Below, piece after piece: positions 1 to 35,024 of a DNA stretch of 35,024 nucleotides (positions within the stretch are counted from its first letter, which is position 1; every line of letters starts with the position of its first letter). Source of the stretch: Actinomycetota bacterium (GTDB lineage Bacteria; Actinomycetota; Actinomycetes; S36-B12); assembly GCA_009699465.1 (NCBI GenBank), contig WLOE01000005.1, positions 1-35,024 of the forward strand, written 5' to 3'. Both the position numbers and the translations under genes were made by a program. Below the pieces are notes generated by a model that saw nothing but the letters and a program-made list of their open reading frames with translations, did no database searches and was not told the origin of the DNA.

Positions 1-1419
1 ACAGCAGTGGCGGGCCTCGCCGGCCTGATGGTGCTGCCAAAGGTGGGCTTGAGCCCGGGCGGTTTCGCAAACCTCATCGCAGCTTCGATGGCAGGCGCCG
101 TTATTGGCAAGTTCACCAACTTGTGGCGGGCATTCTTCGGCGCGCTCTTGCTTGGTGTTGTCCAGGAAGTTCTCGTTCTGTACTTGCCATCTGATGGTTT
201 GCTTGGCACGGCACTTCGCCCAAGCCTTCCGTTCCTGTTCATGGTGGGCGCTGTGCTCATCTACAGCCGTAACAAGGATGTGCGCGCTGACACTCAGAAG
301 GTGGAAGTGGCTTCGGTCAACAACGCTTACGAAGTGTCGCTATCGCATTACCTCAACATTATGCGCAATCCAAAGGGTCACTGGGATCGTTGGGTTGGCT
401 ACGTAGTACTCGTACTCGTATTAGTCGGCATTCCAGTGATCTTCAACGATTACTGGACGGGTTTGATCGCCGTTGGTTTTGCATACACCGTGGTGTTCCT
501 GTCGTACCGACTTGTGACTGGTGAAGCAGGCATCATCAGCCTCGCCCAGATCAGCTTTGCTGGCTTGGGTGTGATTGCAGCCGCATACGTCGTGAATAAC
601 GACACAGTGTTTGGCACAAAGGGCACTGTGCCAATCCTCTTGGCAATGCTCATAGGTGGTGTTGTTGCAGGCGTCATTGGCGCATTAGTGGGCATGATTT
701 GTTTGCCACTTGGACCGCTCTACGCGGCAATCGTGACCTTCGCGTTTGCCTTGTTGGTTGACCAAGCGGTGTACACCCGCGATGAGTTCTCGAACTATGG
801 TTCAGGTTTGCCGTTCGGGCGACCAACTTTGTTCGGCATGGATTTTGATACGCCGAAGAAGTACTACTGGTTCGCGGCAGTTGTCATGTTCATCATCATG
901 TTCATCCTGTGGTCACTTCGTCGTTCGACCACCGGTTTGGTGTTCGCGACAATTCGTGCCAGCCGCGTTCGTGCAGCGACTCTGGGCTTTGACATCTTCA
1001 TCGCTCGCCTCGGTGTGTTTGCACTTGGTGCGGCAGTTGCAGGTATCGGTGGCACGATGGTGGCAAGCTTCCAACTCGTTGCATTCCCGAACGGTTTCAT
1101 TATGGTAATCGGCTTGGTGTGGTTCGCACTGGCAGTGGCTCAAGGTACAAGCTCCATGGGTGGCCTTGCTGCCGGCGGTATGACACTGCTGTTGATGCCG
1201 GCGATTTTCTCGGAGTTCTTGCCAGAGCGTTTGGCGGACCTTCCAGTACTCCTGTTCGGTTTGGTCGCAATCAATATGGTGACTGACCCAATCGGAATCA
1301 ACCCAAATCTGCGCGCAATATTCCGCACTTTGGCGATCAAGATCAGTGGCGGGTCGGTTCACGAGCCAGCTCCGTCAGATGATGACAATTCCAAGTCCAA
1401 CGTTCCAGCAGGAGTGTGA
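1..1419 (+). CDS. livHM: Branched-chain amino acid type ABC transporter permease, LivH-LivM fusion (5' partial)
   Basis: This is an integral membrane permease of a LIV/HAAT-type ABC importer. The reading frame is open to the left edge, so the start lies outside the window. The first ~90 visible residues look like the end of a LivH permease (AFFGALLLGVVQEVLV followed by a hydrophobic helix ending in YSRNKDV). After a polar linker, the rest (from about residue 115) is a LivM-type permease with many hydrophobic helices and the typical segment GEAGIISLAQISFAGLG. The tail after about residue 445 is polar (SDDDNSKSN) and probably cytoplasmic. livG starts 4 bases after the stop, with a good AGGAG, so the genes are one operon. 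LIV-type systems carry branched-chain amino acids, but in actinomycetes relatives next to acyl-CoA genes may import other small carboxylates. The substrate here is unknown. Confidence 0.88.
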   Translation, partial: TAVAGLAGLMVLPKVGLSPGGFANLIAASMAGAVIGKFTNLWRAFFGALLLGVVQEVLVLYLPSDGLLGTALRPSLPFLFMVGAVLIYSRNKDVRADTQKVEVASVNNAYEVSLSHYLNIMRNPKGHWDRWVGYVVLVLVLVGIPVIFNDYWTGLIAVGFAYTVVFLSYRLVTGEAGIISLAQISFAGLGVIAAAYVVNNDTVFGTKGTVPILLAMLIGGVVAGVIGALVGMICLPLGPLYAAIVTFAFALLVDQAVYTRDEFSNYGSGLPFGRPTLFGMDFDTPKKYYWFAAVVMFIIMFILWSLRRSTTGLVFATIRASRVRAATLGFDIFIARLGVFALGAAVAGIGGTMVASFQLVAFPNGFIMVIGLVWFALAVAQGTSSMGGLAAGGMTLLLMPAIFSEFLPERLADLPVLLFGLVAINMVTDPIGINPNLRAIFRTLAIKISGGSVHEPAPSDDDNSKSNVPAGV

Positions 1420-1423
1420 ACTG

Positions 1424-2230
1424 ATGTCAACCACAACGAGCACCACACTTCGCGCAGAAGGTGTCAGCATCCGCTTCGGCGGTGTGCAGGCACTGAATAA
1501 GGTCAGCATGGATGCCCAACCAGGGCAAATCACTGGCCTGATCGGACCTAACGGTGCAGGCAAGTCGACAATGCTTGGTTGCATCTCAGGGACTCTGGAT
1601 CAAAATGAAGGCACCATCTTCGTTGGGGATACCAGCATTGGTAAGACAACGCCACAAAAGCGTGCGTCCATGGGCATGGCTCGTACCTTCCAAGGTCCGC
1701 AGCTCGTTACTGAACTTACGGTGCGTGAGCACGTAGTTCTTGCCAACCGTGCAGGCAAGCAGGTTCGCGCCGGGCGTGGAGTTGCTGCTCTGAACTTCCT
1801 CGTCGCGTTGATTCCATTCTTTTCACGTGGAATCTCAAAGGATGAAATTGCTAACGCAGACGCGTTGCTTGATGAACTTGGTCTCGGCAAAGACAAGGAC
1901 AAAGGCCCATCCGACCTCACCCTTGGTCAGCGTCGATTGCTTGAAGTGGCAATTTGCCTAGCAACCAACGCGAAGATCATGTTGCTCGATGAGCCATCCG
2001 CAGGTCTTGATCGTTCAGAAACCGAGAATCTCGGCGAAATGATTAAGAAGCTTGCACGGGAGCGCAACATTACGATCGTCTTGGTTGAGCATGACCTTGA
2101 TTTGGTGTTCGGCATTTGTGACCGAGTATTCGTACTCGACTTCGGTCAGCTGATTGATAGTGGTACCCCAGCAGAAATGCGCGCCAGCAAGGCTGTACAG
2201 GCCGCTTACCTTGGAACAGTGGAGGACTAA
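1424..2230 (+). CDS. livG: ABC transporter ATP-binding protein, LivG type
   Basis: This is one of the two cytoplasmic ATPase subunits that drive the LIV-type importer. The protein has 268 residues. Walker A is GPNGAGKST at residues 41-49. The signature region reads LTLGQRRLLE, the usual LivG variant of LSGGQ, and is followed by Walker B IMLLDEPSAGLD near residue 187 and the switch-histidine region LVEHDLDLVF. The frame is open upstream to 1346, but the start at 1424 is preferred. It has AGGAG about ten bases upstream, lies just after the permease stop, and gives the normal N-terminus. The stop codon touches the livF start. Motifs and context are clear; the substrate is not. Confidence 0.93.
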   Translation: MSTTTSTTLRAEGVSIRFGGVQALNKVSMDAQPGQITGLIGPNGAGKSTMLGCISGTLDQNEGTIFVGDTSIGKTTPQKRASMGMARTFQGPQLVTELTVREHVVLANRAGKQVRAGRGVAALNFLVALIPFFSRGISKDEIANADALLDELGLGKDKDKGPSDLTLGQRRLLEVAICLATNAKIMLLDEPSAGLDRSETENLGEMIKKLARERNITIVLVEHDLDLVFGICDRVFVLDFGQLIDSGTPAEMRASKAVQAAYLGTVED

Positions 2231-2950
2231 ATGTCGAACGCGAAACTCGAGGTTCAAAACCTCACGCTCAAGTACGGCGACGCACTTGCAGTTGACAATG
2301 TGTCGTTCTCAATTGCTCACGGTGAATGTCTCACCATCCTTGGTGCCAACGGCGCTGGAAAAAGTTCAATCGGCAAGTCGCTTGCCGGTTTGCTCCCACC
2401 TGCTTCCGGAAACATCATTCTTGATGGTGATGATGTCACCAATCTCGAGCCTTATTTAATCTCTCAGCGAAAGCTTTCATATCTTCCTGAAGGCCGTGCA
2501 ATTTTCCCTACGCTTACCGTTGAAGAAAACCTCATGCTGGGTGCTCGTAAGTTATCTGCAGACCCAAAGGCTGCAGTGCAAAGTGCATACGATCTTTTCA
2601 GTCGGCTAGGCGATCGGCGCAAGCAGCAGGCACGCACCCTCTCAGGTGGCGAGCAGCAGATGTTGGCGGTTTCAAAGGCGCTCATTTCGGATCCAGAGGT
2701 CATCGTCGTTGATGAATTGTCGCTGGGCCTGGCTCCACTGATCATTGACGACATCTATACCGCTCTTGGTAAAGCTCGTGAGGCCAACAATGTGACGATC
2801 GTGCTCATTGAGCAGTACATCGACCGCGCATTGAGCTTTGCTGACCGTGCACTTCTCATGGTTCATGGCCATGAAGTGTGGAGCGGGCCTGCTGACAGCA
2901 ACGCTGATGGCATTGTTCGTGGTTTCCTTAGTGGTGAGACAGCTGCGTAA
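2231..2950 (+). CDS. livF: ABC transporter ATP-binding protein, LivF type
   Basis: This is the second ATPase subunit of the LIV-type importer, 239 residues, the usual length. Walker A is GANGAGKSS at residues 38-46. The signature LSGGEQQMLA near residue 137 is followed by Walker B VIVVDELSLGLAP, which has DEL where many ABC proteins have DEP, and then by IVLIEQYIDRAL with Gln at the switch position. The start ATG directly follows the livG stop, and a GGAGG sits inside the end of livG, so translation is probably coupled. It is the last gene of the transport operon, and a strong terminator follows within 20 bases. No periplasmic binding protein gene is seen; it may lie upstream of the window. 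Confidence 0.93.
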   Translation: MSNAKLEVQNLTLKYGDALAVDNVSFSIAHGECLTILGANGAGKSSIGKSLAGLLPPASGNIILDGDDVTNLEPYLISQRKLSYLPEGRAIFPTLTVEENLMLGARKLSADPKAAVQSAYDLFSRLGDRRKQQARTLSGGEQQMLAVSKALISDPEVIVVDELSLGLAPLIIDDIYTALGKAREANNVTIVLIEQYIDRALSFADRALLMVHGHEVWSGPADSNADGIVRGFLSGETAA

Positions 2951-2967
2951 GTACGAAGATATTTGAG

Positions 2968-3003
2968 AACGACCCAGGTGTTGACCACCTGGGTCGTTTT
3001 TTT
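2968..3003 (+). terminator. Rho-independent terminator after livF
   Basis: An 11-bp perfect stem (arms 2970-2980 and 2986-2996, CGACCCAGGTG and its complement) with a 5-base loop is followed by seven T residues. Two flanking A-T pairs can lengthen the stem. It ends the ABC importer operon. Confidence 0.93.
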
Positions 3004-3036
3004 CGCGTGAAATCCCGACCTGATTTCTCAAATCGG

Positions 3037-3065
3037 TTGCAGAGACAGCACGGAGTCCATAGGTT
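3037..3065 (+). promoter_or_regulatory. Candidate sigma-70 type promoter for the CoA-transferase/MFS operon
   Basis: TTGCAG (3037-3042) and TAGGTT (3060-3065, matching actinobacterial TAnnnT) are separated by 17 bases. They lie just after the livF terminator and 35 bases before the start at 3101. This is a pattern match only. Confidence 0.4.
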
Positions 3066-3100
3066 GCAAAAATTGGAACGAAAAACAAGTGAGGTCAGCA

Positions 3101-4312
3101 ATGAAAATGCTCGACGGTATCCGTGTTCTTGATCTAACAATGTGGGCTTTTTGTCCATCAGCTGGAGCAGTGCTCGCTGAGTGGGGTGCAGACGTAATTC
3201 ACATTGAGAATCCGCGCAACCCAGATCCAATGCGTCTGTTTGGTGGCGGGAGCCTTGAACCAAATGGAGCACACTGGTTCTTCAAGCATTACAACCGTGG
3301 AAAGCGCGCCATCACCCTTGACCTTGCAACGCCTGAAGGAAAAGAAGCGCTCTACGCATTGGTGAAGGAATCGGATGTATTTCTGACGAGTTTCTTGCCT
3401 AATACGCGCCAGAAGCTGGGCTTTGATGTCGATCAACTGCGTGCAGTGAATCCCAACATCATTTACGCAAAGGGAACTGGTGGCGGTCCGCTCGGCCCAG
3501 AAAATCATCGCGGTGGTTATGACGGTGCGACGTGGTGGCATCGCGGTTCACTCGCTCAATCGGTGATGAACGTAACCCGTACTGAAGTTCCATCAGGCAT
3601 GGTTGGTCACGGAGACGGAATGTCTGGTTTGGTTCTCGCAGGCGGAATATCAGCTGCACTATTCCATCGCTTGAAAACTGGTGAAGCAACAGTTGTTGAT
3701 TCCTCCCTTCTTGGCACGGCAACCTGGTTCAACGCACCGGCAATCATCGGTGCTGTTGTTGATGGGCCAAATGCACAGATGGGCAAATACATCCCGCGGG
3801 AAATGGGTCAATGGTCTGGCGCAACATATAAGACCAAAGATGGTCGCTTCATTGGACTGCTGCACTTGGGTGATCACCAACATGAATTTGAAGACCTGTG
3901 CCGCCATATGAATCGCGAAGATCTCATTGCTGATGCACGCTTTGGTTCTCCTGCTGATCGCATGGCAAATTCGGGTGACCTCATGGTCATCATGGATGAA
4001 ATCTTCGCGACGAAGGATTTCGCTGAATGGAAAACCATCCTGGTCACGAGCAAGGGCGTGTGGGCACCAATTCAGTCGGTTGAGGAAATGCCAGACGATG
4101 TTCAGGTTCAGGCAAACCGGATGATTCGCACTGTCGAATACGGCGATACCTCACAGCCAGTGGTGATGCCTCCAGTGATGTTCAACGAAGATTCTGGCCC
4201 ATGCAACCGTGCACCTGATTTCAACGAGCACACTGATGAAGTGCTTCGCGACATCGGCGGCTTCGACGAGGCAGCAATCGCCCGCTTCCGTGCAGCTGGA
4301 GCGGTGGCCTAG
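3101..4312 (+). CDS. CaiB/BaiF family (family III) CoA-transferase
   Basis: The protein has 403 residues and is expected to move CoA between carboxylic acids in the cytosol, activating the substrate without ATP. It opens with the family N-terminus (LDGIRVLDLTMWAFCPSAGA, then LAEWGADVIHIENP). The segment GHGDGMSGLVLAGG places the probable catalytic aspartate, which forms the acyl-anhydride in family III enzymes, at Asp172. The frame is open to a GTG at 3089, but GAGG at 3091-3094 sits 6 bases before the ATG at 3101, so that start is preferred. It begins a probable operon with two MFS transporters, the first starting 7 bases after the stop. A paralogue lies at 23233-24468. The acyl substrate is unknown. 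Confidence 0.9.
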   Translation: MKMLDGIRVLDLTMWAFCPSAGAVLAEWGADVIHIENPRNPDPMRLFGGGSLEPNGAHWFFKHYNRGKRAITLDLATPEGKEALYALVKESDVFLTSFLPNTRQKLGFDVDQLRAVNPNIIYAKGTGGGPLGPENHRGGYDGATWWHRGSLAQSVMNVTRTEVPSGMVGHGDGMSGLVLAGGISAALFHRLKTGEATVVDSSLLGTATWFNAPAIIGAVVDGPNAQMGKYIPREMGQWSGATYKTKDGRFIGLLHLGDHQHEFEDLCRHMNREDLIADARFGSPADRMANSGDLMVIMDEIFATKDFAEWKTILVTSKGVWAPIQSVEEMPDDVQVQANRMIRTVEYGDTSQPVVMPPVMFNEDSGPCNRAPDFNEHTDEVLRDIGGFDEAAIARFRAAGAVA

Positions 4313-4319
4313 CTTTCTT

Positions 4320-5507
4320 ATGGCCGCTGAAATAAAGGAGCGGATCCTCACCGGCCGCTACCTGATTGTTTTCGCTGGTTCCTTTGGTGTCTTCTTCGCC
4401 AATGGTGTCATCACGCCGGTGCTGCCACTCTTTGTGAAGGGGCCACTTGGCGGTGGAGACGTTGCCGTGGGATTAACGTTTGCGATCACTGCAGTGTCAG
4501 CAATTGCGATTCGACCCTGGGTCACCCCCAAGTTCAATTCTTGGGGGTACAAACCCATTTTGATGGGAGCATTTGCAGCAGCAGGGATATCGATAGGCCT
4601 GTCGGGCTTCATGCCGAATGTGCCGTCACTTATTGCTTTGCGATTGCTCTTTGGTGCAGCGATGGCCTGCATCTTCATTGGGTCCCTCACAGCAATTACG
4701 TCGTGGGTTCCCGCAGCGCGTGCTGGTGAAGCGGTGAGTCTGTTCTCAGCCGCGCCCTACATCAGCATGGGCTTGGGCCCATTTCTCGGGCAATGGATTT
4801 TTCACACCTTTGATTACACGGCTACGTTCATCGTGGCAGGTTGCATAGCTGGTTTCGGAATTATCCCGATGATCTTTTTGAAAGCCGATAAACCCAAACT
4901 TCCTGATGATGGTTTACCGGTCAAAAGGTTTTACGCAGGCGCAGTGATGCCTGGGGTTGTCATCGCTTTCGGTATTGTCGGAATGATTGCGTTTGGCGCG
5001 TTCATTCCTTTGTTTGCGCCAACCATTCCAGGGATGCAAGTGCAATTTGCGTTTCTTACGCTTTCTGTGGTCGTTCTGGGCTTTCGCATCATCGGTGCGA
5101 AGTTGCCAGATCGTTGGGGACCAAAGCGCACGGGCATCGTTGCCACGACCGGATTGATTGTCGGCCTCGCAGCGCTATCGGTTACCCCTTGGGCTCTGTG
5201 GGCTTATCTTTCGATTGTGCCGTTTGCGATGGGCATGGCACTCCAGTACCCAGGCTTACTCACATTGACACTTGAACATGTTGACGATCGTGACCGACCT
5301 GTTGCAATTTCAACGTTCACCATGTTGTTTGATATTTCGAATGGCTTAAGTGGTTTATTCGTTGGCGTTGTTGCGGCCGTAGCCGGGTATCGCGCAGTGT
5401 TTGCCGCATCCGCATTCATGGCCTTTATCGGGCTACTCATCCTGCTTCTCGTGGTTATCCCTCGATATGAAGCACTGAAGCGTTCAATAAGCACGAGAAC
5501 TGTCTAA
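4320..5507 (+). CDS. MFS transporter
   Basis: This is a polytopic inner-membrane carrier of the major facilitator superfamily, 395 residues, with about 12 hydrophobic helices. The first helix region contains SFGVFFANGVITPVLPLFVKGPLGG, and helix 4 has LRLLFGAAMACIFIG. The frame is open further upstream to 4209, inside the CoA-transferase. The ATG at 4320 is chosen because the protein then begins just before the first helix. It lies 7 bases after the CoA-transferase stop. The ribosome binding site is weak, so translation may be coupled. The next gene is a paralogue, and together they look like a tandem duplication. Uptake or export of the pathway acid is likely, but direction and substrate cannot be read. 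Confidence 0.86.
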   Translation: MAAEIKERILTGRYLIVFAGSFGVFFANGVITPVLPLFVKGPLGGGDVAVGLTFAITAVSAIAIRPWVTPKFNSWGYKPILMGAFAAAGISIGLSGFMPNVPSLIALRLLFGAAMACIFIGSLTAITSWVPAARAGEAVSLFSAAPYISMGLGPFLGQWIFHTFDYTATFIVAGCIAGFGIIPMIFLKADKPKLPDDGLPVKRFYAGAVMPGVVIAFGIVGMIAFGAFIPLFAPTIPGMQVQFAFLTLSVVVLGFRIIGAKLPDRWGPKRTGIVATTGLIVGLAALSVTPWALWAYLSIVPFAMGMALQYPGLLTLTLEHVDDRDRPVAISTFTMLFDISNGLSGLFVGVVAAVAGYRAVFAASAFMAFIGLLILLLVVIPRYEALKRSISTRTV

Positions 5508-5528
5508 GAGCATTGGATTGCGTGTGTT

Positions 5529-6746
5529 GTGACGACTGAAAACACTGCTGGGCCGCCAGTGGAAGTGGATCGTCTTGTCACTCGTCCCTTCTTCTTAATT
5601 TTGCTCTTCGCCTTTATGTTTTTTGTTGGCATCGGCATGACGCTTCCGCTTCTGCCTGTATTTGTGAAAGATTCACTCGGCGGATCAGACATTGCTATTG
5701 GTGTTGTCGTTGCAATCCAAGCAGTCTCCGCAATTTTGGTTCGCCCGTGGATAAACCCAAGGCTTGCCCGATTTGGCGCAGTGCGCGTGATTATGTGGAG
5801 TGCAGTTCTCGGAGCACTCAGCATGGCGCTGATGGCGTACGCACCCAACGTACTCACTCTTGTCATTTTGCGTTTAGTCCTTGGCGGAGCGCAGGCCGCG
5901 ATGTTTATCGCAATGCTGTCTACGATCATGTCGTGGGTAAGTGAATGGCGGCGAGCCGAAGCCGCGAGCGTGTTTTCGGTTGCTCCGTACATTGGTTTGG
6001 CTATAGGCCCTGTCATTGGACAGATGACCTATAAAGCATTCGGGTTCACCACGGCATTTGTGTTATCCGGTGTGATTGCTGTTGTGGGCGCGTTACCGAT
6101 CTTGACACTACGCAAACTTGACATAAACCTGGGTGCTACATCAGATGGTGACGTCACAACCGAACCGGCTCCGCGGTTTTACTCACCAGCGCTACTGCCG
6201 GGAACTGTGCTTGCGCTGGGAATGGTGGGCATGGTTGGGATGTCGGCCTTCCTGCCGCTGTATGCCCCAGAGCTGGGAACGCTTGACGTTCAGTGGATGT
6301 TCTTCTTTTATGCAGCAGTTGTGCTGTCGGTTCGCCTCTTTGGTCGGCGTATCCCCGATCGTGTCGGCCCCCGCAAAACTGGTATTTGGTCAACCTGCCT
6401 GATCATTGCCGGACTGGTCATCATGGCCCTCACCCCAAGTTGGCCCGGTCTCTATCTGGCACTGCTTCCGCTAGCGATCGGTATCGCGCTTCAGTACCCC
6501 GGTTTGATGGCCCTAGTGCTCAGCGATGTGGATGACCGAGTCCGCCCGTCGGCCATCTCCACCTTCACAATGTTCTTTGATATCGCCCAGGGGCTTGGCG
6601 GCCTAGTCGTGGGTATCGCAGCCGCTCTTGGTGGGTATCGGGCGGTATTCGGATTCGGTGCAATGTGCTCGGCTATCGGGCTGGTGATTCTCGTCATTTT
6701 GGTCCTACCGCGCTACGCCCGAACGGCTCCTGTAGTTACGAAATAA
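5529..6746 (+). CDS. MFS transporter, paralogue of the upstream gene
   Basis: This is a second major facilitator carrier of 405 residues with about 12 membrane helices and a GTG start. It matches its neighbour through the whole length: MTLPLLPVFVKDSLGG against ITPVLPLFVKGPLGG, and in the C-terminal half GIALQYPGLMALVLSDVDDR against GMALQYPGLLTLTLEHVDDR. The matches include the STFTM(L/F)FDI(S/A) segment. The gap to the previous gene is 21 bases, so both are probably cotranscribed with the CoA-transferase. Two related carriers side by side could form a heteromer or have different substrate ranges, but this is inference. No clear hairpin terminator follows. Confidence 0.87.
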   Translation: MTTENTAGPPVEVDRLVTRPFFLILLFAFMFFVGIGMTLPLLPVFVKDSLGGSDIAIGVVVAIQAVSAILVRPWINPRLARFGAVRVIMWSAVLGALSMALMAYAPNVLTLVILRLVLGGAQAAMFIAMLSTIMSWVSEWRRAEAASVFSVAPYIGLAIGPVIGQMTYKAFGFTTAFVLSGVIAVVGALPILTLRKLDINLGATSDGDVTTEPAPRFYSPALLPGTVLALGMVGMVGMSAFLPLYAPELGTLDVQWMFFFYAAVVLSVRLFGRRIPDRVGPRKTGIWSTCLIIAGLVIMALTPSWPGLYLALLPLAIGIALQYPGLMALVLSDVDDRVRPSAISTFTMFFDIAQGLGGLVVGIAAALGGYRAVFGFGAMCSAIGLVILVILVLPRYARTAPVVTK

Positions 6747-6790
6747 CCTCTTCATACCCATCCCGTTCACTGATACCGTAAGGCCTTCGA

Positions 6791-6801
6791 TAGCCTAAAA
6801 T
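6791..6801 (+). promoter_or_regulatory. Possible -10 region upstream of the first DUF2889 gene
   Basis: TAGCCT (6791-6796) runs into TAAAAT (6796-6801), and both fit TAnnnT. No convincing -35 lies at the right distance. A similar TAGCCT occurs at 29834-29839 before the second DUF2889 gene. Weak evidence. Confidence 0.22.
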
Positions 6802-6834
6802 TCTCGGTAAATCAGACCCTGACTGGAGTACGAA

Positions 6835-7830
6835 ATGTCATCTTCCACGGTGGGCATTCCGCTTGCTCGTGGCATGGATGATCCGATGCCAGAACTGTGG
6901 CCAATTCGGGCGAATTCTGTACGTCGCACAGTCACATTGCACGGCACTCCTGATCCGAACTGGGCTTCAGGCATTCTCCTGAGCGGGATAGCGCGGGATA
7001 TCGCGATCGGCCCAGGTGGCGAAATCACGTGGGTGCACTCAGCTGGCCTTTCGGCCCGCACGAATGGCGTGGGCAACATCTTGATGATCGAAGTCAGTGA
7101 TGACGCTCATCACCGTTCCCTGACTGAGGAACTCAAAGGTCGCAATATCGGCCCAGGTTTTCGCGGCCATGTGGCCAAGTTGGGAGATGCTTACTCAGAA
7201 AGTTCTCTGATCGGCTGTCTGCTTGATGAACTTTCTGGAATGCGTCACGTGGCCGGATACGGAAGCATTGTCTCTGCCCCCCAAACACCTGGTTTTTTAT
7301 CCAACTCTCCGCAGGTTGGCACCTGCGCTGGATGGCGAGCAGGTGGAGTCGCGGCAACAGCAAGCGGCGAAAGCATTCTGGGTGATTTACCTACAGCTCC
7401 AACGATTCATCAACTCATCAAAAGTGACGACGCTTGGCATTACGAAGAAGAGGTGCCATTTGGCACGATGCAACGCCGCCGCCTCCTAGACATTTATCGC
7501 GGTAACGACGGTGCGATCAACATAGAGATGTGGTTTCGTGATTCACTCCATCGCGCAGTCGATGAAGATGGCGCACTCCACGAATATGTGGTCACCGGCG
7601 AACTTGATAGCAAAGGTGTGCTCGTTGCAGCTCATGCAACCCCGCGCACCTTGCCAATGGGTGATTGCCCCCTTGCGGCCGAGCACGTCACTCTGCTCCT
7701 TGGACGCACCCCCAACCAGCTTGATGAAGGTGTGCGAACTCACCTTCGTGGCGAGCTTGGCTGCACACACTTAAATGATGCAATGAGATTTATCCGCTCC
7801 ACCGATGTGATGCTCACCCAGCTGAACTGA
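6835..7830 (+). CDS. DUF2889 family protein (copy 1 of 3)
   Basis: The protein has 331 residues and unknown function. It resembles the DUF2889 family mainly in its C-terminal half: RRRLLDIYR, FRDS, LHEYVVTGELD, TPRTLPMGDCP and the final GCTHLNDAMR. Two further copies, at 29880-30884 and 30936-31943, share these points and the N-terminal S(V/I)RRT and LLDELSG-type segments, so the homology is seen directly. Invariant Cys and His residues (HEY, CP, GCTH) suggest metal binding or catalysis, but that is inference. No signal peptide or membrane helix is apparent. The ATG has GGAG about 8 bases upstream. It lies 14 bases before an acyl-CoA dehydrogenase gene and appears to lead that operon, which links it to CoA-ester catabolism. 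It is the most divergent of the three copies. Confidence 0.8.
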   Translation: MSSSTVGIPLARGMDDPMPELWPIRANSVRRTVTLHGTPDPNWASGILLSGIARDIAIGPGGEITWVHSAGLSARTNGVGNILMIEVSDDAHHRSLTEELKGRNIGPGFRGHVAKLGDAYSESSLIGCLLDELSGMRHVAGYGSIVSAPQTPGFLSNSPQVGTCAGWRAGGVAATASGESILGDLPTAPTIHQLIKSDDAWHYEEEVPFGTMQRRRLLDIYRGNDGAINIEMWFRDSLHRAVDEDGALHEYVVTGELDSKGVLVAAHATPRTLPMGDCPLAAEHVTLLLGRTPNQLDEGVRTHLRGELGCTHLNDAMRFIRSTDVMLTQLN

Positions 7831-7844
7831 AAGAGAGAACAACC

Positions 7845-8954
7845 ATGGATGCACTGCTCGCTGATCTTCGTGAATTTCTTGCGAATGCCCTTCCCGCCTG
7901 GCGCGCGAAGTGGCCAAACCAAGATTTGTGGGAGGCCAAGCTTGATTGGCAACGCACAATGGCTAATGGTCGTTGGACCACTGCAACGTGGCCAGAAGAA
8001 TTCGGTGGCCGCGGTCTGGGCACCATGGAAATGCTGGCGATCGAGGATGTTGTCGCTCAATATGGCGCACCACAGATCCCAGGCATGATCGGTGTCAAGA
8101 ACGTGGCTCCGACGCTAATGCGCTACGGCAATGAGGAACAACGCAAAAGTGTGGCAAAGATCGCCAACACTGATGAGTTCTGGTGCCAAGGCTTCAGCGA
8201 GCCAGGTGCAGGCTCTGACTTAGCCTCATTGCGCACTCGCGCTGTCATTGATGGTGATGAGTTTGTGATCAATGGTCAGAAGGTATGGACCTCCAACGGC
8301 ATGTATGCAACACACATGCAACTGTTGGCACGCACAGACCCAGACGCACCAAAGCACAAGGGCATCTCGGCGATCATCGTGCCGATTAATACCCCAGGTC
8401 TTGAAGTGCGGCCTATTAAGCAAATCAATGGCGGTGCTGAATTCGCTGAAGTGTTTTTCACCGATGTTCGGGTACCCGTGGCAAACCTCATCGGGCCTTT
8501 GCATGAGGGCTGGAACGTCACAATGAACACTCTTGGCCACGAGCGTGCAGGTGTTGCGGTGTTCGCTGGGCGCCTTGAGCAGCGCATTCGTAACCTTGTT
8601 GAGGATGTGACGAAGAGTGACACCGTCGTGTCACCAATTATCTCTGATGAGCTCGCGGAGCTGTATGTAGAAAGTCGTGTGCTGGGCATGATGGGCCGAC
8701 AAATGTTAGCCAAGATTGCAAGTGGCGCTACTCCAGGTTCCGAATCATCGGTCATCAAAATGGTCTGGAGTGAACTTAGTCAGCGCGTTGACACCACAGT
8801 GATGGAGCTTGCTGGCGTTGATGGCATTACCGGGGATGCGAATGATGCAAAGGTTGGGTACCTGACAGCTCGCTCAGCGACTATTGCTGCCGGTACTTCA
8901 GACATCGTCAAAAACATCATTGGTGACCGTGTACTCGGTCTGCCTCGCGATTAA
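7845..8954 (+). CDS. Acyl-CoA dehydrogenase, subunit of a split pair (C-half type)
   Basis: This FAD enzyme of 369 residues would introduce an alpha-beta double bond into an acyl-CoA. It has the flavin-binding segment GFSEPGAGSD, the following KVWTSN, the DPDAPKHKG loop, and a C-terminal GTSDIVKNIIGDRVLGLPRD. A downstream partner starts 24 bases later. In actinobacterial sterol side-chain pathways, such adjacent genes encode obligate alpha2-beta2 dehydrogenases in which only one subunit type supplies the catalytic base. The protein aligns with the C-terminal half of the fused dehydrogenase at 20960-23095 (shared PGAGSD, DPDAPKHKG and RILG/RVLG-LPRD/MPRD features). The ATG is preceded by a purine-rich AGAGAG site. 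The chain length and branching of its substrate are unknown. Confidence 0.9.
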   Translation: MDALLADLREFLANALPAWRAKWPNQDLWEAKLDWQRTMANGRWTTATWPEEFGGRGLGTMEMLAIEDVVAQYGAPQIPGMIGVKNVAPTLMRYGNEEQRKSVAKIANTDEFWCQGFSEPGAGSDLASLRTRAVIDGDEFVINGQKVWTSNGMYATHMQLLARTDPDAPKHKGISAIIVPINTPGLEVRPIKQINGGAEFAEVFFTDVRVPVANLIGPLHEGWNVTMNTLGHERAGVAVFAGRLEQRIRNLVEDVTKSDTVVSPIISDELAELYVESRVLGMMGRQMLAKIASGATPGSESSVIKMVWSELSQRVDTTVMELAGVDGITGDANDAKVGYLTARSATIAAGTSDIVKNIIGDRVLGLPRD

Positions 8955-8978
8955 GACTTACAAAGGAATGTGAAGATT

Positions 8979-10079
8979 ATGAATAACTCAACAACAACGG
9001 CGTCAGAACGCGCTGATTTTCGTTCCAGCCTCCGTGATTTCTTTACTGACACATCACCAGAAACACGTGTTCGTGAAGTGATTGCAACCGATGCTGGCAT
9101 TGATGAAGCAGCCTGGCGCGGTCTTGCAACTGACCTCGGCGTCGCGGGGCTCTTGATTCCAGAAGAGTTCGGTGGGCAAGGGATGGGCATGGCCGAGATG
9201 GCTGTTGCTCTCGAAGAGGCTTCGCGTGCATTGGCCGTAGTGCCACTGCTCGCAACTGGTGTTTTGGCGCCAATTGCGATTCAACTTGCAGGTGATGTGG
9301 CTGCAAATGCAGAAGTACTACCAAGCATTGCAGACGGTAGCGAAATTATTACTCTTGCATTGCTCGACAGTGCAGGAGTCGACACAGTCGCCCGCGAAGA
9401 AAATGGTTGGAGTCTTTATGGTTCAAAGACAGCGGTTCTTAACGCCAGTGTTGCAAATCGCATTTTGGTTGTAGCGACCACCACATCCGGTACTGGATTG
9501 TTCTTGGTTGACGCGAAGGCTTCTGGATTGGTCGTTACTTCGCAAAAGTCTTTGGATCTGACGCGCACAACGTCACTCGTAACCTTCGAAGGTGTTGCTG
9601 CTACTCGCATCGGTGGTGAATACAGCGAAGCATTAAAGGCGCTCACTGCATACGGGCGTATCGCAGTAAGTGCCGAACTTATGGGTATGTCAGAAAAACT
9701 CATGGAAGTTTCTGTTGAGTACGCCAAGACGCGCGTGCAATTCGGTAAGCCAATTGGGGCCTTCCAAGCGATCAAGCATCGTTGTTCAGAAATGTTTTCT
9801 CACGTTGAGTCAATGCGTGCAGCAGTTGAAACATCCTCTCTGGTTGACCCAGCGGACAGCGTTTCACTGCATGAGCAGTCCCTCGTGGTGAAGGCATACT
9901 GTGCTCGGTTTGCGCCGTGGGTAGCTGAAGCAACAATTCAAGTTCACGGTGGAATCGGTTTTACGTGGGAACATTGTGCACATCTGTACCTTCGTCGGGT
10001 CAAGACTGATGAGATCCTTTTCGGTGACGCACTCGCATGCCGTAACCAACTCCAACAACTGTTAGGACTCACCGCATGA
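8979..10079 (+). CDS. Acyl-CoA dehydrogenase, partner subunit (N-half type)
   Basis: The protein has 366 residues and is the probable heteromer partner of the preceding dehydrogenase. It carries LLIPEEFGGQGMGMAEM, then YAKTRVQFGKPIGAFQAIKHRC and the flavin-site IQVHGGIGFTWEHCAHLYLRR. It lacks the PGAGSD segment, as is common for such partner subunits. Its features match the N-terminal half of the fused protein at 20960-23095. The ATG at 8979 is preferred over the GTG at 8970, because AAAGGA at 8962-8967 is properly spaced only from 8979. The stop overlaps the thiolase start (ATGA), so translation is probably coupled. The pair would form an alpha2-beta2 complex by analogy with known actinobacterial enzymes; this is not shown here. 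Confidence 0.9.
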   Translation: MNNSTTTASERADFRSSLRDFFTDTSPETRVREVIATDAGIDEAAWRGLATDLGVAGLLIPEEFGGQGMGMAEMAVALEEASRALAVVPLLATGVLAPIAIQLAGDVAANAEVLPSIADGSEIITLALLDSAGVDTVAREENGWSLYGSKTAVLNASVANRILVVATTTSGTGLFLVDAKASGLVVTSQKSLDLTRTTSLVTFEGVAATRIGGEYSEALKALTAYGRIAVSAELMGMSEKLMEVSVEYAKTRVQFGKPIGAFQAIKHRCSEMFSHVESMRAAVETSSLVDPADSVSLHEQSLVVKAYCARFAPWVAEATIQVHGGIGFTWEHCAHLYLRRVKTDEILFGDALACRNQLQQLLGLTA

Positions 10080-11263
10080 CCGATGCATATATTGTCGACA
10101 TTGTTCGTACGCCGACCGCACGTGTGAAGCGCGATGGAAGCTCGTATACGCCGCTGCATTCAGCAGACCTGATGGCAGTTGCGCTACGTGCTCTCGTTGA
10201 GCGCAATGGTTTTGATCCTGCGTTAGTCGACGATGTCATCGGTGGCTGTGTTACGCAGATAGGTCAGCAAAGCAACAACATCACTCGCAGCGCGGTTCTT
10301 GCTGCTGGTTTTCCAGAGTCAGTTCCAGCGACCACTGTTGATCGTCAGTGCGGCTCGTCGATGCAAGCTGTTGCCTTTGGTGCACAAGGCGTGATGGCCG
10401 GTGCTTATGATCTCGTGATCGCAGCTGGTGTTGAATCAATGAGCACCACACCAATGTTCAGCAATAAAAATGGCCAAGACCCATTCGGTCCAACAGTCAC
10501 TGCGCGTTATACCGGTGGCGGATTAGTAGAGCAGGGTATTTCGGCCGAACTCATTGCATCACGATGGGGCTTGAGCCGCGAAGACATGGATGCGTATTCC
10601 TTGTCATCCCACCAGCGCGCAGCGGCTGCGCAGGCAGCAGGCACCTTGGCCAAGCAGATCGTCCCAGTCACCTTGCCAGATGGCACCGTGATCAGCGCTG
10701 ACGATGGCATCCGTGCGGATAGCTCCTTGGAAGCCCTAGGTGGCCTCAAGCCCGCCTTCGTCAACGAAGGCGCAAAAGAACGCTTTCCGGAAATTGACTG
10801 GTCAGTTACCGCGGGCAACGCTTCGCAGATCAGTGATGGCGCATCCGCAGTACTGATCGCCAGTGAAGCGATGGTCAAGAAACTGGGACTCAAGGCACGA
10901 GCTCGCATCGTGGCCTCGTCAGTTATTGGCGATGACCCAGTGGAAATGCTCTCGGCCGTGATCCCGGTGACCCAAAAAACCCTGGATAAGGCGGGCTTGA
11001 CGCTGGCTGATATCGATGCTTTTGAGGTCAACGAAGCCTTTGCTGCCCCAGTGTTGGCCTGGCTGAAAGACACCGGCGTGGACGTTGCCAAGGTCAACCA
11101 AAACGGTGGCGCGATTGCGCTGGGTCACCCATTGGGAGCTTCCGGCGGGCGCCTTTTGGTTTCCTTGCTCACCACCTTGGAAGAGACCGGTGGTCGCTAT
11201 GGATTCCAGACCATGTGCGAGGCCGGCGGCTTGGCCAACGGCCTGATTATCGAACGGTTGTAA
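10076..11263 (+). CDS. Thiolase (acetyl-CoA acyltransferase family)
   Basis: This is a degradative-type thiolase of 395 residues that would cleave a 3-ketoacyl-CoA with free CoA in the cytosol. The acyl-accepting Cys is Cys92 in DRQCGSSMQA. Other active-site blocks are VNEAFA, the His of GHPLGASGGR, and the second Cys in MCEAGG, where many thiolases have C-x-G-G. It is therefore a catalytically complete thiolase, unlike the thiolase-like proteins at 13434 and 27294. It starts inside the end of the dehydrogenase gene and closes the DUF2889/dehydrogenase operon. An inverted repeat follows at 11270-11307. Confidence 0.93.
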   Translation: MTDAYIVDIVRTPTARVKRDGSSYTPLHSADLMAVALRALVERNGFDPALVDDVIGGCVTQIGQQSNNITRSAVLAAGFPESVPATTVDRQCGSSMQAVAFGAQGVMAGAYDLVIAAGVESMSTTPMFSNKNGQDPFGPTVTARYTGGGLVEQGISAELIASRWGLSREDMDAYSLSSHQRAAAAQAAGTLAKQIVPVTLPDGTVISADDGIRADSSLEALGGLKPAFVNEGAKERFPEIDWSVTAGNASQISDGASAVLIASEAMVKKLGLKARARIVASSVIGDDPVEMLSAVIPVTQKTLDKAGLTLADIDAFEVNEAFAAPVLAWLKDTGVDVAKVNQNGGAIALGHPLGASGGRLLVSLLTTLEETGGRYGFQTMCEAGGLANGLIIERL

Positions 11264-11269
11264 AGGGGA

Positions 11270-11307
11270 AATCCCCCTATGTGAGGTCGCGCTCACTTTG
11301 GGGGATT
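11270..11307 (+). terminator. Stem-loop after the thiolase gene (no T-run)
   Basis: AATCCCCC (11270-11277) pairs with GGGGGATT (11300-11307), and an inner GTGAG (11281-11285) pairs with CTCAC (11292-11296). It begins 6 bases after the stop. No T-tract follows, so it may be a Rho-dependent terminator aid or an RNA-stabilising hairpin instead. The stretch from here to 11458 holds no gene, and no strong promoter was recognised in it. Confidence 0.5.
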
Positions 11308-11458
11308 ACCTAGCAACCCCCTTGGCCGTTGCCGTAGGGTGACGGCTTACCGAATGGCCTGTGAACACCCCTTGCAGCCATCCTTCATCTGTTGCGTTTC
11401 GGATACCCCGATCCTCGCTCTAGGTGCCAATTTCGTGTTTCTTTTCTAGGAGTCTTTC

Positions 11459-12967
11459 GTGAATTTGCTTACCTTGTTGGAAATGGTCACAGGCGGCTAC
11501 GACGATCGCGTTGCGGTCGGCAGCCTTGCTGATGGCATGACCTACGCCCAACTTCGAGCTGCGGCAGCTCGCGGTGGCAAGTTGATCCAAGACTCCGGTG
11601 CCAAGAGTGTGATCTTCTGCGGCGAAAACGGTCCTTCATTCCCGATTGCGCTCTTCGGTGCAGGTTTTGCCAAGATGCAGTTCCTGCCCTTGAACTACCG
11701 CTTGGCAGAGGAATACATCGCTAAGGCAATTCTTGGAATGCCGGCACCATTCATCGTCACTGACAATCCAAGCATCGTTCCTGATGGCTCAGCGCAAGTT
11801 GTTATGACTTTCGATGACTGGATCGCACAGACCGGTAGCGGAGACGTTCCAGTATTTGATTCAGAGCCAGACCCAGAAGATATTGCACTGTTGCTTCAGA
11901 CGTCGGGCACTACATCAGCACCAAAGAGTGCTGTGCTTCGACACAAGCACCTTGTTGCTTATGTGCTGGGTTCAGTCGACTTTGCGAGTGCAGATCCAAG
12001 TGATGCCATGGTCGTATCGGTTCCGCCGTACCACATCGCAGCTGTTGCAAACTTGTTGTCCAACCTGTACGCCGGTCGCCGCGTTGTGTACTTAGATCGC
12101 TTTACTCCACAGATTTGGCTTGACACGGTTGAGCGCGAAGGCGTCACCAATGCCATGCTCGTACCAACTATGTTGTCACGCATCGTTGAGCACATGGAAG
12201 AAACGGGCCGTCAGGCTCCACCTACTCTGCGCAGCTTGAGCTACGGCGGTGCACGTATTGCTCAAGCAACTCTCGAGCGTGCGCTTGGCTTATTCCCTAA
12301 CGTTGGTTTCGTTAACGCATACGGACTTACCGAGACCTCCTCTTCAGTTGCTGTGTTTGGCCCAGATGATCACCGTGAATCGTTTGTGAGTACTGACCCA
12401 GAAATCCGTGCTCGTCTTGGCTCCGTAGGCAAGGTGTTGCCAAACGTCAACCTGCAAATTCGTGATGGCGAAGGCAATGAACTTCCACTTGGTGAGCCAG
12501 GCGCAATCTGGGTGAGCGGTGAGCAGGTCTCGGGTGAATACCTCGAAAGTGGCAAGGTTGTTGACGACGATGGCTGGTTCAACACACGTGACCGTGGTTG
12601 GTTGGATGCGGGCAGCTTCTTGTTCATCGAAGGTCGTACTGACGACACCATCATTCGTGGTGGCGAAAACATCGCCCCAGCGGAAATTGAAGAAGTCATT
12701 CATCGTCACCCTGCAGTGCTCGAGTGCGCAGTTGCTGGTGTGCCTGACGAAGAATGGGGCCAGCGCATTGCTGCCTTCGTTGTACTTCGTGAAGGTATGA
12801 CCTGCACCGAAGAAGACATCAAGGATTTCTGCCGCGAAAAGCTTCGATCCTCAAAGACTCCTGACTACGTCCGCTTGCGCCATGAATTGCTTCCACAAAC
12901 AGCAACGGGCAAGCTGCTTCGCCGCAACTTGGTCACCGAATTCGCATTGCACTCAGAACAAAACTAA
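11459..12967 (+). CDS. AMP-forming acyl-CoA synthetase (ANL superfamily)
   Basis: The protein has 502 residues. It would activate a carboxylic acid with ATP and CoA via an acyl-adenylate. The phosphate loop SGTTSAPK is at residues 149-156. It is followed by YGLTETSSS, the ribose-binding aspartate region GWFNTRDRGW, the hinge block RGGENIAPAEIE and the catalytic lysine Lys485 in TATGKLLRR. All hallmarks are present. The GTG start is fixed by AGGAG at 11448-11452. It heads an operon with DUF35, thiolase-like, dehydrogenase, SDR and Nudix genes, and may provide the CoA ester that these use. It could act on a medium or branched chain, an aromatic or a sterol-derived acid; the sequence alone does not decide. 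Confidence 0.92.
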   Translation: MNLLTLLEMVTGGYDDRVAVGSLADGMTYAQLRAAAARGGKLIQDSGAKSVIFCGENGPSFPIALFGAGFAKMQFLPLNYRLAEEYIAKAILGMPAPFIVTDNPSIVPDGSAQVVMTFDDWIAQTGSGDVPVFDSEPDPEDIALLLQTSGTTSAPKSAVLRHKHLVAYVLGSVDFASADPSDAMVVSVPPYHIAAVANLLSNLYAGRRVVYLDRFTPQIWLDTVEREGVTNAMLVPTMLSRIVEHMEETGRQAPPTLRSLSYGGARIAQATLERALGLFPNVGFVNAYGLTETSSSVAVFGPDDHRESFVSTDPEIRARLGSVGKVLPNVNLQIRDGEGNELPLGEPGAIWVSGEQVSGEYLESGKVVDDDGWFNTRDRGWLDAGSFLFIEGRTDDTIIRGGENIAPAEIEEVIHRHPAVLECAVAGVPDEEWGQRIAAFVVLREGMTCTEEDIKDFCREKLRSSKTPDYVRLRHELLPQTATGKLLRRNLVTEFALHSEQN

Positions 12968-12999
12968 GAGCAACAACACCTCAACGCTAGGAGTTCGCC

Positions 13000-13437
13000 T
13001 TGGCTATTGATCTTGACGTCTTGACGATGCGAGTACCACCGCAAGACAACCCAGAATGTGAGTTTTTCTGGCAAAGCGGAGCTGACGGCAAGCTTCGTTT
13101 CAAGCATTGCGGCGACTGTGGTTACTTCTCACATCCGCCAACACCACGTTGCCCAAAGTGCCTGAGTGTGAACATGGAACCCAAAGTGGTTTCAGGTAAA
13201 GGCACGATCTTGACGTTTACCGTCAACGTTCAGCAGTGGGTGCCAGGTCAAGAGCCGTACATCATTGCCATTGCAACGATGGATGAGCAGCCGGATTTGC
13301 GTCTGACCGCACTCTTGGTTGGCGTTCCATTGGATATTGCACCCGCTGATCTCATTGGCACCCGTGTAGAGACTCGTTTCCTTGCACGCGATGACATCTT
13401 CTACCCAACCTTCGTTCCAGAAGGAGCGCCAGCATGA
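13000..13437 (+). CDS. DUF35 (Zn-ribbon plus OB-fold) acyl-CoA-associated protein, pair 1
   Basis: The protein has 145 residues. An N-terminal rubredoxin-like Zn ribbon has Cys37, Cys40, Cys51 and Cys54 (CGDC...CPKC), followed by an OB-fold with the typical GKGTILTFTVNVQQW. In steroid side-chain degradation, DUF35 proteins or domains bind a thiolase-like partner and make it an active retro-aldolase. DUF35 proteins also act as thiolase/HMG-CoA synthase partners in archaea. It starts with TTG, fixed by AGGAG six bases upstream. The stop overlaps the ATG of the thiolase-like gene (ATGA), so both are probably made together and form a complex. Two more DUF35 genes lie at 18133 and 28479. Confidence 0.9.
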   Translation: MAIDLDVLTMRVPPQDNPECEFFWQSGADGKLRFKHCGDCGYFSHPPTPRCPKCLSVNMEPKVVSGKGTILTFTVNVQQWVPGQEPYIIAIATMDEQPDLRLTALLVGVPLDIAPADLIGTRVETRFLARDDIFYPTFVPEGAPA

Positions 13438-14624
13438 GCAACAACCCAGAACGCCTGTCCTTCATCAGTGGCGTAGGTCGCTCGGCATCTGGGCGTCGAC
13501 TTGGCCGCACCGCCATGGACCTCACCCTTGAAGCAGCACTTGAAGCAATCGAAGATGCGGGCCTTACACGTGATGACATCGATGGCATTGCAACCTACCC
13601 AGGTGGCGACGCAATTGCGTCGCGTGGTTTCGGTGGGCCAGCGGCGCCACAGGTGCAAGATGCGCTTCGACTTGATCTCAACTACTTGTATGGCGCAGCC
13701 GAAGGTTCAGCACAGTTAGGCGCAATTATTGAAGCAACGATGGCAGTTGCGGCAGGTCTTGCAAAGCACGTATTGGTTTTCCGCACCGTCACCGAATCAA
13801 CGATGCAAGGGGCAAAGGGCCGTAACCCTAGTCAAGGTATGCAGGCAGCCACTGGCTTCATGGAGTTCCTGGCACCATTCGGCGCAATTTCGGCCACCAA
13901 CTGGTTTGCTCAGGTTGCTCAACTGCATATGCATAAGTACGGCACTACACGCGAGCAGCTTGCTCAGATTTCATTAACCTGCCGTACGAATGCAGGCCTG
14001 AATCCTCGTGCTGTCTACCGCGATCCATTGACCATGGACGATTACATGAACGCGCGGATGATTTCAACACCATTGTGCTTGTTGGACTGTGATGTTCCCG
14101 TTGACGGGTCAACCGCGATCATCATTTCGCATGTTGATTACGCCAAGGATGCTCCGAAAATCCCTGTACATATCAATGCAGTTGGCACCGCACAGTACGG
14201 ACGCCCTTCATGGGACCAGTACGAAGACATGACATCAATGATGGCTCAAGGTGCTGCAAAGCAGTTGTGGTCACGCACCGACCTCAAGCCTGCAGATGTT
14301 GACGTAGCCGAGCTATACGACGGTTTCAGCATTATTACCCTGGCTTGGCTTGAAGCACTTGGTTTTTGTGAACAAGGCGAAGGCGGTGCCTTCATTGAAG
14401 GTGGTCAGCGCATTGCTCGAACCGGTGCACTGCCGCTCAATACTCACGGTGGTCAACTATCAGAGGGCCGCTTGCATGGCTTCGGGTTTGTATATGAAGC
14501 ATCAGTTCAGCTTCGTGGTGAGGCTGGCGAACGCCAGGTTCCAAATACTGAAGTAGCTGCGGTAGCTAACGGTGGTGGACCAATTGCTGGTGCGATGTTG
14601 TTGACGCGGGGTATTTCGAACTAG
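13434..14624 (+). CDS. Thiolase-like lipid-transfer protein (non-Cys, probable aldolase partner of DUF35), pair 1
   Basis: This is a thiolase-fold protein of 396 residues. The nucleophilic Cys of true thiolases is absent: the equivalent region reads YGAAEGSAQLG. The C-terminal block NTHGGQLSEGR keeps the histidine, and QLRGEAG is typical of the SCP-x/Ltp-like group. Such proteins with a DUF35 partner act as retro-aldolases that remove a short acyl unit from a beta-hydroxyacyl-CoA with a tertiary hydroxyl group. This fits the gene's place directly after a DUF35 gene with a 4-base overlap. The reaction is inference from the family. The following gene begins 14 bases downstream with a strong AAAGGAG. 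Confidence 0.88.
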   Translation: MSNNPERLSFISGVGRSASGRRLGRTAMDLTLEAALEAIEDAGLTRDDIDGIATYPGGDAIASRGFGGPAAPQVQDALRLDLNYLYGAAEGSAQLGAIIEATMAVAAGLAKHVLVFRTVTESTMQGAKGRNPSQGMQAATGFMEFLAPFGAISATNWFAQVAQLHMHKYGTTREQLAQISLTCRTNAGLNPRAVYRDPLTMDDYMNARMISTPLCLLDCDVPVDGSTAIIISHVDYAKDAPKIPVHINAVGTAQYGRPSWDQYEDMTSMMAQGAAKQLWSRTDLKPADVDVAELYDGFSIITLAWLEALGFCEQGEGGAFIEGGQRIARTGALPLNTHGGQLSEGRLHGFGFVYEASVQLRGEAGERQVPNTEVAAVANGGGPIAGAMLLTRGISN

Positions 14625-14638
14625 TCAAAGGAGCTCCG

Positions 14639-15457
14639 ATGGATCAGCAAGCACGGATTGGTTTCATTGGAATGGGCAGTATCGGGAAACCGATGGCGCT
14701 CAACCTTTCGCGCAGTGGAGTGCCACTCACATTGTGGGCGCGAAGGCCAGAAGTACTCGAGGACTTTCCTGTTGCGGTGCAGCGCGCTGACACTCCTGCT
14801 GCACTAGGCGCGCAGTCCGACCTCGTTGGCATCGTTGTGTTCGATGCCGATGCTGTTGAAGAAGTGTTCTTCGGACGTGATGGGCTTATTGAAGGTCTAG
14901 CACCAGGATCGATCGTGTTGGTGCATAGCACTGTCGCCCCGGAATTCATTATTGACGTTGCTGCTCGCGCGAAGGGGCGTGGAATCGAAGTCATCGATGC
15001 TCCTGTCAGTGGCGGGCCTAATGGTGCCGAACTCGGAGAACTCACGATTATGGCGGGTTGCAACGCAGCGGTGCTAGAGCAAGCCAAGCCTCTTACCGAT
15101 GTGCTTGCTTCCGCAGTGATCCACTTGGGTGATATTGGCGCTGGCCAAAAAACCAAACTCATGAATAACGCCGTGTTCACTGCTCAATTGGCCATTGTCG
15201 AGTCAGTGGTACACCTTGCTGCTGAACTCGAGATCGATCCACAAGCCTTAATGCAGGCAATTTCCGCCAGTTCAGGCAAGAGTTTCGCTGTGGATATGTT
15301 CCGCGGCTCGGGATCAGTCGAGGCCATCGCTTCTGGTGCGGCAAAGCCTGCTCTCACCAAGGATGTCAGTATTTTGCGCTCGCTGGTTGAGTCAAATCCC
15401 CTGGTCTTGCAGGCAGCAGAGCAATTTGTGAAATCGATGGAAACGGCTTCCAAATAG
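14639..15457 (+). CDS. 3-hydroxyisobutyrate dehydrogenase-like NAD(P) beta-hydroxyacid dehydrogenase
   Basis: The protein has 272 residues. It has an N-terminal Rossmann fold with GFIGMGSIG (the glycines Gly11, Gly13 and Gly16), the substrate loop DAPVSGGPNGA, and an all-helical C-terminal domain. The catalytic lysine of the beta-hydroxyacid dehydrogenase family corresponds to Lys173 in GAGQKTKLMNN. It would oxidise a beta-hydroxy acid to a semialdehyde or keto acid with NAD(P). The reaction is well supported at family level; the exact substrate is not. It has a strong AAAGGAG site and lies between the thiolase-like gene and an SDR. It may process a hydroxyacid released by the pathway. Confidence 0.87.
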   Translation: MDQQARIGFIGMGSIGKPMALNLSRSGVPLTLWARRPEVLEDFPVAVQRADTPAALGAQSDLVGIVVFDADAVEEVFFGRDGLIEGLAPGSIVLVHSTVAPEFIIDVAARAKGRGIEVIDAPVSGGPNGAELGELTIMAGCNAAVLEQAKPLTDVLASAVIHLGDIGAGQKTKLMNNAVFTAQLAIVESVVHLAAELEIDPQALMQAISASSGKSFAVDMFRGSGSVEAIASGAAKPALTKDVSILRSLVESNPLVLQAAEQFVKSMETASK

Positions 15458-15491
15458 CGAGACGATGGGGTTATTCGTCGAGAGGAACTCC

Positions 15492-16244
15492 ATGATTCAT
15501 GCTGGCAAAGTTGCCTTCATCACTGGTGGCGCAATGGGCTTCGGCTATGCGTTTGCAGAAATACTCGGTCGCGAAGGCGCCTCTGTAGTCATCGCTGAAA
15601 TTAACATGCAAGGCGCAAATGATGCGGTTGCAAAGCTTCAGGCTCAGGGCATCAAAGCGATCGCGGTGGAGTGCGATGTGGCTAACGAAGATGCTGTGAA
15701 CGCCGCTGTAGCGATGGCAGTTGCGGAATTTGGTGGCATTGACATCCTGATAAACAATGCTGGCTTACATCTCACGAAATACAACCTGCCATTCACGACG
15801 TTAACTCGTGATGATGTCAGAGCATTGTTTGATGTGAATGTCATGGGCATTGTGAACTGCTCGTGTGCAGCAATTGACTCAATGAAAAGTCGAGGTGGTG
15901 GCAACATCATCAACATTTCATCAATGGCTGGAAATATGGCGACTTCACCATATGGTGTTTCAAAGATGGCAGTTCGCGGACTGACCATGGCATTCGCCAA
16001 GGAGTTTGCCGATGCAGGTGTTCGCGTCAATGCAATCTCCCCTGGTCTGATGGCTACCGATAGTGCAATGGCGGATCTTCCGGCCGATATGGTCTCAATG
16101 ATCATTAACCAAATGCAGTACATCCATCGTCAAGGAGAAGTAGAAGACATCGTCAACATGATGATGTTTTTGATTTCCGATAAGGCAAGTTTCATCACCG
16201 GGGAAACCTTCCGGGTGAGTGGTGGAGCATCGCTCGCGAGCTAA
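15492..16244 (+). CDS. Short-chain dehydrogenase/reductase (SDR)
   Basis: This is a classical SDR of 250 residues. The cofactor motif TGGAMGFG is at residues 11-18, followed by NNAG, the catalytic serine region NISSMAG, and Tyr154-x-x-x-Lys158 (YGVSK). The frame is open to an ATG at 15465, but AGAGGA six bases before 15492 and the normal SDR N-terminus (IHAGKVAFITGG) favour the later start. It would oxidise or reduce a hydroxyl or keto group, plausibly the beta-hydroxyacyl-CoA step of the same operon; this is inference. The Nudix gene follows after 14 bases. Confidence 0.9.
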   Translation: MIHAGKVAFITGGAMGFGYAFAEILGREGASVVIAEINMQGANDAVAKLQAQGIKAIAVECDVANEDAVNAAVAMAVAEFGGIDILINNAGLHLTKYNLPFTTLTRDDVRALFDVNVMGIVNCSCAAIDSMKSRGGGNIINISSMAGNMATSPYGVSKMAVRGLTMAFAKEFADAGVRVNAISPGLMATDSAMADLPADMVSMIINQMQYIHRQGEVEDIVNMMMFLISDKASFITGETFRVSGGASLAS

Positions 16245-16258
16245 CTGAAAGTTTACAT

Positions 16259-16921
16259 ATGGCTGATCTGCAATCGGCTGCAACTGTTGTACTTCTTCGT
16301 GATAGCGAAGAGGGCGCAGAATTGCTGCTTCTAAAGCGTCCTCAACACGGCGCCTTTCCTAACGCCTGGGTGTTCCCTGGTGGCCGCGTCGAGGTTGACG
16401 ATGTCGTCAACGATGACGATGAAGAGGTTGACGTTGCTCGTCGCACTGCAGCACGTGAGTCGATGGAAGAGACGGGCTTAGCTATCAACCCAGCTGATCT
16501 TCATCACTATTCAGTGTGGTTGCCACCGATACAGGCAGCAGTGCGTTTTCACACCTGGTTCTTTGTTGGCGTGGTTCCCGAGAATTCCCAGGTAGAGCTT
16601 CCTGAAACCGAATTAGTTGAGCATGTGTGGGTCACTCCTCAAGGGGCGATTGACATGCACCAACGAGGCGAGATCGACCTCATGCCGCCCACGTTTGTGA
16701 CGATTCAGGGCCTTGCTGCCGCATCAAGTGTTCAAGACATCGTTGCTATTGCAGCAGCAGTTGTTGAACCACCGGTGTACACCAGCCATGGTGTAAAAAC
16801 CGACGAGGGCATGATGCTTGTGTGGGATGGCGATAGCGAATACCCAGAGTCTGAAAACACCAATGGCCGGCACCGCCTACAAATGGGGGACCGGCCTTGG
16901 GTGTTCGAGCAAGTGCTTTAG
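16259..16921 (+). CDS. Nudix hydrolase, possibly CoA-diphosphatase (NUDT19-like)
   Basis: The protein has 220 residues. The Nudix box spans about residues 41-74, from FPGGRV to the core RESMEETGL. It holds an insertion of about ten residues, rich in Asp and Glu (DDVVNDDDEEVD), between the leading glycine and the RE core. Inserted Nudix boxes are known in NUDT19-type CoA-diphosphatases, and an upstream LLLLKRPQHGAFPNAWVFPGG is typical of that group. A role in trimming CoA or acyl-CoA pools fits the operon, but an ADP-ribose-type substrate is also possible. It is the last gene of the plus-strand operon. Its stop overlaps the end of the convergent thiolase gene by 4 bases. Confidence 0.86.
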   Translation: MADLQSAATVVLLRDSEEGAELLLLKRPQHGAFPNAWVFPGGRVEVDDVVNDDDEEVDVARRTAARESMEETGLAINPADLHHYSVWLPPIQAAVRFHTWFFVGVVPENSQVELPETELVEHVWVTPQGAIDMHQRGEIDLMPPTFVTIQGLAAASSVQDIVAIAAAVVEPPVYTSHGVKTDEGMMLVWDGDSEYPESENTNGRHRLQMGDRPWVFEQVL

Positions 16922-18114
16922 AGGCTGCTCTTTTCCAAAATATGAACGGTGCACGATGATCCCAAACCGATCACGTGCGCCATACCAACCTTGGCGCCTT
17001 CAATCTGGCGAGGGCCAGCTTCATTGCGTAGGTGAGTAGCGACTTCCCAAATGTTGGCAATACCGGTTGCTGCAATGGGGTGGCCCTTTGATTGCAAACC
17101 GCCAGAGACATTCACTGGGGTCTTGCCATCACGCCAGGTTGCACCCGAATTGAAGAAGTCGATAGCTCCACCAGGCTCACATAGTTGCAAATTGTCGTAG
17201 TGCACCAATTCAGCCGCAGCAAAACAGTCATGAAGTTCCACGAGATTTAAATCCTGCGGGCCAACACCAGCAAGCTCGTATGCTTTGGTTGCGGCATTGC
17301 GAGTAACGGTACTGACATCAGGAAATTCCTGTGCAGCCTCAGTCCATGGATCTGACGCTAATACTGACGCGCTGATTTTCACTGCACGACGTTGTTGTTC
17401 AAGTGACAACGTGCGAAGTTTTGATTCACTGACAAGAATCGCTGCTGCAGCACCGTCGCAGTTCGCTGAACACATTGAACGCGTGTGTGGATAAGCAATC
17501 ATTGGATCATTCATGATCTGCTCAAGGGACATCTTGTTTTGGTATGCCGCATTTGGATTAAGCGTTGAATGTGAATGGCTTTTCTCAGAAATGCGAGCAA
17601 AAAGTTCAAAGTTTGCTCGTGGATCACTGTTGTTATAGGCCATGCCAATCTGCGCAAACAAACCAGCCATACCGCTGGTACCGATGTAGCCATCAAGATT
17701 CTTGATGGCACCGTTACGACCCTGTGGTGTCCAGGTTTCTGGCCCGGAGCCAACATCGTTACCGGTGAGCAAGCCAGCGCCATAGAGTTTTTCAACACCA
17801 ACGGCGATGCCCATGTCAGATTCGCCAGACTTAATCGACATCATCACAGCACGCATCGCAGTCGATCCCGTTGCGCAAGCGTTTGAGACGTTGTACGAAG
17901 GAATACCGGTTTGGCCGATCTGCTTCTGCAAACTTTGACCACTGGTTTGACCACGTAGGTTGCCGTAACCCATAACCTGCATGTCACGCATGGTTACACC
18001 AGCATCTTTTAATGCTGCCAAGGCTGCTTCAGCGGCGAGGTCGAGCACATCTTTGTCGGCACGCTTACCGAACGGTGTCATGTGGATTCCGAGAATCCAA
18101 ACGTTTTCAGTCAT
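16918..18114 (-). CDS. Thiolase family protein, SCP-x type, with nucleophilic Cys (DUF35 pair 2)
   Basis: The protein has 398 residues. Unlike the two other DUF35-linked thiolase homologues in this window, it keeps the catalytic set: Cys80 in SNACATGSTA, the HDCF block, the His of SKGHPIAATG and Cys in GLGSSCTVHIL. It is thus expected to be a real thiolase of the sterol carrier protein x type, cleaving a 3-keto(branched)acyl-CoA. The start has GAGGAAGA upstream. It lies 18 bases after the DUF35 gene at 18133 and ends the minus operon, with its stop overlapping the convergent Nudix gene. The DUF35 protein may be a subunit or a delivery factor. Confidence 0.92.
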   Translation of the reverse strand: MTENVWILGIHMTPFGKRADKDVLDLAAEAALAALKDAGVTMRDMQVMGYGNLRGQTSGQSLQKQIGQTGIPSYNVSNACATGSTAMRAVMMSIKSGESDMGIAVGVEKLYGAGLLTGNDVGSGPETWTPQGRNGAIKNLDGYIGTSGMAGLFAQIGMAYNNSDPRANFELFARISEKSHSHSTLNPNAAYQNKMSLEQIMNDPMIAYPHTRSMCSANCDGAAAAILVSESKLRTLSLEQQRRAVKISASVLASDPWTEAAQEFPDVSTVTRNAATKAYELAGVGPQDLNLVELHDCFAAAELVHYDNLQLCEPGGAIDFFNSGATWRDGKTPVNVSGGLQSKGHPIAATGIANIWEVATHLRNEAGPRQIEGAKVGMAHVIGLGSSCTVHILEKSSL

Positions 18115-18132
18115 TGAATCTTCCTCGTCTAC

Positions 18133-18519
18133 TTAAACCGGCTCAAAGCCGAAGCCGATGGCTTCGACGCCTTCAGCGTCGTTGCCCAGTGAATAGGTCT
18201 TGAGCTGCACTTCCATGCCGCGCGTGATGATTTCAGGATCCGGATCAACACCGATGATGTTCCCCATGACGGTCATGCCCCCACAATCGATCACTGCAGC
18301 GCAGTATGGAACGGGAACACCCTTGGCATCGTGATGCACGATGGTGAAGGTCTTTAACACACCAGTAGTTGGGACATCGACTTCAGTGAAATCCAAGGCG
18401 AAGCAATTTGGACACGCGTTATGGCGACCAAACACTTTTGCTTTGCAGGCGGTGCACTGTTGCGCAACCAAATGGGGCTGCGGATCAAGCGCTAGGTAGT
18501 TAACGATCGGAATCGGCAA
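18133..18519 (-). CDS. DUF35 (Zn-ribbon plus OB-fold) protein, pair 2
   Basis: The protein has 128 residues. Its Zn ribbon uses Cys22, Cys25, Cys36 and Cys39 (CTAC...CPNC), followed by an OB-fold with VPTTGVLKTFTIVHH. It begins with TTG behind an unusually strong GAGGAGG. This TTG start is shared with the DUF35 gene at 13000. The partner thiolase follows 18 bases downstream. The function is inferred from the family: binding and handing over acyl-CoA to, or stabilising, the thiolase. The gap of 79 bases to the upstream LLM gene may hold a weak terminator or internal promoter. Confidence 0.88.
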   Translation of the reverse strand: MPIPIVNYLALDPQPHLVAQQCTACKAKVFGRHNACPNCFALDFTEVDVPTTGVLKTFTIVHHDAKGVPVPYCAAVIDCGGMTVMGNIIGVDPDPEIITRGMEVQLKTYSLGNDAEGVEAIGFGFEPV

Positions 18520-18555
18520 AGCTCCTCCTCGGGCCTGTTGTCTTATAGGAAGAAC

Positions 18556-18590
18556 TTAGGCAAAAAACGACCCGCGCGTAGGGTACTTTG
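18556..18590 (-). terminator. Weak terminator-like element after the LLM gene
   Basis: Read on the minus strand, a GC-rich ACCC-TACGCGC-GGGT element is followed by CG and six T residues. The stem is only about 4 bp, so termination would be partial. It could reduce transcription of the downstream DUF35 and thiolase genes. Confidence 0.3.
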
Positions 18591-18598
18591 CCCAATTG

Positions 18599-19639
18599 CT
18601 ACATCAAAGAACGAAGTTGTTCCACCGTGGCAACAGGATCAACGCCTGCTGGAATCGTGATGTCCAGGCTAGTGACGCCTGATTCCTTGTAGGCAGCCAA
18701 GCGCTCAGCGACGAAGGAAGCCGATCCAACAAGTGTTGCTTGATCAAGCCAAGCCGCAGGAACGGCAGCCGCAGCCTCTTCACGCTTACCCGTGAGGAAG
18801 AACTCCTGGATAGCCAGGGCTTCATCTACCCAACCCATGCGCTGGGCTAGATCGTTATAGAAGTTTGCATTGCGAGCGCCCATGCCTCCAACGTACAGAG
18901 CAATGTGATTGCGCATTCCTTGAAGGAGTACCTCGCGATCCAGATTCTCACCGATGGCAACCGTGGTGTTAGCAACGATGTCAAGGGCACCGAGCTCCGC
19001 TGAGCGCTTGGCAAGCCCTGGAGCCAACGCGGCACCGAATACTTGCTGTGCCATTTCAGGGACCCAGAAAAATGGCAGCCAACCCTCAGCAATTTCTGCT
19101 GTTGTTTCCACTGATTTGTCACCGAGTGCGGCGAGGTAGATCGGAACAATTGAACGGTCTGGCTTATTGATGAGCTTGAGTGGTTTACCTAATCCGGTGC
19201 CGCCGGCGTCTTTTGTAAGTGGCACGCTCACGGTGTCACCTGAGTACTCCACAACCTCACGTCCGACAATCTTGCGCACGATATCGACAACTTCCTTGGT
19301 GCGCGTAAGTGGCTTTGAGTACGCCATACCGTGGAAGCCTTCAACGACCTGTGGTCCGGAAGCGCCTAGACCAAGGTGAAAACGACCACCACTGAGGTGA
19401 TCACACCCTGCAGCGGTCATACCCAGCACACCAGGAGTACGGCTGTACACATTCAGGATGGCGGTGCCTAAGCCAATTGTGTTCGTCTTTGCTGCGAGGT
19501 AACCAATAGCTGAAACCGCATCAAAACTGTAGGCCTCCTGAAGCCAGAGAAGGTCCAACCCAACCTTTTCCAATTCAAGAATGGTCGGCGTAAGCGCAAC
19601 AACATCTTTGGTGTAATCAAGGGTGTAAGACAAACGCAT
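18599..19639 (-). CDS. LLM-class (luciferase-like) oxidoreductase, probably F420-dependent
   Basis: The protein has 346 residues, of the bacterial luciferase-like TIM-barrel superfamily. It starts MRLSYTLDYTKDV and contains ELEKVGLDLLWLQEAYSFDA, LAAKTNTIGLGTAI and LSGGRFHLGLGASGPQVVEG, the pattern of F420-linked members related to mycobacterial Rv3520c-like proteins. It could reduce or oxidise a pathway intermediate with F420; FMN use cannot be excluded. The frame is open to 19717, but GAGAGG before the ATG at 19639 supports the shorter protein. It sits between an MFS gene (40 bases upstream) and the DUF35/thiolase pair, so it is probably part of the same catabolic unit. Confidence 0.87.
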   Translation of the reverse strand: MRLSYTLDYTKDVVALTPTILELEKVGLDLLWLQEAYSFDAVSAIGYLAAKTNTIGLGTAILNVYSRTPGVLGMTAAGCDHLSGGRFHLGLGASGPQVVEGFHGMAYSKPLTRTKEVVDIVRKIVGREVVEYSGDTVSVPLTKDAGGTGLGKPLKLINKPDRSIVPIYLAALGDKSVETTAEIAEGWLPFFWVPEMAQQVFGAALAPGLAKRSAELGALDIVANTTVAIGENLDREVLLQGMRNHIALYVGGMGARNANFYNDLAQRMGWVDEALAIQEFFLTGKREEAAAAVPAAWLDQATLVGSASFVAERLAAYKESGVTSLDITIPAGVDPVATVEQLRSLM

Positions 19640-19679
19640 GGCAAGACCTCTCGTAACTGCGATCGTTTCTAAGACAAGA

Positions 19680-20948
19680 CTAGCTAGTGCTGGCCAGTCC
19701 AAGGCGGGTGCTTTCACTTTCTAGTTCAAGCATTTTTGAAGGACGTAAACGCCAGGTAACCCAAACAGCTACAACGCAGCCATAACCGATAACCACCGTG
19801 ATCGATGTGTGTTCGGCAACAGTTCCTGCAAGCAACATGCCGATAGGCACCATGCCCCCAAGCGCAGTCATCCATAGACCCATGAGATGGCCGCGACGCT
19901 CGAGTGGCACATGGCTTTGTGCGGAAGCGTTGAGGCCAATCACAACAAGTTGATAGGAGATCCCGAGGATAAAAATCAACGGATAGGCCAGTGGCGCTTG
20001 ACGCACGAAAAGCAAGATGCCAAGGATCACGATGACACCAATAAGACCTGCCCTGATGACCTTAAATGGATCACGTCGGACAAGGAAGGTGCTCAACCCA
20101 ATGGCGCCAAGTACTGCGCCACCGCCAAGGCACGCATAGAGCCAGCCGTAAGCAGATGACTCAACATCGATACCGAAGTTCGCGCCGGCAATAGTTGGCA
20201 GCTGGTACAAGAACGTCAGAGTGAAAAGTGCCAGGGCAAACACACTCACGATGATGCGACGCACGAATGGATCCTCGCGCAGCATTTCGATGCCGCCGCC
20301 AAGACCTGAAGTCGTGTTGGCGCCAGGCTTTCGAGCAGGAAAGCGCACAAGGTATACCGCGGTCATCACAAACGCGAAACTTGCAGCGTTGAGCAGCATC
20401 ACGCCGGAGGCACCAATGATTGGGAAGAGAATTCCTCCGATTGCCGGTCCGATCACTCGTGCAGCATTCATCTGTGTTGAGTTCAATGACACTGCAGCAC
20501 GCAGATTTTCTGGTCCAACAAGACTTGGTACCGAAGATCCCCAAGCTGGGCCAATCATCGCGTTACCGATGCCCACCCCTAGGACGCAAAGAAAAACGCC
20601 GGTGAAGTAAAGCTCTGGGCGCGCTAATGCGTAGGCAAGGGTTAAGACGCAAAGAACTTGCCAGGTCTGCATGATCAAGATGAACTTGCGAACATCGAAG
20701 CGGTCGGTCATCCACCCGCCGACAGTTGGCAAGAACAACATTGGTCCAAGTTGGGCGAACGTGATGACGCCTACGGCAAGTGGTGATTTGGTGCGGTCGT
20801 AAATAAAGGCACCAAGCACAATAGTTTGCATCCATGTGCCAATTTGTGACATGAAGGAGCCAAGTAAGACGTAACGAAAAGCCCGCACCCGCAATGCAGA
20901 TCGGGCAGTGCCAATCTGCTGCGGATGCGGGCTGGTCGTTGAACCCAT
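19680..20948 (-). CDS. MFS transporter, MFS_3/EntS-like
   Basis: This is a membrane carrier of about 422 residues with some 12 helices, beginning FRYVLLGSFMSQIGTWMQT and containing the loop GGWMTDRFDVRKF. It belongs to the exporter-like MFS_3 group (enterobactin exporter type) and is clearly different from the tandem carriers at 4320-6746. The ATG at 20948 lies 11 bases after the dehydrogenase stop. A TTG at 20963 that overlaps that stop would add five residues, and neither has a good ribosome binding site. It is cotranscribed with the fused dehydrogenase. Export of a pathway product or toxic intermediate is plausible but unproven. Confidence 0.85.
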   Translation of the reverse strand: MGSTTSPHPQQIGTARSALRVRAFRYVLLGSFMSQIGTWMQTIVLGAFIYDRTKSPLAVGVITFAQLGPMLFLPTVGGWMTDRFDVRKFILIMQTWQVLCVLTLAYALARPELYFTGVFLCVLGVGIGNAMIGPAWGSSVPSLVGPENLRAAVSLNSTQMNAARVIGPAIGGILFPIIGASGVMLLNAASFAFVMTAVYLVRFPARKPGANTTSGLGGGIEMLREDPFVRRIIVSVFALALFTLTFLYQLPTIAGANFGIDVESSAYGWLYACLGGGAVLGAIGLSTFLVRRDPFKVIRAGLIGVIVILGILLFVRQAPLAYPLIFILGISYQLVVIGLNASAQSHVPLERRGHLMGLWMTALGGMVPIGMLLAGTVAEHTSITVVIGYGCVVAVWVTWRLRPSKMLELESESTRLGLASTS

Positions 20949-20959
20949 TGGGTGTGAAC

Positions 20960-23095
20960 TCAACGAATCAGTGGATCTCGTGGCATTCCAAGGATGCGCT
21001 CAGCGATGACGTTACGACTAATTTCTGAGGTACCGCCTGCAATCGTCAAGCAACGATTAAAGACGTATTGGTAGGTGATTTCTGGGTTTTCACCATCGAC
21101 ACCGCCATCTTCAAGGAGCTTCATGGCAACTTCGGTTGTTGATTGTGCAAGTTCGGAAACCAGCACCTTCGTAATGTTGCCTTCAGCTCCTGGGCCTGAA
21201 CCCATCACTGCGCGAGTTGCGGCGCGAAGGTTCATCAAACGAATGACCTGCTCGAGGGCAACCTGCTTACCAACTTCACGATCATGACCAAGGTCAGCCT
21301 TGACTCCGCCAGGAAGAAGAGCGATGAGGTCGTACGCATCAATACCGTTACGAGCTTGGCCACCAATCGTGACGCGCTCATTGCCAAGAGTTGCGCGAGC
21401 AACTGCCCAACCATTGTTGATTTCGCCGACGACATCCGCATCAGGTACGAACACATCATCGAAGAAGACTTCGTTGAACATGGTGTCGCCACTATTTTCG
21501 CGCAGTGGGCGGATGGTCACTCCAGGAGCGTCCATCTTGATCACCATCGCGGTGACACCCTTGTGCTTGGGTGCATCTGGATCAGTGCGCACAGTTGCAA
21601 GACCGAACTGGCAATGCTGAGCGCCTGATGTCCAAACCTTTTGGCCGTCCACCTTCCAGCCACCTTCAACTTTGATGGCTTTGGTTGACACTGCGGCAGC
21701 ATCTGAGCCAGCGCCAGGTTCAGAGAACAACTGGCACCAGATGGTTTCGCCAAGCATTGCCGGACGCAACCAACGCTGCACCTGATCCTCGGTAGCCAAC
21801 TGCGAAAGAGTCAAACCAACCCAACCGGTGATACCAAGGTTTGGCACGTCAATACCGGCGAACTCTTCTTCGATAACGATTTGCTCAACGGCTGTTGCCT
21901 CACGACCCCAAGGCTTGCCCCAGTGTGGAACCAGGTAGCCAGACTCGAACAGTACGCGACGCTTATCGGCAGGAGCTGCAGCGTGGTACGCAGCAACTGC
22001 AGCCTTTGCTTCTGCGCGGAAGCTTTCAGCTTCTTCAGGAAGATCAAAGGCATACACGCGGTGATTGCCATTCGCGCTTAGTGCAGTCAGATCTGCCGCA
22101 GCATCATCGGAAGTTCCGAAAATCACTGCAGTTGCGGCTGCACGCTTGAAGTAAAGGTGTGCATCATGCACCCAGGTGAAACCGATTCCACCGTGAATTT
22201 GAATGTTCTTTCGCGCATTGAATTCAAATGCTGGCAAAGCCAAAGCTGCTGCAGCAGCTGCCGCAACCGGGCCAGATTTTGGATCAAGAACTGTGCGAGC
22301 GGCGTCCCAAGCAGCAGCGGTTGCCATTTCAGTTTGGATCAACATGTTTGCGCAGTGATGCTTGATTGCCTGGAAGGTTGAGATGGTTCGACCAAACTGT
22401 TCACGGATCTTTGTGTATTCCGTTGCCATTTCGGTTGTGATGCGAGCGCCGCCAGCAGCTTCAGCTGCAGCAAGTACGCGACCAATGCGGTGTGCAAGCT
22501 CGCCACCACCAACGATGATTTCTGCAGGAGCATCCTTAAGTTCAACTTTTGCATTGCGACGTGATTCGTCGATCGTCTTATTCGGGGTGATCGTTGCGCT
22601 TGATGCAGGAACGATCACGAGGTCATTGCCAACCACGAAAGCGAGATGAGTCGCAAGTTCAGCCGACGTAACAGCATTTGCTGTTCCGCTCGCCTTGCCG
22701 CCAGAAACTGTGATGGTGTTTCGAAGACTGAAACCTGAGGTTGAGTCGCCCTCAGCAAAACCTGGAAGCAGTGCTTGCTTTTGCGCTTGGGTACCAGCTG
22801 CAGCGATGGTTGCTGAAACAACAACTGTTGGAAGGAACGCACCTGGTGCTACGACTCGACCAAGTTCTTCAACAACGATTGCGGTTTCTTCAAGGCCAAA
22901 ACCTTGGCCGCCAAATTCTTCAGGCAGGTGAAGACCGAACATGCCGTTTTCCTTGAACGGGGCCCAGAACGCTGGAAGTACTTCGTCTTTCGTGTCCAAA
23001 GTTGCGCGTGCTTGATCGATGCCACCGTGATCGGCGAGCAAGGAGCGAGCAACGTCCGCGAGGGAGCGATGTTCTTCGGTGAGAGCCAGGGACAT
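20960..23095 (-). CDS. Fused double acyl-CoA dehydrogenase (FadE34-like)
   Basis: The protein has 711 residues and two complete acyl-CoA dehydrogenase halves. Residues ~1-345 contain HLPEEFGGQGFG, REQFGRTISTFQAIKHHC and IQIHGGIGFTWVHDAHLYFKR (about 297-320). Residues ~375-711 contain FSEPGAGSD (about 453-462), KVWTSGAQH, DPDAPKHKG and GGTSEISRNVIAERILGMPRDP. From memory, mycobacterial FadE34, which acts in cholesterol side-chain oxidation, has the same length and plan; this would need checking. The halves correspond to the two separate genes at 8979 and 7845, in reversed order. AAAGGA before the ATG at 23095 fixes the start, rather than 23110. It would oxidise a bulky or branched acyl-CoA as a fused heterodimer. 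Confidence 0.93.
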   Translation of the reverse strand: MSLALTEEHRSLADVARSLLADHGGIDQARATLDTKDEVLPAFWAPFKENGMFGLHLPEEFGGQGFGLEETAIVVEELGRVVAPGAFLPTVVVSATIAAAGTQAQKQALLPGFAEGDSTSGFSLRNTITVSGGKASGTANAVTSAELATHLAFVVGNDLVIVPASSATITPNKTIDESRRNAKVELKDAPAEIIVGGGELAHRIGRVLAAAEAAGGARITTEMATEYTKIREQFGRTISTFQAIKHHCANMLIQTEMATAAAWDAARTVLDPKSGPVAAAAAAALALPAFEFNARKNIQIHGGIGFTWVHDAHLYFKRAAATAVIFGTSDDAAADLTALSANGNHRVYAFDLPEEAESFRAEAKAAVAAYHAAAPADKRRVLFESGYLVPHWGKPWGREATAVEQIVIEEEFAGIDVPNLGITGWVGLTLSQLATEDQVQRWLRPAMLGETIWCQLFSEPGAGSDAAAVSTKAIKVEGGWKVDGQKVWTSGAQHCQFGLATVRTDPDAPKHKGVTAMVIKMDAPGVTIRPLRENSGDTMFNEVFFDDVFVPDADVVGEINNGWAVARATLGNERVTIGGQARNGIDAYDLIALLPGGVKADLGHDREVGKQVALEQVIRLMNLRAATRAVMGSGPGAEGNITKVLVSELAQSTTEVAMKLLEDGGVDGENPEITYQYVFNRCLTIAGGTSEISRNVIAERILGMPRDPLIR

Positions 23096-23176
23096 GGCAG
23101 TTCCTTTCAAAGTTTTACGACTAAACCAAGCTAAGAATAGCGGAATTATCGAACTCTTTATCCCAAATGGCCTAGA

Positions 23177-23216
23177 AAAGCCATGAGGCCCGATTCACAA
23201 AAACCGGGCCTCATGG
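23177..23216 (-). terminator. Terminator after the second CoA-transferase
   Basis: A perfect 12-bp stem has arms at 23181-23192 and 23205-23216 (CCATGAGGCCCG and its complement) and a 12-base A-rich loop. Read on the minus strand it is followed by CTTTTC. It lies 17 bases beyond the CoA-transferase stop and separates it from the dehydrogenase operon. Confidence 0.85.
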
Positions 23217-23232
23217 GTAATAACTGGTCAAA

Positions 23233-24468
23233 TCAGGTGATTGCGCCAGCGATCTTGAGCTCAATGAGTTTCTCGTCGTTAATTCCAAGTTCACGCATGA
23301 CCTCATCGGTGTGCTCAGCGAACTGAGGGGCACGGGTGAGGGTTGGGTTGACTTCGTCAAACAGCACTGGGCTGGCAACCAGCTCGCGATCTTTGCCATC
23401 GGAGTCAACAACTTTGGAGATCAAGCCGTTATCGCGTAGACCCTTGTCCTGGCTGATTTCCCAGAAGTCTTGAACAACTGCCCATTGACCGGTCTGAGTG
23501 CCAAGAATTGCCTTGAGTTCTTCAAGATTCATTGAAGCAAAGAGTTCAGCAACCAACGCGCGACCTTCATAACCGTTTTGCACGATCAAACCTGCATCGG
23601 CAAAGCGAGCATCGGCCTTCCAGTCAGGCTTATTGAACGCATCGCAGAACATTGGCCAGTACTGACCTGGCTGCAACATGGTCAACATGATGAAGCGGCC
23701 ATCCTTGGTGCGGTACGAACCAGTGAGTGGATTGCTTGGTGTGCCAGCAGGTTGAACGCGCTTTGGAGCGGGGGTCGGACCACCGACGAGCATTGCAAGG
23801 TTTGAACCAAACTGAGTTGCCCAAGCACCTACGCCAAGAAGCGATACGTCAACGACGGACGCTTCACCTGTTACGGCGCGCTTGTAGAGAGCCGCAGCTA
23901 CACCACCAGCGATGGTGATGCCGCCGGTGTTGTCACCGAATGCACCAGTTGGCATCTGGGTGAGATCAGTTGCGTCATCCCAGGTGGTTGCCCAGCCGGC
24001 ACCGCTGCGTGCCCAGAAACCTGTTGAGTCGTATCCACCCTTATCGCGCTCGTCGCCCTTGTTACCAAAGGCAGTGCCGCGCATGTAAATGATGTTTGGG
24101 TTGATCGCCTTGATCTGATCAACGTCGATACCCATCTTGCGGCGTGGGCCAGGCAAGAAGTTGGTGAGCAGCACATCGCTGTTGAGTACCAATTCGCGCA
24201 GGATTTCCTGAGCTTCCGGCTTGGTGAGGTCCATGCCAATACTGCGCTTTCCGCGGTTAGGGCCTTCCATGATTGGGAAGAAGTTTGATCCGGGTGCCAG
24301 AGCATCCAGGCCCATTACTCGCACGAGCCCACGCTGGGCATCGCCAGTGACGGCGTGCTCAATCTTGATGACATCGGCGCCCCAGTCGCACAGCACTGCA
24401 CCGGCAGCAGGGACAAAAGTGAACTGCGCGATCTCAAGGACGCGCACTCCCTTCATTGGACCACTCAT
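23233..24468 (-). CDS. CaiB/BaiF family (family III) CoA-transferase, second copy
   Basis: The protein has 411 residues, homologous to the CoA-transferase at 3101 along its length (MKGVRVLEIAQFTFVPAAGA, CDWGADVIKIEHA, DVLLTNFLPGPRRKMGIDVDQ). The likely catalytic aspartate is Asp179 in FGDNTGGITIAGG. AAGGAG five bases before the ATG at 24468 fixes the start over the GTG at 24474. It would move CoA onto a carboxylic acid; donor and acceptor are unknown. It is a single-gene unit, divergent from the amidohydrolase at 24678, and ends at a strong terminator. Confidence 0.92.
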   Translation of the reverse strand: MSGPMKGVRVLEIAQFTFVPAAGAVLCDWGADVIKIEHAVTGDAQRGLVRVMGLDALAPGSNFFPIMEGPNRGKRSIGMDLTKPEAQEILRELVLNSDVLLTNFLPGPRRKMGIDVDQIKAINPNIIYMRGTAFGNKGDERDKGGYDSTGFWARSGAGWATTWDDATDLTQMPTGAFGDNTGGITIAGGVAAALYKRAVTGEASVVDVSLLGVGAWATQFGSNLAMLVGGPTPAPKRVQPAGTPSNPLTGSYRTKDGRFIMLTMLQPGQYWPMFCDAFNKPDWKADARFADAGLIVQNGYEGRALVAELFASMNLEELKAILGTQTGQWAVVQDFWEISQDKGLRDNGLISKVVDSDGKDRELVASPVLFDEVNPTLTRAPQFAEHTDEVMRELGINDEKLIELKIAGAIT

Positions 24469-24522
24469 GAACACTCCTTATTAATGCGGATCAGACGAAG
24501 GCCCACCGTAATGGTTTCGATA

Positions 24523-24581
24523 GGGGTTTCGCCAGCCTTTTCTCGGGCTCAAAATATCTTTTAAAATTATCGTGAAACCCC
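24523..24581. repeat. Spaced inverted repeat in the divergent intergenic region
   Basis: GGGGTTTC (24523-24530) and GAAACCCC (24574-24581) form an 8-base inverted repeat separated by 43 AT-rich bases. It lies between the divergent CoA-transferase and amidohydrolase starts. It could be a pair of operator half-sites or chance. Confidence 0.35.
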
Positions 24582-24582
24582 C

Positions 24583-24611
24583 TTGCGCGGAGTTATCGTA
24601 AGTATTACCGT
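24583..24611 (+). promoter_or_regulatory. Candidate promoter of the amidohydrolase gene
   Basis: TTGCGC (24583-24588) and TACCGT (24606-24611) are 17 bases apart and end 66 bases before the start codon. The -10 fits TAnnnT only loosely. Confidence 0.35.
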
Positions 24612-24677
24612 ATCTTCATCGGTCCTCGACCGAGAAGTTCTGCCCACAAAAGAACACCTTCGGCCAAGGAGGCCCCA

Positions 24678-25820
24678 GTGCTTGAAAAAGACGTACAGAT
24701 CATCAGTGTTGATGACCACGTAATTGAACATCCAAATGTGTGGACCGATCGCCTTCCAGCCAAGTTCAAGGAAGCCGGCCCAAACCTCGTGCGCGATGCC
24801 GTTAATGGTGACCACTGGGTCTTTGAAGGCGCCCCAGCAGGCAACTTCGCGTTGAATGCCGTTGTTGGCCGCGCTAAAGAAGACATCGCAATGGACCCCC
24901 GTTCATACGATGACATGCGCGATGGCTGCCATGACATTCATGAGCGCATCAAGGACATGGACATTGAAGGTATCCATGCACAGTTGAACTTCCCAAACAT
25001 GCCTGGTTTTGCTGGCACCACCTTGGTAAACGCTAAGGACAAGGAACTCGCACTAGCCTCGATTCAGGCATACAACGACTTCATCCTTGATGAATGGTGT
25101 GCTCCATACCCAGACCGCCAGATTCCATTGATGGTCGTGCCTTGGTGGGATGTTGACCTCACGGTCAAGGAAATCCACCGCACTGCAGATAAGGGTGCAA
25201 AGAGTTTCACCTTCGTTGAGCTTCCACACAAGCTCGGTATGCCTTCATGGCACACCGATCATTGGAATCCAATGCTTCAGGCAGCTCAAGATCGTGAAAT
25301 GCCAATCTCGATTCACTTCGGGTCAGGTGGCGCTCCTCTAGGTGTGTCCGAAGAAGGCATGAGCACCAACTTCACTGTCGGTATCTCACTGTTCGCATTG
25401 AACTCAGCGATGGCAACTGCAGAATTGTTGCTCTCACCTGTATTCCACAACTACCCAGATGTGAAGTTCGTGCTGAGCGAAGGTGGCATCGGTTGGGTTC
25501 CTTACATGCTCGAGCGCATTGACTATGTGTGGGATCGTCACCGCTGGTACAACGACGTGAACCGTGAAGTGAAGCCTTCAGAAAACTGGAGCAAGAACAT
25601 GTTCGCACCGTTCATTTATGACGATGCTGGCATTTTCTCTCGTCACCTCATTGGCATCGACAACATCATGTTTGAGTCGGATTACCCACACTCAGACAGC
25701 AACTGGCCACATACCCGCAAGATGCTCGAAGAGTCACTTGCAAATGTGCCAAATGATGAGTGCGCAAAGATCGCAGAAGGAAACGCCCGTCGCGTGTACA
25801 ACTTCCCACGCAAGGGCTAA
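24678..25820 (+). CDS. Amidohydrolase 2 family metal-dependent hydrolase/decarboxylase (copy 1 of 3)
   Basis: This is a TIM-barrel protein of 380 residues. The metal-binding Asp12-x-His14 is in SVDDHVIEHP near the N-terminus. Later come a HFGSGG segment with a barrel histidine, LSEGGIGWVPYMLERID and the C-terminal catalytic aspartate block ESDYPHSDSNWPH. This group contains ACMSD- and resorcylate-type decarboxylases and hydratases, and many members of unknown role next to acyl-CoA genes in actinomycetes. The GTG start is fixed by AAGGAGG at 24665-24671. It is a single-gene unit between a candidate promoter and a strong terminator. Paralogues lie at 33153 and at the right edge. The reaction is not known. 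Confidence 0.9.
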   Translation: MLEKDVQIISVDDHVIEHPNVWTDRLPAKFKEAGPNLVRDAVNGDHWVFEGAPAGNFALNAVVGRAKEDIAMDPRSYDDMRDGCHDIHERIKDMDIEGIHAQLNFPNMPGFAGTTLVNAKDKELALASIQAYNDFILDEWCAPYPDRQIPLMVVPWWDVDLTVKEIHRTADKGAKSFTFVELPHKLGMPSWHTDHWNPMLQAAQDREMPISIHFGSGGAPLGVSEEGMSTNFTVGISLFALNSAMATAELLLSPVFHNYPDVKFVLSEGGIGWVPYMLERIDYVWDRHRWYNDVNREVKPSENWSKNMFAPFIYDDAGIFSRHLIGIDNIMFESDYPHSDSNWPHTRKMLEESLANVPNDECAKIAEGNARRVYNFPRKG

Positions 25821-25832
25821 TTGCTCGACTAC

Positions 25833-25873
25833 AAAAGAAGCGGTGTCCGGAATTCCGGGCACCGCTTCTTTTT
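25833..25873 (+). terminator. Rho-independent terminator after the amidohydrolase
   Basis: Arms AAAAGAAGCGGTG (25833-25845) and its complement (25860-25872), with inner CCGG/CCGG pairs, form a long stem ending in TTTTT. It starts 12 bases after the stop codon. Confidence 0.93.
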
Positions 25874-25980
25874 ATTAACTTTTCAAGAGAACCGCACAAG
25901 CGGCCAGTGGAGGTGAAATAGTGGAGTCAACATAAATCGAACATTGCTCCAGCACCACACTCACAAAGGAATGACGACTC

Positions 25981-26826
25981 ATGGAACATTACTCAGCGCC
26001 CGACGTAGCCGCCTGGAAAGAAGCAGGTCTTGATTACTACGTAAAGAATCAAGTTGCTTACCTCGTTTTGAATCGTCCTCATATCAAGAATGCAGTGACA
26101 CATCCACTTCGCAATGCGATTCTTAAAGCACTCGATGAAGTAAATATCAATGCAGATATTCGCGCTGCTGTGATTCACGGGGCTGACGGAGCCTTCTGTT
26201 CAGGCGCTGACTTATCTGAAGCTGACCACATTGAAATCCCTGTGGAGCATCGTCGAGGATTTCAGCAGCACATCGCTCGTGAAGATGGATTGCTACATGG
26301 TTGGTACCGCGTCATTGAAAAGATGTGGCATAACCTCAAGCCAATCGTTGCAGCCGTCGATGGCGCGGCTTATGGTTTTGGTGCAAACTTCGCACTTGCT
26401 GCTGATTACATTGTTGCTGGCGAAACAGCACGCTTTTGCGAAGTATTCGTACAGCGCGGACTACCACTTGAGGCAAGTGCCGCATACATTCTTTCTCGCA
26501 GCGTGAGTCCAGTGCGTGCTAAGGAAATTGCGTTATTTGGCGACCCACTTCCAGCACCAAAGGCCCTCGAGTGGGGTCTGGTCAACGTAGTTGTGCCGCC
26601 GGCCGAGGTGCTCGCTAAAGCTACTGAAGTTGCTGAGCGTTTGGCGAACGGCCCAACCATCATGATTGGCCAGATCAAGGCTCAGCTCAATGATGCGCTG
26701 GATCAGAACATGCGTCAGTCGTGGAAGGATGAGGTCACGTACCTCGGAATTGGACCTGGCTTAGATGGCCAGGAAGCCATGCTTGCCTTCAAGGAAAAGC
26801 GCGCTCCGAAGTTCACTGGACGTTAA
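25981..26826 (+). CDS. Enoyl-CoA hydratase/isomerase (crotonase) family protein
   Basis: The protein has 281 residues of the crotonase fold. The first oxyanion-hole segment is FCSGADLSE (residues 72-80), the second AAVDGAAYGFGANFALAADY (124-143). The acid/base position is probably Glu164 in RGLPLEASAAYILSR, where hydratases often have PD or PE. It would hydrate an enoyl-CoA made by one of the acyl-CoA dehydrogenases; isomerase or hydrolase activity is also possible. AAAGGA lies upstream of the ATG. It follows a strong terminator and is likely transcribed with the SRPBCC gene 11 bases downstream. It is the only crotonase in the window. Confidence 0.91.
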   Translation: MEHYSAPDVAAWKEAGLDYYVKNQVAYLVLNRPHIKNAVTHPLRNAILKALDEVNINADIRAAVIHGADGAFCSGADLSEADHIEIPVEHRRGFQQHIAREDGLLHGWYRVIEKMWHNLKPIVAAVDGAAYGFGANFALAADYIVAGETARFCEVFVQRGLPLEASAAYILSRSVSPVRAKEIALFGDPLPAPKALEWGLVNVVVPPAEVLAKATEVAERLANGPTIMIGQIKAQLNDALDQNMRQSWKDEVTYLGIGPGLDGQEAMLAFKEKRAPKFTGR

Positions 26827-26837
26827 GGAGCACCACT

Positions 26838-27293
26838 GTGGCCAGTGAACTCATCAAAGTCAGCGCAACCGCACAATCAACGGCAACTGCCGAGGCTGTG
26901 TTTGCGGCATTGGCAAGCGGTGAAACCTGGCCACAGTGGACTCCCATCAAGACCTATGCCTTACACACCCCTGGTGTTGATGGTGGCGAAAGTGTCGGCG
27001 CTATTCGTCAATGGAACAGCGGCGCCATGATGAATCTCGAACAAATCGTTGAGATGCAGGCTCCAACGAAATTTGCGTACACCTTGAACGAAAGCAAGCT
27101 GGTAAAGGTCAAGGACTACCGCGCTGACATTGTGGTCACCCCGACTGCCACAGGATGCACTGTTACCTGGAATACACAGTTTCGACCAAAATTTGTGGGC
27201 ACTGGCTGGTTTTGGAAATTGGCACTGAGCAAGCTTGGGAAACAACTTGCTACTGGCGTTGCCACATATGCAGCAACTCCAGCAGCAAAGTAA
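26838..27293 (+). CDS. SRPBCC (START-like) family protein
   Basis: The protein has 151 residues. It starts SELIKVSATAQSTATAEAVFAALA, then GETWPQWTPIKTY, a pattern of polyketide cyclase/dehydrase or lipid-transport SRPBCC proteins, where a helix-grip fold binds a hydrophobic ligand. A late CTVTWNTQF strand and a C-terminal helix fit. The GTG start has AAGGAG seven bases upstream. It follows the enoyl-CoA hydratase and ends immediately next to the end of the convergent thiolase-like gene, with no space between stop codons. It may bind a hydrophobic pathway intermediate, but the ligand is unknown. Confidence 0.82.
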   Translation: MASELIKVSATAQSTATAEAVFAALASGETWPQWTPIKTYALHTPGVDGGESVGAIRQWNSGAMMNLEQIVEMQAPTKFAYTLNESKLVKVKDYRADIVVTPTATGCTVTWNTQFRPKFVGTGWFWKLALSKLGKQLATGVATYAATPAAK

Positions 27294-28448
27294 TTACTCA
27301 GCGGTAAGTAGTGCGCATGCCGCAAAGCCACCTACCGCGTTGCTCACCACGCCGACCTCAGGCTTATTTGGAAGTGCGCGATCACCCGCGGTTCCACGAA
27401 GTTGACGTGTCACTTCAATAAAGAAGTTTGCACCGTGGCGACGGCCAACGTTGCAGGCACCACCGTCGGTGTTCGTAGGCAATGAGCCAGTTGCACTTGT
27501 TGCACCTGAACGAACAAATGCACCACTTTCACCCTCGCCGCAGAAGCCAAGTGCTTCCAGCCACTGCATGGCGATGAAACTGAAACCGTCGTAAAGACCC
27601 GCGGTATCGACATCACTTGGCTTGAGGTCAGTACGCGACCACATGCGCTTGGAAGCCATCCATGGCGATGAGTGCGTCATGTCGCGGACCAAACTGAAGT
27701 CAGCTTCGGCTGTGGTGCCATTCGCCCACGAATCAAAGAAGACGGGCTTTTGTTTCATATCGCGAGCACGTTCTTCAGTAGTGAAGATCAGTGCACTTGA
27801 TGAGTCAACAGGGTAATCACAGTCAAGCAAGTGCAGTGGCTTAGCGATGTAACGAGAGTTTAGGTAATCGTCCATCGTGAGTTCTTCATGAAAGAAAGAC
27901 TCAGTTGGGTTAGCAACGGCAAACTTTCGTTGAGCAATGGCGAATGCGCCGAAATCCTCTTCAGTCGATCCGTACATTGCCATGTGACGCTGCATGTACA
28001 TGCCAGCCCAATGCGACCCAGTGAAAGAGCCGTACGGCATCCCGAATTGCATATTGCCAGGGATTCCTCGCTGTGGTCCGAGCATTGCGGCACCGCCAGC
28101 AGCGCCAGCCTTGTGCACAGTGCGAAGAGTCAGCACTGTTTCAGCTGATCCCGAAGCAATCGCGGCAATCGCATGCATAGCAGCGACGCTGTAAGCAGCA
28201 CCATCAACGTTGCCCGAATAGAACGCAACGTCAGGAATACCGAGCATTGCAGCGGTATGGGTTGATGAAACAAACTGATGAGGGAAACTATGAACGACAA
28301 CACCGTCGATGTCTGTCGGCTTGATACCTGCGTCGTTCATCGCCGCAACACTTGACTGCGCGGTGAGTTTGTCGAGAGTCAGACCGCTGCCGCGACTGAC
28401 ATCTGAGTAGCCAACACCAACGATTGCTACGCGATTTTTCTTAGCCAT
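27294..28448 (-). CDS. Thiolase-like lipid-transfer protein without Cys or His (DUF35 pair 3)
   Basis: This is a thiolase-fold protein of 384 residues. The Cys region reads FYSGNVDGAAYSV, without Cys, and the C-terminal block is NTDGGACNVGR, with Asp where the pair 1 homologue has NTHGG. Thus neither classical thiolase catalytic residue is present. It keeps RRHGANF, TRQLRG and the terminal VSNAVGG. It starts with good GGAG and lies 30 bases after the DUF35 gene, so the two probably form a complex. An aldolase-type activity using tyrosines or other residues, as in Ltp2-like enzymes, is possible, or a purely structural role. It is the last gene of an SDR-DUF35-thiolase-like operon. Confidence 0.87.
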   Translation of the reverse strand: MAKKNRVAIVGVGYSDVSRGSGLTLDKLTAQSSVAAMNDAGIKPTDIDGVVVHSFPHQFVSSTHTAAMLGIPDVAFYSGNVDGAAYSVAAMHAIAAIASGSAETVLTLRTVHKAGAAGGAAMLGPQRGIPGNMQFGMPYGSFTGSHWAGMYMQRHMAMYGSTEEDFGAFAIAQRKFAVANPTESFFHEELTMDDYLNSRYIAKPLHLLDCDYPVDSSSALIFTTEERARDMKQKPVFFDSWANGTTAEADFSLVRDMTHSSPWMASKRMWSRTDLKPSDVDTAGLYDGFSFIAMQWLEALGFCGEGESGAFVRSGATSATGSLPTNTDGGACNVGRRHGANFFIEVTRQLRGTAGDRALPNKPEVGVVSNAVGGFAACALLTAE

Positions 28449-28478
28449 GAGTAACTCCTGAAGTAGAGATGCCAGTAG

Positions 28479-28901
28479 TTACTGGGCTGCTGGGCGGAAG
28501 ACGGGAAGCGTGAAACCTTCACCAAGTGGCGAGAAGGTGACTTCAACACGATCGCCAACCTTGACATTGTCGGGATTGGTTTCAACGATGTTTGTGATCA
28601 TCTTTAATCCTGGTTGCTCGTCGAGTTCAACAACTGCGAGCACAAATGGCAGTTTGTCTTCAAACCATGGATGGAAGGCCTGAGTTGGAATGCAGAAGGT
28701 GTACACCGATCCCTTGCCTGACACTGCGGCATAGCCAAGGTCGAAACTCAAGCAGTTTGCGCAGATTGGTTCAGGTGCATGCTGAAAGTGACCGCATGCG
28801 TTGCAGCGCTGAATCACTAACTTGCCTTGATTTGCGCCGTCCCAAAAGGCTGCAGTCAGTTCATTAGGCAGCGGAAGCGGTGGAAGTACCTCAGTGGTCA
28901 T
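28479..28901 (-). CDS. DUF35 (Zn-ribbon plus OB-fold) protein, pair 3
   Basis: The protein has 140 residues. Its Zn ribbon uses Cys33, Cys36, Cys47 and Cys50 (CNAC...CANC), followed by an OB-fold with GKGSVYTFCIPTQAF and LAVVELDEQPGLKM. The latter is close to TMDEQPDLRL in the copy at 13000, so these two copies are closest. A GAAGGA site precedes the ATG. It lies 13 bases after the SDR gene and 30 bases before its thiolase-like partner. The role is inferred: an acyl-CoA-binding partner that activates the thiolase-like protein. Confidence 0.9.
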   Translation of the reverse strand: MTTEVLPPLPLPNELTAAFWDGANQGKLVIQRCNACGHFQHAPEPICANCLSFDLGYAAVSGKGSVYTFCIPTQAFHPWFEDKLPFVLAVVELDEQPGLKMITNIVETNPDNVKVGDRVEVTFSPLGEGFTLPVFRPAAQ

Positions 28902-28914
28902 GTCAATCCTTCTT

Positions 28915-29721
28915 CTATTCGCTGTCTTCGGGCCATAGGGCGTCGTCGGTCAGTCCGCCGAGTCCACGTGGACCACCATCAATGGAAAGTGTTTGGCCGG
29001 TGATCCAGCTGCTCATCTCACTGCAGAAGAACAAAGCGCCATTGGCAATGTCGATCGGATAACCAACGCGTCGCAGGGGTACTTCTGCCCCCATGCTGTC
29101 CGCGTCCATGCCGAAGCGTTCCCATGAGCGTAAGGCTCCTTCAGAGGCAACGCCGCCAACAGCAATAGCGTTTGCCCGAACCCCTTTCGGGCCCCATTCA
29201 GCAGCAATGACTCGGGTGAACATCTGAAGGCCGGCTTTGCCAGCAGAGTACGCAGATCCGCCTTTCACGCCTTGAACGCCAGCAGCCGAAGACATCGAAA
29301 CGATCGATGCATGTTGGGACTTTAACAAATGTGGAAGTGCAGCATGCGCACACAAGTACGCAGAAGTGAGGTTCAGTTCGATCGCGTTACGGAAGCGGTC
29401 CGGTGGGGTGTCTTTCGTGGGAAACATGTAAGCGCCACCAGCATTGTTAATGAGGATGTCCAGTTGACCGAATTCATTGATCGTGCGATCAATCATGTGT
29501 TGGACTTGGTCATCCTCGCGAACGTCGGTCTGCACAGCGATTGCGCGGCGACCAGTTTGAGCAGTGATCTCCTCCGCTGTGGACTGCAAGCGTTCGACTT
29601 TGCGCCCGGAGAGCACGACATCTGCACCATGCTCTGCAAAGAGTCGGGCAGTTGTCGCTCCGATACCGGTGCCACCGCCAGTGATAATTGCAACGCGACC
29701 AGTGAGATCCAGCATCTCCAT
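28915..29721 (-). CDS. Short-chain dehydrogenase/reductase (SDR)
   Basis: The protein has 268 residues. The cofactor motif TGGGTGIG is at residues 14-21, followed by NNAGG near 92-96, the catalytic serine in SMSSAAG, and Tyr158-x-x-x-Lys162 (YSAGK). The C-terminus contains the common SSWITGQTLSIDGG. It is a complete classical SDR, probably acting on a hydroxyacyl-CoA or keto group. It leads the minus operon with the third DUF35/thiolase-like pair, divergent from a DUF2889 gene 158 bases away. An ATG two codons downstream is possible, but its ribosome site would be too close. Confidence 0.91.
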   Translation of the reverse strand: MEMLDLTGRVAIITGGGTGIGATTARLFAEHGADVVLSGRKVERLQSTAEEITAQTGRRAIAVQTDVREDDQVQHMIDRTINEFGQLDILINNAGGAYMFPTKDTPPDRFRNAIELNLTSAYLCAHAALPHLLKSQHASIVSMSSAAGVQGVKGGSAYSAGKAGLQMFTRVIAAEWGPKGVRANAIAVGGVASEGALRSWERFGMDADSMGAEVPLRRVGYPIDIANGALFFCSEMSSWITGQTLSIDGGPRGLGGLTDDALWPEDSE

Positions 29722-29879
29722 GTTTCACTCTTTTCAATTCGGCAGTGGCCTTACGTTAAATCGTTAGGCAACACTTGTCCGGGTTTCGCGGAAATTGCTT
29801 TCCCAAAACGGTCCCGACAAATCGGGCATCGACTAGCCTCGATGTCAATGAGCCTGCCAAGCGCTATCAAGGATTAACC

Positions 29880-30884
29880 GTGCCATATGAACTTCCCGTC
29901 GTTGGACGAGTGCTGACCAATGCGGTCAGTGGCCCAAGTAATCCAAGCCCGCCTCGCCCACCGCATTCGGTTCGCCGAACTTCGACTATTGATATTGATT
30001 TCCCGGATGGATTGACCGCAAGTCGGCGAGTGCGCGGGCGTGCTCGAGATTTTCTCACCAATGGCCAAGAGACCAAAGTGTTAGCGGATGACGTCCTCAT
30101 CGCGACGGTCAATCCAGATCGTTCCTATGAATTTCTCTTTAGCTTTCCGGATCGACCTGCATTGCAGGCTTTGGTTGGTCCTGAAGGCACCCCAAATTCG
30201 CGTCGGGTGATGAATGCCCTGGTACCTGAGGAGCAAGGAGCGGGAAGCCCGCTCTATTTGCTCCTTGATGACATGCCAGGTGCCCTGTTCATATCAGGGC
30301 ATGTATTGGTTGAGTGGATTGCTCCCGAGGAGCGAATGACCGCAATGAGCGGAGACTTTATGGCCCCTGTCGATGTGTGCATGGGGTACGCCGCTGGATC
30401 TAATGCGATCGGTGACGATGGCAAGTGTCTGCTTATTCATCAGGTGCAACCTGCTGGTCCGTTGATGACTGAAGAGGACCCACTTGCATGGCACAAGCTG
30501 CAAGATGAGAGCGATCAACCAGCACTGCGTCGTGCCCGACGCATCGACACATGGCTCGATGGCGATATCCATTTTGATGCGTATTTCCAAGACAGTTCAA
30601 CAACTCCACACCACGGAAGAGTTGCAGTACACGAATACTGCTTAAGCGGTACAGCTGACTTTCATACCGGTGAACTTCTCACACTCAAAGTTGATCCCCG
30701 CGTGCTTCCCTTTGATGCCTGCCCGCAAGCAACGAAGAACGTGCATCGAATGATCGGAATCCCATTGCAGCAATTCCGGCAGGCCGTTGTTGAACAGCTC
30801 CCAGGCACGTTGGGCTGTACACACCTCAATGATGCACTGCGTGCTTTAGCAGAAGTCCCGATCATGGTCACTTCGCTTCAGTAG
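29880..30884 (+). CDS. DUF2889 family protein (copy 2 of 3)
   Basis: The protein has 334 residues and unknown function. It shares with the next gene SVRRTSTID, LYLLLDD, RRID, YFQDS, AVHEY, PRVLPFDACPQAT and GCTHLNDALRALAEVP. The frame is open back to 29775. GTG at 29880 is preferred, because AAGGA lies six bases before it and the protein then has the same length as the other two copies (331 and 335). Cys and His in the CP and GCTH blocks are invariant in all copies. The next copy follows after 51 bases in the same direction, so the pair is a tandem duplication. It is divergent from the SDR/DUF35/thiolase-like operon. Confidence 0.82.
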   Translation: MPYELPVVGRVLTNAVSGPSNPSPPRPPHSVRRTSTIDIDFPDGLTASRRVRGRARDFLTNGQETKVLADDVLIATVNPDRSYEFLFSFPDRPALQALVGPEGTPNSRRVMNALVPEEQGAGSPLYLLLDDMPGALFISGHVLVEWIAPEERMTAMSGDFMAPVDVCMGYAAGSNAIGDDGKCLLIHQVQPAGPLMTEEDPLAWHKLQDESDQPALRRARRIDTWLDGDIHFDAYFQDSSTTPHHGRVAVHEYCLSGTADFHTGELLTLKVDPRVLPFDACPQATKNVHRMIGIPLQQFRQAVVEQLPGTLGCTHLNDALRALAEVPIMVTSLQ

Positions 30885-30935
30885 GCTTGTCAACGTAGCC
30901 GGTACTTCAAGGAGACCGGACAAGGAAGGGAACTC

Positions 30936-31943
30936 ATGGCTGTTGATGTGCCCGAAGGCATACAACCTGTCGGACCTGCTGTGCCTACCCCTGCTCGTAA
31001 CCTGAGTTCCATCCGCCGCACCTCCACCATTGACGCCACTTGGGATAGCGACGACCGCGATTCGCCGATGCAATTACTTGGACGAAGCCGAGACATCTGT
31101 ACCCCTACGGATGGAACGGCCGCCATTGTTCTTGCTGAAGATGTATTGCAGGTGACCACTCAACCAAACCGAGTGATTTCTGCAATCTCATCGGTACCAC
31201 CAAGAACTGGATTAGAAGTACTGATTGATCTCAAGGGCGGTCTGCGTTCCAAGATAGTTGAGTCTTTCCCGGATGAAGTGCGAGAAGGAACACCGCTGTA
31301 TTTACTCCTTGATGACATTTCAGGTGCAACCCTTGTCTCTGGATTCGCCTTTATGCATTGGCGTAAACCCGAAGATGCACCGCTCGTGAATCCGCTCGAT
31401 CCAGAGATCATGGCGCGCAAGCTCAAAATGGTGGGAATCTGCGCGGGCTTCCAGTCAGGAGCCAGCGCACTTGGCGAGGATGGCCCACCGGCAAAGCACG
31501 CAACACAGATCGTACCTAATTTGCCAATCGGCTCTGACCCTTTTGCGTGGCATGAACTTTTTGAAACAAATGAAGTCTCTGCACGACGGTCGCGGCGAAT
31601 AGATGTGTGGCGTGAAGAAGATGAGTGGATAGTGGATTCCTTCTTCCAGGATTCAGGGACATCACCATCAGGTAATCGGATTGCTGTTCATGAGTACACA
31701 ATTCGTGCGCGAGTAAATGTGATCTCAGGTTTGGTGACTGCAATTCAAGCCACGCCGCAAGTCTTGCCGTTCGTTGAATGCCCAATGGCAACCCTTGCTG
31801 TACATCGACTTCAGGGACAGCCGATTCGTGAATTTCGGACACTCGTCAATGAACTTCTCCCGGGAATCGATGGCTGCACACACATGAACGATGCATTGCG
31901 TGCACTTGCCGAAGTTCCAGTTCTTGCCGCGCACTTGGCTTAG
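30936..31943 (+). CDS. DUF2889 family protein (copy 3 of 3)
   Basis: The protein has 335 residues and unknown function. It aligns with copy 2 from SIRRTSTID to the end, including TPLYLLLDDISGATLVSGF, RRSRRIDVW, FFQDSGTSPSG, AVHEY, LPFVECPMAT and GCTHMNDALRALAEVPV. A purine-rich GGAAGGGAA precedes the ATG. It has no visible signal peptide or membrane segment, so a cytosolic role is likely. It is convergent with a metallophosphoesterase gene, whose end lies 8 bases away. The link with acyl-CoA catabolism rests on context only. Confidence 0.82.
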   Translation: MAVDVPEGIQPVGPAVPTPARNLSSIRRTSTIDATWDSDDRDSPMQLLGRSRDICTPTDGTAAIVLAEDVLQVTTQPNRVISAISSVPPRTGLEVLIDLKGGLRSKIVESFPDEVREGTPLYLLLDDISGATLVSGFAFMHWRKPEDAPLVNPLDPEIMARKLKMVGICAGFQSGASALGEDGPPAKHATQIVPNLPIGSDPFAWHELFETNEVSARRSRRIDVWREEDEWIVDSFFQDSGTSPSGNRIAVHEYTIRARVNVISGLVTAIQATPQVLPFVECPMATLAVHRLQGQPIREFRTLVNELLPGIDGCTHMNDALRALAEVPVLAAHLA

Positions 31944-31951
31944 TAAGCGAG

Positions 31952-32551
31952 TTACGAAGCGGTCTCTAGACCCTTTGGTGGATGCATCATTGTGACTTCG
32001 TCAGTTGTGGTGTCTAAAATTGCGTACGACAACATTCCATATGCTCCTGGTTCGCGGGAGAACACCAGCGATCCGGGGTTGATCACCAACGTACGACCAA
32101 AACGCTCGACCATCGGCACGTGAGTGTGTCCGATGATGAGGTAGTCAGCATCTAATTCATCGCAGCGCGAAAATAGCGGATCGCCCGCATAGAGGTAGTG
32201 GCCACGTGGTGCCCAAGGGCTGGCATGTGTCATGAGCAAGGTTTTGCCGTTGACTGTCGTCCGTATTTCATCGGGTGTATTTGCAATGAAATCCAGATTT
32301 GATTGGCGCACATGTTCACCGGATCGAGCCCGTTCACCGTTTGGACCCATGAGCACCCATTCATGGTTGCCCTGGATGTAACGGATCTGGTGCTCGCGAA
32401 TGATTTCAGTGACTTCATTGCTCAGTCGGTATTCGTACTGGGCGTCGCCAGCACAGAGAATTTCGTCAACCCCATCGGCGATCATGGATTCCACGGTTCG
32501 TCTCAGGTGCTCATCTTGGCAATGAACATCGGAAACGATTCCGAGCTTCAC
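31952..32551 (-). CDS. Calcineurin-like metallophosphoesterase (YfcE/MJ0936 type)
   Basis: The protein has 199 residues with the full dimetal motif set: SDVH (Asp8, His10), GDAQ (Asp36), GNHEW (Asn62, His63), MTHASPW and GHTHVPM, then NPGSL. This is the short YfcE-like family that hydrolyses phosphodiesters or phosphomonoesters with Mn or other divalent metals. The frame is open to 32581. GTG at 32551 is preferred, because AGGAG lies five bases upstream and the protein then starts directly with the first beta strand. It is alone in its direction, and its role may be unrelated to the surrounding catabolic genes. Confidence 0.91.
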   Translation of the reverse strand: MKLGIVSDVHCQDEHLRRTVESMIADGVDEILCAGDAQYEYRLSNEVTEIIREHQIRYIQGNHEWVLMGPNGERARSGEHVRQSNLDFIANTPDEIRTTVNGKTLLMTHASPWAPRGHYLYAGDPLFSRCDELDADYLIIGHTHVPMVERFGRTLVINPGSLVFSREPGAYGMLSYAILDTTTDEVTMMHPPKGLETAS

Positions 32552-32734
32552 ATGGACTCCTGAGGGATTGAGACAACGCATGTCACTCTAAGCCACTGGA
32601 TGAACCAATGCCGGTGAGGTCGCCAGATTGAGGAAAAGGCCGGTGAGTCGGCAAGGCGAAAATGGCCGACTGGGAGGCAGATCACACTTGGCTTGGCGTA
32701 GCATCAGCCCATCAGAACCGCCACAATTTGATCT

Positions 32735-32763
32735 CCACCTCGTTCGACCTCGAACGGCGGTGT
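32735..32763 (+). ncRNA. Stem-loop in the leader of the small protein gene
   Basis: CACC (32736-32739) pairs with GGTG (32759-32762), and CGTTCG (32741-32746) pairs with CGAACG (32751-32756), around a 4-base loop. It ends just before the AAAGGA ribosome site of the gene at 32783. A second hairpin (GTCGGC/GCCGAC) lies about 90 bases upstream. No known riboswitch class was recognised. The 201-base gap between the divergent genes contains nothing else that I can name. Confidence 0.3.
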
Positions 32764-32782
32764 GCCTTGAAAGGATTACTCA

Positions 32783-33079
32783 ATGCCAGTTGCACCAGGT
32801 GCCCGTCTCCGTAACAACACTTCGGGTTGTGAAGTCGTCGTTGTGAAGGCTCCAACCCAGGCCGGTGAACTATCGTGCGCAGGCGTGGTCATGACCACCG
32901 ATGCGCGTGAAGGTTCCCCAACTGCAGGCGCAGGCGAAGTTATCGCCCTCGGCAAGCGCTACAGCAACGATGAAGTTGGAATCGAAGTATTGGTTGTTGC
33001 ACCAGGTGAAGGCCCACTGACCTTCGAAGGTGCAGAACTCAGCCAGAAGCAAGCATCAGCACTTCCAGCTTCTGACTAA
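32783..33079 (+). CDS. Small hypothetical protein
   Basis: The protein has 98 residues and is not firmly recognised. It begins MPVAPGARLRNNTSGCEVVVVKAP and has two Cys residues, in SGCEV and LSCAG. It is predicted to be soluble and rich in beta strands, with an acidic overall character. AAAGGA precedes the ATG. It is a single-gene unit with a possibly structured leader and a strong terminator 16 bases after the stop. It resembles, from memory only, small actinobacterial proteins with a VVVV(K/R)AP motif that occur near catabolic genes. The function is unknown. Confidence 0.72.
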   Translation: MPVAPGARLRNNTSGCEVVVVKAPTQAGELSCAGVVMTTDAREGSPTAGAGEVIALGKRYSNDEVGIEVLVVAPGEGPLTFEGAELSQKQASALPASD

Positions 33080-33094
33080 TTCATCGCTCAAAAC

Positions 33095-33136
33095 AAAAAG
33101 CATTCCCGGTGGCAATTGCCACCGGGAATGCTTTTG
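33095..33136. terminator. Bidirectional terminator between convergent genes
   Basis: A near-perfect palindrome runs AAAAGCATTCCCGGTGGC, AATT, then the complement, with A- and T-rich flanks on both sides. It lies between the end of the small protein gene and the end of the minus-strand amidohydrolase, and can serve both. Confidence 0.92.
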
Positions 33137-33152
33137 AGTTCTGCCCAAAGAA

Positions 33153-34424
33153 CTACGCGCGTGCTGCCTCGTAACGCTGACGGTATTGCGCCTTTGAGGT
33201 TTCGTTCGTATCGACATCCGTAGCAAGTGCACGCAGGCCACCAACAGTTGCTTGGTCGCGCGGGGTGTGCTTGAACGGATCCCAGTTGAAGAAGTTTGCG
33301 ACATTCTCATGAGTGATCATGTCGATTTCTTTGTCACTGCAGTGTGCAGCTTCAAGTTCCTTCAACAGCAGCTCTGGTGAGTAAGGCCAGGTGCAGTCTG
33401 AGTGTGGATAATCGCATTCCCAACCGATGGTGTGGGTGCCGTAGCGCTCACGGGTGAGCAGTGCAGTTGGCTCCGTGATGAAGCATGCCAGGAAGTTGTC
33501 CTTCCAGACTTCGGTTGGAGTCTTGCCCTTTGGAAGTGAATCAAGGTGGGTCCATGAATGGTTAACCATGTGACGATCCATACGGTCCAGCAGGAATGGA
33601 ATCCAGCCAAGCCCTCCCTCGCTCATTGCGAACTTGATATCAGGAATGCGCTTGAGCACACCGCTGGTGAGCAAGTCTGATGCCGCGATAGTTGACACAA
33701 GTGCGGCCAAGATCACGATGTCATCAGGAAGGGTGACTGGTGGGCGCTTGATCAAGCCGAAGCCGCCACCGATGTGCATTGACGCAACCATGTCGGTGTC
33801 TACGAGTGCCTTGAAGATTGGATCCCAGTATCCGGTCGAGAAGTCCGGCATGCCGACACCGTAAGGGGTTTCTGGCATGGTGATCGAACGGCAACCAACA
33901 CCCTTAGCTGCGAGGCGATTGATTTCCTTGACTGATTCATCAACGTCAAAGAAAGGAATGATGCCCATCGGGATGAAGCGGCCAGGATAGGCGCCAACAA
34001 GTTCATCGAGAAGGTAATCGTTGTATGCCTTGATTGCTACAAGTGACAATTTTTTGTCAGGCAGTGTTGCAAGGTGTGTTCCGGCGAAGCCCGGGAAGGT
34101 TGGGAAGTTCATGCCGGCAAGTACGCCGTTGACATTCATGTCGCGTACGCGCTGATGTATGTCGTAGGTGCCTGGACGCATCTCCGAAATATCGGTTGGA
34201 TCGAAACCCCACTCTTCTTTCGGCCATGACACCACAGCACTGAGGCCCGGGCTTCCCACGGAAACCCCCTGGAACATCCAGGCATCAACATCTGGGTTGT
34301 CTGGGTGCTTCATGAGCTTTGGTGCTTGGTCTTTCATTGACTCAGGGAAATGCTTTGCAAACGTGTCTGGGCCTTCGATGATGTGATCATCGATGCTTAA
34401 GAGCACCATGTCATTGATATTCAT
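33153..34424 (-). CDS. Amidohydrolase 2 family metal-dependent hydrolase/decarboxylase (copy 2 of 3)
   Basis: This is a TIM-barrel protein of 423 residues. The metal-binding Asp12-x-His14 (SIDDHIIEGP) sits at the same position as in copy 1 at 24678. Further blocks are MHIGGG, MSEGGLGWIPFLLDRMD and ECDYPHSDCTWPY with the catalytic aspartate. The frame is open to 34529, but the ATG at 34424 gives the same N-terminal spacing as copy 1 and has a purine-rich GAGAAG site. It is longer than copy 1 by a C-terminal tail of about 40 residues (FKHTPRDQATVGGLRALATDVD), which is shared with the gene to the right. The reaction is unknown; decarboxylation or hydrolysis of a ring- or chain-derived acid is possible. 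Confidence 0.9.
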   Translation of the reverse strand: MNINDMVLLSIDDHIIEGPDTFAKHFPESMKDQAPKLMKHPDNPDVDAWMFQGVSVGSPGLSAVVSWPKEEWGFDPTDISEMRPGTYDIHQRVRDMNVNGVLAGMNFPTFPGFAGTHLATLPDKKLSLVAIKAYNDYLLDELVGAYPGRFIPMGIIPFFDVDESVKEINRLAAKGVGCRSITMPETPYGVGMPDFSTGYWDPIFKALVDTDMVASMHIGGGFGLIKRPPVTLPDDIVILAALVSTIAASDLLTSGVLKRIPDIKFAMSEGGLGWIPFLLDRMDRHMVNHSWTHLDSLPKGKTPTEVWKDNFLACFITEPTALLTRERYGTHTIGWECDYPHSDCTWPYSPELLLKELEAAHCSDKEIDMITHENVANFFNWDPFKHTPRDQATVGGLRALATDVDTNETSKAQYRQRYEAARA

Positions 34425-34565
34425 CTGCTTCTCACTCTCCGATTCCGATGGTTTACGGAAATACTTTCGATATGGAGAATCTGCCGCATTGAGAGTGTTC
34501 ATGCTTAGGGACTTTGGTCCCATCGACAACGTCCTAAGTCACCACTTTTACCAGGGGCCAGTGCG

Positions 34566-34606
34566 CCAAAAAGAAGTCCCGCCGAGCCAGGCTCGACGGG
34601 ACTTCT
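34566..34606 (-). terminator. Terminator after the right-edge amidohydrolase
   Basis: AGAAGTCCCG (34572-34581) pairs with CGGGACTTCT (34597-34606), and an inner CGAGC/GCTCG stem lies inside it. On the minus strand it is followed by a run of T residues. It separates the two tandem amidohydrolase genes. Confidence 0.88.
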
Positions 34607-34621
34607 CTACTGCGATGTGGG

Positions 34622-35024
34622 TTATGCGTGAGTTTCTGCCCAACGACGCTTGTACTCAACCTTTGATGTTTCGCTTACGTCAACATCTGTTGCAAGTGCA
34701 CGAAGTGCACCAACAGTTGCTTGATCGCGTGGGGTGTGCTTGAACGGATCCCAGTCGAAGAAGCGTGCAACATTTTCGTGCGTGATCATGTTGATTTCAG
34801 CATCGCTGCACTTGGCTGCTTCGAGTTCCTTGATCAGAACTTCTGGTGAGTATGGCCACGTTGAATCTGAGTGTGGGTAATCACATTCCCATGAAATTGT
34901 TTCAACACCATAACGATCGCGGGTAATCAAGCCCGTTGGATCAGTGATGAAGCAAGCCATGAAGTTCTTCTTCCACACTTCAGTTGGCGTCATGCCCTTT
35001 GGCATGGTGTCCAAGTGGGTCCAT
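34622..35024 (-). CDS. Amidohydrolase 2 family protein (copy 3 of 3), 5' part outside the window
   Basis: Only the C-terminal ~133 residues are visible; the frame runs through the right edge. The segment matches copy 2 nearly residue for residue: PKGMTPTEVWKKNFMACFITDPTGLITRDRYG, ECDYPHSDSTWPY with the catalytic aspartate, and HENVARFFDWDPFKHTPRDQ. It also has the same C-terminal extension. Thus copies 2 and 3 are a tandem duplication, each followed by its own terminator. The full length, start and promoter cannot be seen. Confidence 0.88.
   Translation of the reverse strand, partial: WTHLDTMPKGMTPTEVWKKNFMACFITDPTGLITRDRYGVETISWECDYPHSDSTWPYSPEVLIKELEAAKCSDAEINMITHENVARFFDWDPFKHTPRDQATVGALRALATDVDVSETSKVEYKRRWAETHA

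Follow-up and report, generated by a model that had tools for sequence, protein, structure and literature searches.

A DUF35-linked thiolase-fold protein from an Actinomycetota bacterium, proposed as the catalytic subunit of an acyl-CoA retro-aldolase

Gene cluster and genomic surroundings

The window, that is, the whole stretch of 35,024 nucleotides that was analysed (contig WLOE01000005.1, assembly GCA_009699465.1), carries a same-strand cluster of three genes on the minus strand. The first is a gene for an SDR oxidoreductase of 268 aa (28915–29721; PF13561/PF00106), which is followed after 13 bp by a DUF35 gene (28479–28901, minus strand) and, after a further 30 bp, by the gene under study, P0001 (27294–28448, minus strand). 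The DUF35 gene product (140 aa) comprises a zinc ribbon of the form C-x2-C-x10-C-x2-C and an OB fold (PF12172 and PF01796). P0001 encodes a thiolase-fold protein of 384 aa, assigned by translation and PF22691 and proposed here as the catalytic subunit of an acyl-CoA retro-aldolase; its coding frame was placed on the minus strand by ORF translation, the plus strand being riddled with stops.

Two DUF2889 genes are divergent to the cluster, and its opposite flank carries an SRPBCC-type gene, an enoyl-CoA hydratase gene and an Amidohydro_2 gene (all by Pfam). The remaining genes of the window are catabolic in type (CoA-transferases, acyl-CoA dehydrogenases, a CoA ligase, thiolases, ABC and MFS transporters); an aldehyde dehydrogenase gene was not found near P0001 in the window region. 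DUF2889 genes occur three times in the window (6835–7830, 29775–30884 and 30936–31943), and homologues recur near P0001 orthologues in the genus. A gene at 20960–23110 (minus strand) encodes 716 aa with the N- and C-terminal acyl-CoA dehydrogenase domains twice each, apparently a fused pair; a gene of similar length was found near a subfamily locus of Rhodococcus sp. YL-1.

Three DUF35/thiolase-fold pairs are present in the window. A paralogue of P0001 (13434–14624, plus strand), used for comparison, has its own DUF35 at 13000–13437, and a third DUF35-like stretch (18187–18477, minus strand) lies just upstream of an SCP2-type thiolase gene (16918–18114) whose product retains the Cys (SNACATGS) and GHP. 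No second thiolase-fold gene stands beside P0001, and each of the two remaining PF22691 proteins in the window is paired with a DUF35 stretch.

Comparison of P0001 with eight orthologues gave dN values of 0.009–0.30. The dN/dS ratios were 0.011, 0.015, 0.028 and 0.066 in the four pairs with finite dS, the other four being saturated; the value of 0.011 was obtained with the nearest orthologue tested. P0001 is under purifying selection.

Family, fold and active-site positions

The sole Pfam match of P0001 is PF22691 (Thiolase_C_1; 106.9 bits, cut-off 28), and the nearest NCBIfam model is NF005892 ('lipid-transfer protein'; 274 bits, cut-off 469). Nine proteins of the subfamily described below and one row from outside it (L104, YDCF..Y) were all below the NCBIfam cut-offs among the models listed, with E values up to 1e-60. 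The nearest solved protein by sequence is the Ltp2-ChsH2(DUF35) aldolase 6ok1 (E 4e-60). An AF2 model of P0001 was built from an input alignment of 19 rows (mean pLDDT 83.5, pTM 0.87). With this model 6ok1 ranked first by both Foldseek and VIA-align (Z 50.1, rmsd 2.2 over 363 residues, 32% identity); next by VIA-align, and tied, were acetoacetyl-CoA thiolase 6esq (Z 47.4), the Sal aldolase 9myr (47.0) and 4u4e (47.0), and the SCP2-thiolase 6hsj gave Z 42.8. The best 1000 Foldseek chains all had VIA-align Z scores of at least 8. The thiolase fold proposed in the preliminary description is thus confirmed by the Pfam score and by the structure matches; likeness in fold says nothing of function by itself. 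Within the model, pLDDT falls below 50 at residues 117–128, 132–142 and 248–255, and the first two of these segments, between strand 104–111 and helix 144–159, probably correspond to the loop called flexible in CtSal.

For comparison of residues, the 6ok1 chain gives Tyr294 of TcLtp2 directly, and the CtSal offset was fixed by Tyr302 and returned the correct letters at ten further named positions (G89, Q161, N162, Y165, R216, V228, C304, Y305, Q347 and Q352). The roles of TcLtp2 residues are those given in excerpts of PMC12329534. Tyr286, in the YDGF motif (residues 286–289; 27582–27593, minus strand), aligns with the base Tyr294 of TcLtp2 and with Tyr302 of CtSal; of these, Tyr302 is essential for CtSal, and Tyr294 is described as the base of TcLtp2 (PMC12329534). 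In the same motif, Gly288 replaces His296 of TcLtp2 and Cys304 of CtSal. Arg336, the first Arg of RRHG (27441–27443, minus strand), aligns with TcLtp2 Tyr344, CtSal Gln352 and the GHP-His of SCP2-thiolase. Asp211 (27816–27818, minus strand) is specific to the subfamily, the position being usually Cys elsewhere, and aligns with CtSal Val228, the backbone of which is said to bind pantetheine (PMC12329534). Gly83 (28200–28202, minus strand) stands at the position of the thiolase nucleophile Cys and aligns with CtSal Gly89 and with the Cys of SCP2-thiolase. Arg199 aligns with the CoA-binding Arg216 of CtSal, Gly144 lies at its oxyanion-hole Gln161 (TcLtp2 is also without Gln there) and Ala331 at its Gln347.

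With TcLtp2-ChsH2(DUF35) (6ok1), an aldolase acting on the C3 side chain of a 17-hydroxy steroid, P0001 shares the whole-length fold, the base Tyr of YDHF, the Gly at the nucleophile position and a DUF35 gene; it differs in having Gly288 for His296, Arg336 for the acid Tyr344, Asp328 for His336 and Asp211 for Cys. At the level of genes the Ltp2-type partner is present (zf-ChsH2 and OB_ChsH2_C, 28479–28901). In common with the bile-acid C5 side-chain aldolase CtSal-Shy(DUF35) (9myr) are the fold, the Tyr302, Gly89 and Arg216 equivalents; different are the residues at Gln347, Gln352, Gln161 and the essential Cys304 of YDCY, and also the zinc site of the DUF35 protein, which is C4 in place of the C3H1 of Shy. 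The SCP2-thiolase 6hsj and classical thiolases have the same fold, and P0001 retains neither their nucleophile Cys nor HDCF nor GHP. P0001 is a DUF35-linked, Ltp2/Sal-like thiolase-fold protein and not a thiolase.

Thiolase fingerprints have been named as CxS, NEAF, GHP and CxG (PMC3406046). The nucleophilic Cys of CxS and the catalytic His of GHP in classical and SCP2 thiolases are absent from P0001, in which Gly83 and Arg336 take their places, so the earlier statement that the Cys nucleophile is missing holds. Thiolysis is disfavoured because Gly stands at the nucleophile position, as does Gly89 in CtSal, and the suggestion that the chemistry must differ holds as regards thiolysis. Asp82 was considered as a stand-in nucleophile and dropped: the thiolase Cys aligns with Gly83, and residue 82 is variable in the clade (D in 13, G in 4, M and I in one each). 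The Cys of GGAC and the His of RRHG had been put forward for new roles and are not the best candidates, since His338 is also present in TcLtp2 (H346) and Cys332 is confined to the clade, its column holding Leu, Ile, Val or Ser in the 117 non-clade rows. Judged from the alignment, the changes that appear telling are Arg336, Gly288 and Asp211, with Tyr286 retained.

Subfamily, DGGAC clade and neighbouring genes in relatives

Homologues were aligned after removal of hits covering fewer than 300 query residues (first set) or fewer than 280 (136-row set) and of near-duplicates above 96%; 60 added stretches supplied 56 new rows. Three fragments were excluded from the first tree and from the residue counts, and the 133-row tree, which was built without the trait columns, excluded six rows, namely these fragments and three long or distant rows, one of them a G/R row. 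Both trees were quick ones with SH-aLRT support only, and several long branches were flagged.

The residues at positions 288, 336 and 211 are G, R and D in 72 of 136 rows, P0001 included; the commonest alternative set is H, Y and C (28 rows). Arg336, which is part of the definition of this subfamily, occurs in 72/72 of its rows and in 0/64 others, and Asp211 in 72/72 and 1/64; Gly288 and Asp211 are each found once outside the subfamily, in the same row (L108). Tyr286-Asp287 is retained in all 72 rows. TcLtp2-like YDHF..Y and YDCF..Y rows group with the subfamily at an SH-aLRT of 97, a support that does not extend to the exact inner order. The joint change at 288, 336 and 211 is not claimed as independent evidence of coupling, because G/R rows against the rest need only three changes on the tree. 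Proteins of this subfamily cannot be ordinary thiolases, yet those taken from annotated plasmid records bear the names 'thiolase family protein' (L100–L103, L109) and, in the case of L107, 'OB-fold domain-containing protein'. The literature, searched by title and start of abstract with most subscription journals lying outside its scope, yielded neither a subfamily member of measured activity nor an experimental paper on one, and a search by motif string brought up nothing on YDGF thiolase-fold proteins among the matches listed.

P0001 carries the block NTDGGACNVGRRHG (residues 326–339; 27432–27473, minus strand), against NTHGGQLSEGR in the 13434 protein (a subfamily member with YDGF and Arg), just as had been described. 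Rows with NTDGGACN[VM]GRRHG fall on one side of a branch with an SH-aLRT of 99 in both trees (19 distinct rows) and are nested inside the G288/R336/D211 subfamily. Down to 43% identity the block is identical in 19/19 distinct rows, one V/M position aside, so that TDGGAC and RRHG are indeed conserved as a clade. The clade's residues at 328, 331, 332, 333 and 337 never vary among its members and are seldom seen in the remaining subfamily; being fixed together, they count as one event and not as independent evidence.

Asp328 (27465–27467, minus strand) had been singled out as replacing a conserved HGG histidine. This part of the preliminary description fails: many different residues occur at this position, and it is Arg336 that aligns with the GHP His. 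Asp is found there in the 19 clade rows, and the other 53 G288/R336 rows have H (17), S (9), Y (8), N (7), A (5), G (5), E (1) and D (1); in the 64 rows outside the subfamily the residues are H (35), N (11), S (8), D (7), G (2) and A (1). Over the 133 rows the HGG position requires 26 changes on the tree, against nine at 336, nine at 288 and eight at 211, and Asp versus not-Asp requires four; some of the proteins with Asp there still have His at their GHP position. Asp328 aligns with TcLtp2 His336 and CtSal His344, for which no catalytic role is named in the excerpts of PMC12329534; 'HGG' does not appear anywhere in that paper. The variability of the position and the alignment of the GHP His with another residue led to the rejection of Asp328 as a replacement for a catalytic His; an Asp at HGG does not on its own signal new chemistry.

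The clade is present in the genus of the window's genome. In another family of the same class (that of G134) the motif pattern matched 8 of 35 genomes, which belong to two of the family's seven genera. Further members come from two genomes labelled Acidimicrobiia (L047, L048) and two labelled as actinomycetes (L043, L044). Across the phylum the strict motif pattern was found in one of 396 sampled genomes, the window's own, where contig C119 carries another member of the clade. Two further arrangements were observed. At L042 (8001–9382, G001:C78), in a metagenome-assembled genome, the coding sequence of a P0001 orthologue is divided between two frames, by an assembly error or a real break. Another species of the genus has two tandem clade copies at L093 (8317–11888), and a separate DUF35 gene accompanies each.

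In 24 of 28 clade rows (22 found by script, and L042 and L044 on inspection) the gene immediately upstream is a DUF35 gene, several of these 28 rows being the same gene at different lengths (e.g. L080/L088, L056/L085); this is also the case in 21 of 26 other YDGx rows. Beside the clade copies L043, L049, L094 and L097 none was found within the stretch examined; it may be guessed that such copies borrow the partner of another copy. The proteins at these four loci are about 78% identical to P0001. At 28 loci with longer flanks, homologues of Amidohydro_2 (15), SDR (14), acyl-CoA dehydrogenase (13), CoA-transferase (12), enoyl-CoA hydratase (10), DUF2889 (8), CoA ligase (4), aldehyde dehydrogenase (4; L090, L092, L100 and L109) and HIBDH-type proteins (2) were counted. 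These are raw counts from flanks of differing length, and eight of the 28 loci, comprising all eight DUF2889 loci, represent this same region in congeneric species.

Proposed reaction and alternatives

Four features, namely the retained Tyr, the lack of the nucleophile, the adjacent DUF35 gene and the Ltp2-like grouping, point to retro-aldol cleavage of a 3-hydroxyacyl-CoA, and on balance P0001 is probably the catalytic subunit of a DUF35-partnered thiolase-fold retro-aldolase acting on such a substrate. Two further systems resemble the locus. In the ibuprofen degradation plasmid pIBU218, ipfE and ipfD likewise pair a DUF35-type gene with a thiolase-fold gene, and IpfD, identified in the plasmid record by our own reading of the gene order, has the base Tyr and no His at the HGG position (Gly); unlike P0001, it has YDAF and a Tyr at the 344 position. 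The ipfDE step, tied to cleavage of the ibuprofen side chain, is described as a retro-aldolase reaction, and the ipfDE product is also called a thiolase (PMC9195938, excerpts). A paralogue on contig C124 of the window's genome (L003) has YDAF and NTGGGQISGFYLQG and is 38% identical to the presumed IpfD. The atf1-chsH4-chsE6 operon of Mycolicibacterium neoaurum, which serves a retro-aldol step in sterol side-chain degradation, combines a retro-aldolase, a DUF35-only protein (138 aa) and a dehydrogenase-annotated gene, as does the P0001 locus; Atf1 is Sal-like (56% to Sal1), and ChsE6 is annotated as an acyl-CoA dehydrogenase, where the P0001 cluster has an SDR (PMC10398937, excerpts). ChsE6 was tested directly and gave no reaction (PMC10398937).

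We infer the reaction, the complex with the DUF35 protein and the role of each P0001 residue as follows. P0001 would bind the 3-hydroxyacyl-CoA, Tyr286 would take the proton of the 3-hydroxyl group, and the C2–C3 bond would be split to give an aldehyde or ketone and an acyl-CoA enolate. Arg336, at the position of the TcLtp2 acid, would either stabilise the enolate or protonate it, with Asp211 perhaps holding the Arg in place, and Gly288 would leave free the space occupied by His296 or Cys304 in relatives. The residues confined to the clade, D328, A331, C332, N333 and R337, may shape the loop and are not expected to belong to the catalytic core; an ion pair between D328 and R337 is possible, as a guess. 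The carbonyl product could be taken by the neighbouring SDR or, at some other loci, by aldehyde dehydrogenase.

The acid is the weak point of this scheme. It is Tyr344 in TcLtp2 and Cys304 in CtSal, and CtSal with A, S or H at 304 loses detectable activity (PMC12329534). As these variants show no detectable activity and the known acids are absent from P0001, an aldolase here needs a new acid. Arg336 is a candidate and may serve for protonation, for stabilisation of the enolate or for binding of a substrate carboxylate; Arg is a poor acid, which is a point against the aldolase reading, and the link to aldehyde dehydrogenase (4/28 loci) is weak. Gly144 at the place of the CtSal oxyanion-hole Gln161, the four clade rows in which no DUF35 was found within the stretch examined and the negative outcome with ChsE6 also count against it. 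It is conceivable, as a tentative proposal that we hold with less confidence than the retro-aldolase assignment, that throughout the large subfamily Arg at the GHP-His position replaces the aldolase acids, together with Asp211 and Gly288 (a Tyr-Arg(-Asp) aldolase), and that in the DGGAC clade the loop is rebuilt (the D328–R337 pair, Cys332) for a substrate of its own.

An active-site Arg in place of Tyr or His would also suit a carboxylate, so that Arg336 might bind the carboxylate of a substrate in another C–C lyase or CoA enzyme on the same scaffold, such as a malonyl-type CoA decarboxylase or a hydratase/dehydratase. We consider this unlikely. The Amidohydro_2 family includes decarboxylases, and its homologues at 15 of 28 loci, eight of them in the window's own genus, agree with a decarboxylase. 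The thiolase-like TbSLP decarboxylates malonyl-CoA, very slowly, but CtSal does not (PMC12329534, excerpts), and the kept Tyr, the DUF35 gene and the acyl-CoA dehydrogenase, CoA-transferase and enoyl-CoA hydratase neighbours suit 3-hydroxyacyl-CoA cleavage at least equally well.

Loss of catalysis altogether, with P0001 as a regulatory or purely structural thiolase-fold subunit, would be in keeping with the replacement of the three cleanly alignable thiolase fingerprints (CxS, NEAF/HDCF and GHP; the CxG region aligned unclearly) and with the four clade rows that have no adjacent DUF35. It appears quite improbable in view of the invariance of Tyr286, Asp287 and Asp211 throughout the 72 rows that Gly288 and Arg336 define, of dN/dS values of 0.011–0.066 in the four calculable pairs and of the lack of a second thiolase-fold gene adjoining P0001. 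That P0001 works in the aldol, C–C-forming direction in a biosynthesis is less probable still: aldolases are reversible, and DUF35/thiolase-fold complexes also form C–C bonds (PhlABC; paper and PDB titles), but the neighbours in the window, from acyl-CoA dehydrogenases to transporters, are catabolic. A thiolase or acyltransferase with Cys332 or Cys210 as nucleophile can be set aside as highly improbable, since Cys332, invariant in the clade (19/19), gives way to Leu, Ile, Val or Ser elsewhere, Cys210 is widespread beyond the subfamily (33/40 rows) and neither aligns with a known nucleophile.

Thiolase-fold aldolases without a Cys nucleophile are already known (Ltp2, Sal); of the Arg variant we found no tested example. 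If the Tyr-Arg arrangement holds true, thiolase-fold aldolases would have a third catalytic set beside the Tyr/Tyr (TcLtp2) and Tyr/Cys (CtSal) sets, and the arrangement would provide a testable C–C cleavage step for actinobacterial catabolic clusters.
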